From Acidobacteriaceae bacterium dw_441 (GTDB lineage Bacteria > Acidobacteriota > Terriglobia > Terriglobales > Acidobacteriaceae), in assembly GCA_018449715.1 (NCBI GenBank), contig JAAVVA010000004.1:310001-374000 (forward strand): a DNA stretch of 64,000 nucleotides, in the 5' to 3' direction. A program made the position numbers and the translations under genes. Shown piece by piece: positions 1-64,000 of this stretch. The stretch's first letter is position 1. Each line of letters starts with the position of its first letter. A model generated the notes under the pieces. It was not told the origin of the DNA, did not search any database, and saw nothing but the letters and a program-made list of their open reading frames with translations.

Positions 1-240
1 GAGCACGAGGACCGGAAGCCGGGGCCGGGGATGCTGAAAAAAGCTGCGCAGGAGTTCGGGCTCACGCTGGCCGAAAGCGTCATGGTAGGGGATCGTTGCA
101 GCGACATCGCGGCGGCGAACGCGGCAGGGCTGCGGCAGGCGTTTCTGCTTGTCGGGACCGAAGAAAAGGGCTGCCAGGGCGACCACATCGTCGTGGCCGA
201 CCTGGCTGAGATGGAGCGCTGGCTGGTCGAAAAGGGCTAG
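1..240 (+). CDS. gmhB: HAD-family phosphatase, C-terminal part (heptose-bisphosphatase GmhB-like)
   Basis: The gene enters from the left edge already open, so its N-terminus and catalytic DxD are missing. What remains is 79 residues. They carry the DRKPGPGM segment typical of D-glycero-D-manno-heptose 1,7-bisphosphate 7-phosphatase and histidinol-phosphatase HAD enzymes. The HAD motif that binds magnesium follows as MVGDRCSD. An ATG at 31 lies inside the domain and is not the real start. GmhB dephosphorylates the heptose precursor of LPS or S-layer sugars. The neighbouring rmlC and sugar transferase fit a surface-sugar role, but the histidinol-phosphatase alternative cannot be excluded from this fragment. 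Confidence 0.72.
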   Translation, partial: EHEDRKPGPGMLKKAAQEFGLTLAESVMVGDRCSDIAAANAAGLRQAFLLVGTEEKGCQGDHIVVADLAEMERWLVEKG

Positions 241-256
241 GCGGCCGTGTAGTTTT

Positions 257-820
257 TTAGGGCAGCTCTGCCGAGTTAAGTGGTTGTCCAGCCTCATCTT
301 TACCGCTGACTGAAGGTGAGGCACCGTTCAGAATCTCAAGCGGCCAGCCGATGTTGAGAGTAGTGTCGTTCCACAGGATCGTGCGCTCTCCGGCAGGATA
401 GTAGGGGTTGGTGGTCTTGTAGAGCACCTCGGCGGTCTCGGAGAGGACAAGGAAGCCATGAGCGAAGCCCTCGGGTATCCAGAGCATCTCGAGCTCACCG
501 TCCTCGGTGCGGGGCTTCAAGTGGAAGCCGGTCCACTGGCCGAACTGCGGGGAGTCGCGGCGGAGATCGACGGCGACGTCCCAGATGTGCCCGGAGAGCA
601 CGCGTACGAGCTTCCCCTGCGGCTTGCCGAGCTGGTAGTGAAGGCCGCGCAGGACCCCCTGGGTGGAAAAAGACTGGTTGTCTTGAACGAAGGCCGCAGG
701 TAAACCCGCGGAGGCGAATACAGAGGTGTTGAAGACCTCGGCGAACCATCCGCGACTATCTCCAAAGCGCCTGGGTTGAATCAGTTTAACGTCGAGCAGC
801 GGGGTATCGAGAACCTGCAT
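257..820 (-). CDS. rmlC: dTDP-4-dehydrorhamnose 3,5-epimerase
   Basis: RmlC/RfbC converts dTDP-4-keto-6-deoxy-glucose to the 4-keto-rhamnose epimer, the third step of dTDP-L-rhamnose synthesis in the cytoplasm. The protein has 187 residues, the usual size for this cupin family. The start RRFGDSRGWFAEVFN and the block RGLHYQ (catalytic His61) are diagnostic. Lys70 and Tyr134 (EVLYKTTNPYY) match the other active-site residues. It runs opposite to its neighbours and no rmlA, rmlB or rmlD lies in the window, so the pathway must be completed elsewhere. It supports a rhamnose-containing exopolysaccharide from the locus that follows. Confidence 0.96.
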   Translation of the reverse strand: MQVLDTPLLDVKLIQPRRFGDSRGWFAEVFNTSVFASAGLPAAFVQDNQSFSTQGVLRGLHYQLGKPQGKLVRVLSGHIWDVAVDLRRDSPQFGQWTGFHLKPRTEDGELEMLWIPEGFAHGFLVLSETAEVLYKTTNPYYPAGERTILWNDTTLNIGWPLEILNGASPSVSGKDEAGQPLNSAELP

Positions 821-1101
821 CCCAAGAGTTTAGCCGATGAAAATAAAAGGACGGGGGTTGATTTCAAATTGAGAACGTTTCTTTCACGAATGCTCGAAAT
901 AGATTGCGGGAAAGAGGCGTATGGTGGTTAGAATGAACGGACTGTAGTGCTGAAATATCTGGTTGGATGTCTAAAGATAAGAAAAGAAGAATTTCGTGAG
1001 GCCTGGCTGATGTCGAATGCCGCACGTTGACGCAGTAACAACCGGTATGTCGGAACCACCGCGAAGAAGCGAGGGGAACGCTATACAGACACGGGAATTC
1101 A
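821..1101. other. Intergenic region between divergent rmlC and the sugar transferase
   Basis: This 281-base AT-richer gap should hold the promoters of both divergent genes. The only box pair I noticed for the rightward gene is TTGCGG (904-909) with TAGAAT (929-934), but the 19-base spacer is long and I would not rely on it. No ORF, hairpin or repeat stands out. Confidence 0.35.
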
Positions 1102-1842
1102 ATGCAGGCTGAGTATCAATCTCCAGAGTCGCCAACGGCGACCATCGAAGGTTCTTATTCGTACGTGGATACCGTCAGAGGGAGTGTATTGGGAGCCTAT
1201 TCCTTCGACCAGGCGCCTTCGCAGTTCTTCCGGTATCGAATCATCAAGCGTTGCATCGACCTTCTCTTGATTACCGTCTCTGCTCCGATCGTTCTGCTGG
1301 TCGTTGGGGCGGTTATCGTTCTGGTCAAGATTGATTCGCCCGGACCTGTCTTCTATTCGCACCGTCGCATACGCCGGAAGGGCGCGTTTTTCTCGATGTG
1401 GAAGTTCCGCACGATGTGTGTGAACTCGACCGAGGTGCTTGAAAAGCATCTGTCCGAGGACCCGAAGGCCCGCGCGGAGTGGAAGAAGACGCACAAGCTG
1501 CGGAACGATCCTCGTATTACGCCGATCGGGTCGTTTTTGCGGCGGTACAGTATCGACGAGCTTCCCCAGCTCTGGAATGTTCTGGCAGGGCAGATGAGCC
1601 TGGTGGGACCGCGCCCGATTGTGGCGGCCGAGGTGGAAAAGTATGGGGACTCGTTTGAGTGCTACTGCAGGGTCAAACCTGGGCTGACCGGGCTGTGGCA
1701 GGTTTCCGGCCGCAGCGAGCTGACCTATGACGAGCGCGTGGCGTTGGATTGCGACTATGTGAACCGGTGGACGCTCCGGAGTGATCTGAGGATTCTTCTG
1801 AAGACCTTCCGCGCAGTTTTGAAGCAGGACGGGGCTTACTAA
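1102..1842 (+). CDS. Undecaprenyl-phosphate sugar phosphotransferase (initiating glycosyltransferase)
   Basis: This is a bacterial sugar transferase (PF02397, ExoY/WbaP C-terminal type) that moves a sugar-1-phosphate from a nucleotide sugar onto undecaprenyl phosphate to start a polysaccharide repeat. Of its 246 residues, about 51-76 form one membrane segment ending at the family motif SPGPVFY. KFRTM (101-105), the Asp152-Glu153 catalytic dyad in DELPQLWN, GPRP (169-172) and KPGLTGLWQVSGR follow. It lacks the extra N-terminal membrane helices of full WbaP, so it is the short ExoY/PglC-like form. No good ribosome site precedes 1102. A strong hairpin follows the gene. Confidence 0.95.
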   Translation: MQAEYQSPESPTATIEGSYSYVDTVRGSVLGAYSFDQAPSQFFRYRIIKRCIDLLLITVSAPIVLLVVGAVIVLVKIDSPGPVFYSHRRIRRKGAFFSMWKFRTMCVNSTEVLEKHLSEDPKARAEWKKTHKLRNDPRITPIGSFLRRYSIDELPQLWNVLAGQMSLVGPRPIVAAEVEKYGDSFECYCRVKPGLTGLWQVSGRSELTYDERVALDCDYVNRWTLRSDLRILLKTFRAVLKQDGAY

Positions 1843-1854
1843 CGGTCTCTATTT

Positions 1855-1893
1855 ACGACAGCCTTCCAGTGGGTAGACCTGGAAGGCTGTCGT
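1855..1893 (+). terminator. Perfect 15-bp hairpin after the sugar transferase
   Basis: ACGACAGCCTTCCAG at 1855-1869 is the exact reverse complement of 1879-1893, with a 9-base loop. It starts 12 bases after the sugar transferase stop. There is no T-run, so it may stop transcription only partially or act mainly to stabilise the transcript. Confidence 0.6.
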
Positions 1894-1964
1894 GCGTCCG
1901 CTGTCGGTTCCACGGGGATGTGAGATTGTGGAGAGGGCTCTCCCAAGAGCTTTGCAGGTGACCG

Positions 1965-2243
1965 ATGGAACGGATGCGGGATGTGATCCGGGGCGGCCTT
2001 CGCCGGGGAATGAAGACTCTGTCGGTGGACGACCGTCTTACGATGGCGTGGATGGTGGCGTGCGGCCCGGCGATGGCGGGCAAAGCCTCGGTGGTGGGAT
2101 ATGACGAGGGCGTCGTCCGGGTGGAGGTAGGCGAGGGAGCCTGGGTGGCCGAGCTTCGCAACCTAAGCGGCCATCTGGAGGCGGAACTGGCGCGAATCTC
2201 CGGGGTGAAGGTTACCAAGCTACACTTTATAGTGAAGAGGTAA
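1965..2243 (+). CDS. DUF721 (DciA-like) protein
   Basis: This 92-residue protein has the DUF721 pattern: a tryptophan (MAWMVACGPAMAGK) in the first third, a short beta stretch GVVRVEVGEGAWVAELRNL, and a C-terminal LHF motif. DciA, the best known DUF721 protein, is a bacterial replicative helicase operator. This copy is short and contains only the core domain, so a helicase-loading role is a family inference. An in-frame TGA directly upstream fixes the start at 1965 or the internal ATG at 1974. It ends 11 bases before gatC and is likely co-transcribed with gatC-gatA. Confidence 0.82.
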   Translation: MERMRDVIRGGLRRGMKTLSVDDRLTMAWMVACGPAMAGKASVVGYDEGVVRVEVGEGAWVAELRNLSGHLEAELARISGVKVTKLHFIVKR

Positions 2244-2254
2244 GGATCGAAACG

Positions 2255-2584
2255 ATGAGCGGGCAGTCTGGAGTAACGATCGAAGATGTGCGCCGGGTGG
2301 CCGAGCTGGCCAACCTGGAGCTGACGCCGGAGGAAGAGCCGCGCATGCAGCGCGACCTGAATGCGATTCTGGGGCATATCGCCGAGCTGAACGAGCTGAA
2401 CACCAGCGATGTTCCGCCGATGGCGCAGGTGGGCGAGATGCTGGACGGTAACGCGGTCCATACACACGGCGAGACGCTGCGTGCCGATCTGGTGCAGCCT
2501 TCGGTCGATCGTGCAGCGGTGATGGCCTCGGCTCCTGAGACCGATGGGCGGTTCTTCAAGGTCCCCAAGGTTATCGAGCGGTAG
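2255..2584 (+). CDS. gatC: Asp-tRNA(Asn)/Glu-tRNA(Gln) amidotransferase subunit C
   Basis: GatC is the small belt subunit that holds GatA and GatB together in the complex that amidates misacylated Glu-tRNA(Gln) or Asp-tRNA(Asn). The 109 residues show the family pattern: VRRVAELANLELTPEE near the N-terminus, the DLNAILGHIAELNELNT helix, and the C-terminal FFKVPKVIER. The spacing to the next gene is 29 bases, and gatA follows in the same direction. No gatB is in the window, so the operon is split, as in many bacteria. Confidence 0.97.
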   Translation: MSGQSGVTIEDVRRVAELANLELTPEEEPRMQRDLNAILGHIAELNELNTSDVPPMAQVGEMLDGNAVHTHGETLRADLVQPSVDRAAVMASAPETDGRFFKVPKVIER

Positions 2585-2613
2585 TTTCTGAACAGGTTTG
2601 TGGAGAGACAGGT

Positions 2614-4059
2614 TTGACGGTAGAAAGTCTAACGAATTTGACCATCGAGGAAGCACGCAGCGCAGTCGCCGCTGGACGGACGACGGCGACCGCCCTGGCG
2701 GTGGCGCACTACGACCGGATTGAGGTCGAGGACAAGGCGATCAACAGCTATCTCGCGCTGAGCCGCGAGCGGGCGCTGGTGCAGGCCGAGAAGATCGACG
2801 CGATGGCGCAGCGGGGCGAGGAGCTTCCTCCGCTGGCGGGCGTTCCGGTGGGCATCAAGGACGTGCTGGCGATGCGCGGCGCTCCGGCCACGGCGGGATC
2901 GCTGATCCTGAAGGGATACAGGCCGCCCTACGATGCGACGACGGTGGACCGGCTGGAAGCGGCGGGAGCCGTTCTGCTGGGCAAGCTGAACTGCGACGAG
3001 TTCGCGATGGGAAGCTCGAACGAGAACTCGGCCTATGGGCCGGTGCGGAACCCGCGCGCGATGGACCGTGTGCCCGGTGGCTCGAGCGGCGGCTCGGCGG
3101 CGGCGGTGTCGGCGGACCTGTGCGTGGCCTCGCTGGGAACGGATACGGGCGGCTCCATTCGTCAGCCTGCGGCCTTCTGCGGCGTGGTGGGCGTGCTGCC
3201 GACCTATGGCCGCGTGAGCCGCTATGGGCTGATCGCGTTCGCCTCCTCGCTCGACCGCGTGGGACCGTTCACGAAGAACGTGAAGGATGCGGCGACGATG
3301 CTGGAGGTTCTGGCCGGGAAGGACGCGATGGATGCGACCTCGTCGGACAGGCCTGCGGGCGGGTACGTGGACGCTCTGGAGAAGCCGGTCGAAGGATTGA
3401 GGATCGGCGTGCCGGAGGAGTACTTCGGCGAGGGGTTGGACCCGGAGATTCGCGCGGCGGTGGAGAAGGCGCTCGATGGCCTGAAGGCTGCGGGATGCAC
3501 GATCAAGAAGGTCAGCCTGCCGCACACGAAGTACGCGGTCCCGACCTATTACGTCATTGCGACGGCGGAGGCTTCGTCGAACCTTTCGCGCTTCGACGGC
3601 GTGCGCTTCGGGCTGCGCACGGCGGAGGCGAAGTCGCTTTCGGACCTGTTCCGCAAGACGAGGGACGCGGGTTTCGGCCCGGAGGTGAAGCGCAGGATTC
3701 TGCTGGGAACCTACGCCCTGAGCGCAGGATACTATGACGCCTATTACAAGAAGGCGCAACAGGTACGGACGCTGCTGACGCGGGACTTTCTTGCGGCCTT
3801 CAATGAGGTGGACGCAATCGTCGCCCCGGTGACGCCGACCCCGGCCTTCAAGCTGGGCGAGAAGACCGACGATCCGATCAAGATGTACCTCGAGGATATC
3901 TACTCGGTGGCGGCGAGCCTTGCCGGTATCTGCGGCATGAGCGTGCCTTGCGGTGAGACCTCGGCGGCGCTGCCAATTGGAGTGCAGGTGTTGGGACGAC
4001 ACTTTGACGAAGCAACGATGCTGCGTGTCGCAAAGGCGATTGAGGCGGCCCAGGGCTGA
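2614..4059 (+). CDS. gatA: Asp-tRNA(Asn)/Glu-tRNA(Gln) amidotransferase subunit A
   Basis: GatA is the amidase subunit that releases ammonia from glutamine or asparagine for tRNA-bound amide formation. The protein has 481 residues, normal for the family. The Ser-cis-Ser-Lys triad is visible as Lys82 (GVPVGIKD), Ser157 (GGSSGG) and Ser181 (TDTGGSIR). The start is a TTG at 2614 preceded by GGAGAGACAGG. This gives the expected N-terminus, and no in-frame ATG lies close by. The gene follows gatC directly. A very long antisense ORF over it is a GC-bias shadow. Confidence 0.97.
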   Translation: MTVESLTNLTIEEARSAVAAGRTTATALAVAHYDRIEVEDKAINSYLALSRERALVQAEKIDAMAQRGEELPPLAGVPVGIKDVLAMRGAPATAGSLILKGYRPPYDATTVDRLEAAGAVLLGKLNCDEFAMGSSNENSAYGPVRNPRAMDRVPGGSSGGSAAAVSADLCVASLGTDTGGSIRQPAAFCGVVGVLPTYGRVSRYGLIAFASSLDRVGPFTKNVKDAATMLEVLAGKDAMDATSSDRPAGGYVDALEKPVEGLRIGVPEEYFGEGLDPEIRAAVEKALDGLKAAGCTIKKVSLPHTKYAVPTYYVIATAEASSNLSRFDGVRFGLRTAEAKSLSDLFRKTRDAGFGPEVKRRILLGTYALSAGYYDAYYKKAQQVRTLLTRDFLAAFNEVDAIVAPVTPTPAFKLGEKTDDPIKMYLEDIYSVAASLAGICGMSVPCGETSAALPIGVQVLGRHFDEATMLRVAKAIEAAQG

Positions 4060-4226
4060 AGGTATTCAGTCTGGGACGCATACCCGCGATACACAGCTTT
4101 TTCCCCGGCTGAAGAAAGTCGTTCGCGTATGCTGAATGGGAACATCAGCGGCTGACGTGAATGGACCGGGTTTTTCCTGCCAAGAGATGTTCTGAGAGGT
4201 TGATCGGTTTGCGAGGATTGGGTCGG
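4060..4226. other. Gap between gatA and the export gene
   Basis: This 167-base gap separates tRNA-amidotransferase genes from the exopolysaccharide locus. I see no strong hairpin or clear promoter boxes. An alternative ATG for the export protein lies at 4161. Confidence 0.3.
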
Positions 4227-7028
4227 ATGCAGTCTGGTTTTGTGCGGCTCCGTACGATTGGCTGCGCGGCGTTTCTGTTGGCGTGGGGTACGGGTGCAGC
4301 TTTGTCTCAGTTGCCGGTTCAGACTCTTGGAACAGGTGGCGGAGGCTTTGGTCAGCAGTCGTCGTCGACGACCTCGAGTTGTAATCCCGGCGACCCCAAC
4401 TGCACGACCACCCCGGTCGATCAGATACAGACCGGAGGCTACTCGCAGGGCTTGAACCAAGTCCAGAGGCCCGTGCTGAACGGTGCGCAGCAGAATGGGC
4501 TACCCGCCGATCAACCGACACAGGTCCAGTTTTCGCGGCTTCCGCTTGATCCTCCGACCGAGTTTCAGCAGATGGTTGCCAACTCGATTGGTAAAATGCT
4601 TCCCATCTACGGGGCGAGCCTGTTCCTTAATCCTCCGTCGACTTTTGCTCCGGCAAATAATGTTCCTGTGACTCCTGACTATGTTGTGGGACCGGGAGAC
4701 GTGCTGCAGATTCAGTCGTGGGGGCAGGTGACGACAAGCGGACGCTTCCCCGTCGATCGCTCGGGCGACGTCTTCATTCCGCAGGTGGGAACGGTCCACG
4801 TTGCTGGCCTACGATTCGACCAGGTGCAGCCTGCGATTCAGTCGCAGATGAGCAAAATGTTCCGCAACTTCCAGCTCAATGTCAGCATGGGACAACTGCG
4901 TTCGATCCAGGTCTTCCTTGTCGGGCAGGCGCGCAGACCGGGAACTTACACGATCAGCTCATTGAGCTCGCTGGTGAATGCGATCTTTGTTGCGGGCGGA
5001 CCTTCCCCGCAGGGTAGCCTCCGTCATATCCAGTTGAAGCGCGGTGGAAAGCTGGTTGCAGACTTCGATCTCTACGACCTGCTGGTGCGCGGCGACAAAT
5101 CGAACGACGTTCCGGTGCTCTCCGGCGACGTCATATACATTCCCCCGGTGGGAGCGCAGGTTGCGGTTGCGGGCAATGTGAAGGTTCCGGCGATCTATGA
5201 ATTGCGCTCGGCTGACACGACCGTGGGCGATGTGCTGGAGCTGGCGGCGGGGCTGACCAACGTCGCCTCGCGTGACAGGATTCGTGTGGAGCGGATGGAT
5301 GAGAATCATCGGCGCTCGTTGCTGGAGGTTGCGCTCGACAGCCAGGGCAAGGCAACGCTAGTGCGCGACGGCGATGTGCTGGAGCTAACGGCGATCGCTG
5401 GCGAGTTCAAGGATGCAGTCACTCTGAAGGGCAACGTAGCCAATCCGGGGCGCTATGCGTGGCGTCCGGGAATGAAGGTCAAGGATCTCCTTCCGGATAA
5501 GGATGCGCTGATTACGCGCGACTATTGGCTGAAGCGCAGCCAGCTCGGTCAGCCGATGATGACCTATGTGCCGACCTGCCTGCCGACGACTCCGTATGGT
5601 GTACCGAGTCTGCGTTATGGCGTCCCGGTGGGAGACGAGGGAGAGGACACCTTCTGGAGATACTCGTCCTCGCAGGAGTATCGGGGGCTGCGTGGCTATC
5701 CGGTAGATAACCGCAAGGATGCGGGAGTAAATAGTTATAACGGTAGCTTCCCTCTGAACAGCTTCGGTGCCACCGCGCAGAATCAGCAAAACTCGCAGAA
5801 CCAGCAGGACCGTCCAACAGATGGTGGGTTGGATTGCTCGGACAATATTGCGGTTCCTTTTTACGTCAGCCGGCTCGCTTTTCAGAACGGTCAGCAAGGG
5901 AATATTCAGGGGACGAATAGCGTCCAGGCTATGCAACCCTCGCTCAGTTCAGAAGACCCAAGTGGCACAAGCATGGTGAGCTCGGCGGGTGCAAGTCTGG
6001 GAGCCGGTAGTCGCAACTCTTCGGCGAACCAGTTTCAGCCAAAGAACGATGTCAAGTTGGGCGAGCCGGATATCAATTGGTCTTATGCGGTGATCGAGCG
6101 GCAGAGCAAGGAGAATCTTACGACCTCTCTGCTGCCCTTCAACCTGGGCAAGCTGGTACTGGAAAGTGATAGCTCGCAGAACCTCGAGCTGCTGCCGGGA
6201 GATGTGGTTACGATCTTCTCGAAGGCCGATATCCGGGTACCGCAGGTGCAGCAGACACGTTTTGTTCGCCTTGAGGGTGAGTTCATATCGTCGGGCGTCT
6301 ACAGCGTGCGCCCCGGCGAAACGCTGCGTCAGCTTGTGCAGAGGGCAGGAGGAATTACTCCGGATGCTTATCTGTACGGTTCGGAGTTTACCCGCGAGTC
6401 GACGCGCCGGGTGCAGCAGCAGCGCCTGAACGAGTACGTCAATCAGATTGCATTGCAGGCAACTACTGTAGCAAGCGAGAGCGCGAGCCGGTCGATCAAT
6501 GCCGTGGATGCTGCTGCGACATCGGCTACGCAGCAGCAAAATCAGAGCATCGTAAATACTCTGCGTCAGGCAAGAGCGACAGGACGAATTGTTCTGGAGG
6601 TTCCCGTGGATGGCCATACGGTTGACGAGCTTCCGGATCTTCCCCTGGAAGATGGAGACAGGTTCCTTATTCCCCGTGTTCCGTCGATGGTGAATGTGTA
6701 CGGCGCGGTTTATAACCAGAACTCATTTATCTACGACCAGCATCGCAGGGTGGGTGACTACATCAAGCAGGCGGGAGGAGCGAACCGGGATGCCGACAGG
6801 AAGCGTGCTTATGTAATTAGGGCCGGAGGAACTGTAATCAGCAAGCAGTACAGTTCCTCCCTGCGCGGGAATGGATTCAATTCGCTCCATGTCTATCCAG
6901 GAGATACGATCGTGATTCCACAGAACCTGGACAAGGGTAAGACGATGCGCACGATTGTTGATATTGCCCAGATCGTTGGACAGTTCGGTATCGCAATCGC
7001 CGCGGCTAATACGGTGCTGGGGCAGTAG
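4227..7028 (+). CDS. Large polysaccharide export outer-membrane protein with SLBB domains (Wza-like)
   Basis: The protein is Wza/GumB-like and should form the outer-membrane exit channel for the exopolysaccharide. The ATG at 4227 places a signal peptide first (hydrophobic core CAAFLLAWGTG, likely cut near ALSQ). An ATG at 4161 would add 22 residues in front of it and has no ribosome site. Numbered from 4227, the polysaccharide export domain begins near residue 150 (DYVVGPGDVLQIQSWG). SLBB-type repeats follow (FLVGQARRPGTYTI, VAVAGNVKVPAIY, VTLKGNVANPGRY, and FVRLEGEFISSGVYSV, then MVNVYGAVYNQ). At 933 residues it is far longer than E. coli Wza (about 380). A Gln/Asn-rich insert lies near nucleotides 5770-5830. 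Confidence 0.93.
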   Translation: MQSGFVRLRTIGCAAFLLAWGTGAALSQLPVQTLGTGGGGFGQQSSSTTSSCNPGDPNCTTTPVDQIQTGGYSQGLNQVQRPVLNGAQQNGLPADQPTQVQFSRLPLDPPTEFQQMVANSIGKMLPIYGASLFLNPPSTFAPANNVPVTPDYVVGPGDVLQIQSWGQVTTSGRFPVDRSGDVFIPQVGTVHVAGLRFDQVQPAIQSQMSKMFRNFQLNVSMGQLRSIQVFLVGQARRPGTYTISSLSSLVNAIFVAGGPSPQGSLRHIQLKRGGKLVADFDLYDLLVRGDKSNDVPVLSGDVIYIPPVGAQVAVAGNVKVPAIYELRSADTTVGDVLELAAGLTNVASRDRIRVERMDENHRRSLLEVALDSQGKATLVRDGDVLELTAIAGEFKDAVTLKGNVANPGRYAWRPGMKVKDLLPDKDALITRDYWLKRSQLGQPMMTYVPTCLPTTPYGVPSLRYGVPVGDEGEDTFWRYSSSQEYRGLRGYPVDNRKDAGVNSYNGSFPLNSFGATAQNQQNSQNQQDRPTDGGLDCSDNIAVPFYVSRLAFQNGQQGNIQGTNSVQAMQPSLSSEDPSGTSMVSSAGASLGAGSRNSSANQFQPKNDVKLGEPDINWSYAVIERQSKENLTTSLLPFNLGKLVLESDSSQNLELLPGDVVTIFSKADIRVPQVQQTRFVRLEGEFISSGVYSVRPGETLRQLVQRAGGITPDAYLYGSEFTRESTRRVQQQRLNEYVNQIALQATTVASESASRSINAVDAAATSATQQQNQSIVNTLRQARATGRIVLEVPVDGHTVDELPDLPLEDGDRFLIPRVPSMVNVYGAVYNQNSFIYDQHRRVGDYIKQAGGANRDADRKRAYVIRAGGTVISKQYSSSLRGNGFNSLHVYPGDTIVIPQNLDKGKTMRTIVDIAQIVGQFGIAIAAANTVLGQ

Positions 7029-7250
7029 GCTGAGTTCAGTAATTCTGTTTTTGCAGAGCGCTTGCAGTTGACAATGGCTGATCAGCCTACGGAGCAGGAC
7101 TCCCTTCGGAGATATAACTATCATGCATTTGCCATATACATGGCTACTGTTATCTGCGGCCATTTTCGGGACCATAGGAATGCCCACATGGACACGGCCC
7201 CGTGATTGTGGGCAAGCCCACTGTAAAATGGGTGGGAGAACTGGATCAAT
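7029..7250 (+). other. Intergenic region before the Wzz-like gene
   Basis: This 222-base gap holds a short perfect palindrome, GTGGGCAAGCCCAC (7208-7221), close upstream of the next gene. A TTGACA lies near 7068, but I find no -10 box at the right distance from it. No ORF is convincing. The palindrome might be a regulator site or a small hairpin. Confidence 0.3.
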
Positions 7251-8483
7251 ATGAACCCGATAATCGCTGCTGCCAAGGAAGTTCCAGAAACTGCTATGCA
7301 GGGCACGCCAGAACGAGAGGTGCACTTATTAGATCTCTTGCTTGTCTTCGCAGAGCGCTGGAAATTTATTCTTTCCCTCTCCTTGGGAGCGTCGATTTTC
7401 ATGGCTGTTCTCTCATTCCTGCTCCCAAACCAATACAAAGCAGAAGCAGTTGTTCTGCCTCCCAGTCAGAGTTCTTCGATGAGTTCTGCCCTGTTGAGCC
7501 AAATGGGAGGGGCCTCTGCACTGACCTCTCTCGCAGGTGGAAGTCTTGGGATGAAAAATCCTGGCGATATGTATGTTGCTCTTTTCCGTACCGAATCAGT
7601 TGAGGATGCTTTGATCAAAAGATTTGGGCTAATGGAGAGGTATCACACAAAGAAAATGTCTGATACGCGCAAGACCTTTGAGGGCGCGTCAGATGTGGTT
7701 TTAGGTTCTAAAGATGGGCTGATTCGCGTTTCGATAATAGATCGAGATCCCAAAATGGCCGCAGATCTTGCGAATGGCTATATTGATGAATTTCGTAATC
7801 TTTCCGCTCACCTGGCTATTACCGAAGCATCCCAGCGCCGTGCATTCTTTGAAAAAGAATTGCAGGAAGTAAACGCGAACCTTGTATTGGCAGAAGAGGC
7901 AATGAAAAGCACTGAGCAGTCAACCGGCCTTTTGCATGTTGATAGCCAGGCCAGAGCTTTGATTGAATCTGCCGCATCGTTGCGTGGCCAGATTGGAGCC
8001 AAAGAGGTTGAGTTACGGGCGCTGCATTCTTACGCTACCGAGGACAACCCTCAGGTAGTGATGGCCAAACAGCAGCTTGAAGGGCTCAAAGCTCTGTTTG
8101 CTCAACTTACCGGAAAAAGTGCAGATTCGAGCTCGGACATCCTTGTTCCCAAGGGCAATATCCCTAACGCCCAGATAGCATACCTTCGCAGCTATCGCAA
8201 TATACAATACTACCAGACGGTCAAAGAAATTCTCGCGAAACAGTTTGAAATGGCGAAACTGGATGAGGCACGCGAAGGTGCTACCATCCAAGTAGCGCAG
8301 ACAGCCTCCCCTCCCGATACACGCACGTCGCCCAAGCGGAAAATATTAACTCTCATAGTGTTTGTCCTAAGTTTCATCGCTGCATGTGGGTGGTGTATTT
8401 TTCGAGATGCTATTGAGCGCCTAAAAAATAATCCCGCTGAGCATGAGCGCATTGAAGCTCTGCGCGCAGCCTTTAGAAATTAG
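7251..8483 (+). CDS. Wzz/GumC-type polysaccharide co-polymerase (chain-length determinant)
   Basis: This inner-membrane protein should set chain length and link polymerisation to export. It has 410 residues. A first membrane helix near 37-60 (WKFILSLSLGASIFMAVLSFLLP) is followed by YKAEAVVLPP, the standard Wzz motif. A periplasmic coiled-coil region and a second helix near 366-386 (ILTLIVFVLSFIAACGW) follow. The proline motif ASPPDTRTSPKR sits just before helix 2, as expected. It has no C-terminal tyrosine-kinase domain and no Wzc-type kinase gene is nearby. It ends 10 bases from a convergent glycosyltransferase gene, with no terminator between them. Confidence 0.92.
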   Translation: MNPIIAAAKEVPETAMQGTPEREVHLLDLLLVFAERWKFILSLSLGASIFMAVLSFLLPNQYKAEAVVLPPSQSSSMSSALLSQMGGASALTSLAGGSLGMKNPGDMYVALFRTESVEDALIKRFGLMERYHTKKMSDTRKTFEGASDVVLGSKDGLIRVSIIDRDPKMAADLANGYIDEFRNLSAHLAITEASQRRAFFEKELQEVNANLVLAEEAMKSTEQSTGLLHVDSQARALIESAASLRGQIGAKEVELRALHSYATEDNPQVVMAKQQLEGLKALFAQLTGKSADSSSDILVPKGNIPNAQIAYLRSYRNIQYYQTVKEILAKQFEMAKLDEAREGATIQVAQTASPPDTRTSPKRKILTLIVFVLSFIAACGWCIFRDAIERLKNNPAEHERIEALRAAFRN

Positions 8484-8493
8484 AAACTAGAGT

Positions 8494-9627
8494 TTATTCG
8501 TAACTGGATGTGGCAATGCCTAGACTCTTGCGCAATGCTTCAGCGGTTGTGCTGGAACAAGATTGCCAAGTAAACATTTTGCTGCGTTCCATGCCCTTTT
8601 CTTTTAGCTGCTCACGGAGATCGTCATCGCACACTATTTTGACCAGTTTGTTCGCAATATCTTCTGTAGAAAGAGGGTCAAAATACAGCGCGGCATCTCC
8701 GCAAACCTCTGGCAACGAAGCGGTCTGTGATACCGCAACCGGCACGCCGACAGCCATTGCTTCGACCGGTGGAAGACCAAAACCCTCATAAAGCGAAGGC
8801 ATGATTAGTGCGCGGGCATGAGCCACCAGTGAAAGAAGTTCTCGATACGATACATGGCCTGCAAGATGGATCCTTTTACCTGCTGCCCTGACACGAGCAA
8901 AGAAATCCTGTGATTCTCCGGTAATTAACCCCTCATTCTGCCCCACAATGACTAGGTCATGAGGTATCTTGTTCTGCACCTGAAGAAAAGCATCCACTAA
9001 GCGTCCAAGATTTTTATGAGGCTTAACGTTTCCTACGCAAATTAAGTAGGGAGTCGAGCGTACAGGAGAAATCTCCTTTGCCTTGCTCCATTCGCTTGAA
9101 ATCCCTAAGTGCGTTACGATAATGTTATCTTCGCGAGGCCCATTCGTAAGGCGGAGAAGTTCCGATCTGCTGAAATCTGAAACTGTGAAGATGACAGATG
9201 CCTGTCTACGAATTGTGCGAAACATGGCCTGCGCATAAGTATGCTTAACGCGGCTGCTGATAATTTCAGCCGCCGTAAGATGACTCATATCATGTATAGT
9301 AACGGCGAGCTTGCCACGGTAGAGCAATGGAATTGTATAGTATGGCGAAAAAAACAAGTCTGTGCGTGATGAAATAGCAAGCGGAAGCTGAATCTGTTCT
9401 GCCAGTGAATATCGTTCGGCACGGCAGTCGATCAATTTCACATTCTCTGCGTGGCTCCAAGAAAATTTTTTCAGATGGGGACTATTTCCTATGCCGATAA
9501 TGGAGACATCTTTCAGTCGCTCTACAATCCCTGGCATAACTCCCTTGATATACACGCCAACGCCAGAGGAATCAATCCAGCGTAAATCAATGCAGAGAAT
9601 CTTTCGGTTCATCATAAAATGATGCAC
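8494..9627 (-). CDS. GT4-type glycosyltransferase
   Basis: This 377-residue protein has the two-lobed GT-B pattern of family GT4. The N-terminal lobe ends near IHDMSH, and VGNVKPHKNL begins the donor lobe near residue 198. The EX7E motif is EGFGLPPVE (Glu281, Glu289). It should transfer a sugar onto the growing lipid-linked repeat at the inner membrane; donor and acceptor are unknown. The listed start is GTG (9627) close to an AGGAAT; ATGs at 9615 and 9612 are alternatives. It is the last gene of the leftward block running from 13936 to 8494. Confidence 0.92.
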   Translation of the reverse strand: MHHFMMNRKILCIDLRWIDSSGVGVYIKGVMPGIVERLKDVSIIGIGNSPHLKKFSWSHAENVKLIDCRAERYSLAEQIQLPLAISSRTDLFFSPYYTIPLLYRGKLAVTIHDMSHLTAAEIISSRVKHTYAQAMFRTIRRQASVIFTVSDFSRSELLRLTNGPREDNIIVTHLGISSEWSKAKEISPVRSTPYLICVGNVKPHKNLGRLVDAFLQVQNKIPHDLVIVGQNEGLITGESQDFFARVRAAGKRIHLAGHVSYRELLSLVAHARALIMPSLYEGFGLPPVEAMAVGVPVAVSQTASLPEVCGDAALYFDPLSTEDIANKLVKIVCDDDLREQLKEKGMERSKMFTWQSCSSTTAEALRKSLGIATSSYE

Positions 9628-9733
9628 TATTCCTGTTTGTATGGCCTATAAAAATGTATTTCAGGCTAATCGATAAAACCCTCGTCTATCTTTACTGGGC
9701 GTAGGCGCGATGCGCCAGCAGTGGAAATTATAT

Positions 9734-11017
9734 TCACATTTCAGGAGCCATTATATTGGGGCTTTCCTTGGAGCAAAGGATAGCAATCATGAATACGGTA
9801 CCCATTTGAATGAGAACAATATTAAACATGCCGGCACACATCAAAGTTGTCCATAAACTAGCTGCAGCAATAATAAATGGCTGTTGGGTAACCAAGGCCT
9901 CTCGACGCAGATAGAGCCACATTTTGGCCAGCAACACACTAAATGCAGTTAGGCCAACTAGTCCGATATGCAAAATTAATGCGAGCGGAATATTGTCAAT
10001 CGGTCGCTTGCTATCGTCGTTGAAGGTCATTCCGAGTCCAAATAACTTATTAATCCAAGAAGACTCTAAAAATGAACTGAGGTAGTATCCCCAGTTGTCG
10101 AGCCGTTGAAGAAGGGATCCAGCATCTTTTAGCGTATTTGATTGCTCCGTTCCGAAGGAACGTGCTCCAGAAAGAATTGTCAGAATTGCCAATAAAAAAA
10201 ATAGAATTGGTAGCCATCGACCACGGGAAGGCTTTTTCCCGAATGTAAAAATAAATGAAGCTACACAGGCACAGGCAAAAACCAGATAACAATTTCTCGT
10301 CAGGGTTGAGAAGCATGCCATACCTGACACAAGCACCAGACTCAGTCCTGCTAAGCGGCGGGTCCGGCATAATGCTACTCCTAATGCACCACACAAAGCA
10401 GCGAACAAGCCATAGGATAAACCGGATGTAAATAAGCTAAATGCGCGTTCGTAGTCAAATATGCTGGAACTATAGATCTCAAATTTTCCATCTACGCTCT
10501 CTGTACGCAAAAGCGGTTTTTGAGTCCAATATTGAGCCATTCCGATAGCCGCGCATACAAAGAGCAAAACTATAGTCCACCTGGCGATTGCTCGCTCGCG
10601 TATCGTATTTCTAAATGCCAGAGCAGCAGGGCCAGCAAGAAGCAGAAGGTAGTAATCGTCGTATGACATTACGACATCTCTTAGGGTCACACCGTCCTGA
10701 GACACTAGATGTAGTAAATCTAGTGTCAAAAATCCAACACAAAATAGCCAGGTGACTATCGGAATTTGAGTTAACTCAATTTTAGGGTGTAGAGAACAGC
10801 CGAACCCCAGAAGGGCTAGGATTATCACTCTGAAGAGAGCATTGCTCAAGGGAACCTGGCCACCGAAGAGACTCATTTGTAATTGAGGAATGAGCCCATC
10901 CACGAGCTCAAAAAGGCAAAGAGCCAGTATCAAAAAGGCCAATGGACGGTAAGCGGGAGAAGTGAAGCTCGGTCTTTCGGCTGCGCGTAACGGGTAACGC
11001 TCCTCAGGAAGCTCCAC
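9734..11017 (-). CDS. O-antigen polymerase/ligase-like multi-pass membrane protein
   Basis: This is a hydrophobic protein of about 427 residues with roughly ten membrane segments and a long periplasmic loop (around EQSNTLKDAGSLLQRLDNWG), the layout of Wzy polymerases and WaaL ligases. I chose the GTG at 11017 because GGAGG sits 9 bases upstream, and it gives only a 14-base overlap with the preceding glycosyltransferase gene. The open frame extends to an ATG at 11125, and another ATG lies at 11044. Sequence identity in this family is low, so Wzy is the best guess from the neighbours (flippase, glycosyltransferases, co-polymerase). Confidence 0.8.
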   Translation of the reverse strand: MELPEERYPLRAAERPSFTSPAYRPLAFLILALCLFELVDGLIPQLQMSLFGGQVPLSNALFRVIILALLGFGCSLHPKIELTQIPIVTWLFCVGFLTLDLLHLVSQDGVTLRDVVMSYDDYYLLLLAGPAALAFRNTIRERAIARWTIVLLFVCAAIGMAQYWTQKPLLRTESVDGKFEIYSSSIFDYERAFSLFTSGLSYGLFAALCGALGVALCRTRRLAGLSLVLVSGMACFSTLTRNCYLVFACACVASFIFTFGKKPSRGRWLPILFFLLAILTILSGARSFGTEQSNTLKDAGSLLQRLDNWGYYLSSFLESSWINKLFGLGMTFNDDSKRPIDNIPLALILHIGLVGLTAFSVLLAKMWLYLRREALVTQQPFIIAAASLWTTLMCAGMFNIVLIQMGTVFMIAILCSKESPNIMAPEM

Positions 11018-11942
11018 GCTTATACCCTCCTTCGTTCCTCCCATTATGAATCTGTTGAACCACCGGAGATGCATGATAATAATCCTGTATCCCAGCCCAA
11101 ATACTCTTGCATCTCCCAAATTCAAAATGTAGCAGGCGCCGTATAAACCGAAGGATTATGAATAGTGGCATCGCTAAAAAGAATACTGGTGAATGAAGAC
11201 GCAATATGCGCAATCCCGAGGCAGTAAAGTAGCGATCGCGAATAGTTGAGTTTCCACTCGTACTCGCATTTACCTTATGCAGCACGTGGGAATTTGGAGC
11301 GGCAGCAAGTTGCCAATTTTTCTTGCGTAAGCGTAGACATAGTTCGGTTTCTTCCCAATAAAGGAAGAAGCCTTCATCCAGCAGGCCAGCATCTTCCAGC
11401 GCGGCTCGGGAAAGAAACAGGCTGGCTCCGTAGAGGGAATGAAACCATTCATCTTTTTGAGGAGTGGTTGTATTGCGAACATATCCGAGCCATAGGTTAG
11501 TGCGCGCACCAGCCCACACCTGCACGGTTTGTGGTTTGTCGAAGTGGTAACAGATAGATGCTACTGCGCCGATCTTTGGATTGCCTGTGCTCTTCGAAAC
11601 TAATGCGGAAAGTGCATCTGGAGCGGGTTCAGTATCATTATTCAGAAGCCATAAATATTTAGCTCCGTGAGCCATCGCATAACGAATTCCTATATTATTT
11701 CCGCCTGCAAAGCCAAGGTTTTCTTCACTCCGCAGTATCGTTATATCCGGGTAAGCGGCCCGTATCTGGGAGACCGAATCGTCTGTCGAATCATTATCTA
11801 CAACAACCACTTCTAAATTTGGATATGTGCAACGCATCAAGGCATCAAGGCACATAACTGTATCCTTCCACCCGTTCCAGTTCAAGAGAATACAGCTGAT
11901 CTGTGGGAAGGTCTCCGTCCTCAACAAATCTTCCTTATACAT
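11004..11942 (-). CDS. GT2 glycosyltransferase (WbbL-like, probable rhamnosyltransferase)
   Basis: The 312 residues form a GT-A fold enzyme of family GT2. The motifs are ISCILLNWNG at the start, VDNDSTDDS (48-56), ENLGFAGGNN and the DxD-like NNDTEP (101-106), with WEETELCLR as the acceptor-side acidic block. NLGFAGGNN and this spacing are common in WbbL-type rhamnosyltransferases, and rmlC in the window makes rhamnose plausible. A C-terminal hydrophobic helix (SPVFFLAMPLFIILRF) may dock it to the membrane. The gene overlaps the upstream GT2 by 8 bases and the downstream membrane protein by about 14, so translation is probably coupled. Confidence 0.92.
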   Translation of the reverse strand: MYKEDLLRTETFPQISCILLNWNGWKDTVMCLDALMRCTYPNLEVVVVDNDSTDDSVSQIRAAYPDITILRSEENLGFAGGNNIGIRYAMAHGAKYLWLLNNDTEPAPDALSALVSKSTGNPKIGAVASICYHFDKPQTVQVWAGARTNLWLGYVRNTTTPQKDEWFHSLYGASLFLSRAALEDAGLLDEGFFLYWEETELCLRLRKKNWQLAAAPNSHVLHKVNASTSGNSTIRDRYFTASGLRILRLHSPVFFLAMPLFIILRFIRRLLHFEFGRCKSIWAGIQDYYHASPVVQQIHNGRNEGGYKRGAS

Positions 11943-12810
11943 TTTCGCGCTTTCCCATTCTTCCCGTCAGTCCATCCCATGTCCCAAGGAAGAAATTACG
12001 GATCTTACGGACCCGACTCTTCTCCGCGAGAAAACATTTCAATGTCTCGCGGAAAGCGATATATATATCCTGGAATATCCAGCGAGGAAAAATATGAATA
12101 TATTTCCGATAGACAACAATTCGATTTCGGGAAATATAATACCGCCTCATGGCACTGTGATTGCTTGGCGCAAAACTAAAACCGAGGAAGCTGTGTCTAC
12201 TCGGAGATCCTGCCTTATGAAGTAAGGTGGCTTGTCGGGAGTCCGCTATCAAATAGCCGGCTGCGCGAAGACGCAGACTATACTCATAATCCACTAGATC
12301 GATAAAGTACTCCGATGAAAACATGCCAATTTTGTCGAATATCCATGAAGGCATCAATGCGCCAGATGTCATGGATGTTTTTGGGCCTCCGTCGGGTGCT
12401 CGATCAACCATTGGTTCAATGCCTGTTTCGGGATTCACGTATCGGGGATGAATCGACGCCACACGGTTTGGCTGCGCATGGGAGTTCAACGCTAGAAACA
12501 TTTGCTCTATGAAGCCTGCCGTGATCTCGCTATCTTGATCGAAGAGGATAATCCACTGGTAGCCATTGTCTTTCGCCCAACGGACCCCCAGATTCAGTGC
12601 TTCAGCAATACCAAGGTTTTTCCCATTTTCAATCAGATGGAATCCGCTGGCAAGACTCGCGGTGCGCAAAGCCTGAAGGGCATGTATATTAGAATCATTG
12701 TCTACGACAACAAGCTTTTGTACTTGCTCCAGAATTTTGGGCATGTTCGCGATCATCTCTGCTGTGGGGTGATAGCTGACAATCACGGCACATACTGATT
12801 GCGAGTTCAT
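11935..12810 (-). CDS. GT2 glycosyltransferase (rhamnosyltransferase-like)
   Basis: This 291-residue family GT2 enzyme has VCAVIVSYHP at the start, VVVDNDS (34-40), GKNLGIAEALNLG and DQDSE (91-95) as the metal-binding motif, with DYEYSLRLRAAG as the acidic block. This motif set resembles RfbF/RfbN-type rhamnosyltransferases, but donor and acceptor cannot be read from sequence. AAAGGAA sits just upstream of the ATG. Its stop overlaps the start of the next glycosyltransferase by 8 bases. Base composition here is clearly AT-richer than the flanking housekeeping genes. Confidence 0.9.
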   Translation of the reverse strand: MNSQSVCAVIVSYHPTAEMIANMPKILEQVQKLVVVDNDSNIHALQALRTASLASGFHLIENGKNLGIAEALNLGVRWAKDNGYQWIILFDQDSEITAGFIEQMFLALNSHAQPNRVASIHPRYVNPETGIEPMVDRAPDGGPKTSMTSGALMPSWIFDKIGMFSSEYFIDLVDYEYSLRLRAAGYLIADSRQATLLHKAGSPSRHSFLGFSFAPSNHSAMRRYYISRNRIVVYRKYIHIFPRWIFQDIYIAFRETLKCFLAEKSRVRKIRNFFLGTWDGLTGRMGKRENV

Positions 12811-12943
12811 TTCTCAGTTCCTTTCCGTGTTTCTCCGTCGATGTTGCTCACCTGCAAAGATCCCAATATGCTCCATAACGGATGTCGCTACCCGTTTATG
12901 CTGAAACAAAGTCTGACAGTTTCTAGGCAAGTCAGGGCACAAC

Positions 12944-13936
12944 TCAGGTCGAGCGCTTTCTGCGACTGAGGTAAAGAAATGTTGCAAGATTTGCTGGGAA
13001 TCCTACTGCGAAGAAACGATAGCCTATCCAGATTGCAACGCGGACGATAGGGTTTTTGCTTGTTTCACATCTGCGATAAGCCCTGAGCAGCTTCAGTTTC
13101 GATGGGGCCAGTTCTGCTCCATGCACATGCAGAAGGGCTTCTGCTTGCTGTTGGCAGATATTCCATTCAGCAACAAACCTCTCGCGATTTTGGCGAAACC
13201 GACGAGCGCGCGCTAATAGCGATCTTTTTTTATCAGGTTCCGTTCGGTTTTCACCAATTCCCAGAACATTACGATCGTGTTGACGATACAAAACGACCTG
13301 CTCTCGCAGAAATGCCGACTTCCCCAAGGCACACGCTAGCAAGGCAATCCATCGATCGTGCATGGCGGCTTCCTTTGGCATACGCAAGGATAGTTCAAGG
13401 AGGCGGCGGTTCACCATTGCTGTACACCCGGTCACAACGCTTTTGCCGAGCAATTCAGAAAGCCTATCAATGCGCTCTGGGACGATATTCATGTGTGCCC
13501 AAAAAGATCTGTAAAGAACGGTCAGTTTATCATCTACAACGCGTAGATCAGAAAAGACGAGCAGCGGAACATCTGTTCCCCAATGTGCTTCCAAATGTTT
13601 CATTAAAGATTTTGTTTTATCTATCTTTCCGGGTAGCCAGACATCATCCTGATCAGAGAAGCACACATAATCTGCCCTTGATGCCTTCATAAGGGTCAAG
13701 AAATTGTCTTTGGGATTGCCTGTGGCATGGCTTTCAGGCATTACACGAAAGCGCGTTGGGAACTGTTGTTCGTATGCGTACAAAATGTCGCGGGTAGAAT
13801 CAGTCGATCCGTCATCCCTTGCAAGCACACTTAAATTTTCGTAGTCCTGGGCGAGAATGGAGTCAATCTGCTCTCGTAAAAAACGCTCCCCGTTATAAGT
13901 CGCCAGCAGGACCTCTATTTTGGGAATGGCGCTCAT
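12944..13936 (-). CDS. GT2 glycosyltransferase
   Basis: This 330-residue GT-A enzyme of family GT2 has VLLATYNGERFLREQIDSIL at the N-terminus, ARDDGSTDSTRD (39-50) and SDQDDVW (94-100), which is the nucleotide-sugar metal site. The SDQDDVW motif is frequent in enzymes that build rhamnan and O-antigen chains. It is the first gene of the leftward block, sharing a 123-base gap with the divergent flippase gene, and is followed by a 133-base gap before the next glycosyltransferase. Substrate is unknown. Confidence 0.9.
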   Translation of the reverse strand: MSAIPKIEVLLATYNGERFLREQIDSILAQDYENLSVLARDDGSTDSTRDILYAYEQQFPTRFRVMPESHATGNPKDNFLTLMKASRADYVCFSDQDDVWLPGKIDKTKSLMKHLEAHWGTDVPLLVFSDLRVVDDKLTVLYRSFWAHMNIVPERIDRLSELLGKSVVTGCTAMVNRRLLELSLRMPKEAAMHDRWIALLACALGKSAFLREQVVLYRQHDRNVLGIGENRTEPDKKRSLLARARRFRQNRERFVAEWNICQQQAEALLHVHGAELAPSKLKLLRAYRRCETSKNPIVRVAIWIGYRFFAVGFPANLATFLYLSRRKRST

Positions 13937-14059
13937 TCAGCCCCGAAACTTTGCATGAAATTTCCCGAAACCGAGATCAATCACCGGTTTTAAAACGCTC
14001 ACTGCTCGGATTGTAGCACCTGGATCACACTGCTAACCTATGAATCAGGTCATAGCCGA

Positions 14060-15595
14060 ATGTCACAAAAGCGAAAAATAGCACAAGGTGCTGCCTCGAA
14101 TGTTATACGGATTGTCCTCTCAACGCTCATCGCATTAGTTTTGCCCTCCATGCTGGTGCATCGCATGTCGCCCAGTGAATATAGTGCTTGGGTACTAATT
14201 ATGCAATGCAGCGGATATGTCGCATTGCTGGATCTGGGGTTGCAAACCGCCATTGGTAAATTCGTCGCAGAATACGACGCAAGGGATGATCAAACCGCCA
14301 GTGGAAGGGTTCTCAGCAGTGCGTTTTCCCTCCTATGCGTCAGTGCCATTATCGGAGCTATCGCTATTGGAGTTCTCTGCTGGCAAGTGCCGCAGCTCTT
14401 CCATCAAATGCCGAACTCTCTTATAGGAAGTGTGCGTATCAGTATTCTGGCTGTTGGTCTATCGACAGTGATAATGCTGCCGTTTGGGGCATTTCTGGCG
14501 GCGTTCACTGGTCTACAAAGCTATGGATTTCCTACGGCGTTGACAGTCGGAGCCAAGGTACTCTCTTCGGCAGTATTGATTGTGCTTCTCTTCATGCATA
14601 AGGGGTTGGTGTCGCTGGCATGCGTACTCTGTCTGTTCAATCTGGGTACTGCACTGGGGCAGTTCCTAGGATGGAAGCATTACATCAGCAAGAAGGTGCA
14701 TTTTGCGCTTGAGTTTATCGACCGAGAAATGGCATTGCGATTAGCGAAATATTCAAGCGTCATTTCTCTTTGGACAGTCGGTACCTTATTTGTAAGTGGG
14801 CTGGATACGGTCATTGTAGGTCACTACGATTTTATGAACACTGGCTATTATGGTATTGCAACGTCAGTCGTCAATTTCATGCTCGTAGTTATTGGTGCAA
14901 TCTTCAGCCCTCTTATGCCAGCAGTTTCTTCGCTGCAATCCACACGAACACCAGAGCAGATTGGCGATTTAACCATTCGAGCAACTCGATATTGTACGAT
15001 TCTTCTTTGTGTATTCGGGATGCCGTTCTTTGTCGGAGCGTATCCGGTACTAAGACTCTGGATCGGCAATGAGTATGCACTCAAAAGCACATTATTTTTA
15101 CAGGTGCTTATTGTGGGAAATCTTCTCCGTCAGCTTGCATATCCATATTCTCTTGTAGTTATTGCTACAGGAATGCAACATCTAGCCACAATGGCAAGTA
15201 TTGCTGAAGCTATTGTGAATTTTAGTCTGAGTATTTACTTGGTACAGAAAATGGGGGCTATTGGTGTTGCTATCGGGACTTTTGCAGGAGCTTTTATCAG
15301 TGTGGGATTGCATCTATTAGTAAGCATGAGACTCACTCGCACTACTATTTCGATCCATCGTTGGAGGTTTGTTTCCCAAGGAGTTTTATACCCTTTATTG
15401 TGTGCGACTCCATCTCTTCTGCTATTGCCCATATGGAAGAAACCTGTGACAGTTACTGCGCTATCTTTTTGGGGAGTAATTTGGGCTGCTGCCTCGATTT
15501 TCATCATATGGTTTGTGGGGGTAACTGCAAGCGAGAGACAAACTGCTAGAGCGGCTCTTAGTAGATTGAGCTACCGTTTCTTTCCACAAATCTAA
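14060..15595 (+). CDS. Wzx-type oligosaccharide flippase
   Basis: This 511-residue protein with many hydrophobic helices belongs to the MOP/MATE-like polysaccharide flippase superfamily. It should turn the undecaprenyl-linked repeat unit to the periplasmic face for polymerisation. Typical features are the polar N-terminus followed by SNVIRIVLSTLIALVLPSML, and the glycine-rich loops LLDLGLQTAIGKFV and DTVIVGHYDFMNTGYYGIA. It is transcribed away from the glycosyltransferase block, so the two share a control region. No strong ribosome site precedes 14060. It is convergent with the next GT4 gene. Confidence 0.92.
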   Translation: MSQKRKIAQGAASNVIRIVLSTLIALVLPSMLVHRMSPSEYSAWVLIMQCSGYVALLDLGLQTAIGKFVAEYDARDDQTASGRVLSSAFSLLCVSAIIGAIAIGVLCWQVPQLFHQMPNSLIGSVRISILAVGLSTVIMLPFGAFLAAFTGLQSYGFPTALTVGAKVLSSAVLIVLLFMHKGLVSLACVLCLFNLGTALGQFLGWKHYISKKVHFALEFIDREMALRLAKYSSVISLWTVGTLFVSGLDTVIVGHYDFMNTGYYGIATSVVNFMLVVIGAIFSPLMPAVSSLQSTRTPEQIGDLTIRATRYCTILLCVFGMPFFVGAYPVLRLWIGNEYALKSTLFLQVLIVGNLLRQLAYPYSLVVIATGMQHLATMASIAEAIVNFSLSIYLVQKMGAIGVAIGTFAGAFISVGLHLLVSMRLTRTTISIHRWRFVSQGVLYPLLCATPSLLLLPIWKKPVTVTALSFWGVIWAAASIFIIWFVGVTASERQTARAALSRLSYRFFPQI

Positions 15596-15742
15596 TTAGC
15601 TCTGTAATTATTCAAAGAGATTTGCACTATTCGAGAGAAATTGATTTGAATGAGAGCTCGAAATAGAGTTGAATCGCATGTAAAAAATGACCGCATCTCT
15701 CATCAAGGCTGTTTGAGCTTGGGATGTCTCAACTCAGAGTGC

Positions 15743-16984
15743 TTAGCGATATTTGCGGTGTTGAAAATCCTGCAAGGAAGAAAGGACAAAATTTCGCATC
15801 TGTTTTTGGAATTTGTCTTCTGCAAATTGCAGAGAATGTTCCCGAATATGTGGGGATGAGAAACGGCCTTCCTGGGCTTCAAATGACAGAATTGCATCTT
15901 GTAACGCGGCAACTGAGCCCTCATAAAAGAAGAGACCTGTGGGATATCTCAGGGAGGGCTGACCAAGAGTATCTGCTTTTATAGTCTCAAGTGCTCCTCC
16001 TGAACCATAAGCAATCACTGGCTTACCGTAGCCTTGCGCTTCGACTGGAACGATACCGAAATCTTCTTCGCCAGGGAAGATAAGCGCTCTGGATTCGGAC
16101 AGATATTTTTTGACCATTTCATCTGAAACTCGTCCAAGAAATTGGATAGTGGGGCCAGCAATCTTTTCGAGTCGTTTACGCTCAGGTCCTTCCCCAATGA
16201 TAACGAGGTTACGTTTAAGAGAGGTGCAGGCAGCTACCGCAAGGTCAAAGCGCTTGTAGTCAACCAGGCGTCCCATGGCTAAGTAGGGAGCGTCGATTTG
16301 CGAAGTACTGGAGGAATTGCTGGGAATGGCGACAGGCGGATGAATGACGGTACTTTGTCGTCGATAGATTTTGCGAATACGAGAAGCGACAAAACGTGAA
16401 TTAGCTACAAAATAATCGACACGTTGCGATGAGGCTAGATCCCATAGCCGCATGTAATGCGCTGTAAGCGAAAAAAAAGCACGAGTAAGAGGGGACATGT
16501 TTCGTCGATACTGGGGATACATATCCCATATGTAGCGCATGGGAGAGTGGCAGTAACAGATGTGACAGGTCTTTGATGATGTAATCACGCCTTTTGCGGG
16601 ACCCGACTCGGAGCTGATAACTAAATCGTATTGGCTGAGATCAAACTGCTCGAGAGCAAATGGCTGTAGGAATAGGAAGTACCGATGAAACCGGCTGGCT
16701 CCTGGAATCTTTTGCAAAAAAGATGTTTGTAGCGTTTTTGCTGCAAGGGATGAAGAGAGAACGCTTTTTTCCGCGACGAGAGCATACAAGTCCGCCTGAG
16801 GGAATAATTCTGCAAGCGCCTCGACGACTTTTTCGCCGCCTGCTCGGTCTACAAACCAGTAATGCACAATGGCAACCCGCAGCTTTGCAAGATCAATTTC
16901 TGAACCGGGGGATAGGATTACGTCCGGCATATGAGTTATATCGATGGGGCTCCCAGGTGTCGCACAGTTTTCATCTTTTCGCAT
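15743..16984 (-). CDS. GT4-type glycosyltransferase (WbaZ-like)
   Basis: This 413-residue GT-B enzyme of family GT4 begins its domain with VAIVHYWFVDRAGGEKVVEAL. It contains CYCHSPMRYIWDMY, a stretch typical of WbaZ-type mannosyltransferases, and ends the donor lobe with FPGEEDFGIVPVEAQGYGKPVIAYGSGG (EX7E inside GEEDFGIVPVE, about 300-315). The listed start leaves 35 residues ahead of the domain; the ATG at 16930 is a plausible shorter start. It runs leftward and converges on the flippase gene across 147 bases that hold no obvious terminator. Confidence 0.91.
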   Translation of the reverse strand: MRKDENCATPGSPIDITHMPDVILSPGSEIDLAKLRVAIVHYWFVDRAGGEKVVEALAELFPQADLYALVAEKSVLSSSLAAKTLQTSFLQKIPGASRFHRYFLFLQPFALEQFDLSQYDLVISSESGPAKGVITSSKTCHICYCHSPMRYIWDMYPQYRRNMSPLTRAFFSLTAHYMRLWDLASSQRVDYFVANSRFVASRIRKIYRRQSTVIHPPVAIPSNSSSTSQIDAPYLAMGRLVDYKRFDLAVAACTSLKRNLVIIGEGPERKRLEKIAGPTIQFLGRVSDEMVKKYLSESRALIFPGEEDFGIVPVEAQGYGKPVIAYGSGGALETIKADTLGQPSLRYPTGLFFYEGSVAALQDAILSFEAQEGRFSSPHIREHSLQFAEDKFQKQMRNFVLSSLQDFQHRKYR

Positions 16985-17179
16985 TGAAGAGCTATTCCGA
17001 TGTGTGAATCCGTTCTATTCGCAGCAGGAGCTATTTCACAGGGTCAGGCGCTTTTACCCGATCAGGAATTGTAGCTTTGGGTATTGTAGAACGTTAGAGA
17101 ATCTCATTCGGTACATTTGTATCAAGCCGCAAGCAGGCAACTGCTCGTTCTCATGGAGTTTCGGCCGTTTCTCTTCTGC
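16985..17179. other. Gap between the GT4 gene and the PAP2-Wzi gene
   Basis: These 195 bases are AT-rich like the glycosyltransferase block. The region lies downstream of the PAP2-Wzi gene and upstream of the GT4 gene, both leftward, so it probably contains the GT4 promoter. I see no terminator hairpin with a T-run. Confidence 0.3.
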
Positions 17180-19804
17180 TCAATTGCCGGGATGATCCTT
17201 GCGATCTTTCAGGCTTAGCTCGGGAGTCCATGTGAGCTGGAACCAGCCGCTGGTGTTGTGCTGCGCTCCGTTCATGTACGACGGAATGAGGAAGCGCTCG
17301 TACTGGGTGAAGATGTTTGCCGTCCAGTGGCGGTTGATCGCAAACGAACCGTTGACGAAGCCATCGGTGATGGTGGCTCCATTGGGCAGGAAGAGGTTGC
17401 TTCCCTTGTTCTGGCGATATCCTGCCTCGACGCGTGTGCGGCTCGAGAACCAGTAGCTGGTGCGGCCTTCGATGGCGCGGGCATCGCGTCCAATGGCATT
17501 GCCTAACAGGAAGCCCTTGTTCAGGTTGCTGTCGAGGTACTGGTTGTTCTGGAAGAAGTGCTGCCCTCCGAAGTCGTAGGCAAGCCCCTGAGAGCTGACC
17601 GCCTCAACCCGAAGATCCATGTGAGGGAGGAAGGGCAGCCGCGCAAAGTAAATGCCGGGGTTCCAGACGGCGCGCCGCGGAGCGTTGATGGGGTTGGGGT
17701 CGTCGTCGGAGTAAGCGTCCGCGTAGAGCGTGACGAAGCGGCCCAGGAAGGGTAGCTTGTAGCGGAAGTCGAAGTTGCTCTTGCGGTCGCCTGGGTCCAG
17801 GCGGTCGCCATAGGGAGCAGTCCCGTTGCCGACGTAGTTTCCCGTTGAGTTGAAGCTGAAGAGGTTGTCCTTGAAGGTGGAGAAGGTAATGGGGTGGCCG
17901 ACTCCCCAGAAAACCGACCAACGGGTGAAGCTGAGTTCAAGGCTGTCGCCGAAGTTGAAGGAGATTTTCTGACCGTTGTACCAGGGCCGCGCCGGGGCGT
18001 AGTGGCCCGAGAGCTTGCCCAGCACGACGTCGAAGCGATACGTTCCCCACGAAGGCACCAGCGGTAGAGGGTGCGGGCGCGTCGAGACGAGGCGCAGGTT
18101 GTAGGTCGGCTCCGCGTTGCTGGAGAAGGAGAGCGGCCCCATCGTCGTCGGTCCCCAGTAGAGCTGTTGCTTGCCGAAAGAGATGGTGTTTCCCGCGAAG
18201 GCAAAGCCCGCGTACATCTCAAGTGGCCGCTGCTGGTTGTAGGCGGATCGCTGCGGAATCAGTGGCGAGTAGGGGCTGAAATCGGGCTGAATGCGGTCGA
18301 GACGGTTGATGAACTGGTTCATCTCGACGGTCTGCGCGGGGTTGCCGGGGCCGTGCTGATACTCCTCGCGGGCGTAGAAGAAGAGGCGTCCGTAGTGTGC
18401 CCGCATGGAAAATCCGGAGATGGCGTTCGAACCGCGTCCCTGCGGTCGTCCGAAGTCGTTCCACCAGGTCTGTCCGAAGTGGAAGCTGTCGTTGAGCGCG
18501 GGGCCTGCGATGGTTCCGTAGCGAGCGTAGGTCGATTCGAGCGCAAGCTCCTGGCTGGAGGAGGACTCGGTGGACAGCTCGCGGTCAAGGTCGGTCATCA
18601 GGCGCTGAGCCTCCGCGACCAGGCCGGGATAGTCGCTGCTGATGCGGTCGGCGATCTCCTGCGCCTGGCGAAGCTGGCGCAGGCACTCCTGTCGGGTCCA
18701 CGGACGGATGGCGGCGTTCTGCGTGGGAATCAGGCCGAGCGCGGCAAGGCGCTCCAGCGCCGGGTAGATCCAGCTATCCATCGGGACGTTGGTGGAACCG
18801 ATGGTATCGGGGTCGGCGTCGAAGGGGCGCGGCGGGCGATGCTGGATCGGGTCGGGAGGAAGGGCAAACTGCGGAGGCGGCGGCGGAGTAGGCAGCGAAG
18901 CCGTGGACGAGCTTGTTTGCGAGCCATGCGCAATGTAGTCACGTAACGCCGGAGGAGTGTCGAAGGGGTTGAGCGCGTAGTTGTGGTGCGCCCGGTAGAC
19001 GTACTGGCCGATCAGCCATCCGGCGACGCTTCCGACGAGAACGTCGGAGGGGAAGTGCTGTTCGGAGAGCACGCGGCTGACGCTGACCGTGCTGGCCAGT
19101 CCATAGGCGGCGGTGCGTGTAAGCCAGCCGGGGTACTCCGAGCCGATAACCGAGGCCATCGACCAGGCCGTGATGGAGTGGTTGGAGGCGAAGGAGCCCT
19201 TGTTCCAGTCGGAGCTGAAGAAGTTGCCCGCGGCATGGTTGATGTCGGGCCGGTCGCGCCGCAGGACCATCTTGAAGGCCTCGTTGACCGCGAGGGAGTC
19301 GATGGCGGCCTCACCGGAGAGCAGGGCGGTCTCGTGCGCCTGCGGAGTGTAGTGGAAGAGGCTCCAAAGATAAGTAGAGACGGGGACGGCGGCGAGGCTG
19401 ACGAGCGCTCCGTTCGAGATGCGGTTCGCGGTTCTCTGCTGGTCGGGGTTCAGGTGGACCAGCTCGGTCATCGAGTGCTGGTCGCTTCCGAGCAGCACTC
19501 CGGTGGCGATTCCAAAGGGAGCAAGCCAGATGCCGTCGCTGGGTTTCAGGCGCAGGGGGCTGGTCCAGATGCCCTTTTGGTCGAGCAGAAGGCGCTTCGG
19601 GGTTCCGAAGAGGGTGATGTTCTCCGGTTCAAGGGCGCGGTCGTTGTACCGGATGGCGGAAGGAGGCGTGACGTTCTGAGGCTGGGGAGCCTCGGGGAGC
19701 GATCCGAAGGATGCGTCCTGTGAGAGCGAATGCTGCGGGAGGCTGAACAGAAGGAGAGCGGCGGAAAACAGCGGCCTCCAGAGCCTTTTCGGGGTCACGT
19801 CCAT
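17180..19804 (-). CDS. PAP2 phosphatase fused to a Wzi-type capsule-assembly outer-membrane protein
   Basis: This exported 874-residue protein joins two families. Residues 1-29 are a signal peptide. Residues about 90-275 form a PAP2 phosphatase with Lys178-x6-Arg185-Pro186, a variant second motif ASNH (206-209, usually PSGH), and Ser243-Arg244-x5-His250-x3-Asp254. A Pro-rich linker (about 300-330) leads into a Wzi-like domain of long beta segments (from about 343, WIYPALERLAALGLIP) ending in FQLTW. Wzi anchors capsule at the outer membrane. PAP2 enzymes remove phosphate from lipid carriers such as undecaprenyl pyrophosphate. The fusion would place lipid-phosphate chemistry and capsule anchoring in one chain; that combined role is inference. 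Confidence 0.88.
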   Translation of the reverse strand: MDVTPKRLWRPLFSAALLLFSLPQHSLSQDASFGSLPEAPQPQNVTPPSAIRYNDRALEPENITLFGTPKRLLLDQKGIWTSPLRLKPSDGIWLAPFGIATGVLLGSDQHSMTELVHLNPDQQRTANRISNGALVSLAAVPVSTYLWSLFHYTPQAHETALLSGEAAIDSLAVNEAFKMVLRRDRPDINHAAGNFFSSDWNKGSFASNHSITAWSMASVIGSEYPGWLTRTAAYGLASTVSVSRVLSEQHFPSDVLVGSVAGWLIGQYVYRAHHNYALNPFDTPPALRDYIAHGSQTSSSTASLPTPPPPPQFALPPDPIQHRPPRPFDADPDTIGSTNVPMDSWIYPALERLAALGLIPTQNAAIRPWTRQECLRQLRQAQEIADRISSDYPGLVAEAQRLMTDLDRELSTESSSSQELALESTYARYGTIAGPALNDSFHFGQTWWNDFGRPQGRGSNAISGFSMRAHYGRLFFYAREEYQHGPGNPAQTVEMNQFINRLDRIQPDFSPYSPLIPQRSAYNQQRPLEMYAGFAFAGNTISFGKQQLYWGPTTMGPLSFSSNAEPTYNLRLVSTRPHPLPLVPSWGTYRFDVVLGKLSGHYAPARPWYNGQKISFNFGDSLELSFTRWSVFWGVGHPITFSTFKDNLFSFNSTGNYVGNGTAPYGDRLDPGDRKSNFDFRYKLPFLGRFVTLYADAYSDDDPNPINAPRRAVWNPGIYFARLPFLPHMDLRVEAVSSQGLAYDFGGQHFFQNNQYLDSNLNKGFLLGNAIGRDARAIEGRTSYWFSSRTRVEAGYRQNKGSNLFLPNGATITDGFVNGSFAINRHWTANIFTQYERFLIPSYMNGAQHNTSGWFQLTWTPELSLKDRKDHPGN

Positions 19805-19961
19805 AAAAGTGTTTCGAGGTGCCTGAGCAGTGCAACCCCTGTGAGGAGGCTACCATAGCGGACCCCTCGATGACCCGGGATCGGGTGGGACTGAATTCCT
19901 ATCTTTCGAATTGGCGAAAGATCATTCGGGGGTGGAAGAATGTGTGTGGAGGTTGGCGACG

Positions 19962-20657
19962 ATGGCGATAGATGCAAATGAGCAGACGCGGTTGAAGCAG
20001 AAGGCCGCAGAACGGGCGTTGGAGCTGGTGGAGCCTGGGATGACCGTGGGGTTGGGGTCGGGTTCGACGGCGACCCTGTGGATCAAGCTGCTGGGTGAGA
20101 AGGTGCGCGACCAGGGGCTGAAGATTCGTGCGATTGCCAGCTCCGAGGATAGTGAGAAACTGGGCCGCAGCTATGGGATTCCGTTCACGACGTTTGAAGA
20201 GACGCGTGTGATCGACCTGGCGGTGGATGGAGCCGACGAGGTCGCTCCGGGGCTGGCGCTGATCAAGGGCGGCGGGGGCAAGCTGCTGCGCGAGAAGATC
20301 GTCGCCAGCGCCGCGAAGAAGTTCGTGGTGGTCGCCGATGAGTCGAAGATCGTGGAGAAGTTGGGAAAGTTTCCTCTGCCGGTAGAGGTGATCCCGATGG
20401 CGGAGCCGCTGGTGAACGATGCTCTGCGCGACCTTGGGTTTACCCCGAAGGTGCGGGCGAACAAGGACGGCTCGCAGCACATCACGGATGAGGGCAACCT
20501 GATTCTGGATTGCTCGGGCCTGCTGATCGACGACCCGGACACGATGGCTGCGGAGTTGGACTCCATCGTCGGTGTGGTGGAGCATGGGTTGTTTCTCGAG
20601 ATGGCGGACATTGCCCTGATCGCGGCGGCGGGCGGGATTGTGGAGCGGACGGAGTAG
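19962..20657 (+). CDS. rpiA: Ribose-5-phosphate isomerase A
   Basis: RpiA interconverts ribose 5-phosphate and ribulose 5-phosphate in the pentose phosphate pathway. The 231-residue chain has GLGSGSTA (30-37), the catalytic block DLAVDGADEV and KGGGGKLLREKI, and a C-terminus ending in GIVERTE. I chose the ATG at 19962 because GGAGG lies at 19948-19952; an open frame reaches back to 19911 but that would add 17 unrelated residues. The gene stands alone between two leftward genes, and a long hairpin follows. Confidence 0.97.
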   Translation: MAIDANEQTRLKQKAAERALELVEPGMTVGLGSGSTATLWIKLLGEKVRDQGLKIRAIASSEDSEKLGRSYGIPFTTFEETRVIDLAVDGADEVAPGLALIKGGGGKLLREKIVASAAKKFVVVADESKIVEKLGKFPLPVEVIPMAEPLVNDALRDLGFTPKVRANKDGSQHITDEGNLILDCSGLLIDDPDTMAAELDSIVGVVEHGLFLEMADIALIAAAGGIVERTE

Positions 20658-20676
20658 GAGTAGATGTGTAGGGTGT

Positions 20677-20726
20677 CCTGTAGCCCCGGTTCCTGATGAT
20701 GGCGATCATGTCACGGGGGCTACAGG
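20677..20726 (+). terminator. Hairpin between rpiA and the convergent gene
   Basis: CCTGTAGCCCC (20677-20687) pairs exactly with 20716-20726 across a 28-base loop. It lies 19 bases after the rpiA stop and 20 bases before the end of the convergent gene, so it may serve both. It has no clear T-run. Confidence 0.5.
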
Positions 20727-20746
20727 ATGTTTCTCGGTGATTCGAC

Positions 20747-21316
20747 CTATTTCGCATCGTTTGCGGGAAGCTGGGCGATTATTTTCTTAGCACGTTTGAG
20801 CACAAATTTAGGGCCATCCGGGAAGACGGTTATTTGTGCTTCATTTCCTGATTTATCAAACAGGTCGAGGTTCGTTCCGCCTCCCGGATTCGCCAGGAAC
20901 AAAACCTCTTGTCCTTTGCGGCTGTCGAGCGTGAAGAATGCTTCATCGTATTGATCGTCGGTTACGTAGCCGCCGCGTTCCGTTCCTTTTGCATCGCTGA
21001 TGATCAGCCCTGAGACAGGCCCCTGTCTTTTATGGCGTACTCCATCGGCTCCCATTGGATCGGGTAAGGGTGCTCCCAAACGAAGTCTTTCCACTCCATG
21101 AGAATCTTCAACCACCAGACCACGAACGTGCAGAATTCCATCGTCTGAAGGAGCAGCATGTACTGTGGGCAAGCGAACGGCGCTGGTCAGGCACAGCAGG
21201 GTAAAGCCCAGATTTGCTACCGATAGCCAGCGCAACTTCCGATTTTCACGCCGAACAGATTGCAGTTTGCAATTTACTTCCTCTGAGAGGATGGGGGTGC
21301 CTTCGGTTTGCGGCAT
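20747..21316 (-). CDS. Membrane-anchored protein of unknown function with four D-x2-3-G-x-E repeats
   Basis: I do not recognise the family. Residues 1-28 are a polar cytoplasmic stretch, 29-48 one hydrophobic helix (WLSVANLGFTLLCLTSAVRL), and the rest a soluble region likely outside the membrane. That region holds four similar units, each a hydrophobic strand, then Asp, Gly and Glu, then another strand: D71-G74-E76, D108-G111-E113, D131-G135-E137 and D154-G157-E159. This looks like beta-hairpin repeats. The 189-residue gene lies alone, convergent with rpiA. Confidence 0.72.
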   Translation of the reverse strand: MPQTEGTPILSEEVNCKLQSVRRENRKLRWLSVANLGFTLLCLTSAVRLPTVHAAPSDDGILHVRGLVVEDSHGVERLRLGAPLPDPMGADGVRHKRQGPVSGLIISDAKGTERGGYVTDDQYDEAFFTLDSRKGQEVLFLANPGGGTNLDLFDKSGNEAQITVFPDGPKFVLKRAKKIIAQLPANDAK

Positions 21317-21465
21317 GTATAGAAGTTCCTTTCAGGATTCGTGCAGATAACGGCACTTTACGAAAGAAATTTCCAGGAAGTTCCGGAAAATGAATTCAGG
21401 AAAGCTGTCTGTACCCCAGCCTTTGTGAGGGAAGGATGGAGTACAGAGCATTTGTGTAGAGCGCC

Positions 21466-22605
21466 TTACAGGTGGAAGATGCGATCGGTGCCGAGGATGA
21501 GGCCCAGGGTGATGATTGCGATGACGATCTCGCCGACGGCGCTGACGACGAACGGCCCGGCGCCCTGCTTGAAGAGGCTGCGCAGGTCGGTGCGGAGACC
21601 GACTCCCGCGAAGGTCAGCAGGAAGGCCCAGCGGCTGAGGTTTCCGAGCGCGAGAAGCTGCGCCTTATCGAAGCCCAGAGCGGCGAGGGTGGGGTTCGAG
21701 CTGGCTCCCAGCGTCGCGAGCAGGGAGATGAAGAGGAAGCCGAGCACGAACTTCGGGAACTTCTTCCACAGGAAGCCCGCCTTGTTCTGAAGCTGCTCTT
21801 CGGTGGCGGCGTTGGCTAGGCCGCGGCGCGACCACTGGATCGCATAGGCCAGGACGACGAAGCCGATCAGGGCATTGCGGCAGGTCTTGGCGATGACGGC
21901 GTACTTGCCCGCGGCGTCGGAGTAGAGCGCTCCCGCGGCGGTGGCCTCTGCGGTGTTGTCGACCGCGAGCCCGGCCCAGAGGCCGTAGGCGTGGTCGGAC
22001 ATGTGCAGCGCGTGGCCGATCAGCGGGAAGGTGAAGAGCGAGATCGCTCCCAGGGCGAGGATGGCCGCAATGGCGGTGGCCGAGTCGTCCTCGTCGGCGT
22101 TGATGGCTCCCTGGGTCGCGATGATGGCCGAGACGCCGCAGATGGACGAGCCGACGGCGAGCAGCGTGGTCAGCGCGGGCGACAGGTGGAAGGCGCGTCC
22201 CAGCCACGTCATGAAGGCGATGGAGAGGGTGATCGCGATGAAGACGAGGCCGAGCGAGAGTCCGCCGAGCTTGAGGACGTCGCCGAGCACGAAGCGCGCC
22301 CCGAGAAGGATGATTCCTGCCTTGAGCCAGAACTCGTAGGTGGCGACCCCGGCGCGGAAGATGCGCGCCACTCCAATGGTGTTGGAGATGAGGACGCCGA
22401 AGAGGATGGCCCAGAGGACGTACTCGATGTTGGGAAGCGTAAGGTGGTGGGTCTTACCGTAGACGCTGATGGTGTGCTCGATGAATTTACCGGCGTAGCC
22501 GACGACGGCGAGCAGGGCGATGCCGGGAAGAAGGCCGAGCAGGGTGGTCTGCCGGTCGACGAGCCGGGCGGAGCGGAGTTCGCGAATGGTTGCTGGGGTT
22601 GCCAT
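21466..22605 (-). CDS. YeiH/UPF0324 family membrane protein (putative sulfate exporter)
   Basis: This 379-residue protein has about ten membrane helices and belongs to PF03601, the YeiH family, whose members are annotated as putative sulfate exporters with weak experimental support. Family blocks seen are YVLWAILFGVLISNTIG, FWLKAGIILLGARF, ICGVSAIIATQGAINADEDDSATAIAAIL and FLLTFAGVGLRTDLRSL. AAGGAAAAAC precedes the ATG. A 35-codon membrane-peptide gene ends 29 bases upstream in the same direction, and both may be made from one transcript. Confidence 0.9.
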   Translation of the reverse strand: MATPATIRELRSARLVDRQTTLLGLLPGIALLAVVGYAGKFIEHTISVYGKTHHLTLPNIEYVLWAILFGVLISNTIGVARIFRAGVATYEFWLKAGIILLGARFVLGDVLKLGGLSLGLVFIAITLSIAFMTWLGRAFHLSPALTTLLAVGSSICGVSAIIATQGAINADEDDSATAIAAILALGAISLFTFPLIGHALHMSDHAYGLWAGLAVDNTAEATAAGALYSDAAGKYAVIAKTCRNALIGFVVLAYAIQWSRRGLANAATEEQLQNKAGFLWKKFPKFVLGFLFISLLATLGASSNPTLAALGFDKAQLLALGNLSRWAFLLTFAGVGLRTDLRSLFKQGAGPFVVSAVGEIVIAIITLGLILGTDRIFHL

Positions 22606-22634
22606 GTTTTTCCTTGCTTGCTGGAAGTGCGGGA

Positions 22635-22742
22635 TTACCAGGGAACGGTCTTGATGAGTCCGAGCCGGATGACGAGGGCCAGGGTGAGCGAAAGAACTAC
22701 GGCCCAGACATCGAGCGACAGTGTGCGTTTTGTGGTGCTCAT
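22635..22742 (-). CDS. 35-residue single-helix membrane microprotein upstream of the YeiH-like gene
   Basis: A short ORF on the leftward strand encodes 35 residues: a basic start (MSTTKRTLSLD), one hydrophobic helix (VWAVVLSLTLALVIRLGL) and the tail IKTVPW. GGAG sits 6 bases before the ATG. Stop and next start are 29 bases apart. The basic-then-hydrophobic layout suggests a small helper subunit of the transporter that follows. It is supported by the ribosome site, the layout and its position, not by known homology. Confidence 0.6.
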   Translation of the reverse strand: MSTTKRTLSLDVWAVVLSLTLALVIRLGLIKTVPW

Positions 22743-23021
22743 GGATGCTCCAGGGAATTCCGAAACCGCGAGGCGGTTCTGGAGGGAATTTCTACAAAAA
22801 ACAGAAGGGGGGAAGCTCAGGGGCTAGCGACAACAACAGAGAGGGGCCATGAGGTGCGAGAGCGCGGATTGGCGAGGGACCGTCATGGTGGGAGTTAGTC
22901 TACCCGCATTTTGGAGGAAAAATTGTTAAAAAGTGACCTCACAACCCAGCTCTGGAGGAAAGGTTGCGCGCAACCGTGTTGCAGCATAAGGGTTTAGTTG
23001 GATTGTAGTGAGGAGGTTGTG
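22743..23021. other. Divergent intergenic region
   Basis: These 279 bases separate the leftward microprotein/YeiH pair from a rightward secreted-protein gene and must carry both promoters. The stretch ATTTTGGAGGAAAAATTGTTAAAAAG near 22910-22935 is AT-rich. No complete gene, strong hairpin or repeat was seen. Confidence 0.3.
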
Positions 23022-23336
23022 ATGAAAAGCACTCTGAAAACGATGGTTGGCAAACTGATGACGGCTGGCTTTCTGGCGGGAGCGTTGATGCTGGCCGCGC
23101 CGAAGGCGAACGCACAGGTCGTCGTGGGAGTGCAGATCGGTCGTCCGGTGGTTCCCAGGCCTGTGGTTGTGGCTCCGTACGCGGCTGGTTACTATGGACC
23201 GGCTTATGGCCGTCACGGCTACTATGACCGCGTCCGCTGGGAGCAGGAGCGCCGCGCGGCGTGGATCCGTCACCAGGAATGGATGAGGGCGCGCCGGATG
23301 GGGCCTGACCCATACCGTTACTACTACGGACGGTAA
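23022..23336 (+). CDS. Small secreted protein rich in Tyr, Arg and Gly
   Basis: The protein has 104 residues. AGGAGG (23011-23016) sets the ATG at 23022 rather than one at 22998. Residues 1-31 are a clear signal peptide (basic start, hydrophobic LMTAGFLAGALMLAAP, cut at ANA-Q). The mature part starts with a Val/Pro strand, then Tyr/Gly (YYGPAYGRHGYYD), then an Arg/Trp-rich helix (WEQERRAAWIRHQEWMRARR). It resembles short periplasmic YXXX/Arg-rich proteins, for which I can name no function. A good intrinsic terminator follows. Confidence 0.82.
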   Translation: MKSTLKTMVGKLMTAGFLAGALMLAAPKANAQVVVGVQIGRPVVPRPVVVAPYAAGYYGPAYGRHGYYDRVRWEQERRAAWIRHQEWMRARRMGPDPYRYYYGR

Positions 23337-23370
23337 GTCGATCCAGTCATTTCGCTGCCTTGGGTTTTCA

Positions 23371-23400
23371 GGGCCGGTACGGAGCCACTCGTACCGGTCC
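23371..23400 (+). terminator. Intrinsic terminator after the secreted protein gene
   Basis: GGGCCGGTACG (23371-23381) pairs with CGTACCGGTCC (23390-23400) with one G-U pair and an 8-base loop. TTTTCTAT follows directly. Confidence 0.88.
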
Positions 23401-23640
23401 TTTTCTATGTGGAAAGGCTTGCAGTCGGTGGTGCGGGGCTCTGTGATGCCGAGCCGTTGGCAGTCCGACATGGCAAGGCGTACCCCGAAGATCTACCCGA
23501 GTAGAGGTGGTCGTGAGGGATCTCTGCTTGTCGGAGGAAGGTCGTCGAAGGACTTCTTGAGGGAATGATGGGTGGCAGGAGCAGGGCTTGCAGTATCGTT
23601 GCAGGAAGCGCGCCGGATGCGCGTGGAGGACGTTGTGGGA
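23401..23640 (+). other. Intergenic region before the MarC gene
   Basis: A 240-base stretch after the terminator. It contains the GTG at 23572 as an alternative MarC start and GGAGG at about 23622. I see no RNA gene or convincing second ORF. Confidence 0.3.
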
Positions 23641-24315
23641 ATGCTGTGGAAGCACTTCGCTCTGGGGTTCAGCGCACTGTTGCCGCTGATTAATCCGCTG
23701 GGATCAGCGTTGGTGTTCCTTGGGCTGGTGGGGTTGCAGTCGAAGGCGACCTACAGGACGCTGGCGAGGAAGATCGCGCTCAACATGACGCTGTTTCTGG
23801 CCGTGGTGGAGCTGGCAGGCTCGTACGTGCTGGAGTTCTTCGGGGTGTCGATGTCGATCGTGCAGTTTGCCGGAGGCATCGTGGTGGCGGCGATCGGATG
23901 GTCGATGCTGAACCAGAACGACGCCGAGACGAAGGCCCGCGACGCGAACGCGCAGATGGGTGGCCGCGAGCTGACGCCGCGGGATGAGTCGCGGGCGTTC
24001 TATCCCCTGACCTTTCCTGTGACGGCGGGGCCGGGAAGCCTGGTGGTGATGCTGACGCTGAGCGCGCACGCTTCGGAGAGGACGATCAGCGAGAACCTGT
24101 TCGCTCACCTCGGGCTGTTTCTGGCCGTGGTGGTGTTGAGTGTGCTGGTGTACGTCTGCTACGCGTACGCCCCGAAGATCGCGCAGGCGGTTTCGCCTTC
24201 GACGGCGCATGGGATTCTGCGGGTGATCGCGTTCATCCTGCTCTGCATCGGGGTGCAGATTGCGTGGAACGGTCTCGAGGCACTGCTGGTGCCGCTGCTG
24301 GCGCGGCATGGATGA
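23641..24315 (+). CDS. MarC/NAAT family membrane protein
   Basis: This six-helix membrane protein of PF01914 (MarC; some members take part in amino-acid transport) has no settled function. The typical N-terminus is MLWKHFALGFSALLPLINPLGSALVF, then FPVTAGPGSLVVMLTL in the middle and a conserved LRVIAFILLCIGVQIAWNGL near the end. The ATG at 23641 gives 224 residues, the family length. An upstream in-frame GTG at 23572 would add 23 residues, which look non-homologous. The gene is followed by a long palindromic repeat and a convergent gene. Confidence 0.9.
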   Translation: MLWKHFALGFSALLPLINPLGSALVFLGLVGLQSKATYRTLARKIALNMTLFLAVVELAGSYVLEFFGVSMSIVQFAGGIVVAAIGWSMLNQNDAETKARDANAQMGGRELTPRDESRAFYPLTFPVTAGPGSLVVMLTLSAHASERTISENLFAHLGLFLAVVVLSVLVYVCYAYAPKIAQAVSPSTAHGILRVIAFILLCIGVQIAWNGLEALLVPLLARHG

Positions 24316-24340
24316 GCTTCAGGCGGGAAAATAACGGATT

Positions 24341-24484
24341 GGGTGCCCCATTCTTTCTGACAGTTTTATCGTCGGGAAGGGTGGGATGAATCCCGTTCGT
24401 ACCGTCGCAGCCTTTGTCTTTTAAGAACCGACGAACATCTTTCATCCCACCCTTTGCGATAAAGCCGCAAAGGATGGGGCACCC
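24341..24484. repeat. Nested-palindrome intergenic repeat, copy A (between convergent genes)
   Basis: A 144-base element framed by GGGTGCCCCATTCTT (24341-24355) and AAGGATGGGGCACCC (24470-24484), one arm the near-exact reverse complement of the other. Inside are two smaller hairpins, the right one CCTTTGCG-ATAAAGC-CGCAAAGG. The left loop contains TTTTATCG and the right one CGATAAA, which recur in other copies. It lies between the ends of the MarC gene and the oxidoreductase gene. It should fold into a stable cruciform or RNA hairpin and may end transcription from both sides. Confidence 0.88.
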
Positions 24485-24529
24485 GGAGAGTTGTACCCAG
24501 CAAGGCCCCGGACAACGACCTCTGGAGGC

Positions 24530-25471
24530 TTACAGCGTGGGCGGGTTGACGGTGACGACGACCTTGCCGTGTCCGGTTCCTCCTGTGACCTTGCCGTTGA
24601 AAGCGTCGGCAGCGTCGGCGAAGGGGACCACCGCATCGACGAAGGTGCGAAGCTTGCCGGTGTCGATGAGCGTGGCGATCTCCATGAGCTGGCGCGGATT
24701 GGGCTTCACGATGAAAAACGAGTTCTTGACGCGGGGATCGCCCGAGGACTCGCTGGTGGTGGCGATGGTGACGACGAAGCGGTCGTGCTTGACCATCGCG
24801 AAGGAGCGCAGCAGGGTGTCGCCCCCGACAGTGTCGAAGACGATGTCTACCGGCCCCTGGATGACCTCCTCGAAGCGCTGGGAGTGGTAGTCGATCAGTT
24901 CTTTTGCGCCAAGTCCGCGAAGGAGGGGGAAGTCCTCGGGCGAGGCGGTGGCGATGACGTGCGCTCCGTGAAGGTGGGCGATCTGGATGGCGAAGAGGCC
25001 GACGGCTCCCGCGCCTCCGTGGACCAGGACGCGGTCGCCGGGGTGAAGGTGCCCGTGCTGGAAGAGGCCCTGCCACGCGGTCAGCGCGCTGATGGGGACG
25101 GTCGCGGCCTGCGTGGGGGCGAGGCGAAGAGGAGCGGGGGCGAGGAAGGTGTGTCCGGTAAGGCAGTACTCGGCCAGCGCGCCGTCGGCGAACCAGTCGT
25201 TCATTCCGAAGACCGCCTGCCCGACCGTGAAGTCGTGGACGCTGGAGCCGAGAGCGGCGACGGTTCCTGAGAACTCGTGCGAAAGGATCGCGCCCTCGCG
25301 GGGTGCTCCCGAGGCGTCGTGCGAGGTGACGAACCAACCCGGCTCGGTGGGGGTAATGGCGGTGGCGGAGACGCGGACGAGAACCTGGCCGGGGCCGGGC
25401 TCGGGTTCGGCCAGCGTGGCTTCGACCAGCTTCGCGGAGTCGCTGGATTTGGCAAGACGCAGAACCTTCAT
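24530..25471 (-). CDS. NADP-dependent quinone oxidoreductase (MDR superfamily)
   Basis: This 313-residue medium-chain reductase without structural zinc ligands resembles zeta-crystallin/quinone oxidoreductase. The N-terminal GroES-like domain includes HEFSGTVAALGSSV and the cofactor domain has VHGGAGAVGLFAIQIA and the VDIVFDTVGGDTL strand. It probably reduces quinones or enones with NADPH; the true substrate is not visible. It ends 45 bases from repeat copy A. No operon partner is evident: a Pmp3-type gene lies upstream after a 38-base gap and runs in the same direction. Confidence 0.92.
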   Translation of the reverse strand: MKVLRLAKSSDSAKLVEATLAEPEPGPGQVLVRVSATAITPTEPGWFVTSHDASGAPREGAILSHEFSGTVAALGSSVHDFTVGQAVFGMNDWFADGALAEYCLTGHTFLAPAPLRLAPTQAATVPISALTAWQGLFQHGHLHPGDRVLVHGGAGAVGLFAIQIAHLHGAHVIATASPEDFPLLRGLGAKELIDYHSQRFEEVIQGPVDIVFDTVGGDTLLRSFAMVKHDRFVVTIATTSESSGDPRVKNSFFIVKPNPRQLMEIATLIDTGKLRTFVDAVVPFADAADAFNGKVTGGTGHGKVVVTVNPPTL

Positions 25472-25509
25472 GGGATGCCTCCGGTGCTTCGGATTCGGGT
25501 TAGGAAAGC

Positions 25510-25701
25510 CTAGCTGTTGTGGAGAGCGCGCCGGATCTTCTGATCGGTCTTGTATTGACTGAGGGCGTAAACCGCCCAGATGGTGGCTGGAATCCAGCCG
25601 AGGAGCGTGACCTGGAGAACGAGGCAGATCACACCGGCAAAAGGGCGGCCGATGGTGAAGAAGGTGAGCCAGGGAAGCAGAAACGCGATGAGAAGCCTCA
25701 C
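25510..25701 (-). CDS. YqaE/Pmp3-family two-helix membrane protein
   Basis: A 63-residue protein of PF01679, with VRLLIAFLLPWLTFFTIGRPFAGVI as helix 1 and QVTLLGWIPATIWAVYALSQY as helix 2. In yeast and plants this family is linked to salt and membrane-potential stress; bacterial roles are poorly known. The start is a GTG at 25701, chosen because the family begins there. The open frame runs to 25731 but adds a charged non-family stretch. It lies just upstream of the oxidoreductase gene. Confidence 0.85.
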   Translation of the reverse strand: MRLLIAFLLPWLTFFTIGRPFAGVICLVLQVTLLGWIPATIWAVYALSQYKTDQKIRRALHNS

Positions 25702-25835
25702 GGGAGAATCCTTTCCGATTCTTCTTTGCAATGATTCAGATGCTGGTCAGGTGTTTCTGGTTAGAAGATTGTAGCCGCGAGCGGGCGCGGCAAGGCGTTC
25801 TTGCTTTCTGCGAAACAGAGTACCGCGAAATCGCC

Positions 25836-26525
25836 TCAGTTGCCGTCGTCGTTATCTGCTTCCTCAATAAGGGAGGAGGTTCCGATGACGTCATAGGTCG
25901 CCGCCGTGCCTCCAGTAGGCTGCAGGGTGACGCGCAGGGGCTGGCGGTCCCACTTCGCAGGCTGGCAGACGGGGGTGGGATGGTCGGGCTGGGGCCAGTG
26001 GCCGAGCAGCTTCTGCATGACGGGGCGGCGGCCTCCGAGCTGCGCGACGACGACGTAGAGGCTGGCTCCCTTGGCGGTGGAGGCGGTGCCGCAGTAAGCG
26101 GCGTAGTCGCGGAACCAGACAGCGTCGGAGACCAGCGGGTCGAAGTCAGGAAGGTGCAGCGCGGTGATGTGTCCGGTGGCGCGGTCGACGGTGATCCAGG
26201 GGCCGGGTTGCCAGATCCAGCGCGGTGCGGGGTCGGTGGGGAGAGCGTCGTTGATGCGCAGGGCGCGCCGGATGGCGAAGGTGCGGTCGGTGATCTCGTG
26301 GGTGTCGCCGGTGGTCCAGTCGCGCTGGCGACCGTCGATGATCAGGGCGCGAACCTTAATGGTGGTGGTCTGGTCGAGTTTTTCTTCGGGCGTCGCGTCG
26401 GGCTGGGTGTAGGAGACGCGGCGCGCTGCTCCTAGAGAGATGGTGTGGGTCTTTGGCGGTTTGGCGGGGGTGGCGAGCGTGGGGACGGTAAGGCTCAGCG
26501 AAAAAACGAGGGCGATGAATTTCAT
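25836..26525 (-). CDS. Secreted protein of unknown function
   Basis: The ATG at 26525 gives 229 residues with a signal peptide (MKFIALVFSLSLTVPTLATPA). A longer frame to 26651 would put 42 residues before it. The mature protein is rich in beta-prone stretches, has two cysteines (about AAYCGT and TPVCQP) that could pair, and tandem tryptophans (RWIWQPGPWITV). I recognise no family. It is transcribed leftward and diverges from bactofilin with about 300 bases between them. Confidence 0.75.
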   Translation of the reverse strand: MKFIALVFSLSLTVPTLATPAKPPKTHTISLGAARRVSYTQPDATPEEKLDQTTTIKVRALIIDGRQRDWTTGDTHEITDRTFAIRRALRINDALPTDPAPRWIWQPGPWITVDRATGHITALHLPDFDPLVSDAVWFRDYAAYCGTASTAKGASLYVVVAQLGGRRPVMQKLLGHWPQPDHPTPVCQPAKWDRQPLRVTLQPTGGTAATYDVIGTSSLIEEADNDDGN

Positions 26526-26824
26526 GGATTGGAACTCGGCTCCGGGAATGCCTCCGATGATAAAGGCTTCCTTGGGCGCGGGAGCTTTCAGGGGGAACAA
26601 AAGGAAGGAATTGCGGGAAGAAAGTTCAGGAAAGGGGGAAGAGATTCCCAATAGTGTTGAGAATGGTTCAAAATCTGTGGAATACCTTGTGAATGTTGGT
26701 TAATTCGCATGGTTGTGCGGAGTAGTATCGTGAAAACAGGTGTGCGGCGCATGTGTGCGCAGCGCGCCGGATGGAGCCCTTCGAGGGGTCATCTCCAGCA
26801 GTGAGGAAAGGAATAGAGATATAT
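26526..26824. other. Divergent intergenic region before bactofilin
   Basis: Nearly 300 bases between a leftward secreted-protein gene and the rightward bactofilin gene. It becomes AT-rich at 26640-26740, where the bactofilin promoter probably lies. I see no hairpin or ORF that is convincing. GAGGAAAGGAATAGAG (about 26801-26816) precedes the bactofilin ATG. Confidence 0.3.
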
Positions 26825-27331
26825 ATGTGGAAACCGAATCAGCCGGGAAGCAATAGCCCCTCAACGCCAGAACCGACGCGTCCGAACACCCCGACTCCGA
26901 CGAGCTACGAGGCGCCCCGCGCCGCTACTCCCAGCGCAGCAGCCGCCGCGACGACCACGGGTGAGCAGGCCACGATCGGCAAGTCGCTGGTCGTCAAGGG
27001 CGAGGTCACCGGCTCGGAGTCGCTGTACATCGACGGTAAGGTCGAGGGTGCGATCAACCTGCCGGGCAACCGCGTGACCGTGGGCCGCAACGGCCAGGTC
27101 GCGGCCAACATCGTCGCCCGTGAAGTTGTGGTTCTGGGCAAGGTTCGCGGCAACTGCCAGGCGAGCGATCGCGTGGACATCCGCAGCGAAGGCTCGCTGA
27201 CCGGCGATGTGATTGCTGCGCGCATCTCCATCGAGGACGGCGCGTTCTTCAAGGGCGGCATCGACATCCGTAAGCCCGGCGCGGACGCCAAGGCGACTCC
27301 CGCAGCGGAGCCCGCTGCCGCTCAGGCGTAA
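26825..27331 (+). CDS. Bactofilin (polymer-forming cytoskeletal protein)
   Basis: Bactofilins (PF04519) assemble into filaments that organise cell-wall growth, stalks or polarity. Here a flexible Pro/Thr/Ala-rich N-terminus of about 48 residues leads to a right-handed beta-helix: TIGKSLVVKGEVTGSESLYIDGKVEGAINLPGNRVTVG, then repeated turns to GDVIAARISIEDGAFFKGGIDI. A short Ala-rich tail closes the 168 residues, as in other bactofilins. The ATG at 26825 is preferred over 26753 because of purine-rich GAGGAAAGGAATAGAG upstream and the family start. An intrinsic terminator follows. Confidence 0.94.
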   Translation: MWKPNQPGSNSPSTPEPTRPNTPTPTSYEAPRAATPSAAAAATTTGEQATIGKSLVVKGEVTGSESLYIDGKVEGAINLPGNRVTVGRNGQVAANIVAREVVVLGKVRGNCQASDRVDIRSEGSLTGDVIAARISIEDGAFFKGGIDIRKPGADAKATPAAEPAAAQA

Positions 27332-27353
27332 ACGAAACATTTCTTCATTGCAG

Positions 27354-27378
27354 CGGCCTCGGCATAACGCCGGGGCCG
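27354..27378 (+). terminator. Intrinsic terminator after bactofilin
   Basis: CGGCCTCGGC (27354-27363) pairs with GCCGGGGCCG (27369-27378) with one U-G pair and loop ATAAC. TTTTATTT follows. It ends just before the leftward DUF2752 gene's stop region. Confidence 0.9.
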
Positions 27379-27392
27379 TTTTATTTTGCGGA

Positions 27393-27806
27393 TTAGAGAT
27401 TGCGGACGAGAGTGAAGAGAGACGCTGCTCCAAGGAAGACATAGAGAGCTGCCGGAGGAATCTGTGGCCAGCGCAAGGGGCCGCGGGAGAAGGCGACCCA
27501 ACCGGCTGCGAAGGGCAGGCTCAGCGTAGTAAGAGGGTTCAGGCGCAGGGCTTCGCTGAGATGCCCGTGCAGAAGGGCGGCGAGCGCGCGGGTGGCTCCG
27601 CATCCGGGGCAGAGAAGGCCGAGATGCTCGTGGATGGGGCAGCGCGGATAGAAGCCGTACTGCTCCGGTGGAAAGCGCAGGAGCAGTGCCGCCGCCGCGA
27701 GCATCGCAAGCAGCAGGAGAAGTCTTGGAGAGACAGGCCCCACCTCTTCCGCGAGGAAGCTGCGGCGAAGGCGGGGCACGCGGTCCGTCTGCGCGAGAGC
27801 GGGCAT
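27393..27806 (-). CDS. DUF2752 membrane protein
   Basis: A 137-residue protein with PF10825 hallmarks: a helix, then CPIHEHLGLLCPGCGATRALAALLHG (CPGCG at 66-70), then a second and third helix. The cysteine pair could bind metal or form a disulfide; the function of this family is unknown. Its ATG overlaps the TAA of the upstream gene (TAATG, one base), so the two are translated together. Confidence 0.9.
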   Translation of the reverse strand: MPALAQTDRVPRLRRSFLAEEVGPVSPRLLLLLAMLAAAALLLRFPPEQYGFYPRCPIHEHLGLLCPGCGATRALAALLHGHLSEALRLNPLTTLSLPFAAGWVAFSRGPLRWPQIPPAALYVFLGAASLFTLVRNL

Positions 27807-28486
27807 TACTGCATCCCGGCGCGGTAGCGGAGACCCTGCTTGACGTCGTTGATCTTGTTGAAGTGGTACTGGAAGTAGAGGCTTCCGAAGAAGAAGGTCA
27901 TGATGGGGCCAAGCCGCAGCCCGATCGGCTCCGCGCTATTGTAGTGCCGCTCCAGGGAGTCGCGCATGGCAAAGCGGTAGAGAATCGCGAGGACGAAGGC
28001 CGCGATTCCGGTCAGTCCAGCCAGGGGCGAGGTGTGGGTGTAGTCGCCGTGCCTCGCTATGGCGCTGCCGAACGAGACTCCTCCGTTTACGAAGGAGAGG
28101 AGAATGTAGACGAGGAAGTAGGGGAAGGCCTTCGTCGCTGGCTCGATGCGCTTCATCCAGAGGACCTGCACGAACTCCCAGATGAGAGCGAAGACGCCGC
28201 AGGTGCAGATGGCGAGAACGAGGTAGAGCACCCAGTTCAGGTTGGGCGGATCGGGGTAAGCGGCGACGACTCCCTGGGGATCGTAAGGCGAGACGGGAGG
28301 AGGACCATAACCCGGAGGAGGAGGCGCTGTGGGGTTCAGAATCTGCGCCACCTGGACCCAATCGGGCATCTCGTCGGATTTGGCGAGGTCGGTGAGCAGG
28401 ATGTTACCCGAGGCGACGTAGCGCTGCAGGTCTTCCAGCGTGTAAGGGCCGTAGGTCTGGCCTGCGCGTGAGATCAGATAGGACAT
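27806..28486 (-). CDS. GYF_2/DUF4339-domain membrane protein
   Basis: A 226-residue protein starting with the DUF4339 (GYF_2) domain: SYLISRAGQTYGPYTLEDLQRYVASG, GNILLTDLAKSDEMPDWVQV. A Pro-rich linker follows, then four likely membrane helices (NWVLYLVLAICTCGVFALIWEF, FPYFLVYILLSFVNGG and others). GYF_2 domains usually bind partner peptides. The ATG at 28486 is set by CAGGAG upstream; a longer frame to 28522 adds 12 residues. The gene shares one base with the DUF2752 gene, and together they look like a membrane pair of unknown task. Confidence 0.88.
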   Translation of the reverse strand: MSYLISRAGQTYGPYTLEDLQRYVASGNILLTDLAKSDEMPDWVQVAQILNPTAPPPPGYGPPPVSPYDPQGVVAAYPDPPNLNWVLYLVLAICTCGVFALIWEFVQVLWMKRIEPATKAFPYFLVYILLSFVNGGVSFGSAIARHGDYTHTSPLAGLTGIAAFVLAILYRFAMRDSLERHYNSAEPIGLRLGPIMTFFFGSLYFQYHFNKINDVKQGLRYRAGMQ

Positions 28487-28626
28487 GATGGCTCCTGAAT
28501 GGCTGCAAACCGATAGAAACACGCGACGGGCTTTCGCACAATAGGGGAGTTGTGGGAGAGGGGTTGAAACGCCGTGGCGCAGGGAAGATCTTCCCGCGCG
28601 CCACGGCCTGGTTCTCTGCCGAGCGC

Positions 28627-30348
28627 CTAGAGACTCTTGCTGTCGGCTGAGTCCATCTGCACATCCTTCGCGGCGCGGCTCAACGCGATGCGTAAGTCGG
28701 TGACCTTGTTGAGCAGGAAGGCGGAAGGGCTGGTCGGAGCGGTGACGGCGATGAAGTCCGCCCGATGAACGTCCTCGAGGACGAAGCTGGGCCGCTGGTC
28801 AGCGGTCGCGGGCTGCACCTCGACGTGGCTCATCTCGATGTTTTTGATGTGGCGCAGGAAGAAGCCCTGCGAGGGCGTCGTGGGGCCAAACATCGGAGGG
28901 TCGGGATAGGCGGCTTCCTTCTCGGGCATCACGATCTTCGCGTCCTCGGCGGTGCCTCCGCCCTGGTGCTGAATGTAGATGTTCGAGAGCTTGATGTCCT
29001 GGATGGGATGGCCGGGGATTCCGCTGAGGATGGTGGAGATGTGCGCCCCGGAGTTGTAGCTCACGAGATTATCGACGACCACACGCTGCAGCGTGCCGAC
29101 CTGCGTGCTCTCCTTCGGTCCGCGAAGTCGCGAGCCCAGCCGGAAGAACAGCGGAGCGTTCACCACGTCGCGCATGGTGATGTTCGAGATGGCGATGTCC
29201 TCGCACAGCGCGCCGTCCTCGCTCTCAAGCGCAAGTCCCATGCAGGCATCGAAGACGCAGTTCGAGATGGTGATGTTCTTGAAGCCTCCATTCGACTCCG
29301 TTCCGCACTTGATGCGTCCGTTGCGTGAAAGCCGGGGCGTGCCGGGGGCGAATTTCTTGTAGCTGCCGTCGAGCAGCGTGCCCAGTTGGTACGAGCCCGC
29401 GACGTAGCAGTTGGTGATGGTCATGTTTTCGGTGGCGCGAGCGTATCCGAGGGCGTAGCTCGACTTCGGGCAAATACCGTCGTCCCACGGCGAGTTGACG
29501 TAGCAGTTGGAGACGCGCACGTTGCGGCAGCAATCGATGTCGATGCCGTCGCGGTCGGTATCGATGGTCAGGTTGTCGATGGTGAGGTTATCGACGCCCG
29601 TCAGCAGAAGCCCGAAGTGGCCTCCCTTCAGCAGAGAGAAGTCGCGGAAGAGCACGTTGCGGCAGTTCTTGAGCGCGATGGCCTTGTTGCCGACTCCGGG
29701 CTGCTCGGCCTGGTACATGGGGTATTCGCCGCGCGGGGGATGCGTTACCTCGGCCGCGGCGGGGTGCTCGGGGCCGAAGCCGGTGATCTTGTTCTGCGGA
29801 CGGCCAGGGCCTGCGCCGAAGCTGAGCCCCTTGCCGTAGATGAGGCCGGGGCCGATGATCGAGACGTCCACGAGGTCGATGCCCCAGAGCAGCGAGTTCT
29901 TCCAGTGGTTGTGGCCGTAGTCCTGGTAGGGGTCCCATGCGGTGTCGGGTTCTGCGGCGTCGTAGGTTCCGCCATTGTAGCCGGTGGTTTCGCCGGGTTT
30001 GGGAGAAGCCGCCGCTTCGAGCACGCAGCCCTGCGAGAGATAGAGCGAGACGTGGCTCTTGAGCCGGATCGAAAACGAAAGCCACATTCCGGCGGGAAAG
30101 TAGACGGTTCCGCCGCCTGCGGCTGCCGCAGCTTCGATGGCCTTGTTGATGGCGGGGGAATCGACGGTCTTGCCGTCGCCGACGGCTCCGAAGGAGCGGA
30201 TGTCGAAGATGGCTCCTGCGGGGAAGGCGGCTGAGACTCGAGGAGCGGCGGCAAAGGAGGCGGCAGAGGGTACGGCGGCGGCGGCAGTGGCGGCCAGCCC
30301 CATGCTTCCCAGCTTCAGAAGGTCGCGACGGGCGGAATTGATTGTCAT
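28627..30348 (-). CDS. Tat-exported glycoside hydrolase family 28 enzyme (polygalacturonase-like)
   Basis: The protein has 573 residues. The N-terminus has a twin-arginine signal (SARRDLLKLG, Arg7-Arg8) followed by an Ala-rich hydrophobic stretch cut near AAA. The body is a GH28 beta-helix: FDIRSFGAVGDGKTVDSPAINKAI at the start, NLTIDTDRDGIDIDCCRNV and SPWDDGICPKS in the centre carrying candidate catalytic Asp residues, and GRIKCGTESNGG as the RIK substrate-binding motif. GH28 enzymes cut polygalacturonan or rhamnogalacturonan, so plant pectin is the expected substrate. Export in folded form by the Tat pathway is inferred from the signal. Confidence 0.93.
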   Translation of the reverse strand: MTINSARRDLLKLGSMGLAATAAAAVPSAASFAAAPRVSAAFPAGAIFDIRSFGAVGDGKTVDSPAINKAIEAAAAAGGGTVYFPAGMWLSFSIRLKSHVSLYLSQGCVLEAAASPKPGETTGYNGGTYDAAEPDTAWDPYQDYGHNHWKNSLLWGIDLVDVSIIGPGLIYGKGLSFGAGPGRPQNKITGFGPEHPAAAEVTHPPRGEYPMYQAEQPGVGNKAIALKNCRNVLFRDFSLLKGGHFGLLLTGVDNLTIDNLTIDTDRDGIDIDCCRNVRVSNCYVNSPWDDGICPKSSYALGYARATENMTITNCYVAGSYQLGTLLDGSYKKFAPGTPRLSRNGRIKCGTESNGGFKNITISNCVFDACMGLALESEDGALCEDIAISNITMRDVVNAPLFFRLGSRLRGPKESTQVGTLQRVVVDNLVSYNSGAHISTILSGIPGHPIQDIKLSNIYIQHQGGGTAEDAKIVMPEKEAAYPDPPMFGPTTPSQGFFLRHIKNIEMSHVEVQPATADQRPSFVLEDVHRADFIAVTAPTSPSAFLLNKVTDLRIALSRAAKDVQMDSADSKSL

Positions 30349-30434
30349 GGCGGAGCCATGCTAGCAGAGAAGTGGTAGGACCATAAATCAAATGCTGATT
30401 TAAAAGCTTCTACGAGACGAACGAGAACCCTTTT

Positions 30435-30494
30435 CCCATCCTTCGCCGCGGGTAAGTCACGCCGAAGGATGGGGTACTCAGGCATCCTGCAAAC
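30435..30494. repeat. Intergenic repeat, diverged half copy E
   Basis: CCCATCCTTCG (30435-30445) pairs with CGAAGGATGGG (30463-30473). The flanking ATCCTGCAAACC (30484-30495) is the same tail seen at repeat copy C. The element sits between the 5' end of the GH28 gene and the 3' end of the DUF2059 gene. It is a shorter and more diverged member of the family described for copies A-C. Confidence 0.7.
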
Positions 30495-31076
30495 CTAGTG
30501 CGCAGGGGCTGGAGCGGGTGCGGGAGCCGGAGTCCCGGAGGCCGGAGGAGGCGACGAAAGCTCGCGCATCTTACGTCCGAAGTCTTCGTTGACCTGCTGG
30601 AGCTGTGGCTGAATGGTGGTCATCTGGTTCTGGACGATCTGGATTGTCTTGTTCGAAAGCTGTGGCGACTTGGCGATCATGGCCTGTCCGGCGGCCGAGC
30701 GGTAGAAGGCGATGATGCCGTCCAGTTCCGGGTCGGTGTAGGTATCGGCGTAGGCCTGTACGATCGAGGGCTTCAGTTTGTCGAAGGTGACGGCGCTCTG
30801 GGTCAGCGTCTGGACCTGGTCGATGTAGTCGTTGACCAGCTTCTGCTGCTCGGGCGTGAAGGCATGGCGGGCGTTCTGTTGCTCGGCGCTGGCCTTCATG
30901 CGAGCCGTGATCTGCCCGGTGAGCTGGTTGGTGATCTGGTCGACGTGGGTGATGCGGATCAGCTCCTCGGCCTTGGTGTGGTGGGCGTCCTGCGTAGCCG
31001 GGGCGGCAGCGGTCTGCGCGTAGGCGGCTGGTGTGAAAGCGAGGACGGCGAGAAGAGCGAGAAAACGATGGTTCAT
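30495..31076 (-). CDS. DUF2059 secreted protein
   Basis: Signal peptide (MNHRFLALLAVLAFTPAAYAQ), then a helical DUF2059 region: IQAYADTYTDPELDGIIAFYRSAAGQAMIAKSPQL is diagnostic (periplasmic family of unknown function). The tail is low complexity, Pro/Ala-rich (APAPAPAPAH). The 193-residue gene starts 9 bases after the OPT transporter gene and is probably on the same transcript. Confidence 0.92.
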   Translation of the reverse strand: MNHRFLALLAVLAFTPAAYAQTAAAPATQDAHHTKAEELIRITHVDQITNQLTGQITARMKASAEQQNARHAFTPEQQKLVNDYIDQVQTLTQSAVTFDKLKPSIVQAYADTYTDPELDGIIAFYRSAAGQAMIAKSPQLSNKTIQIVQNQMTTIQPQLQQVNEDFGRKMRELSSPPPASGTPAPAPAPAPAH

Positions 31077-31085
31077 GAATGCACC

Positions 31086-33305
31086 TTATTTTGAGGAGTC
31101 GAGCGGCTTGCGCGCGAAGTAGTAGAGGGAGAAGGCAAGCGCGGCGAACATGAGGACGCTGACCCAGTCGTGGTGAAGCGGGTTGTGGTCGCTGAAGCGC
31201 GGAATGGTGCGCTCCGTTGCGGCCTCGTAGAGTTTGATGGCAACTCCGAGCAGCCCGACAATGCCTCCGGCAGCAATTAATCCAGAGGCATAGAGAGAAC
31301 CTGAGGATATCTCGGATTCAGTCTCGGTCTGTTGGATGCCTTCTTTTTCGGCGGCGCGGTCCACCATCCAGCGCATAACACCGCCGACGAAGATCGCCAG
31401 CGTGGTTCCAATAGAAAGATACGCCCCCACCGCGAGGGTGAGGGAGCGGATGCCGAGCAGCTCGACCATGATGACGAGCGCGACTCCCAGCAGTACCAGC
31501 GACCACGGGAGCTTACGGCTGAGGATACCGTTGATGACGGTGGCCATCAACCTTCCCTGCGGCGCGGCTGCCTTTTCGCTGCCGATGCCCTGCGTCCACT
31601 GGATCTCGATTTTGCCGGTCGCGGGGTTGTAGAGGTACTTGCCGTCAGCGAGCGTGGAGGAGCCGATGGCGTTCAACAGGAGATACTGCCGGGCGTTGGC
31701 GATCTCGGTGTGAGTTGCGGACGAGGTATCGGTCAGCGAGACGCGGTCGCGGGTGAAGCTGCCCTGATTCTGCACGCCGTCGGGAAGCTGCGTGAGGCTG
31801 AGTGCGATGGGAGTGGGAATCCGCTGGAAGCTCTCAAGCCCTTTGTTCATCGCGTTTAGGGTGATCCCGATGGAGAGGACCGAGACGATGACGCCGATCA
31901 TGATGGCAAGCTGTTGCTTCCACGGGGTCGCGCCGATCAGGTAGCCGGTCTTGAGGTCCTGCGCGGTGTCTCCGGCGTTGGCGGCGGCGATGCAGACGAT
32001 GCCTCCGATGGTGATGGCCAGCGCTCCGAAGGCGGGGGCGGTCCATCCGCGCACGAGGAAGATGGCGGCGGTCGCCATCAGGGTCGCGATGGTCATGCCC
32101 GAAACCGGCGACGCGGAGGAGCCGACGATTCCGACGATGCGCGCCGAGACCGTGACGAAGAGGAATCCGAAGAGAACGACGAGGAGGGCGGCGGCGAGGT
32201 TGGCGAAGGCTCCCACCTGCGCTCCGGGGACGGGCTTGAACTGGAGGAAGACCCAGAGCAGGACGACGAGGAGGACCGATCCTCCCAGGACGACCGACCA
32301 GGGGAGGTCGCGCTCGGTTCTCTCTGAACGGGTTTCGCTTGCCTGCCCGGTCTTCTTCCCGATGGATTTGATTCCCTCGGTGAGTGCGCCAAGGATGGTC
32401 GGGGCGGTGCGGAGCAGGGTGATGAGTCCGCTGCATGCGACGGCTCCCGCGCCCATCGGACGGACGTAGGTGGACCAGAGCTGCGAGGGGCTCATGTCGC
32501 GGATGAGCGTGGTTCCGGGGTAGAGCGGGGTGGTGAGGTGCGAGCCGAAGAAGTAGATAGCTGGCATCAGCACCAGCCACGAAAAGACGCCCCCGGCCAG
32601 CATGACGGCGGCGACGCGCATGCCGATGATGTACCCCACGCCGAGGTACTCGGGGGTGACGTCGGCGCGGATGGCCCCGCCGCGGAGCAGGTGCTGCTCG
32701 CCGAGGTCGGGGGAGTAGTTCGGGGTAGAAGGGAACAGTCCGAAGAGGTTCTCGTTCTGGAAGAGGGTATAGATGGCTCCCAATCCAAGCCCGAGGAAGA
32801 CCCGGGAGGCGAAGGAGCCTCCTCGCTCACCGGCCATGAGGACATCGGCGCAGGCGGTTCCCTCTGGGTAGGTCAGGGTGCCGTGCTCTTCGACGATGAG
32901 TTGGCGGCGCAGCGGGATCATGAAGAGGACGCCGAGCCAGCCTCCAAAGAGGGCGAGGGCGAAGATGCGGGTGGATTCGAGGTCGAAGCCGAGGAAGATG
33001 AGCGCCGGGAGGGTGAAGATGACTCCGGAGGCGATGGACTGGCCCGCGTTGCCGGTAGTCTGGACGATGTTGTTTTCGAGGATGCTGGCGCGTCCGAAGG
33101 CCCGGAGGATGGAGATGGAGAGGACCGAGATGGGAATGGAGGCGGCGACCGTGAGCCCGGCGCGGAGGCCGACGTAGACCGTGACCGCCCCGAAGAGGAC
33201 CCCGAAGAGGGCTCCGAGCAGAAGGGCGCGGGCGGTCAGCTCGGGGCGCGACTCGGAGGCGGCGACGAAGGGTTGGAAGGTGGGGCGGTTGGGCGTGGTC
33301 GCCAT
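31086..33305 (-). CDS. OPT family oligopeptide transporter
   Basis: The 739-residue, roughly 16-helix membrane protein belongs to PF03169. The blocks are LTARALLLGALFGVLFGAVTVYVGLRAGLTVAASIPISVLSISILR, then GNAGQSIASGVIFTLPALIFLG and LTYPEGTACADVL near residue 150, and GATPWKQQLAIMIGVIVS. Such bacterial members import small peptides or metal-chelates; the substrate here is unknown. DUF2059 follows 9 bases downstream. The long, GC-rich reverse ORFs over it are shadows. Confidence 0.94.
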   Translation of the reverse strand: MATTPNRPTFQPFVAASESRPELTARALLLGALFGVLFGAVTVYVGLRAGLTVAASIPISVLSISILRAFGRASILENNIVQTTGNAGQSIASGVIFTLPALIFLGFDLESTRIFALALFGGWLGVLFMIPLRRQLIVEEHGTLTYPEGTACADVLMAGERGGSFASRVFLGLGLGAIYTLFQNENLFGLFPSTPNYSPDLGEQHLLRGGAIRADVTPEYLGVGYIIGMRVAAVMLAGGVFSWLVLMPAIYFFGSHLTTPLYPGTTLIRDMSPSQLWSTYVRPMGAGAVACSGLITLLRTAPTILGALTEGIKSIGKKTGQASETRSERTERDLPWSVVLGGSVLLVVLLWVFLQFKPVPGAQVGAFANLAAALLVVLFGFLFVTVSARIVGIVGSSASPVSGMTIATLMATAAIFLVRGWTAPAFGALAITIGGIVCIAAANAGDTAQDLKTGYLIGATPWKQQLAIMIGVIVSVLSIGITLNAMNKGLESFQRIPTPIALSLTQLPDGVQNQGSFTRDRVSLTDTSSATHTEIANARQYLLLNAIGSSTLADGKYLYNPATGKIEIQWTQGIGSEKAAAPQGRLMATVINGILSRKLPWSLVLLGVALVIMVELLGIRSLTLAVGAYLSIGTTLAIFVGGVMRWMVDRAAEKEGIQQTETESEISSGSLYASGLIAAGGIVGLLGVAIKLYEAATERTIPRFSDHNPLHHDWVSVLMFAALAFSLYYFARKPLDSSK

Positions 33306-33523
33306 CTATGTGTTTCTCCGGCTTCAGGGTTCGGCTTAGAGGAAATCCGGATGCGATTTCAGATGGGAGTTTACCAGTGGCTCTTTGGGGCGAAGGAATC
33401 TTCGCCTTCGGACGTAGGATTTCAAGGCAGATTTTCGCAACCCCTTCCGGGGGCAGGTAATCTAATCCCAGTGAATACAAAAGATCTTTCGTTCGAACCC
33501 GGACGAAGCTGGAGTACTGCCTC
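33306..33523. other. Divergent region between OPT and TolC genes
   Basis: A 218-base gap carrying two divergent promoters. I see a short CCTTCCGGGGGCAGG patch near 33444 but no clear boxes or RNA structure. Confidence 0.3.
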
Positions 33524-34981
33524 TTGATGAAAAGGAAGTGTTTGCCGGTTGCGGCGATGTGGGTAGGTCTCGCCGCGGCCTCGCTGGCGCAGCAGACTTC
33601 AAAGCACGAGGAGCTTCCCCAGGCCCCGGAACCGAACATCCCGGTGACGCGGCTGGCTGGCGGCGTCGTGGTCGAACGGGCGAATTCCGGCGCGCTGCCG
33701 CTGAGCATCGGCGAGGCCATCGAGCGCGGGCTGCAGCACAACCTGAACATTCTGCTGGACCAGCAGAATCAGAAGTCGGTCCACGGTCAGGTGCTGCAGG
33801 TGAAAAACAACCTGCTTCCCAGCATGACGGCGGAGGCAAAGACCTCGACCCAGCAGATCAATCTGGCGGCGATGGGCTTCAAGCCCAGTGTCTTCTCCGA
33901 GATCTCGATTCCGGGGATCAACCTCAGCGATATTCCGTCGATCGTGAAGGTCGATGTGACCTCGGCTCAGCTGAACCTGAACCAGCAGCTCTTTAATGTC
34001 CCGGCCTACTTCCTCTATCGCGCGGCCCAGCGGGCCGACGAGGTGGCCTCGTGGACGACCCTGAACGAGCGCGGAACGGTCGCGCTGAACGTCGGGACAC
34101 AGTATCTTCGGGCGGTCGCGGACGCGGCGGAGATCGACAACGCCAAGGCTCTGCTGAAAGCTGACGAGGTCGCGCTGAACCAAGCGACGGCCTCGCACGA
34201 TGCCGGGGTCGGCACGAACCTTGATGTTCTACGGGCAAAGGTGCAGTACCAGACGCAGCAGCAGACATTAATTAACGACGAGAACGTCTTCGCCAAGGAC
34301 AAGATAGCGCTGAACCGGCTGATGGGGCTTCCGGCGGAGCAGGAGCTGATCCTGACCGACACCGCTCCCTACTCGGAGTTCGCGACGCTTCCTTTGAACG
34401 AGGCGATGGGGATTGCCTTCGAGCGGCGCAAGGACCTTCGCAGTCTCGAGGCGCAGGTCGAGGTCGCGGACCGCACGATGAAGGCGGTGAAGTACGAGCG
34501 TCTGCCCTCGCTCTCGTTCGGCGGCTACTATGGCGTGCTGGGCGAAACCCACGGCCTGTACCACGGCGTCTTTTCGGCGACCGGCAAGCTGTCGTTCCCG
34601 ATCTTTCAGGAGGGCCAGCTTCGCGGCGAGCGCGAGGTGGCGCAGGCGCAGATCATGGGGCTCGAGCGGCAGGTGCAGAGCCTGAAGGTGACGATCGAGC
34701 AGCAGATTCGCTCGGCGATGCTGGACGTGCAGGCGACCGACGAGCAGGTGAAGGTGGCGCGCAGCAACGTCGAGTTGGCCAAGCAGGCTCTTTCGGATAC
34801 GACCGACCGCTTCAAGGCCGGAGTGGATGACAACCTTCCGGTGGTCGAGGCGCAGGCCACGCTGGCGGCGGCTGAGTCGCGGCTGGTCGAGACGCTCTTC
34901 CAGTACAACCAGGCGAAGCTGCAGCTGGCGCGGAATACGGGCGTGGTCGAGACGCAGTACAAGAGCTATCTGGGACAGTAA
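33524..34981 (+). CDS. TolC-family outer-membrane efflux protein
   Basis: The 485 residues start with a signal peptide (MKRKCLPVAAMWVGLAAASLAQQ) and contain the two outer-membrane efflux repeats. Repeat 1 begins at LSIGEAIERGLQHNLNILLDQQNQ and runs to LNRLMGLP; repeat 2 from NEAMGIAFERRKDLRSLEAQVE to ARNTGV. The heptad pattern fits long coiled-coil helices of the periplasmic tunnel. No pump or adaptor gene is adjacent, so its partners are elsewhere. The ATG at 33524 and one codon later (33527) are both possible. An intrinsic terminator follows. Confidence 0.95.
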   Translation: MMKRKCLPVAAMWVGLAAASLAQQTSKHEELPQAPEPNIPVTRLAGGVVVERANSGALPLSIGEAIERGLQHNLNILLDQQNQKSVHGQVLQVKNNLLPSMTAEAKTSTQQINLAAMGFKPSVFSEISIPGINLSDIPSIVKVDVTSAQLNLNQQLFNVPAYFLYRAAQRADEVASWTTLNERGTVALNVGTQYLRAVADAAEIDNAKALLKADEVALNQATASHDAGVGTNLDVLRAKVQYQTQQQTLINDENVFAKDKIALNRLMGLPAEQELILTDTAPYSEFATLPLNEAMGIAFERRKDLRSLEAQVEVADRTMKAVKYERLPSLSFGGYYGVLGETHGLYHGVFSATGKLSFPIFQEGQLRGEREVAQAQIMGLERQVQSLKVTIEQQIRSAMLDVQATDEQVKVARSNVELAKQALSDTTDRFKAGVDDNLPVVEAQATLAAAESRLVETLFQYNQAKLQLARNTGVVETQYKSYLGQ

Positions 34982-35006
34982 GGCCACTCGTTTTAGGAGT
35001 ATGGAA

Positions 35007-35030
35007 GGCCCCGGTCTGAGGATCGGGGCT
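35007..35030 (+). terminator. Intrinsic terminator after the TolC gene
   Basis: GGCCCCGGTC (35007-35016) pairs with GATCGGGGCT (35021-35030) with two G-U pairs, loop TGAG; TTCCTTTTTG follows. Confidence 0.9.
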
Positions 35031-35100
35031 TTCCTTTTTGCTGCCGACCGCCTGCGAGGTTGAGGTAGGCCGAGTGAGATGATGAGCGTGGAGGATTTTC

Positions 35101-35862
35101 GTGCGGGGTCTTGAAGCAGGAGTTGCAGCCGGTTTACTCGCAGGGAATGGAGTTGCAGTAGCGGTGGCCGGGGGGCTTGGAGTGGCCGCGGTGGGCGGCA
35201 CGCTGGCCTGGGCCGCGCTCTCGCCTAGGTCGCAGCTCTTCGGAAAGACCTTGATCGCCCCTTCGCGTCCCGATGAGTTCGCCCTGACTTTCGACGATGG
35301 TCCGAATCCGGCGGCGACGCCACAACTTCTGGAGGTGCTGGCGAAGGCCGGGGTACGGGCGACCTTCTTCCTGATCGGTGGATTTGTAAGGCAATGTCCG
35401 GAGCTGGTGCGGGAGATTGCGGCGGCGGGGCACGTGGTCGGAAACCACACGATGACGCATCCGTGGCTGTCGTGGCAGGGCGAGCGCAGGATTCGCGAGG
35501 AGCTGAGCGGGGCGAGCGCGGCTATTGAGGACGTGCTGGGGCAGCCGGTGCGGTACTTTCGAGCCCCGCACGGAGCGAGGAATCCGGCGACGCTACGGGT
35601 GGTCCGCGAGATGGGGATGACCGCCGTTCAGTGGAACGTAATCTGCCAGGACTGGAACCCGATTGGGGTGGACGGGATCTTCGACCGTGCGGCGCGAGGA
35701 GTGGAGAAGAACCGACGGCGAGGTGCGGCCACGAACGTCGTGCTGCACGATGGCGGACACACCGGGCTGGGCCAGCCGAGGATGGATACGGTCCAGGCGG
35801 TCGAGCGTTTGGTGAAGCGGTACGAAGGGATGCGGTTCGTTACGGTCGATGCCTGGGGATGA
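35101..35862 (+). CDS. Polysaccharide deacetylase (NodB homology domain)
   Basis: This 253-residue protein removes N- or O-acetyl groups from a polysaccharide, likely peptidoglycan or exopolysaccharide, at the cell surface. An N-terminal hydrophobic stretch (8-40) should anchor it in the membrane. NodB motifs are TFDDGP (63-68), HTMTHP with metal ligands His116 and His120, RAPHGARNP, and VVLHDGG. The start is GTG (35101) with GGAGG 12 bases upstream. The alpha/beta-hydrolase gene follows after 28 bases and may be on the same transcript. Confidence 0.93.
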   Translation: MRGLEAGVAAGLLAGNGVAVAVAGGLGVAAVGGTLAWAALSPRSQLFGKTLIAPSRPDEFALTFDDGPNPAATPQLLEVLAKAGVRATFFLIGGFVRQCPELVREIAAAGHVVGNHTMTHPWLSWQGERRIREELSGASAAIEDVLGQPVRYFRAPHGARNPATLRVVREMGMTAVQWNVICQDWNPIGVDGIFDRAARGVEKNRRRGAATNVVLHDGGHTGLGQPRMDTVQAVERLVKRYEGMRFVTVDAWG

Positions 35863-35890
35863 GGTTCCCTACTTCACAGGAGGAGTGCAG

Positions 35891-36703
35891 ATGAAAGAGC
35901 ACGATGACGATCTTGTGAGGTTCGAGTCCGAGGGAGCCGCCATTTTGCCGGTCGCGCAGACCGAAGGCTACGCAGAGCACGACGGCGCTCGAATCTGGTA
36001 TGCGGCGTATGGAGACGGGACTCCTGTGATCCTGCTGCATGGCGGCTTCGGGAACGGAGGCAACTGGGGGTATCAGGTTCCCGCGCTGACGGAGCACGGT
36101 TATCAGGCGGTGCTGATAGACAGCCGTGGGCACGGCAGAAGCACGCGGGACGAGGCTCCCTATCGCTATGAACGGATGGCCGGGGATGTTTTGGCGGTGA
36201 TGGATGCGCTACGGCTGGAGAAGGCCGCAATCGTCGGGTGGAGCGACGGGGCGGTGATCGCGCTGATCATGGGGATGCAGGCCCCGGAGCGCATGACAGG
36301 AGTGTTCTTCTTCGGCTGCAACATGGACCCGAGCGGACTGCGGGACGATATCGCGCTGACGCCGGTGCTGGAGCGCTGCCTGAGCCGCCACAGGAAGGAC
36401 TACGCGCGGCTGTCGGCGACGCCGGACCGGTTCGACGACTTCAAAGAGGCTGTACAGCACATGCAGCAGACGCAACCGAACTACCGGGCCGAGGAACTGG
36501 CAAAGATTGCCGTCCCAGTGACGGTGGTGCAGAGCGAGCGGGAGGAGTTTATCCGGCACGAGCACGCGGAGTACCTGGCACGGACGATTCCGGGAGCGCG
36601 GCTGGTGGTGCTGGAAGGAGTGAGCCACTTCGCTCCGCTGCAAGGGCCGGAGGTCTTTAACGACGCGATACTGGGATTTCTGGAAGAGATTGTTGGGAAG
36701 TAG
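35891..36703 (+). CDS. Alpha/beta hydrolase
   Basis: AGGAGG sets the ATG at 35891, giving 270 residues. The fold is standard: LLHGGFGNGGNWGYQ (oxyanion HGG, 50-52), RGHGRST, and the nucleophile elbow GWSDG with Ser118. His in GVSHFAP is the catalytic base. Such enzymes cleave esters, amides or other small molecules; the exact substrate cannot be read. It follows the deacetylase gene in the same direction. A convergent zinc-ribbon gene comes next. Confidence 0.92.
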   Translation: MKEHDDDLVRFESEGAAILPVAQTEGYAEHDGARIWYAAYGDGTPVILLHGGFGNGGNWGYQVPALTEHGYQAVLIDSRGHGRSTRDEAPYRYERMAGDVLAVMDALRLEKAAIVGWSDGAVIALIMGMQAPERMTGVFFFGCNMDPSGLRDDIALTPVLERCLSRHRKDYARLSATPDRFDDFKEAVQHMQQTQPNYRAEELAKIAVPVTVVQSEREEFIRHEHAEYLARTIPGARLVVLEGVSHFAPLQGPEVFNDAILGFLEEIVGK

Positions 36704-36705
36704 AG

Positions 36706-36741
36706 AGCTGTTCGCGGGAGGGTAGATTCCCGCGAACAGCT
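36706..36741. terminator. 14-bp perfect hairpin between convergent genes
   Basis: AGCTGTTCGCGGGA (36706-36719) pairs exactly with 36728-36741, loop of 8 bases. It lies between the hydrolase stop and the FmdB-like gene end, and can serve both strands. There is no T-run on either side. Confidence 0.65.
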
Positions 36742-36747
36742 TCGCAG

Positions 36748-37053
36748 TTACTTGTCCGAAGAGGACGAGGGAGAGGCTGCTGGTGCGGCGGCGGGAGCAG
36801 GGGTGCTTGCCGTGCTGCTGGCGGTGTTGCCTGCGGAAGAGGAGCTGTCGCTCGAGCCGGAGGACGGCTTCTTCACGCTGCCGTAGCCGTCGGCGTACCA
36901 GCCCCCGCCTTTGAAGCTTACGGCCGGGGCCGAGAGGACGCGCTCAAGATGTCCCCCGCAAAACGGGCAGACGGTGATCTCCGGGTCGGAGAACTTCTGG
37001 ATCTTTTCCGTCCGTTTGTGACACTGGTCGCATTCGTATTCGTAGAGCGGCAT
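36748..37053 (-). CDS. FmdB-family zinc-ribbon protein
   Basis: A short zinc-ribbon protein (PF09723) of 101 residues. It has PLYEYECDQCH (Cys8, Cys11) and VCPFCGG (Cys29, Cys32), the paired CxxC ligands, then LERVLSAPAVSFKGGGWYADGY, the conserved tail of the ribbon, and a long Ser/Ala/Pro low-complexity C-terminus. Family members are often called regulatory, but no DNA-binding domain is present. The promoter should lie in the 100 bases upstream. Confidence 0.92.
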   Translation of the reverse strand: MPLYEYECDQCHKRTEKIQKFSDPEITVCPFCGGHLERVLSAPAVSFKGGGWYADGYGSVKKPSSGSSDSSSSAGNTASSTASTPAPAAAPAASPSSSSDK

Positions 37054-37157
37054 GGTTTTGGTCGTTCCTGTGGAGGTCGTTAGCTTGAGGGTGGCTCCGT
37101 AAAGCTTAAGGACGGATTTCGCCCGCTCTTCCTATTCTAAATGGTGGGAAAAGAAAA

Positions 37158-37185
37158 AGCCCCGCAGCCTTGCGGCCACGGGGCT
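37158..37185 (-). terminator. Intrinsic terminator of serA
   Basis: Read leftward, AGCCCCG-TGGCCGCAAGGCTG-CGGGGCT is followed by TTTTTCTTTT. It starts 17 bases after the serA stop. Confidence 0.9.
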
Positions 37186-37201
37186 TCTGCGTGGGGTAAG
37201 T

Positions 37202-38830
37202 CTACAGCTTGCCCAGCTCGATGAGGCGGACGCTGGCGATGGCCTCGACCTTGCGGAGAGCCTCGACGGCGGCGTTGGCGGAGGCGGCGCTGGGGACGTC
37301 GATCTGGACGACGGCCAGGGCCTGTCCCTGCGGCACGCGCTGCGAGCGGGTCGAGCGGCCAAGGGCAAAGTTCGCAATGTTTACCGCGTTATCACCCAGG
37401 ATGGTGCCGATGCGACCGATCACGCCGGGGACATCGTGGTTGCGGATGGCGACCAGCGTTCCGGTGAGCGGGGCCTCGATGTCGATGCCGTCGTAGGTGA
37501 GCAGGCGCGGCGAGGTGCCATGCAGCACGGTCGCCGAGGCCGAAGCGTCGCCCGCCGAGGAGTGCAGGGTGATCTTCAGGACCGAACCCGCGCCGCCGGT
37601 GGTGAACTCCTTCTTGTCCTCCTGCACGCGGATGCCGCGCTCCTCCGCGATGGACGCCGCGTTGATGCGGTTGGCGATTGCCTGCGGCTCGCCGTTACCC
37701 TCGGTGCCGGCGAAGATTCCGGCCAGGGCAGCGTTGCGGACGAGGTCGGTCTTGCCTGCGGCGAGACGGCCCGTGTAGTTGATCTGAATGTTCTCAAGAT
37801 TGCCGGGGGTGGAGTGCGCGAGGAAGTAGCCGAGGCGCTCCGCCATCTCGATGTAGGGCGCGATCTCGGTGTACTCCTCGTGCGAAAGCGAGGGCACGTT
37901 GACGGCGTTCTGCACGACTCCGAGCTTCAGGTAGTCGCGCACCTGACGGGCGAGCTGGATGCCGATGGCCTCCTGCGCCTCGTCGGTGGAACCGGCGATG
38001 TGGGGCGAGAGGATGACGTTGTCGAGATTGAAGAAGGGAGAGTCCTTCAGCGGCTCCTTGTGGAAGACGTCGAGGGCGGCCCCGGCGACCTGGCCGGACT
38101 TGAGCGCCTCGGCCAGCGCCTCTTCGACGATCAGCTCGCCGCGGGCGCAGTTGATGATGCGGACGCCCTTCTTCATGATGGCCAGCGAGGTGGCGTTGAT
38201 CATGCCCTCGGTCTGTGCGGTCAGGCCGACGTGCAGGGTGAGGTAGTCGGAGCGGCGGAAGATCTCGTCGATGGGGACGAGGGTGACGTCGTTCTCACGC
38301 GCGATGACGGGCGCGATGAAGGGATCGTAGCCGATCAGCTCCATGCCGAAGGCGCGGGCGCGGCGGGCGACCTCGAGGCCGATGCGGCCAAGGCCGACGA
38401 TGCCGAGGGTCTTGCCGCGAAGCTCACGACCCTGCAGGGTCTTCTTCTCCCACTTGGCCTCGTGCATGGTGGCGTTGGCGCGGGGGATGGAGCGGGCCAT
38501 GGAGATCATCAGGCCGAGGGTCAGCTCGGCGACGGCGATGGCATTGGCTCCGGGGGTATTCATGACGACGATGCCGCGGCGCGTGGCGGCGTCGGTGTCG
38601 ATGTTGTCCACGCCCACGCCGGCGCGTCCGATGACGCGGAGCTTCGGTGCGGACTCCAGCAGCTTCGCGTCGGCCTGAACGGCGGAGCGAACGACCAGGG
38701 CATCAGCGTCGGCAAGCTCGGCTTCGAGGCCGTTCTTGATCTGATCGGCGGTGACGACCTGCCAGTCGGGTTCCTGCTGGAAGATGGCAAGGGTTGCGGG
38801 CGAGACTTTTTCGGCGAGAACGATCTTCAA
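37202..38830 (-). CDS. serA: D-3-phosphoglycerate dehydrogenase
   Basis: SerA oxidises 3-phosphoglycerate with NAD to begin serine synthesis. The 542-residue protein is the long type with an intervening domain and C-terminal ACT domain (serine feedback). GLGRIGLEVA (146-155) is the NAD-binding turn; the catalytic Arg230, Glu259 (DVFHKEP) and His277 (SPHIAGS) are present. The ACT domain is near residues 470-542 (VPGVIGRIGTILGDNAVNIA). The start is TTG at 38830 with a GAGG upstream; no better in-frame ATG is seen. An intrinsic terminator follows. Confidence 0.97.
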   Translation of the reverse strand: MKIVLAEKVSPATLAIFQQEPDWQVVTADQIKNGLEAELADADALVVRSAVQADAKLLESAPKLRVIGRAGVGVDNIDTDAATRRGIVVMNTPGANAIAVAELTLGLMISMARSIPRANATMHEAKWEKKTLQGRELRGKTLGIVGLGRIGLEVARRARAFGMELIGYDPFIAPVIARENDVTLVPIDEIFRRSDYLTLHVGLTAQTEGMINATSLAIMKKGVRIINCARGELIVEEALAEALKSGQVAGAALDVFHKEPLKDSPFFNLDNVILSPHIAGSTDEAQEAIGIQLARQVRDYLKLGVVQNAVNVPSLSHEEYTEIAPYIEMAERLGYFLAHSTPGNLENIQINYTGRLAAGKTDLVRNAALAGIFAGTEGNGEPQAIANRINAASIAEERGIRVQEDKKEFTTGGAGSVLKITLHSSAGDASASATVLHGTSPRLLTYDGIDIEAPLTGTLVAIRNHDVPGVIGRIGTILGDNAVNIANFALGRSTRSQRVPQGQALAVVQIDVPSAASANAAVEALRKVEAIASVRLIELGKL

Positions 38831-38956
38831 GGATGACCTCGGTTAATGCAGTTTGGATTTAATTCTAGTGGACAGCGCGTGCGGACGGTTTGCAGAGAGA
38901 AGAAACCGGGCGATGAACGGACGATTAATCCGTGTTTTTGCGCTAGAGAGAAGGCC

Positions 38957-39349
38957 TTAGACCTTGCGGCGTCGGCCTTCGAGGACAAAGAGGACGGCAG
39001 ATGCGAGCGCGATGATGGCGATGACGGGCCAGGCGCGCTTCAGGTGGCTGGTGTCCTTCCCGGCGACGGCGTAGTCGTGACCGGAGAGGCGGAGGTAGCT
39101 GCCTCCTGTGGCGACGGTGCCGGGCTCGGTGCTGCCCTCGCCGCCGTAGTAGTAGTGGAAGTTTTCGGCGGGGGCGGGCTTTTCGCGCAGGATGCGCTGC
39201 TCGCCGGTGGTGCGGCAAAGCTCGTCGTCGACGACGATGTTCTGCTGGTTCACGCAGCGCTGCATCTCAGGCTTGCGACAGCCGGTGCCCGCGAGGGTTA
39301 GAAGACAGGCTGCGAAGAGGGCTGCGATCTGGAGGAAGCGGCTCGGCAT
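38957..39349 (-). CDS. Putative envelope protein with C-terminal helix (unknown)
   Basis: This 130-residue protein starts with a hydrophobic signal (LQIAALFAACLLTLAGTGC) whose last cysteine could be a lipobox, but TGC does not match the consensus well, so a lipoprotein is only possible. The middle has four cysteines and HYYYGGEGST. The C-terminal helix AWPVIAIIALASAVLFVLEG precedes RRRK, giving a second membrane anchor. I do not recognise it. It lies between leftward serA and rightward yqeY, convergent with nothing, and may have its own promoter. Confidence 0.68.
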   Translation of the reverse strand: MPSRFLQIAALFAACLLTLAGTGCRKPEMQRCVNQQNIVVDDELCRTTGEQRILREKPAPAENFHYYYGGEGSTEPGTVATGGSYLRLSGHDYAVAGKDTSHLKRAWPVIAIIALASAVLFVLEGRRRKV

Positions 39350-39452
39350 CGTGTGGGAGCAGTTTACTTGGGCGAAGGCGTGCGAGGGAACAGCCTCTTT
39401 CGCCGCGCAGTCATCATCTATGATGAGAAGTTAGTTTTTACGGAGAGACGTT

Positions 39453-39920
39453 ATGGCGATTGCCAAAAAGATTGACGCCGACATTATTACGGCGATGAAG
39501 GCGAAGGACGAGCACAGGCTGACGACGCTGCGGATGGTGAAGTCCGCGCTGAAGAACAAGGCGATCGACAAGCGCGAGGAGCTGACGGACGCCGAGGAGT
39601 CGCAGATACTTACGACGCTCATCAAGCAGCGCAGGGAGTCGGTGGAGAGCTTTCTGAAGGGCAACCGTCCGGAGCTGGCGGAGAAGGAGCGCGTCGAGAT
39701 CGGAATGATCGAGGCGTATCTGCCGCAGGAGGCCAGCGAGGAGGAGATTCGCGCGGTGGTCGAGAAGGCGATTGCGTATCTCGCCGAGGGAGGAACGAAG
39801 CCGGGGCCGAAGGATATGGGCGCGGCCATGAAGGTGGTGCAGCAGAGGATTCTGGCCGATGGGCTGCGTGCCGGCGGAAAGAAGGTCAGCGAGCTGGTGA
39901 AGGCCGAGCTGGCGAAGTAG
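39453..39920 (+). CDS. yqeY: GatB/YqeY-domain protein
   Basis: The 155-residue YqeY domain is the tRNA-binding tail shared with GatB. The N-terminus IAKKIDADIITAMKAKDEHRLTTLRMVKSALKNKAI and the C-terminal GPKDMGAAMKVVQQRI are diagnostic. The role of stand-alone YqeY is unsettled; a link to tRNA amidation is likely but unproven. The ATG has GGAGAG upstream. It is isolated from gatCA, which lies some 35 kb away. Confidence 0.95.
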   Translation: MAIAKKIDADIITAMKAKDEHRLTTLRMVKSALKNKAIDKREELTDAEESQILTTLIKQRRESVESFLKGNRPELAEKERVEIGMIEAYLPQEASEEEIRAVVEKAIAYLAEGGTKPGPKDMGAAMKVVQQRILADGLRAGGKKVSELVKAELAK

Positions 39921-40070
39921 TCCGCGAAAGCTGTCAAGGGGCCGCAGAGGCCGAAGGGCCGCAAAACCCTTGTGGGGCGCGGAGAAGAGGCGATTGTGAA
40001 AAGTGCGTATTTGCCCCCTCCGGATTGATATTCTGAAGTAGTATTGGTTCAAATTTCATTTGAAGCAGAA

Positions 40071-40104
40071 AGAGGGAAAGGGCCCCGTAAGGCGCTTTCC
40101 CTCT
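40071..40104 (+). terminator. Hairpin and T-run immediately upstream of the lysozyme gene
   Basis: AGAGGGAAAG (40071-40080) pairs exactly with CTTTCCCTCT (40095-40104) across GGCCCCGTAAGGCG; TTTTGCTTTTT follows. It lies 26 bases before the lysozyme ATG, inside what would be its leader. TTCAAAT-TTC-ATTTGAA (40048-40064) sits just before it. It could end upstream transcription or attenuate the lysozyme gene. Confidence 0.8.
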
Positions 40105-40130
40105 TTTTGCTTTTTCAGGGAGAGAACGGG

Positions 40131-40712
40131 ATGGCGAACTTCAAATACAGCACGAATGGCCTGAACCTGACGAAGCAGGCCGAGGGAGTGAGGCTGACGG
40201 CCTACCAGGACTCGGTGGGGGTGTGGACGATTGGATATGGTCACACCGGCTCCGACGTCAAAAAAGGCCTGACGATCACGGAGGATCAGGCCACGACTCT
40301 GCTTGAGGCGGACGTGGCATGGGCGGTGACCTGCGTGAACAAGTCGGTCAGTGCGGCGATTAACCAGAACCAGTTCGACGCGCTGGTGGACTTTGTGTTC
40401 AACCTGGGGTGCGCGAACTTCGGGCAGTCCACGCTGCTGCGGCTTCTCAATGAGGATCAGTTCGAGGGGGCGTCGGAAGAGTTTCCGAAGTGGAATAAGG
40501 CGAAAAAGAAGGTGCTGCCCGGGCTCACGAAACGGCGCGCCGCCGAACAGGCGCTATTCAATACTCCGGTGAAGGATGGGGCCACAGCCAACCTGATCCA
40601 GGCCCATGCCGCGGGGATGAGGCCCACAGCGGCTTCCGGGAGGCCTCCGAAGAAGGCCGCGAAGAAGGGACGGAAGGCGGGCGCGTCTCCAAAGAAGAAG
40701 TCGGCGTTCTGA
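40131..40712 (+). CDS. Phage-type lysozyme (GH24, T4-lysozyme-like)
   Basis: The enzyme cuts peptidoglycan. The ATG at 40131 gives 193 residues; the frame extends to 40044 but only through hairpin sequence. Catalytic residues match T4 lysozyme spacing: Glu18 (QAEGVRLTAY), Asp27 and Thr33 (TIGYGH), as E11, D20 and T26 of T4. After residue 150 comes a Lys/Ala-rich tail (KKAAKKGRKAG, SPKKKSAF) that could bind nucleic acid or the cell wall. No signal peptide, holin or other phage genes are nearby, so it may be a remnant or a domesticated enzyme. Confidence 0.92.
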   Translation: MANFKYSTNGLNLTKQAEGVRLTAYQDSVGVWTIGYGHTGSDVKKGLTITEDQATTLLEADVAWAVTCVNKSVSAAINQNQFDALVDFVFNLGCANFGQSTLLRLLNEDQFEGASEEFPKWNKAKKKVLPGLTKRRAAEQALFNTPVKDGATANLIQAHAAGMRPTAASGRPPKKAAKKGRKAGASPKKKSAF

Positions 40713-40745
40713 GGATGAGGGCAAAAGAATGACAGGTAAAGAATC

Positions 40746-40788
40746 GGGTGCCCATATCTGGCAGCCTTATCGCCAGATGTGGGGACCC
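40746..40788. repeat. Short intergenic repeat copy D
   Basis: GGGTGCCC-ATATCTGGC and GCCAGATGTGGGGACCC frame a CAGCCTTATCG-type loop, the same short module as the end of copy C. It lies 76 bases upstream of the trp leader ORF. AAAGAATC and AAAGTTCTTT flank it as outer arms. Confidence 0.7.
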
Positions 40789-40863
40789 AAAGTTCTTTTC
40801 TCTCCCCGTGTTTTGCAGCGCGACTTGCCGCTCGCAGCGTCTCCATGTATCTTGGAAAGCAAG

Positions 40864-40938
40864 ATGATCTACTCGTCCAGCCGAATTATCAGCTTTATTG
40901 ACCGCTACTGGTATCCGGTAGCGGCATCGGCGGAGTAG
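40864..40938 (+). CDS. Candidate trp leader peptide
   Basis: A 24-codon ORF, ATG at 40864 and TAG at 40936-40938. Codons 15-17 are TAC-TGG-TAT, Tyr-Trp-Tyr (in DRYWYPV), with a Phe codon a few residues earlier, so all three aromatic amino acids are sampled. The Tyr and Trp codons (40906-40911) lie within strand 1 of a hairpin, where a stalled ribosome would matter. GGAAAG upstream is a weak ribosome site. It resembles a leader peptide but I have no direct evidence that it is translated. Confidence 0.58.
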   Translation: MIYSSSRIISFIDRYWYPVAASAE

Positions 40939-41036
40939 GGTCTTCTGACGGATTAAGCTCAAGCAGCAAAAGGCTGAGTTCAGACAAAGATCGACACCAC
41001 ACGAGCCGCGACCGACAGGGTTGCGGCTTTTGTTTT
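40902..41036 (+). promoter_or_regulatory. Candidate ribosome-dependent transcription attenuator of trpBA
   Basis: Strand 1 CCGCTACTGG (40902-40911) pairs with strand 2 CCGGTAGCGG (40915-40924). Strand 3 AGCCGCGACC (41004-41013) pairs with strand 4 GGTTGCGGCT (41019-41028), followed by TTTGTTTT (41029-41036): a terminator 28 bases before the trpB ATG. Strand 2 (40917-40925) also pairs with strand 3 (41005-41013) at 8 of 9 positions. This is the classical mutually exclusive 1:2/3:4 versus 2:3 layout. Stalling at Tyr/Trp codons in strand 1 would free strand 2 to break the terminator. Confidence 0.68.
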
Positions 41037-41056
41037 GCGCTGAAGGGAGCAGGAAG

Positions 41057-42331
41057 ATGGGCGGAGCAACAGGTGGAGTGCCAGTTGGAGTAACAGCCGC
41101 GATGGTGAGTCCAGCCGGGCAGTTGAGGTCGGCCGTGGGACGGTTTGGAGTCTACGGCGGGCGGTACGTGCCCGAGACCCTGATGGCCGCGCTTGAAGAG
41201 CTGGAGGCGGCTTATGCGGAGGCGCAGAAGGACCCGGCCTTCCAGGCGGAGCTGGACGATCTGCTGCACAACTACTGCGGTCGGCCTACGCCGCTCTACT
41301 ATGCGAAGCGGCTGAGCGAGAACCTCGGTGGCGCGAAGATTTACTTCAAGCGCGAAGACCTTCTCCACACCGGAGCGCACAAGATCAACAACGCTCTCGG
41401 GCAGGGGCTGCTGGCGCAGCGCATGGGCAAGAAGCGCATCATCGCCGAGACAGGTGCGGGCCAACACGGCGTTGCCACGGCGACGGTCTGCGCTCTGCTG
41501 GGCATGGAGTGCGTGATCTACATGGGCGAAGAGGACATGCGCCGGCAGGAGCCGAACGTCTACCGGATGCGCCTGCTGGGCGCGGAGGTGCGCGGCGTCT
41601 CGGCGGGGTCGGCGACCCTGAAGGACGCAATCTCCGAGGCGATGCGCGACTGGGTCACGAATGTTCGCTCGACCTTTTATATTCTCGGCTCGGCGCTGGG
41701 GGCGCATCCTTACCCGATGATGGTGCGCGACTTTCACCGCGTCATCAGCAGAGAAGCGAAGAAGCAGATTCTCGAGCAGGAGGGCAAGCTGCCTACGGCG
41801 ATTGTCGCCTGTGTGGGCGGCGGATCGAATGCGATTGGAGCCTTCTACGAGTTCATCGATGACGCCAATGTGCAACTGATCGGTGTCGAGGCCGGTGGCC
41901 GCGGAACCGCGGTGGGAGAGCACGCTGCGCGCTTCATGAAGAACGGCGGCGGAAGCCCCGGAGTGCTGCAGGGAACGTACAGCTACGTGTTGCAGGATGA
42001 GGCGGGGCAGATCGCCCTGACGCACTCGGTGAGCGCGGGGCTGGACTATGCGAGCGTCGGGCCGGAGCACGCAATGCTGCACGACTCGGGCCGCGCGACC
42101 TACACGCTGGCTACCGATGATGAGGCTCTGAAGGCGGTCGTCACGCTGGCGCGGACGGAGGGAATCCTTCCCGCGCTCGAGAGCGCGCACGCGGTAGCCG
42201 AGGCGATCAAGCTGGCTCCGAAGATGGCGAAGACGGATGTGCTGATGGTGAATCTCTCGGGTCGCGGCGATAAGGACATGGGGATTCTGGTGAAGGAGCT
42301 TGACCTGAAGCGTGTGGAGGCGAAGGGATAG
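41057..42331 (+). CDS. trpB: Tryptophan synthase beta subunit
   Basis: TrpB joins indole and serine to form tryptophan with pyridoxal phosphate. The ATG at 41057 (AGCAGGAAG upstream) gives 424 residues; a TTG at 41021 is inside the terminator and is not the start. Lys109 in [13 protein letters not shown] is the PLP lysine; [13 protein letters not shown] and [10 protein letters not shown] (phosphate-binding) are standard. It is TrpB1 type and is followed by trpA with one intervening base. Transcription is probably governed by the upstream leader. Confidence 0.98.
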
Positions 42332-42332
42332 G

Positions 42333-43094
42333 ATGCCGATCGAGTTCAAGAAGAAGCCGGGCCTGGTGGCCTATCTGACCGCTGGCGATCCTGACCTTGC
42401 CACGACACGCGATATCGCGCTGGCCGCGATTGACAACGGCGCCGACGTGATCGAACTGGGCGTGCCGTTCAGCGATCCGCTGGCCGATGGCCCTGTCATT
42501 CAGAGGGCCAGCGAGCGTGCGGTTGCGAAGGGTACGACGCTGACCGATGTACTCGCACTGGCGAAGGAGATTCGCGCGGCGCGTCCGCAGGCCGGGCTGA
42601 TTTTGTTCAGCTATCTGAACCCCGTGCTGCGGCTTGGGATGAAAGACTTCTGCGCTCGTGCGGCAGAGGCGGGAGCCGACGGCGTTCTGTTGACCGACAT
42701 GATCGTCGAGGAGGCCGGGGAATATCTCGAAGCGATGAACGCGAATAAGCTGGCCCCGGTCTTCCTGGCCGCGCCGACCAGCCCGGACGTTCGGCTGAAG
42801 GCGATTGCGGAGGCCTCGCAGGGGTTTGTTTATGCGATCTCTCGCGTGGGAATCACAGGCACGCAGTCCAGCCTGACCGGGGACGCCTCGCAGGTGGTCA
42901 CGCGGCTGCGGCAGTTTACCGAGCTGCCCATTGCGGTGGGCTTCGGCATCTCGAACGCGCAGCACGTCCGCGCCGTGGGAGAGTTCGCCGATGCCGCTGT
43001 GGTCGGCAGCGCGCTGGTGCAGCTGATCGAGAAGACTCCGCGAGGGCAGGAAGCCGAGGCGGTCGGAAGATTCGTGGCGGAGCTGCGGGGATGA
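42333..43094 (+). CDS. trpA: Tryptophan synthase alpha subunit
   Basis: TrpA cleaves indole-3-glycerol phosphate and passes indole to TrpB. The 253-residue TIM-barrel protein starts at 42333, one base after the trpB stop; an upstream frame start at 42312 would overlap trpB. Catalytic Glu41 (ELGVPFSDP) and Asp52 (ADGP) keep the 11-residue spacing of E. coli Glu49/Asp60. VGITGTQ and GFGISNAQH are the phosphate sites. Linked with trpB as one unit. Confidence 0.98.
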   Translation: MPIEFKKKPGLVAYLTAGDPDLATTRDIALAAIDNGADVIELGVPFSDPLADGPVIQRASERAVAKGTTLTDVLALAKEIRAARPQAGLILFSYLNPVLRLGMKDFCARAAEAGADGVLLTDMIVEEAGEYLEAMNANKLAPVFLAAPTSPDVRLKAIAEASQGFVYAISRVGITGTQSSLTGDASQVVTRLRQFTELPIAVGFGISNAQHVRAVGEFADAAVVGSALVQLIEKTPRGQEAEAVGRFVAELRG

Positions 43095-43215
43095 AGCCCG
43101 CGCTCCAGCACGAAGATGGGCCGCGAAAAGCGCTGATTTCGCCCATTTATTATGGTTTGAACCCAAATAACCGGCAGCGATGGCCCGATGGCCCGCTGCA
43201 GCGTGAGGACATTCG

Positions 43216-43473
43216 ATGGAGATCTCTGACTGGAGGCGAAAGATCGATGAACTGGATGAGCAGATCGTTCGCCTTATCAACCAGCGCGCCGAGGCCGCAA
43301 AGGCCATCGGCCAGCTCAAACAGAAGGACACGTTGCCCGTCTACGAGCCGCAGCGCGAAAAGGTCGTCTTCGATCACGTGCGCGGCGCGAACCAGGGGCC
43401 TCTTTCGGACACCGAGCTGATCCACATCTACGAGCGCATTATCGACGTGATGCGTTCGCTGCAGAAGAAGTAA
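43216..43473 (+). CDS. AroQ-type chorismate mutase
   Basis: An 85-residue all-helical chorismate mutase. The family pattern is WRRKIDELDEQIVRLINQRAEAAKAIGQLK, then PVYEPQREKVVFDHV and ELIHIYERIIDVMRSLQ. It converts chorismate to prephenate, the branch to phenylalanine and tyrosine. The single domain is not fused to a dehydratase or dehydrogenase here. The tyrA gene lies two genes downstream. A 121-base gap separates it from trpA. Confidence 0.94.
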   Translation: MEISDWRRKIDELDEQIVRLINQRAEAAKAIGQLKQKDTLPVYEPQREKVVFDHVRGANQGPLSDTELIHIYERIIDVMRSLQKK

Positions 43474-43554
43474 GGCTGGACGAAGACCGCGCCAGCCGGG
43501 GTTTTCAGTTATTTGTAACTAATTTGGTTTCATATAAGAAAGCGAACGAAGACG
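43474..43554 (+). other. Hairpin and possible promoter between chorismate mutase and DAHP synthase
   Basis: GGCTGG (43474-43479) pairs with CCAGCC (43492-43497), followed by GGGGTTTTCAG, and a TATAAG lies near 43535. A small palindrome, AGTTA-TTTG-TAACT (about 43507-43520), is between them. It may partly terminate one transcript and start the next; both readings are weak. Confidence 0.35.
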
Positions 43555-44574
43555 ATGATCGTAGCGATGCAGGACGCGGCAACCGAAGAACAGATACAGG
43601 GAGTCATCGAACGGATGGTGGAGCTTGGCTTCAACGTTCATCGCACCACCGGAGCCGCCCAGACGATACTGGCGGGCGTGGGCAAGCCGGACCACTTCGA
43701 TGTGGCCGAGTTCAAGGTGCTCGAAGGCGTTCACGATGCCTACCGTATCTCGTCGCCCTACAAGCTGGCGGGCCGCAGCTTCCGTCCTGAGGGTACGAAG
43801 ATCACCTTCCCCAACGGCGTGGTCGTCGGCGGCGAAGAGGTGATCGTGATGGCGGGTCCCTGCTCGGTCGAGTCGCGTGGGCAGATTCTCGAGAGCGCGC
43901 AGGCTGTGGCGAAGGCGGGCGGAAAGTTCCTTCGCGGCGGAGCCTTCAAGCCGCGCAGCTCGCCGTACAGCTTCCAGGGCATGGGCATCGAGGGCCTGAA
44001 GCTGATGCGCGAGGTCGCCGACGAGACCGGCCTGCTGGTCATCACCGAGGTCATGGAGATCTCGCAGATCGAGCCGATGCTGCCTTACGTCGACTGCTTC
44101 CAGATCGGAGCGCGCAACATGCAGAACTTCAACCTGCTGCGCGAGCTGGGACACATCCGCAAGCCTTGCCTTATGAAGCGCGGAATTGCCGCTACTATCG
44201 AAGAGGTTCTGCTGAGCGCCGAGTACATTCTTTCGGGCGGCAACTACGACCTGATGCTCTGCGAGCGCGGCATCCGCACCTACGAGACGGCGACGCGCAA
44301 CACGATGGACATCTCCGCGATCCCGGTGCTGAAGAAGCTGACGCACCTTCCGGTGCTGGCCGATCCTTCGCACGGTGTCGGTATCCGTGAGTTTGTTCCG
44401 GCGATGGCGCTGGCTTCGGTAGCGGCGGGTGCGGACGGTCTTCTGATGGAGATGCACCCGAATCCGGAAAAGGCGATGAGCGACGGAGCGCAGAGCATGT
44501 ATCCGGAGCAGCTTGAGCATCTGGTGGCGCAGTTGAAGCAGCTTGCTCCCGTGGTCGGGCGTTCGGTGAAGTAA
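43555..44574 (+). CDS. aroF: 3-deoxy-7-phosphoheptulonate synthase (DAHP synthase, type I-beta)
   Basis: This enzyme catalyses the first step of the shikimate pathway: phosphoenolpyruvate plus erythrose 4-phosphate give DAHP. The 339-residue protein has an N-terminal ferredoxin-like regulatory domain (about 1-75, VHRTTGAAQTILAGVGK) as in the Thermotoga type, so feedback control is expected. The catalytic barrel has AGPCSVES (metal-binding Cys), GGAFKPRSSPYSFQG and LADPSHGVG. It sits between chorismate mutase and tyrA in one direction. Confidence 0.97.
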   Translation: MIVAMQDAATEEQIQGVIERMVELGFNVHRTTGAAQTILAGVGKPDHFDVAEFKVLEGVHDAYRISSPYKLAGRSFRPEGTKITFPNGVVVGGEEVIVMAGPCSVESRGQILESAQAVAKAGGKFLRGGAFKPRSSPYSFQGMGIEGLKLMREVADETGLLVITEVMEISQIEPMLPYVDCFQIGARNMQNFNLLRELGHIRKPCLMKRGIAATIEEVLLSAEYILSGGNYDLMLCERGIRTYETATRNTMDISAIPVLKKLTHLPVLADPSHGVGIREFVPAMALASVAAGADGLLMEMHPNPEKAMSDGAQSMYPEQLEHLVAQLKQLAPVVGRSVK

Positions 44575-44589
44575 GGAAAGGCTGGCAGC

Positions 44590-45450
44590 GTGATAGAGCG
44601 CGTACTCATTGTCGGGACGGGGTTGATCGGGGCATCGGTCGGCCTGTCCCTGCGCGCCTCCGGGTTTTCGGGCCGCATCGATGGCTGGGACCAGAGCACG
44701 CTGGAGGTGAACGCTGCGGTGCAGATGGGTGCGCTGGACGGTGCTGCGGGCAACCAGTGGGGCGCGATGGAGCTGGCACGGCAGGCGGATGTAATTGTGC
44801 TGGCGGTCCCGGTGCTCGCCATCAAGGACTGGATGCAGGGGCTGGCGGAGGTCACGGGGCCGGACCAGCTGATCACTGACGTTGGCAGCACGAAGCTCGA
44901 AATTGTGGAGCTTGCCCGGACGCTTTTCGGAGGCCAGGAGAAGGCGGTTTTTCTCCCCGGTCATCCGATGGCGGGCAAGGAGTCTGGCGGCGCGATGCTG
45001 GCTGAGGCGACGCTCTTCAACAACGCGATGTGGCTGTTCACGCCGGCGTCTGCAGAGTCTTCGGAGCTTGAGAAGGAGTGGCGAAGCTGGGTCGGCTTCT
45101 TCGGCGCGCGCACGATGGACATGGACCCTGCGCGGCACGACGAGATGTGCGCGTGGGTAAGCCATCTTCCGCAGATGCTTTCAACCGCGCTGGCGGCTCT
45201 GCTGGAAGATCGCTTCGGCGATGCGCCTGAGATTGCGGCCATCGGTGGCCGTGCGTTGCGCGAGACGACGCGGCTGGGCGCGAGCCCTTACAGCATGTGG
45301 CGCGATGTTGCGCTGACCAACACCACTCCGATTGCCGATACATTGCTTGCGCTCGAACAGAGACTGGCCCATGTGCGAGAGAACCTGCGCACGCCGGAGC
45401 TGCGCGAGGAGTTTTCGCTGGCCAATAAGTTTCGGGCGCGGCGGCAGTGA
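44590..45450 (+). CDS. tyrA: Prephenate dehydrogenase
   Basis: TyrA makes 4-hydroxyphenylpyruvate from prephenate for tyrosine. The 286-residue protein starts at a GTG (44590) with AAGGAAAGG upstream. The NAD motif is IVGTGLIGASVG (GTGLIG, 9-14), and the active-site His lies in LPGHPMAGKESGG. The C-terminal helical domain includes RALRETTRLG. It begins 15 bases after the DAHP synthase stop, so the two are co-transcribed. Confidence 0.96.
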   Translation: MIERVLIVGTGLIGASVGLSLRASGFSGRIDGWDQSTLEVNAAVQMGALDGAAGNQWGAMELARQADVIVLAVPVLAIKDWMQGLAEVTGPDQLITDVGSTKLEIVELARTLFGGQEKAVFLPGHPMAGKESGGAMLAEATLFNNAMWLFTPASAESSELEKEWRSWVGFFGARTMDMDPARHDEMCAWVSHLPQMLSTALAALLEDRFGDAPEIAAIGGRALRETTRLGASPYSMWRDVALTNTTPIADTLLALEQRLAHVRENLRTPELREEFSLANKFRARRQ

Positions 45451-45528
45451 AGCGGTAGAGAGATCAAGTCCCTCCGCTGCGCTTTTCGCTCCGGTTGGGA
45501 CGAGAGAGAAGTTAAGAGGAGAGACACT

Positions 45529-46764
45529 TTGAGTTCGACGGAACAGGCAGCCAGCATCATCAGTCTTGCCGATGTGGTGGCAGCGCGCGAGCGGCTGAAC
45601 GGCGCGATCTACTACACCCCCTGCGCGCATTCGCAGGTGCTTTCGGGCCTGACGGGCCAGCAGGTTTATCTGAAGCTCGAAAACCTGCAGATGACCGGGG
45701 CCTTCAAGGAGCGCGGCGCGTTGAACCGTCTCGCGCTGCTGACGCCCGAGGAGGAGTCCCGCGGCGTGGTCGCGGCGAGCGCGGGAAACCATGCGCAGGG
45801 CGTGGCGTATCACGCGACCAAGCGCGGCATTCGTTCGATCATCGTGATGCCGATTCAGACGCCGCTGGTGAAGGTGACGGCGACGCGCAACTTCGGCGCG
45901 GAGGTTGTGCTGCACGGAGCCAACTACGACGATGCCTACGAAGAAGCCCGCCGCATCTGCACCGCGCAGAACATGACCTTCATCCATCCCTTCGACGATC
46001 CGGCGGTGATGGCGGGGCAGGGAACGATTGCGCTGGAGCTGCTGGAGCAGGTGCCTGATCTTGAGGCCGTGGTGGTTCCGATTGGCGGCGGCGGTCTGAT
46101 CGGCGGCATCGCGTGCGCGATCAAGGAGTCGAACCCGAAGATCAAGGTCATTGGCGCGCAGACCTCGCGGCTGCCTTCGATGGCGGTTGCGGTGGAGCAG
46201 CATCATCCGGTGACGATTCCTCCGGCGACGACGATTGCCGATGGTATCGCTGTGCGGCGAGCGGGCGACGTGACCCTGCCGGTGATCGAGCGGTACGTCG
46301 ATGAGATTGTCACGGTCGATGAGGATGAGATCGCATCGGCGATTCTGACTCTGCTGGAGCGCGAGAAGACGCTGGCCGAGGGCGCGGGAGCGGCGGGACT
46401 GGCGGCTCTGTTGCAGAGGAAGACCTCGCTGAACGGCGAGAAGACGGTGGTGATCGTGGGCGGCGGCAACATCGACGTCACGCTGCTGTCGCGTATCATC
46501 GAGCGCGGTCTGGTGCAGGACGGCCGTATGATCCGACTGCGGATTCATCTGCTGGACAAGCCGGGTGCTCTGGCCGAGCTGACGAAGCTGATCGCGCATC
46601 ATCGCGTGAATATCGTGGACACGCTTTACAATCGCGCTTACTACGGCGTGAACCTTGGCGACACGACCATCGACATCACACTTGAGACGCGCGGGCGCGA
46701 ACAGGTGGAGCAACTGCTGGGCGCGCTCGATGAGGGCGGATACACCTACTCGCGGGTGCTCTAG
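45529..46764 (+). CDS. ilvA: Threonine ammonia-lyase (threonine dehydratase) with C-terminal ACT domain
   Basis: The enzyme deaminates threonine to 2-oxobutyrate for isoleucine synthesis. The 411-residue protein has the PLP lysine Lys60 in TGAFKERGALN, and PIGGGGLIGGIA as the phosphate-binding glycine loop. An ACT-like domain (about 330-411, RLRIHLLDKPGALAELTKLIAHHRVNIVD) suggests feedback control. It is shorter than E. coli IlvA and has a single ACT. The start is TTG at 45529 with AGAGGAGAG upstream. It follows tyrA by 78 bases; whether they share a transcript is unclear. Repeat copy B lies after the stop. Confidence 0.94.
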   Translation: MSSTEQAASIISLADVVAARERLNGAIYYTPCAHSQVLSGLTGQQVYLKLENLQMTGAFKERGALNRLALLTPEEESRGVVAASAGNHAQGVAYHATKRGIRSIIVMPIQTPLVKVTATRNFGAEVVLHGANYDDAYEEARRICTAQNMTFIHPFDDPAVMAGQGTIALELLEQVPDLEAVVVPIGGGGLIGGIACAIKESNPKIKVIGAQTSRLPSMAVAVEQHHPVTIPPATTIADGIAVRRAGDVTLPVIERYVDEIVTVDEDEIASAILTLLEREKTLAEGAGAAGLAALLQRKTSLNGEKTVVIVGGGNIDVTLLSRIIERGLVQDGRMIRLRIHLLDKPGALAELTKLIAHHRVNIVDTLYNRAYYGVNLGDTTIDITLETRGREQVEQLLGALDEGGYTYSRVL

Positions 46765-46789
46765 AGAGCTGCTTTCTGTCGTGGAGTAA

Positions 46790-46949
46790 ATGATCGGGTG
46801 CCCCATCCTTCGGCGCAGTTTTATCGCGACGAAGGATGGGATGAAGCCCGTTTGTACCGGCACGAAGCTCTTTTCTTCCTGATACGAAGATTATGCATCC
46901 CACCCTTCCCGACGATAAAACCGTCAGGAAGGATGGGGCACCCGATCAT
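46790..46949. repeat. Nested-palindrome intergenic repeat, copy B (best preserved)
   Basis: A 160-base element. The arms at 46790-46810 and 46929-46949 are 21 bases each and exact reverse complements; they share GGGTGCCCCATCCTT with copies A and C. Inside, CCTTCG and CGAAGG close a left hairpin with loop TTTTATCG; the right hairpin is CCTTCCCGACG-ATAAAAC-CGTCAGGAAGG. It fills the gap between the converging ilvA and ddl genes. Confidence 0.92.
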
Positions 46950-46978
46950 TTGTGGAGGCTCGGAAGAAGGCCGTCCTG

Positions 46979-48073
46979 CTAGCTGCGGGAGAACTGCGTC
47001 TGCAGCTTTTCTACGTGACGCTCGACGGCGAGCTCGATAAGGCGATCGATGAGCTTCTTGTAGGGAAGGCCGGTGGCTCCCCACAGCTTGGGGTACATGC
47101 TGATGGAGGTGAAGCCGGGAAGGGTGTTGATCTCGTTGAGGAAGATGCGCGCCTTCTTGCCCTTCTTCGCCGGTTCCATCAGGAAGTCCACGCGGGAGAG
47201 GCCGGCGCAGTCGCAGGCCTTGAAGGCCGCGACGGCCATCTGGCGGATCTGCTTCGATTCGGCGACGGTGAGCTTGGCCGGGATGATCGGTACGCTCGAA
47301 TCGGAGACGTACTTGGCCTCGTAGTCGTAGAACTCGGCTCCGGGGACGATCTCGCCGACGACGGAGGCCTCGGGCGTGTCGTTGCCGAGCACGGCGACCT
47401 CAAGCTCGCGGGGCTTGGCTCCGGGACCGCCGACGCCCTGCTCGATGATGAGCTTGCGGTCGAAGCTGGCGGCCTCGTTCATGGCGCGGGCAAGCTCCGA
47501 GCGGTCGTGGACCTTGCTGATCCCGACCGACGAGCCGAGGTTTGCGGGCTTCACGAAGACCGGGTACTTCAACGCGGCTTCAATCTTTTTGGTGCAGGCG
47601 CGCGGGTTGGCGCGCCACTCGCTGCGCAGGAGCGAGATCCACGGCGTCTGCGGCAGACCGGCGGCAGCGAAGAGCTGCTTCATCGCCACCTTGTCCATTC
47701 CTGCGGAGGAACCGAGGACGCCGGAGCCGACGTACGCGAGGTCGGCCAGCTCGAAGAGGCCCTGGATGGTTCCGTCCTCTCCGAAGGTTCCGTGCAGCAC
47801 GGGGAAGATGACATCGAGGTCGAGGCCTTCGTTCGGGACGGGAGAGAGCGCGATGGGCTCGCTCTTTTTGGCTGCGGAGAGCGGCTGGCCGGTGAGCAGC
47901 GCCTGCGCGTTGTCGCCCGTGACCCAGCGGCCTTCCTTGGTGATGCCGATGGGGACGACCTCGTATTTGCGTTTATCGATGGCCTTGAGGATCGATGCGG
48001 CGGAGAGGAGCGAGACCTCGTGCTCGCCGGAGCGTCCGCCGAAGAGGATTCCGATGCGCTGCTTTTTCTTCAT
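46979..48073 (-). CDS. ddl: D-alanine--D-alanine ligase
   Basis: Ddl makes the D-Ala-D-Ala dipeptide of peptidoglycan in the cytoplasm with ATP. The ATG at 48073 gives 364 residues and [25 protein letters not shown], the family start. The frame extends to 48274 and an ATG at 48094 gives seven extra residues. The ATP-grasp blocks are [42 protein letters not shown] and [18 protein letters not shown], with Asn-Glu metal ligands. It is the long form with an insertion, like E. coli DdlA. It diverges from the following GT2 gene. Confidence 0.96.
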
Positions 48074-48251
48074 TTCTCTTTCAGTCTCCGACATGCAGAG
48101 GAGGATTGGTGGGGAAGTTTCGCGAGGTACATGCGAATGTACCCCTTCGGGTGTCGTTTCGCCGCCCCATTTTTGGGGCAGGTTAGAGCGATCTAAAACA
48201 ATCCGGTTCACGTTGGCTGGCGGATTGCCGAAGAAGCGAGTGGAGGAGTAC

Positions 48252-49589
48252 GTGCCAACTATCGGACTTTCCATGATCGTGAAGAACGGTGGCGAGGACC
48301 TTCGGGCCTGCCTGAATAGTGTTCGCGGAATCGTCGACCAGATCGTGATTGCGGATACGGGATCGACGGATCAGACAGCCGAGATCGCGAAAGAGTTCGG
48401 GGCGACGGTCGTGCCCTGCGTGTGGAACGACCACTACGCCGATGCCAGGAATGTCGCGCTGGCTCCCATGACGACGGACTGGGTGCTGGTGCTCGACGCC
48501 GACGAGGAGCTTTCGCCCGAGGCCGCGGCGGCGCTGCCGGAGCTGGTAGCGAACGCGCCCGCGGAGATGGGAGGGTATCAGCTCACGATCCGCAACTACG
48601 CGAAGATGGTCTTTGCCGGGGTGATGGGGTCGCTGGGACACGCGAATACGGACACGTACGAGCGGGCGAAGGAGGCTCGAACCTACTCCGAACACATGCT
48701 CTGCCGCCTGTTTCGCCGCCACCCGCAGGTCTATTACCGCAACCGCCTGCACGAGGTGGTGGAGCTGCAGATTCTGGCCTCAGGGATGACCTGCGTGCCT
48801 CTGCCGTTGCTGATCCTGCACTACGGAACGATGGTGGACCAGTCAAGCTACGACACCAAGCAGCATCGCTACTACCGGATTCTGAAGAAGGCGATCGAGG
48901 AGTCGCCTGAACTTTCGCACCTTTGGGTGCAGCTGGCGGTGACCGAGCGGAGCACCTACAGCAACGTGGACGCGGCCATCGAGTGTGCTCGAAAGGCGGT
49001 TGCAGTCAACCGCTTCGAGTACGACGGGTGGTGGCTGCTGGCCGGTTATCTCGGGGAAAAGAAAAGGCACGAGGAGGCTATCGACGCTCTCACGCGCCTG
49101 CCCGAGAGCGGTGACTGGGGCATCATGAAGGAGCGTGCGATGGGGGACAACCTGCACGACCTGGGGCGCTTCAAGGAGGCGCGAACCAGCTACATGCTGT
49201 GTCTGGAACGGGCCAGGAGAGCTTCGAAGCCTCTGCCGGCGGAGTTCCTGGCAATCATCGAGAGCAGGATCGGGTATACGGAGGTGCGGATCGGGATGAA
49301 GACGGTTGGGTTCCGCAAGCTCATCCACGCAAGGGACGAGACCCCGATGGTGCTGTCGAACCATGAACGCCTGATGAAAGCCTACGTTGCGGTCGCGGAC
49401 GACCGTCACGCCGCCGAGGCTGCGGAGACGGCGCTGCAATACTGGGAGAGCGAGCAGCTTTACCGCCGGGCGGCGGCACTGCTGCTTCGGGTGAAGGAGA
49501 CGGAGCGGGCGCAGAGGTTGATTGAGGACGGGATGAGGAAGTTTCCTGCTTCGGAGTCGCTCAGGGTAATGGCGCACGCCGCGCTGTGA
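48252..49589 (+). CDS. GT2 glycosyltransferase with C-terminal helical/TPR repeats
   Basis: The start is GTG at 48252 with GGAGGA just before it, giving 445 residues. The frame is open much further left (to 47376), but that part is antisense to ddl. The N-terminal GT-A domain has [32 protein letters not shown] and LVLDADEE, the DxD site. From about 230 onward the chain is helical and repeat-like ([51 protein letters not shown]), fitting TPRs. Such proteins are often called SPBc2-type or TPR glycosyltransferases; targets are unknown. Confidence 0.9.
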
Positions 49590-49673
49590 GTTGTTGGGGA
49601 GGGCTGTGTGTGACCTTTCGCGACCGGCAGAGCCAGTCCTTCCAGGTGGTTAGGGAAGCTGCTGCGATCGAGG

Positions 49674-49913
49674 CTAAGCTGTGACGGCCAGCTCAGGCTC
49701 GGTCGCAGCCTGCTTCCACTCGCCGAGGGAGCGGCTGAGCAGCGCCGCAGCGCAGCCTTCACCGCAGAGGACGACGATGTCATCGCTCTTGGCAAGCTTC
49801 CAATCCCAGGGCATAAAGGTGATTCCGGAGGGAGTCACCGAGGCGAGGACCCAGTGGTTCGTGGACTTTTTCTGGACCCCGCACAGGCACGTATATACGG
49901 GTATGACTGCCAT
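49674..49913 (-). CDS. Small Cys-containing protein of unknown function
   Basis: A 79-residue protein. AAGGAGG sits 7 bases before the ATG at 49913, strong evidence for a real gene. The pairs YTCLCG (near residue 9) and LCGEGCA (near 50) could bind one zinc. Between them is a Trp-rich strand (WVLASVTPSGITFMPWDW). I do not recognise a family. It is leftward, and the AAA-like gene lies about 230 bases upstream in the same direction. Confidence 0.75.
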   Translation of the reverse strand: MAVIPVYTCLCGVQKKSTNHWVLASVTPSGITFMPWDWKLAKSDDIVVLCGEGCAAALLSRSLGEWKQAATEPELAVTA

Positions 49914-50141
49914 TGGACTGCCTCCTTTCTTCGACCGGGTGGGAGAGACACAGATGCGCCCGATGGGTCGAGGAGAGACCGGGTATCGCCAGTTTTACTG
50001 TCGATTGTCCGATACCCTATGGGACGCCAGAATACGTCCGCGAGTTCTCCGGCCGTTAAAAACTTTTTGTTAATTTGGCGCTGCAAACTGGGTTGCACTG
50101 TTAATGGTGCAGAGGGAGTCTCGGCTACTGGCTATTCCTTG
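49914..50141. other. Gap upstream of the small Cys protein gene
   Basis: 228 bases between the small Cys protein and the AAA-like gene, both leftward. Probably contains the promoter of the Cys protein gene. No hairpin or repeat stands out. Confidence 0.3.
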
Positions 50142-53621
<3,480 letters not shown>

Positions 53622-54066
53622 CTTCTTTTATCTCCGAGGGAACGCGCCGTGCGCGCTGGTTAAGAGGCCTGGAGCTGCCCGGGCAGCCCTGGTCCGACGG
53701 AAAAGCGTACCGAGATTACGGCAAAGCGTGTCTGACAATTACGCAAAGCGTATCAGGGATTCGTAACAGGGATTGTAGAGGAATGAGATAAAGGATGGGT
53801 TCAGCGTCCGCGGTCAGGCCGACCGTGGCGATAGCGCTTGAGAAGTGGACCGTGTCCTGCCATCAGGTTCATTTTACGGCCACGGTTCGGGCAGTCTCAA
53901 GTGCTTCCGCGGGGGAGAAGCCGGTTTTGAACCGGGAGCGATGCAGTTTAAGGAAAAAAGATGTATAGACGAAGAGGCTTTAAGTTGAGGGTAAAAACGC
54001 ATCTCATGGAGGTAAGTGGGGTTTGTAAAGATGTGTAAGGGTAGTTGAGGAGTTAGAGGAAGCAGG
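53622..54066. other. Intergenic region between divergent acnA and the WXXGXW lipoprotein gene
   Basis: A 445-base gap, the longest here without a gene. It holds three evenly spaced AAAGCGT sites (53702-53708, 53723-53729, 53745-53751) on the acnA side. The right part (about 53800-54066) is free of convincing ORFs; a small antisense ORF near 53874-54083 is unlikely to be real. The segment near 54040-54066 carries AGAGGAAGCAGG, the ribosome site of the next gene. Confidence 0.45.
53702..53751 (-). promoter_or_regulatory. Three helically phased AAAGCGT repeats upstream of acnA
   Basis: AAAGCGT occurs at 53702, 53723 and 53745, spacings of 21 and 22 bases, two turns of DNA. The last two are within near-identical ATTACG(G)CAAAGCGT units. 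They lie about 80-130 bases before the acnA ATG. Such evenly phased sites look like an operator for an oligomeric regulator; the regulator is unknown. Confidence 0.45.
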
Positions 54067-55815
54067 ATGAACACACAAGTCAAAAACGAGGGATGGGCCC
54101 GGGCTGTGCGATTTCTTTCGATCTTTGTTTTGAACGCCGGAATTTTTGGCGGCGTGGCGCTGATAGGATGCCACAGATCTCCGGCGCAGGTGCAGGCGGC
54201 CCCGGTAGTTTCGGACGAGGGTCCGGACCCGGCAGACGCGAATATGGCTCCGGCGAGCGGCGATCCGTATGCGCAGGCGGCGCAGCAGCCGTATCCTCCG
54301 CAGCAGCAACAGGGAGCGCAGCAGGCTCCTCCCCCATCCTCGGGGGCACAGAACGAGAGCGTCCAAAGGGCGCAGGAGTATCAGCAGACCGGTGCGCAGG
54401 CGGGGGCTCCTCCGGCGGACCAGCAGCAGGCTCCGCAGGGACAGCAGCAGCCCTACTCTCAGGATCAGCAGGGACAATATCCGCAGCAGGCCCAGCAGCA
54501 GGGCGCCTATGACGACTCGCAGGCCTATGACGACGACGAGGATGCCTACGACGAGCTTGAGGCCGAGCAGGCTCCTCCAGAGCTTCCCGAATATGACCAG
54601 CCGCCCGCTCCCGAGCCGAATTACCTGTGGACTCCCGGCTACTGGGGATATGCTCCGGCGGGGTACTACTGGGTTCCCGGCGTGTGGGTCGCGGCTCCGT
54701 GGCAGGGCGCTCTGTGGACGCCTGGCTTCTGGGGTTTCTATGGCGGCCACTACCGCTACCATCGCGGATACTGGGGCCGGTATGTCGGCTTCTATGGCGG
54801 CATCAACTATGGCTTCGGATACACGGGCTACGGCTACCACGGTGGCTACTGGCACGGAAACAGCTTCTTCTATAACCGCGCCGTGACTCGCGTAAATGTA
54901 ACGCACATCACGAACGTCTACAGCCGCACGGTGGTGGTGAACCGCACGGTGGTCAACAACAGCCGCGTCTCGTACAACGGCGGACGTGGCGGCTTGCAGA
55001 TTCGTCCGCGTCCTTCGGAGATCGCCGCGCGAAGTCAGGCCCGTCTGCCGGCGATGCAGTCGCAGATGCAGGTGCGGCAGCAGGCGCAGCAGAACCGCCA
55101 GCAGTTCTTCAACGCGAACCGCGGACGTCCGGCGATGGTTTCGGACACCCGCCCGGTGTCGGCGGATCGTGGAGTGCAGCGCCCGGTGGCTCGCACGAAC
55201 AATGGGGGGAACCAGCCGTTCAATCGGCAGCCGGGACAGCAGAATCAGCAGCGTCCGAACCAGCAGCCCGGCCAGCAGGGAGGATGGCAGCAAAACCGTC
55301 CGCAGCAGAATCAGCAGCCGAATCGCCCGGAGGTCAACCGTCCGCAGCAGGGCAATCCGGCTCAGCCAAACCAGCAGAGGCCGCAGGTTCAGCAACCCAA
55401 CCAGCAGCAGCGTCCGAACCAGTCTCAGCCCAATCAGCAGAGGCCGGACCCGTCGCAGTCGCGGATGCGCTATGGACAGGGGCAGTGGCAGAACCAGCGT
55501 CCTGAGCAGAACCAGCCTCAGGTGCGGCCTGCCCAGCCAGCGCAGCCGAACCAGCAGCAGCGTCCGCAGGTTCAGCAGCCGGTGCGTCCGCAACCGCAGC
55601 AGCGTCCCCAGGGCTTCGAGGGACGCCCTGAGCAGCAGGTAAGACCTCAGCCTCAGGCTGTGCCACGGCCCGTGCCGCAGCAGCGCCCGCAGCAGATGCG
55701 GCAGGAGGCTCCTCGCCCGATGCCCCAGCGCTCGATGCCGCAGCAAAGGTCCATGCCGCAGGCTCGTCCAGCCCAGGCGCCGCACGGCAACCCCGGTGGA
55801 GGTCATGGGCGGTAA
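54067..55815 (+). CDS. Gln/Pro-rich WXXGXW-repeat lipoprotein
   Basis: This 582-residue protein has a lipobox (VALIGC, Cys35), so it should be lipid-anchored. A Gln/Ala/Pro-rich low-complexity stretch runs to about residue 170, then the WXXGXW-type repeats begin (YLWTPGYWGYAPAGYYWVPGVWVAAPW, ALWTPGFWGFYGG; about 178-224). A Tyr/Gly-rich beta part (YRYHRGYWGRYVGFYGGINYGFGY) follows, and the last 250 residues are mostly Gln/Asn/Pro/Arg. Such proteins are common in Acidobacteriota and are annotated as YXWGXW-repeat proteins without function. A surface scaffold is plausible. The 600-codon antisense ORF is a shadow. Confidence 0.85.
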   Translation: MNTQVKNEGWARAVRFLSIFVLNAGIFGGVALIGCHRSPAQVQAAPVVSDEGPDPADANMAPASGDPYAQAAQQPYPPQQQQGAQQAPPPSSGAQNESVQRAQEYQQTGAQAGAPPADQQQAPQGQQQPYSQDQQGQYPQQAQQQGAYDDSQAYDDDEDAYDELEAEQAPPELPEYDQPPAPEPNYLWTPGYWGYAPAGYYWVPGVWVAAPWQGALWTPGFWGFYGGHYRYHRGYWGRYVGFYGGINYGFGYTGYGYHGGYWHGNSFFYNRAVTRVNVTHITNVYSRTVVVNRTVVNNSRVSYNGGRGGLQIRPRPSEIAARSQARLPAMQSQMQVRQQAQQNRQQFFNANRGRPAMVSDTRPVSADRGVQRPVARTNNGGNQPFNRQPGQQNQQRPNQQPGQQGGWQQNRPQQNQQPNRPEVNRPQQGNPAQPNQQRPQVQQPNQQQRPNQSQPNQQRPDPSQSRMRYGQGQWQNQRPEQNQPQVRPAQPAQPNQQQRPQVQQPVRPQPQQRPQGFEGRPEQQVRPQPQAVPRPVPQQRPQQMRQEAPRPMPQRSMPQQRSMPQARPAQAPHGNPGGGHGR

Positions 55816-55837
55816 TCAGCTCGCTGGATGATGGAAA

Positions 55838-55862
55838 GAAGGACCGCACAAAGCGGTCCTTC
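55838..55862 (+). terminator. Intrinsic terminator after the WXXGXW protein
   Basis: GAAGGACCGC (55838-55847) pairs exactly with GCGGTCCTTC (55853-55862), loop ACAAA, followed by TTTTTTG. Confidence 0.93.
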
Positions 55863-55911
55863 TTTTTTGTGCGGGATTGCGTCCGGTTTGACCTGTATAT
55901 GGTCAGGGGCG

Positions 55912-55924
55912 GATCAAATTGATC
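55912..55924. promoter_or_regulatory. Palindrome upstream of purD
   Basis: GATCAA-A-TTGATC (55912-55924) is a 13-base palindrome 54 bases before the purD ATG, with a half site GATCAAAT at 55951. It might be an operator for a dimeric regulator. Nothing else confirms it. Confidence 0.35.
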
Positions 55925-55977
55925 AGCAAGCAAATAAAATACTGCCTGTAGATCAAATAAGAGAGCAGGCGAAGCAA

Positions 55978-57243
55978 ATGAAGGTTCTGGTGATCGGTGG
56001 CGGCGGGCGCGAGCACGCCCTGGTGTGGGCGTTGCGTAAGTCTCCCTCGGTGACGGAGATCGTCGCCGCTCCCGGCAATGGAGGCATGGCGGGGCTTGCG
56101 CACTGCATTCCGGTCGATGGAAACAGTATGCCCGCGATGGCCAACCTTGTCGCCATCGAAAAGCCCGACCTGACCGTGATCGGCCCGGAGGTTCCTCTGG
56201 CGCTCGGCCTGGTCGATGAGCTTCAGTCCCTGGGGTATCGCGTCTTCGGGCCGACGAAGGCCGCCGCGCAGCTTGAGTCCAGCAAGGCGTTCGCCAAGGA
56301 GTTCATGCAGCGGCACAGCATTCCCACCGCCGAGTACGCTCTCTGCACCTCGTTCGAAGACGTGAAGCGGGAGCTTCCGCGCTTCTCGGTGCCGGTCGTG
56401 GTGAAGGCCTCGGGGCTGGCCGCGGGCAAGGGCGTCGTGATCTGCAACACGCACCTTGAGGCAGAGGAGACGGCGGGGCAGATGTTCTCGGGAGCGCTGC
56501 TGGGAGCGGTGGAGACCGAGGTCGTGCTGGAGGAGTTCCTGACCGGCGAGGAGGTCTCGTTCTTCGCCCTGTGCGACGGAAAGATTGCCGCTCCAATCGC
56601 AGCGGCGCAGGATCACAAGCGCGTGGGCGAGGGCGACACCGGCCCGAACACCGGAGGCATGGGAGCTTACTCGACCGATGGGTTGCTGACTCCCGCGATG
56701 CAGCAGTGGGTCATGCGCAACATCGCCCAGAAGGTCGTGGACGGAATGGCCTCTGAGGGCACGCCGTTCAAGGGAATTCTGTTTATCGGGCTGATGATGA
56801 GTCCGCGCGGGCCGATGGTGCTGGAGTTCAACACGCGCTGGGGCGACCCGGAGACCGAGGCCATCATGCTGCGTCTGGAGACGGACCTTCTCGACCTGTT
56901 CAATGCTTCCATCGACGGTACGGCGAACGAGCTGACCATCAAGCTGAAGCCGGGAGCGAGCGCGACGGTGATTGCGGCCAGCGGAGGGTATCCGGGCAAG
57001 TATGCATCGGGCAAACCGATCACGGGGCTTGAAGAGAGCGGCGACGGCGTGGTGATCTTCCACGCGGGCACGGCGATCAAGGACGGCCAGACGGTGACGG
57101 CGGGAGGCCGCGTGCTGGCGGTGACGGCGGAGTCGAGCGATCTGCGCGAGGCGCTGGAGAGAATCTACGAGCGGATGAAGACGATCTCGTTCGAGGGGAT
57201 GCAGTACCGCCGGGACATCGGGCATCGCGCTCTGCGCGGGTAA
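55978..57243 (+). CDS. purD: Phosphoribosylamine--glycine ligase
   Basis: PurD (GARS) joins glycine to 5-phosphoribosylamine in purine synthesis with ATP. The ATG at 55978 gives 421 residues starting MKVLVIGGGGREHALVWAL, the family start; the frame is open to 55828 through sequence that is not homologous. ATP-grasp blocks are VVVKASGLAAGKGVVIC, LEEFLTGEEVSFFALCDG, DHKRVGEGDTGPNTGGMGAY and EFNTRWGDPETEAIMLRL. The small DinB-type gene follows after 9 bases. Confidence 0.97.
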   Translation: MKVLVIGGGGREHALVWALRKSPSVTEIVAAPGNGGMAGLAHCIPVDGNSMPAMANLVAIEKPDLTVIGPEVPLALGLVDELQSLGYRVFGPTKAAAQLESSKAFAKEFMQRHSIPTAEYALCTSFEDVKRELPRFSVPVVVKASGLAAGKGVVICNTHLEAEETAGQMFSGALLGAVETEVVLEEFLTGEEVSFFALCDGKIAAPIAAAQDHKRVGEGDTGPNTGGMGAYSTDGLLTPAMQQWVMRNIAQKVVDGMASEGTPFKGILFIGLMMSPRGPMVLEFNTRWGDPETEAIMLRLETDLLDLFNASIDGTANELTIKLKPGASATVIAASGGYPGKYASGKPITGLEESGDGVVIFHAGTAIKDGQTVTAGGRVLAVTAESSDLREALERIYERMKTISFEGMQYRRDIGHRALRG

Positions 57244-57252
57244 GGGAGAAGC

Positions 57253-57753
57253 ATGAATCAACCGTGTCTTAGCGCGGAAGAGTTGATGGTCTGGAACGAA
57301 CGCACCAGCCAGGCCTGGCGCAGCTTTCTTACGGAGCACCCGGAGGCGCTTACGCTCGCCTGCGACATCGCTGGCACGAAGGTTGCGGGAGAGCTGTTGC
57401 AGCACATCGTCGCAGCCGAGCTGCGTTACGCCGAGCGGTTGGCGGAGCTTCCGGTCTCGGATTACGCCGCGATCCCTTACGGCTCCGCCGAGTCGCTCTA
57501 TGCGGTGCGCGATCGCGCTGTGGCGATTCTTCGCGGACTGCTTGCTGACAAAATGATCGACTGGAACGAGAAGATCGACTTCATGACTCGCACGCTGGGG
57601 CCGATGCGGTCCACGCGCCGTGCCGTGCTGTTTCACTCGCAGCTTCACGGCATCCGGCACTATGCGCAGCTTGCGACGCTGATGCGTCAGCAGGGGTTCG
57701 CGTGGAAGTGGCCGTTGGACTATCTCGCCCTGCACGAAGAGCGGCTGGGCTGA
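57253..57753 (+). CDS. DinB-family protein
   Basis: A 166-residue four-helix protein with the DinB/YfiT metal pattern: His51 in LLQHIVAAELRYAERL, and His128/His132/His136 in LFHSQLHGIRHYAQLATLMRQQG. DinB-like proteins often act as metal-dependent thiol transferases, such as with bacillithiol. The purD gene ends 9 bases upstream, so both are likely on one transcript. It converges on the metallo-hydrolase gene across 3 bases. Confidence 0.86.
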   Translation: MNQPCLSAEELMVWNERTSQAWRSFLTEHPEALTLACDIAGTKVAGELLQHIVAAELRYAERLAELPVSDYAAIPYGSAESLYAVRDRAVAILRGLLADKMIDWNEKIDFMTRTLGPMRSTRRAVLFHSQLHGIRHYAQLATLMRQQGFAWKWPLDYLALHEERLG

Positions 57754-57756
57754 TCG

Positions 57757-58671
57757 CTACAGAAAACTCTTCACGAAGGGCTTGCCCTTCTCGTTGAGGC
57801 CGATGCGCGCGGTCGGGGTGTTGTGGTCGTGGGTGAAGATCACGAGCCACTCCTCGGGGATGGCGCGCTGGTAGAAACGCTTGCGCTGCGCGATGGTCTC
57901 GAGCGGGTCGAGGTCGAAGGCCGGGACCCACGTGGGGTCGAGGTGGGCGCTCGATGGGATCAGGTCGGAGATGTAGCAGGCGCGCTGGCCGCGCGATTCG
58001 ATGTGGATGCCCATGAGCTGGCGCGTGTGTCCGGGAAATAATTCGACCGAGATGCCGGGGACGATCTGCGGGTTGGAGCGGATGCCGTCGGTGGTGAGCA
58101 GCGTCATCTGGCCTGACTCGATCAGGGGATCGTAGTTGGGCGAGAGGTAGCTGACGCGGTCGCGTTCCAGCTGCAGGTGGCCGTGCTCGACCTCGCCGCG
58201 GTGCGCGAAGTAGCGGGCGTTGGGGAAGGTCGGGGTGACGGAGCCGTCGGGCTGGAGCGTCGTGTTCCAGCCGCAGTGGTCGAAGTGCAGGTGCGAGTTG
58301 ATGACAATGCTCACCTCTTCCGGTCGAACTCCGGCGGCGGCGAGCGACTGCGGCAGAAGCTCCTGGTTCTGGTGGATCTCGCGCATCTTCGGGCTCTGCT
58401 TGTTGCCGATGCCGGTTTCGATGACGACCGTGTGGGCGCTGGTGCGGACGACGGCTGTGTTCAGTCCCAGAACGACGCGGTTCTGCTCATCGGCGGGGAC
58501 GCGCTTCTGCCACATGGGTTTGGGCACGACGCCGAAGGTGGCTCCGCCGTCGAGGACATAGGTTCCGTCGGTGCAGACGGTCAGCTCGAAGTCGCCGACC
58601 TGCGTGCGGGCGCGGATAAGGTCGGTGGGGGCGGGGCGAGGAGAAGGTGTGGCATCCGTCATCCCGACCAT
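57757..58671 (-). CDS. MBL-fold metallo-hydrolase
   Basis: A 304-residue metallo-beta-lactamase-fold enzyme. The metal site is SHLHFDHCGWN: His127, His129, Asp131, His132. FPGHTRQLMGIHI and ISDLIPSSAHLDP supply the later ligands. The closest relatives tend to be lactonases and other hydrolases; the substrate here is unknown. The start at 58671 lies within a stable inverted repeat and no ribosome site is visible; a second ATG at 58662 is also inside the stem. The zinc-ribbon gene is upstream in the same direction. Confidence 0.91.
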   Translation of the reverse strand: MVGMTDATPSPRPAPTDLIRARTQVGDFELTVCTDGTYVLDGGATFGVVPKPMWQKRVPADEQNRVVLGLNTAVVRTSAHTVVIETGIGNKQSPKMREIHQNQELLPQSLAAAGVRPEEVSIVINSHLHFDHCGWNTTLQPDGSVTPTFPNARYFAHRGEVEHGHLQLERDRVSYLSPNYDPLIESGQMTLLTTDGIRSNPQIVPGISVELFPGHTRQLMGIHIESRGQRACYISDLIPSSAHLDPTWVPAFDLDPLETIAQRKRFYQRAIPEEWLVIFTHDHNTPTARIGLNEKGKPFVKSFL

Positions 58672-58693
58672 AGTATCGGTCGGGATGACGGAT
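58654..58693 (-). promoter_or_regulatory. 16-bp perfect inverted repeat over the MBL gene start
   Basis: ATCCGTCATCCCGACC (58654-58669) is the exact reverse complement of 58678-58693, loop 8 bases. It contains both candidate ATGs of the metallo-hydrolase gene and no ribosome site precedes it. It could be an operator or an RNA hairpin controlling translation. Confidence 0.55.
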
Positions 58694-58723
58694 GGTAAGG
58701 GTGACGGCCAGTTCTTTGTGGTC

Positions 58724-59125
58724 TCAGGCCTGTGGAGCGTGCGCTGCAGCCGCCATCAGGTCGGCGGCGAGGGACGATACCCCCGGCTCGATGGAGGATG
58801 CAGCGTCGGCTAGTCCTGGAGATTCACGTTTGTTCTGGAAGCACTGGCGGCAGAGAACTGGACGCCCTTGCGTTGGCTTGAAGGGAACGGTGGTCTCGAC
58901 GCCGCACTCGGAGCACGTCGTGCGAGTCTCGGTCCGTACAAGGGGGGATGGTGTGGCTCCGGTGCCGGTACGTGCTGAGAGGCCAGCTCGTCTGGACTTG
59001 CAGGGCTTGCACCGCTTGGGGTCGTTTTTGAATTGTTTGTCGAAGAAAAAGAGTTGTTCGCCGGCGGTAAAGATGAACTCTTTGCCGCAATCGGCGCAGG
59101 TCAGTAACCGATCTAGGAATTCCAT
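58724..59125 (-). CDS. Double zinc-ribbon protein
   Basis: The ATG at 59125 with GGGAGA upstream gives 133 residues. The first ribbon is CADCGKEFIFTAGEQLFFFDKQFKNDPKRCKPCK (the zf_Tbcl type), and the second is CSECGVETTVPFKPTQGRPVLCRQCF. Each has four Cys ligands. An Ala/Ser tail follows. No enzyme function is visible; they probably bind nucleic acid or protein. The frame is open to 59329, but the leading part shows no homology. It lies between rpsU and the MBL gene in one direction. Confidence 0.88.
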   Translation of the reverse strand: MEFLDRLLTCADCGKEFIFTAGEQLFFFDKQFKNDPKRCKPCKSRRAGLSARTGTGATPSPLVRTETRTTCSECGVETTVPFKPTQGRPVLCRQCFQNKRESPGLADAASSIEPGVSSLAADLMAAAAHAPQA

Positions 59126-59311
59126 AGCCGCGTCTCCCGGTATGCGGGACAGGGCGATTATCCAAAGGAATCCATACAGGCTCTCCCGGACAATCATCCT
59201 GTCGCGATGGTTGTCATCTGCCTGGGCCGCCACAAGGGCGGAAGTGCTGATACAGCATTGCTGCTGTTGCCATGTCGATAGCGGGAGTCCATCGCTGGCA
59301 TCTTTCTCGGG

Positions 59312-59356
59312 AGGCGGCTTCCCGGGCAACTCGGAATTAATCCCGGGAGGCCGCCT
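59312..59356 (-). terminator. Strong hairpin downstream of rpsU
   Basis: AGGCGGCTTCCCGGG (59312-59326) pairs with CCCGGGAGGCCGCCT (59342-59356) with one U-G pair and a 15-base loop. It begins 21 bases after the rpsU stop. On the right strand TTTTGAG follows; on the left there is no T-run. Confidence 0.7.
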
Positions 59357-59377
59357 TTTGAGTAGGAGCTTTTTGGG

Positions 59378-59575
59378 TTAGTCCTGCTCCTTGCGGACCT
59401 TCTTGCGATTACGCTTACGGGCGAGCGCTTCTTTGACGCGCTTCTTTTCACCCGGCTTCAGATAGAAGGAGTGGCGCTTGACTTCCTTGATGATGTCTTC
59501 GGTCTGCACTTTGCGCTTAAAGCGGCGCAGTGCATTCTCAAGCGGCTCGCCTTCTTGAACTCGAACCTCTGCCAA
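59378..59575 (-). CDS. rpsU: Ribosomal protein bS21
   Basis: A 65-residue basic protein of the small subunit: EVRVQEGEPLENALRRFKRKVQTEDIIKEVKRHSFYLKPGEKKR. The start is TTG at 59575, with GGAGG at about 10 bases upstream. S21 helps initiation on mRNAs. The gene is isolated here rather than next to dnaG/rpoD. Confidence 0.97.
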   Translation of the reverse strand: MAEVRVQEGEPLENALRRFKRKVQTEDIIKEVKRHSFYLKPGEKKRVKEALARKRNRKKVRKEQD

Positions 59576-59901
59576 GAAAAAACACCTCCAAACCTTCCCA
59601 GAGAGGGATACGTACTAGGATACCTTATTTTTCAGGGATTTTGCTGAATTCCGGCCCTTTCCGCTCCTTCAGGGAGGGCGTGTATGCGGGGTAAGGGGTG
59701 GATAACCTCTTGCGGGTGAGGACTTGAGCAGAGCATCCGGAAATGGGAAGAATTTTTCCGGTGCAGCCGGTCATTACCAAATTATTTTGTGCAGGTTACC
59801 GATTGGGGATGTGTTTCCGGTCAGTTACGCACACGGCTTGCATGGATTTCCCTTGGAGTAGGATTGAATAGGATTCAATCCTGTAACTCGGAGGCCAGAT
59901 C
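59576..59901. other. Divergent region between rpsU and the ParD/ParE genes
   Basis: 326 bases containing the leftward rpsU promoter and the rightward toxin-antitoxin promoter. The only clear signal is the palindrome at 59859-59881. The rest shows no RNA gene or ORF. Confidence 0.4.
59859..59881 (+). promoter_or_regulatory. Candidate operator of the ParD/ParE pair
   Basis: AGGATTGAAT (59859-59868) and ATTCAATCCT (59872-59881) form a perfect 10-base inverted repeat with a 3-base centre, 20 bases before the antitoxin ATG. Antitoxins of the ribbon-helix-helix type bind such palindromes to repress their own operon, which makes this the obvious site. Confidence 0.65.
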
Positions 59902-60183
59902 ATGCGATCGACACAGCAGTTCAGTATTACTCTGCCTAACGAAATGGCCGAACTGGTTCGCGCCAAGGTCGCCTCCGGCGAGTACGCAACGGAGAGCGAA
60001 GTGTTGCGGGACGGCTTACGGGTTCTGTTGGCCCGCGACCGTGTGGTCGAAGATTGGCTGCGGTACCAGGTGGCTCCCGCTTACGACGCGTTGAAGGCTG
60101 ACCCGACGCGTGGCATCCCGGCATCGCGTGTTCGCGCGATGCTTGTGGCAGAGCATGGGAAGGCAGTGGCTAAAAAGCGCTGA
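59902..60183 (+). CDS. ParD-type antitoxin (ribbon-helix-helix)
   Basis: A 93-residue antitoxin: the N-terminal ribbon-helix-helix STQQFSITLPNEMAELVRAKVASGEYATESEVLRDGLRVLL binds DNA, and the C-terminal helical part holds the toxin. It would also repress its own promoter. CGGAGG precedes the ATG. Its TGA overlaps the ATG of the toxin gene by one base. Confidence 0.9.
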   Translation: MRSTQQFSITLPNEMAELVRAKVASGEYATESEVLRDGLRVLLARDRVVEDWLRYQVAPAYDALKADPTRGIPASRVRAMLVAEHGKAVAKKR

Positions 60184-60491
60184 TGTCTTATACCGTCGTC
60201 TTCGCCCCGGAGGCCGAAGTCCAGCTTGCGGAGTTGTTCCGCTATATCGCAGGGGAATCCTCTCCGGATATCGCGCTTCGATACACGGAAGGCATCGTAA
60301 CGTACTGTGAAAGCCTGCATATATTTCCTGTGAGAGGAATGGCGAGGGACGATCTTCGACCGGGCCTGCGGATTACGAGCTATCGGAAGCGGGTCGTTAT
60401 TGCATTCCAGGTGGAGGAGAGCCGGGTAAACATTCTCGGAATCTTCTATGGTGGCCGGGATTATGAGGCGGTTTTTGAGGAGACGGAATGA
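60183..60491 (+). CDS. ParE/RelE-superfamily toxin
   Basis: A 102-residue toxin of PF05016: SYTVVFAPEAEVQLAELFRYIAGESSPDIALRYTEGI, GMARDDLRPGLRITSYRKRVVIAFQVEE and ILGIFYGGRDYE are typical. ParE members poison DNA gyrase, RelE members cut mRNA; this one looks more like ParE. Its stop overlaps the gamma-carbonic-anhydrase start (ATGA), so a normal enzyme is translated with the toxin. Confidence 0.9.
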   Translation: MSYTVVFAPEAEVQLAELFRYIAGESSPDIALRYTEGIVTYCESLHIFPVRGMARDDLRPGLRITSYRKRVVIAFQVEESRVNILGIFYGGRDYEAVFEETE

Positions 60492-61021
60492 TCAGGAGCT
60501 ATCAGGGGAAGACGCCGGTGGTGCCGGAGAGCTGCTATGTCGATGAATCGGCGCAGCTTATCGGAGATGTCGAGCTGGGCGAGCACGCGAGCGTCTGGAT
60601 GAACGCGGTCATTCGCGGCGATGTGAACTCGATCCGTATCGGGGCGAAGAGCAATGTGCAGGACTGTGCGGTGATCCACGGCATGAGGTATCTCTACCCG
60701 GTGACCGTGGGGGAGATGGTGACGATCGGGCACAATGCGACGGTGCACGGATGCACGCTCGAGGACGCGGTGCTGGTGGGGATCGGCGCGGTGATCCTGA
60801 ACGATGCGCGGGTGGGCGAAGGCTCGATCATCGGGGCCGGGGCGGTCGTGCCGGAACATGCGGTGATTCCGCCGCGCTCGCTGGTCGTGGGGATTCCCGG
60901 CAGGGTGAAGCGCGAGCTTGGAGAGGAGGACCGCAAGGAGATTCTCAAATACGCGCAGAACTATCTCGACTACACGCAGATCTACCTTGCGGAGAGACGG
61001 GCTGGCGGAGAGGGGCGGTAG
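60488..61021 (+). CDS. Gamma-carbonic anhydrase/left-handed beta-helix acyltransferase-like protein
   Basis: A 177-residue hexapeptide-repeat protein of the YrdA/gamma-CA family. The zinc ligands His64 (VIHG), His82 (IGHNATVHG) and His87 match the known gamma-CA pattern. It probably hydrates CO2 or acts on acyl-CoA-like substrates. The ATG at 60488 overlaps the toxin stop by 4 bases. No good separate ribosome site is visible, so it depends on upstream translation. Confidence 0.92.
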   Translation: MIRSYQGKTPVVPESCYVDESAQLIGDVELGEHASVWMNAVIRGDVNSIRIGAKSNVQDCAVIHGMRYLYPVTVGEMVTIGHNATVHGCTLEDAVLVGIGAVILNDARVGEGSIIGAGAVVPEHAVIPPRSLVVGIPGRVKRELGEEDRKEILKYAQNYLDYTQIYLAERRAGGEGR

Positions 61022-61068
61022 CCGCAGGACGTAAGATGGAAGCACTTTCCGAGGGAGGAGTCTGGACG

Positions 61069-62265
61069 ATGGCGCAGACCGAGGTTTTGAAAGGACGCGG
61101 GTTGGGGCTGAGTGAACTGGCTCCGCGCCTGGTGCAGTCGGAGATTCGCGCCATGAGCGTCGAGAGCGACCGCGTGAATGGCGTCAATCTGGCGCAAGGG
61201 GTCTGCGATACCGAGGTTCCGCAGGTGGTGCTGAACGGCGCGGCTGCGGCGATGCGTGACGGCCACAACATCTACACGCGGCTGGATGGGATTCAGCGGC
61301 TGCGGCGGGCTATCGCTGAAAAGACCGAGCGGATGCAGGGGATCGTGGTCGATCCCGACCACGAGGTGCTGGTGACCAGCGGAGCGACCGGGGCGTTTCA
61401 TGCGGTGGCGATGGCGCTGTTCGATCCCGGCGACGAGGTGCTGTTGTTCGAGCCGTACTACGGCTATCACGTGGGGACGCTGAAGTCGCTACGGGTGACG
61501 CCGGTTGCGGTGGAGCTGGAGGCTCCCGAGTGGAAGCTCGACCTTGCGCGGGTGCGTGCGGCGATCACGCCCCGGACCCGTGCCGTGGTGGTGAATACGC
61601 CGTCGAATCCGGCGGGCAAGGTCTTCACCCGCGAAGAGCTGCAGGGGCTGGCCGCGATTGCGCAGGAGTTCGACCTGTTCCTCCTGACCGATGAGATTTA
61701 TGAGCACTTCATCTACGGCGACGCGAAGCACCTCAGCCCGGCGACGCTCGAGGGGATGCGCGAGCGGACGATCATCATGTCCGGGTACTCGAAGACGTTT
61801 TCGGTGACGGGATGGCGCATCGGGTACGTGATCGCCGATGCGAAGTGGATTCCCGCCATCGGGTACTTCCACGACCTGCTGTATGTGTGCGCCCCCTCGC
61901 CGTTTCAGCACGGCGTCGCCGACGGGGTGGAGCAGCTGGGGCAGACGTTTTATGCCCGGCTGGCGCTCGATCACGAGGTCAAACGCGAGATGCTGGTGAG
62001 TGCGCTGCGGGATGCGGGGCTGACTCCGCATGTGCCGGATGGAGCGTACTACATTCTGGCTTCGACGACGGGGCTGGAGGGAGTGCTCGAAGGCGTGACT
62101 GCCGCGCAGAGGGCGCGCTCGCTGCTGGCGAAGACCGGAGTGGCCGCGGTGGCGGGGTCGGCGTTCTTCCGTCCGGGCAAAGGTGAGGACCTGCTGCGGT
62201 TCTGCTTCGCGAAGAAGGATGAAGACCTAAGCGAAGCCTGCCGGAGATTGCGGACGCTGAAGTAG
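61069..62265 (+). CDS. PLP-dependent class I/II aminotransferase
   Basis: The ATG at 61069 has GGGAGGAG at a good spacing and gives 398 residues; an upstream frame to 60751 is antisense-like. PLP lysine Lys242 in SGYSKTFSVTGWRIGY, with Asn180, Asp208, Tyr211 and Arg250, identify a fold-type I aminotransferase. The N-terminus (RLVQSEIRAM, LAQGVCDTEVP) and LVTSGATGAFHAVAMALFDPGDEVLLFEPYYGYH are close to kynurenine/aspartate-type enzymes. Substrate is unknown. Repeat copy C follows. Confidence 0.93.
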   Translation: MAQTEVLKGRGLGLSELAPRLVQSEIRAMSVESDRVNGVNLAQGVCDTEVPQVVLNGAAAAMRDGHNIYTRLDGIQRLRRAIAEKTERMQGIVVDPDHEVLVTSGATGAFHAVAMALFDPGDEVLLFEPYYGYHVGTLKSLRVTPVAVELEAPEWKLDLARVRAAITPRTRAVVVNTPSNPAGKVFTREELQGLAAIAQEFDLFLLTDEIYEHFIYGDAKHLSPATLEGMRERTIIMSGYSKTFSVTGWRIGYVIADAKWIPAIGYFHDLLYVCAPSPFQHGVADGVEQLGQTFYARLALDHEVKREMLVSALRDAGLTPHVPDGAYYILASTTGLEGVLEGVTAAQRARSLLAKTGVAAVAGSAFFRPGKGEDLLRFCFAKKDEDLSEACRRLRTLK

Positions 62266-62270
62266 GCTTT

Positions 62271-62505
62271 GCAGGATGACCGGGTGCCCCATCCTTGCCG
62301 ACGGTCTTATCCTCGGGAAGGGTGGGATGCGGGATTTTGGTGACCGGAAAGACAAAGGTTCGTGCGAGTGTTGAAGGGATACATCCCACCCTTCGTCGCG
62401 GTGAAGCTGCGTCGAAGAATGGGGCACCCGATCATCCTGCGAACCCACATTCTGACATCCTGCAAACCCACATCTGGCGATAGGACCGCCAGATATGGGG
62501 CACCC
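62271..62505. repeat. Nested-palindrome intergenic repeat, copy C, with an attached short module
   Basis: Arms at 62271-62296 and 62415-62440 are near-exact reverse complements, sharing CGGGTGCCCCATCCTT. Right of them ATCCTGC(G/A)AACCCACAT occurs twice (62434-62450, 62457-62473), and then a short palindrome ATCTGGCG-ATAGGAC-CGCCAGAT with GGGGCACCC ends the element. The latter matches copy D. The whole fills the gap between convergent genes. Confidence 0.88.
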
Positions 62506-62605
62506 GTATCCATTTTTGCGGGAGGATTGGGTGGGCACCCCGGTCGTTCCGCAAAGAAATACAGGGATTTTTCGGCTTCGCCACAGAATGATGGTTGTGG
62601 GGAGG

Positions 62606-63808
62606 CTAGGCGGCGGGTGGGGTGTCGAATTGCGGGGTTTCGAGCGCGTCCTGATAGCCCTCGTAGACGCGGTCGAAGACCGCATCCCAACTGCACGTAA
62701 GAGCATAGGCACGGGCGGCCTCACGCATCTGGCGCAGGCGGTCGCGGTCTTCGGCGAGGGCGGCGATGGCCTCGACGAAGCCGGAGTCGGGGACGATGAA
62801 GCCGGTCTCCTGGTCGCGGACGATGTACTTGGGGCCTCCGTCAGGGGTGACGATGGCGGGGACTCCGCTCGAAAGCGCCTCGAGCACGACGTTGCCGAAG
62901 GTGTCGGTGTGCGAGGGGAAGACGAAGAGGTCCATGTCGGCGTAGGCGCGGGCGAGGTCGGCTCCGCGCAGCACACCGGGCAGGTCAGCCTGGGTGAGCG
63001 AAGAGCGCAGAGCTTCCTCTTCGGCTCCGTGGCCGACGATCAGGAAGCGGAAGTTGGTGATGCCGCGGGCGAGCAGGCCGCGCTCGATCTCTGTGAGCAG
63101 GGCGACGTTCTTTTCGACCGAGAGGCGTCCGACATAGCCGAGGACGAGGGTGTCGTCGTCGAGCGGGCGGGTGCGGTGCGCGGGCGAGAACTGGACGGTA
63201 TCGACCCCGCGCTGCATCAGGTGGCAGGGGCGGCTGGTGGCCCGCTCGAGCATGTTGCACAGCTCGGTGTTGGGAGCGAAGAGCACGCGGGCCAGCGAGT
63301 AGAAGCGCGTGGTGGCCCACAGCGAGCTGTTCTCGACGCCCTGCTCGAGGTTGGCGGCGGCGGGGGGCGAGAGACGGCGGGTCAGCCAGTCGAGGCGGCG
63401 GGCGGCGTACTCGTGGACGTTGGTGTGCCACGAGGCGGCGAGCGGAATGCCCTGCTCCCAGGCGAAGTACGCCCCGAAGATGCCCAGCTCGCTGGGGCCG
63501 GTGATATGGATGACGTCCGGGCGGAACTTGAGAAGCTCGCGCCGGATCGCTCCCGAGTGACGGAAATAAAGCGGGTCGAAGTGGAGGTCTTTTTCGAGGC
63601 CGAAGGCGGCTCGGGAGCGGGGAAGCTCAAGGGTGCGCAGCTCGGTGGCGTGCTCGAAGGCCTCGGCGCGGGAACCGGCGCGGACGCAGAGGAACGGCAG
63701 CGCGTGGCGTTCGGCGTAGGCGACGAAGTTGCGGCTGGTGTGCGCGACGCCGTTGATCTCGTGGAAGGAGTCGGGAAGGTAAGCGATTCGGGGAGTACGC
63801 ACGTCCAT
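62606..63808 (-). CDS. GT4-type glycosyltransferase
   Basis: A 400-residue GT-B enzyme of family GT4: RIAYLPDSFHEINGVAHTSRNF at the start, RPDVIHITGPSELGIFG, then LVLGYVGRLSVEKNVALL for the donor lobe and FPSHTDTFGNVVLEALSSGVPAIVTPDGGPKYIV for the nucleotide-sugar motif. The shape is that of PimB/alpha-mannosyl or glucosyl lipid enzymes, but the target is not known. It lies next to another leftward gene that leaves the window. Confidence 0.91.
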   Translation of the reverse strand: MDVRTPRIAYLPDSFHEINGVAHTSRNFVAYAERHALPFLCVRAGSRAEAFEHATELRTLELPRSRAAFGLEKDLHFDPLYFRHSGAIRRELLKFRPDVIHITGPSELGIFGAYFAWEQGIPLAASWHTNVHEYAARRLDWLTRRLSPPAAANLEQGVENSSLWATTRFYSLARVLFAPNTELCNMLERATSRPCHLMQRGVDTVQFSPAHRTRPLDDDTLVLGYVGRLSVEKNVALLTEIERGLLARGITNFRFLIVGHGAEEEALRSSLTQADLPGVLRGADLARAYADMDLFVFPSHTDTFGNVVLEALSSGVPAIVTPDGGPKYIVRDQETGFIVPDSGFVEAIAALAEDRDRLRQMREAARAYALTCSWDAVFDRVYEGYQDALETPQFDTPPAA

Positions 63809-63874
63809 AAAGTATCGCGGAGTTTTGCTACGGCAGGATGAAAAACCGCCCGTACTGCGCGTTTTGCGGCAGCG

Positions 63875-64000
63875 TCAGGAGTTGGGATTGAACAGCTCGT
63901 CGGTGGACGGGCGGCGGGGCGCAGCGGTGCGGGGAGAACGGATGCTCTGGATCGCCGGGCGGGTTGCGACAGGTGGGCGGGAGAGGTGCGTCAGAAGGTC
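63875..64000 (-). CDS. C-terminal end of an unknown protein (cut by window edge)
   Basis: A leftward open frame of 42 residues enters from the right edge and ends at TGA (63875-63877), 66 bases before the start of the GT4 gene. It reads DLLTHLSRP...TDELFNPNS, a proline/arginine-rich tail. Too little is present to name it. It is probably on the same transcript as the GT4 gene. Confidence 0.5.
   Translation of the reverse strand, partial: DLLTHLSRPPVATRPAIQSIRSPRTAAPRRPSTDELFNPNS

Follow-up and report, generated by a model that had tools for sequence, protein, structure and literature searches.

An attenuator-like leader with Phe, Tyr and Trp codons, predicted to sense aromatic amino acid shortage, ahead of trpBA and other aromatic genes in Acidobacteriaceae

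In Acidobacteriaceae bacterium dw_441, a short open reading frame, a hairpin and a predicted intrinsic terminator precede trpB, which raises the question of whether a translating ribosome controls transcription of the genes downstream and, if so, which amino acids it would sense. We studied this leader in a 64,000-nucleotide stretch of contig JAAVVA010000004.1 (the window, whose positions are used throughout; the leader, its promoter and the five genes named next are on the plus strand). The first gene under its predicted control is trpB, encoding tryptophan synthase beta (41057 to 42331; PF00291, 2e-41, and family-wide trpB matches), followed by trpA (42312 to 43094; PF00290, 1.8e-81) and the genes for chorismate mutase (CM_2; 43216 to 43473; PF01817, 3.1e-23), DAHP synthase (43555 to 44574; PF00793, 2.3e-76) and prephenate dehydrogenase (tyrA; 44590 to 45450; PF02153, 8.6e-27). 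All 19 leader-bearing trpB loci examined kept the order trpB, trpA, DAHP synthase, and in most of them tyrA came next. Since the operon covers Trp synthesis as well as the common pathway and the Tyr/Phe branch, mixed aromatic sensing fits it; the original prediction had noted that Phe in the peptide suits the downstream aromatic genes and had thought mixed Tyr/Trp sensing unusual, an oddness that disappears with this gene content. A threonine ammonia-lyase-like gene (45529 to 46764) lies close after tyrA, keeps this place in many relatives and may be an operon member. This genome carries its Trp genes at no fewer than three separate sites, and no such leader was found ahead of its trpE (L325, G000:C4:532915) or its trpF, which is preceded by trpC (L326, G000:C9:301390-302025).

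The leader peptide open reading frame (uORF; 40864 to 40938) encodes 24 amino acids, MIYSSSRIISFIDRYWYPVAASAE, before its stop. Strand 1 (CCGCTACTGG, 40902 to 40911) and strand 2 (CCGGTAGCGG, 40915 to 40924) are the 5′ and 3′ arms of a 10-bp hairpin, P1b. This is enclosed by an outer helix, P1a, in which 40877 to 40884 pairs with UCGGCGG (40927 to 40933), so that codons 5 to 7 are paired with codons 22 to 24. The minimum free energy fold places an intermediate hairpin, TCTGA...TCAGA (40940 to 40994), between strands 2 and 3; TCTGA/TTCAG hairpins akin to it are visible by eye in relatives. Strands 3 and 4 make up the 10-bp predicted terminator hairpin (41004 to 41028; arms AGCCGCGACC, 41004 to 41013, and GGTTGCGGCT, 41019 to 41028), and the U-run TTTGTTTT (41029 to 41036) follows. 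The uORF, the hairpin, the terminator, the U-run and the trpB ATG at 41057 all lie where the original prediction had put them, and its claim that strand 2 (GGTAGCGGC, 40917 to 40925) can pair with GCCGCGACC (41005 to 41013) at 8 of 9 positions was borne out. The window leader folds better than its dinucleotide shuffles (z = -3.7).

To find related loci, we searched 150 Acidobacteriaceae genomes for trpB. A clearly homologous leader was present in 12 of the first 30 trpB loci, many of which had trpF directly upstream of trpB and no leader. A covariance model built from those 12 leaders (R1) and run on 398 Acidobacteriaceae genomes matched 125 of them, in 20 of 79 genera, with many E values below 1e-10; leader-bearing relatives include Granulicella and Terriglobus, both Acidobacteriaceae. 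Given the leaderless trpF-trpB loci and the matches in 20 of 79 genera, the leader is not universal in the family. The matches yielded 130 leaders, whose first gene was trpB in 91, shikimate kinase (aroK) in 27, DAHP synthase in 7, and chorismate mutase with prephenate dehydratase in 2, with 3 not assigned; leaders share ancestry, and all such family counts are of nonindependent events. With the same layout in 130 leaders of the family, the arrangement, as read from sequence, is far beyond chance.

A second leader in the window's own genome lies ahead of aroK on another contig, with the peptide MLNCLQTGRFSYWYPSAAGGAFACISENR and the same terminator; it scored weakly against the model (E = 0.45) and was assigned by its terminator, promoter spacing and downstream gene. 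A phylum-wide draw of 396 genomes gave convincing matches only inside Acidobacteriaceae. Two weak phylum matches (G595 and G509) were dismissed as chance, being inside coding sequence or lacking a leader. One genome from another class of the phylum (G554) has a Phe-only leader, MTTSRRFFPFSFRTSGARVGGV (L183), with a different terminator, ahead of a chorismate mutase/prephenate dehydratase gene; it may be a distant or convergent attenuator. The window as a whole was searched against Rfam and the leader was searched with permissive settings; neither search gave a match at gathering thresholds (ylbH, at E = 3.7, was a chance hit), and no Rfam riboswitch, T-box or curated leader family, such as Trp_leader, matched the leader.

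We next asked which codons could be sensed. An in-frame ATG precedes an aromatic run in essentially all leaders, and alignment A1 has gaps of 3 nt. In the window the run is F11-I12-D13-R14-Y15-W16 (40894 to 40911), delimited by aromatic enrichment and by the ribosome-position folding described below; the family consensus is F-T-(Y/F)-R-Y-W. Aromatic residues fill 60 to 64% of positions -5 to 0 in trpB, aroK and DAHP synthase leaders (Phe11 of the window is at -5), versus 9 to 18% upstream of -8 and 0.5 to 7% after +1. Trp lies within -7 to +1 in 69 of 69 trpB, aroK and DAHP synthase representatives, and where it is off its usual site it reappears close by (FWRFTFRYG, YWRFTYRYR, FWYRYC, RYCW). 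There is usually a single Trp; two or more tandem Trp codons are not the family pattern. Phe11, Tyr15 and Trp16 are likely the control codons. The original prediction had named Tyr-Trp-Tyr as the sensed codons, and of these Tyr15 and Trp16 stand; the second Tyr (TAT, 40912 to 40914) lies past the predicted switch point, at a position that is unconserved in trpB leaders, where Arg is commoner. The Phe codon at -5 (40894 to 40896 in the window) is TTT in 66 of 67 cases, though the operon prefers TTC by 33 to 10, and this bias could reflect a choice of codon that tunes sensitivity, or a run of U left unpaired. Attenuator sensitivity depends on the fraction and synonymous choice of control codons (PMC1183508), which may bear on the strict TTT.

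Leaders ahead of pheA departed from this run. We searched 120 genomes for pheA and then scanned, in a way neutral on Trp, for an aromatic-rich uORF plus terminator; this added four leaders, whose peptides begin MHTPRFSFGFFAYRAFTV, MRTVRFTFGFFAYRGYY, MHATRFTSFGYAYRYYF and MNFATLNFSGYFGYFRF. Together with L144 and L185, these bring the chorismate mutase/pheA leaders from the R1 set and later searches to six, in five genera. None of the six has Trp in the control run; one ends in Trp, well beyond the run. The difference from 69 of 69 has a Fisher P value of about 5e-9, computed as 70 versus 6 on leaders that share ancestry. Because the codons change with the gene controlled, selection appears to act on the codons and not on RNA structure alone; we regard this swap as our best evidence.

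The RNA structure is conserved as well. In 72 representative leaders, P1 (P1b plus P1a) had 64 two-sided cells versus 18.5 expected from shuffles, in an alignment fitted to the model's structure, which favors helices somewhat, and its covariation score exceeded 500 of 500 shuffles and all slid controls. P1b, which contains control codons, had 91% of cells paired and two-sided changes at 5 of 10 pairs, strands 1 and 2 being scored in the same analysis. P1a was looser (70% of cells paired), with two-sided changes at all 7 pairs; covariation in both of its arms was seen in alignment A4. By strict scan, 124 of 130 leaders carry the predicted terminator, as GAGCCGCGACC...GGTCGCGGCTTTTG or a closely similar sequence, the others including imperfect or contig-cut copies. 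In 129 of 130 leaders, GCGG of strand 2 could pair with CCGC in the 5′ arm of the terminator to form the antiterminator core; because this core is invariant, the 2:3 helix has no covariation support of its own, and swapped-partner controls for this pairing gave no clear signal. Of the covariation that the original prediction had proposed to look for, that of 1:2 was found; the 2:3 core is kept without varying. Nonconservation of the codons or of the strand 2/3 pairing, which the prediction had named as the result that would count against it, was looked for and did not occur.

To locate the predicted switch point, we placed a ribosome on each codon in turn and folded the window transcript, truncated at the end of the terminator loop, in an equilibrium rather than a kinetic model. 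With a footprint of +15, the antiterminator had a probability of 1.00 for A-site codons F11 to W16 and 0.08 at Y17. It was 0 for every codon from P18 through the stop, and 0.09 in the ribosome-free transcript. The value at Trp16 depended on the footprint (1.00 at +15, 0.52 at +16, 0.02 at +18). With the Trp codon in its A site, a ribosome would overlie the 5′ half of strand 2 as originally drawn, so the usable antiterminator would be GCGGC with its 3′ extension (an A bulge and UCG), that is, GCGGC(A)UCG (40921 to 40929), paired with CGA-GCCGC (CGAGCCGC, strand 3; 41002 to 41009). The 5′ half, with its near-invariant GCGG core, takes part in the folds with the ribosome on W16; the 3′ half is supported by the terminator scan, the core pairing and the ribosome-position folding. 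Across 42 trpB representatives, the antiterminator value was about 0.85 at positions -5 to -1 relative to Trp; it fell to 0.47 at Trp itself and to 0.10 at the next codon, and was 0.09 at the stop. The upstream side was less sharp: ribosomes before F11 gave intermediate to high values (0.6 to 0.97 at I9-S10 in the window). The aroK leader of the same genome folds weakly, with a ribosome-free value of 0.72. In silico, then, a stall at the control codons would free the 2:3 pairing and passage beyond them would block it.

The position of the promoter bears on how the uORF would be translated. A predicted -35 box, TTGCCG (40825 to 40830), fits the family promoter pattern and is separated by a 17-nt spacer from a predicted -10 box, TATCTT (40848 to 40853), which ends 10 nt ahead of the uORF ATG. 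The pattern TTGnnn-N16-18-TAnnnT occurs within 50 nt of the uORF ATG in 64 of 71 representatives, versus 1.8% in shuffles, and in 60 of these 64 the -10 box ends 7 to 11 nt upstream of the ATG, a spacing that predicts a transcript start 0 to 5 nt before the ATG. Shine-Dalgarno-like 4-mers were found in 3 of 71 representatives. Judged from these motifs, the uORF is probably leaderless or nearly so. The gene just upstream of the promoter, at 40044 to 40712, encodes a phage-type lysozyme (PF00959) whose tail is lysine-rich.

Codon conservation, 1:2 covariation, a near-universal terminator and the ribosome-position model strongly support ribosome-mediated attenuation, as originally proposed. We therefore hold with high confidence that the leader is a ribosome-mediated attenuator that senses aromatic shortage through Phe, Tyr and Trp codons in a probably nearly leaderless peptide. 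In the mechanism that we infer, P1 would hide the antiterminator half GCGGC when no ribosome is present, and the terminator would form. A ribosome stalled with Phe11, Tyr15, Trp16 or a codon between them in its A site would open P1, allowing GCGGC-UCG to pair with CGA-GCCGC of the terminator 5′ arm; termination would then be prevented and transcription would continue into trpB, trpA and the chorismate mutase, DAHP synthase and tyrA genes. Once past Trp16, the ribosome would cover GCGGC, or P1 would re-form after release, and transcription would stop. Within this family, homologous elements would also act on aroK, DAHP synthase and pheA, with codons that match the pathway (pheA runs are without Trp).

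We consider two other explanations very unlikely. Peptide conservation extends further than single codons (F-x-Y/F-R-Y-W, then V-A-A), as expected if the nascent chain, like TnaC, arrested the ribosome on an aromatic ligand and an RNA switch followed. However, the R-Y-W and V-A-A codons sit in strands 1 and 2, where pairing explains them, Tyr and Phe swap freely at -3, Trp shifts position, and in pheA leaders the codons change with the gene controlled. The stop lies 3 to 19 codons past Trp, leaving no fixed release site, and because of this variation of 16 codons we rejected peptide arrest at the stop codon. Pairing is also the strength of an RNA-only switch, in which a protein or metabolite binds, or a partial terminator acts constitutively, and the open reading frame is incidental: base pairing in strand 1 places constraints on the R, Y and W codons, and P1 covaries. 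Such a switch, to which we give equally little credence, does not account for F at -5 and Y/F at -3, which are mostly unpaired and still aromatic, including TAC/TTC exchange, nor for an ATG at a fixed distance from the promoter or the replacement of Trp only in pheA leaders, and no Rfam riboswitch, T-box or other family was matched.

A classical attenuator that senses Trp alone, in which structure and history would account for the Phe and Tyr codons, falls within the preferred reading as a special case, and the confidence placed in the two overlaps; we think it improbable but a more serious candidate than either of the above. Trp is the one residue never missing from trpB leaders, and Trp alone is the typical design in E. 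coli and actinobacteria. Yet there is usually one Trp codon, which sits at the limit of the permissive stretch, and the remainder of that stretch is occupied by F, Y/F and Y; aroK and DAHP synthase leaders share the same run, pheA leaders retain F/Y, and the operon includes Phe and Tyr genes. We favor sensing of all three aromatic amino acids.

On balance, we lean toward a history in which one ancestral leaderless element was copied ahead of trpBA-chorismate mutase-DAHP synthase-tyrA, aroK, DAHP synthase and pheA, with its codons retuned for each gene; any aromatic shortage would open the common-pathway genes, and pheA would ignore Trp. The family offers natural codon-swap experiments, Trp being lost only ahead of pheA, and the predicted switch point is precisely placed, between Trp16 and the codon that follows; both make the classical model testable beyond Proteobacteria and Actinobacteria. 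Confirmation would show three amino acids pooled by one leader as an OR gate and attenuation that starts from a leaderless uORF. Attenuators have been predicted in Acidobacteria, nearly all without an assigned function (PMC2965389). Our literature search, which reached few subscription papers, did not turn up any account of this kind of element in Acidobacteria.

Like the E. coli trp and pheA attenuators, this leader combines a predicted peptide containing cognate codons with predicted, mutually exclusive 1:2, 2:3 and 3:4 pairings and a predicted intrinsic terminator, and strand 2 mimics strand 4. Unlike them, it has one Trp in a mixed F/Y/W run rather than a Trp pair or a Phe run, its antiterminator half is at the 3′ edge of strand 2, its uORF has no Shine-Dalgarno sequence, and it matches no Rfam leader family and is reused at trpB, aroK, DAHP synthase and pheA. 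The enterobacterial ilvGMEDA and thr attenuators also have several kinds of control codon in one leader, but these are branched-chain or Thr/Ile codons, not aromatic, in a different sequence and phylum. In Actinobacteria, leaderless regulatory uORFs begin at the 5′ end of the transcript or close to it, and they often lack an intrinsic terminator; the leader described here has a predicted terminator and a predicted start site. The actinobacterial trp attenuators of Corynebacterium and Streptomyces are likewise classical and lie ahead of trp genes, including C. diphtheriae trpB2A; their leaders carry double or triple UGG, and no structures were found ahead of Phe or Tyr genes (PMC1262725). What appears to be new here within classical attenuation is the mixture of aromatic codons, the probably leaderless uORF and the reuse of one element across the aromatic pathway of a single family.
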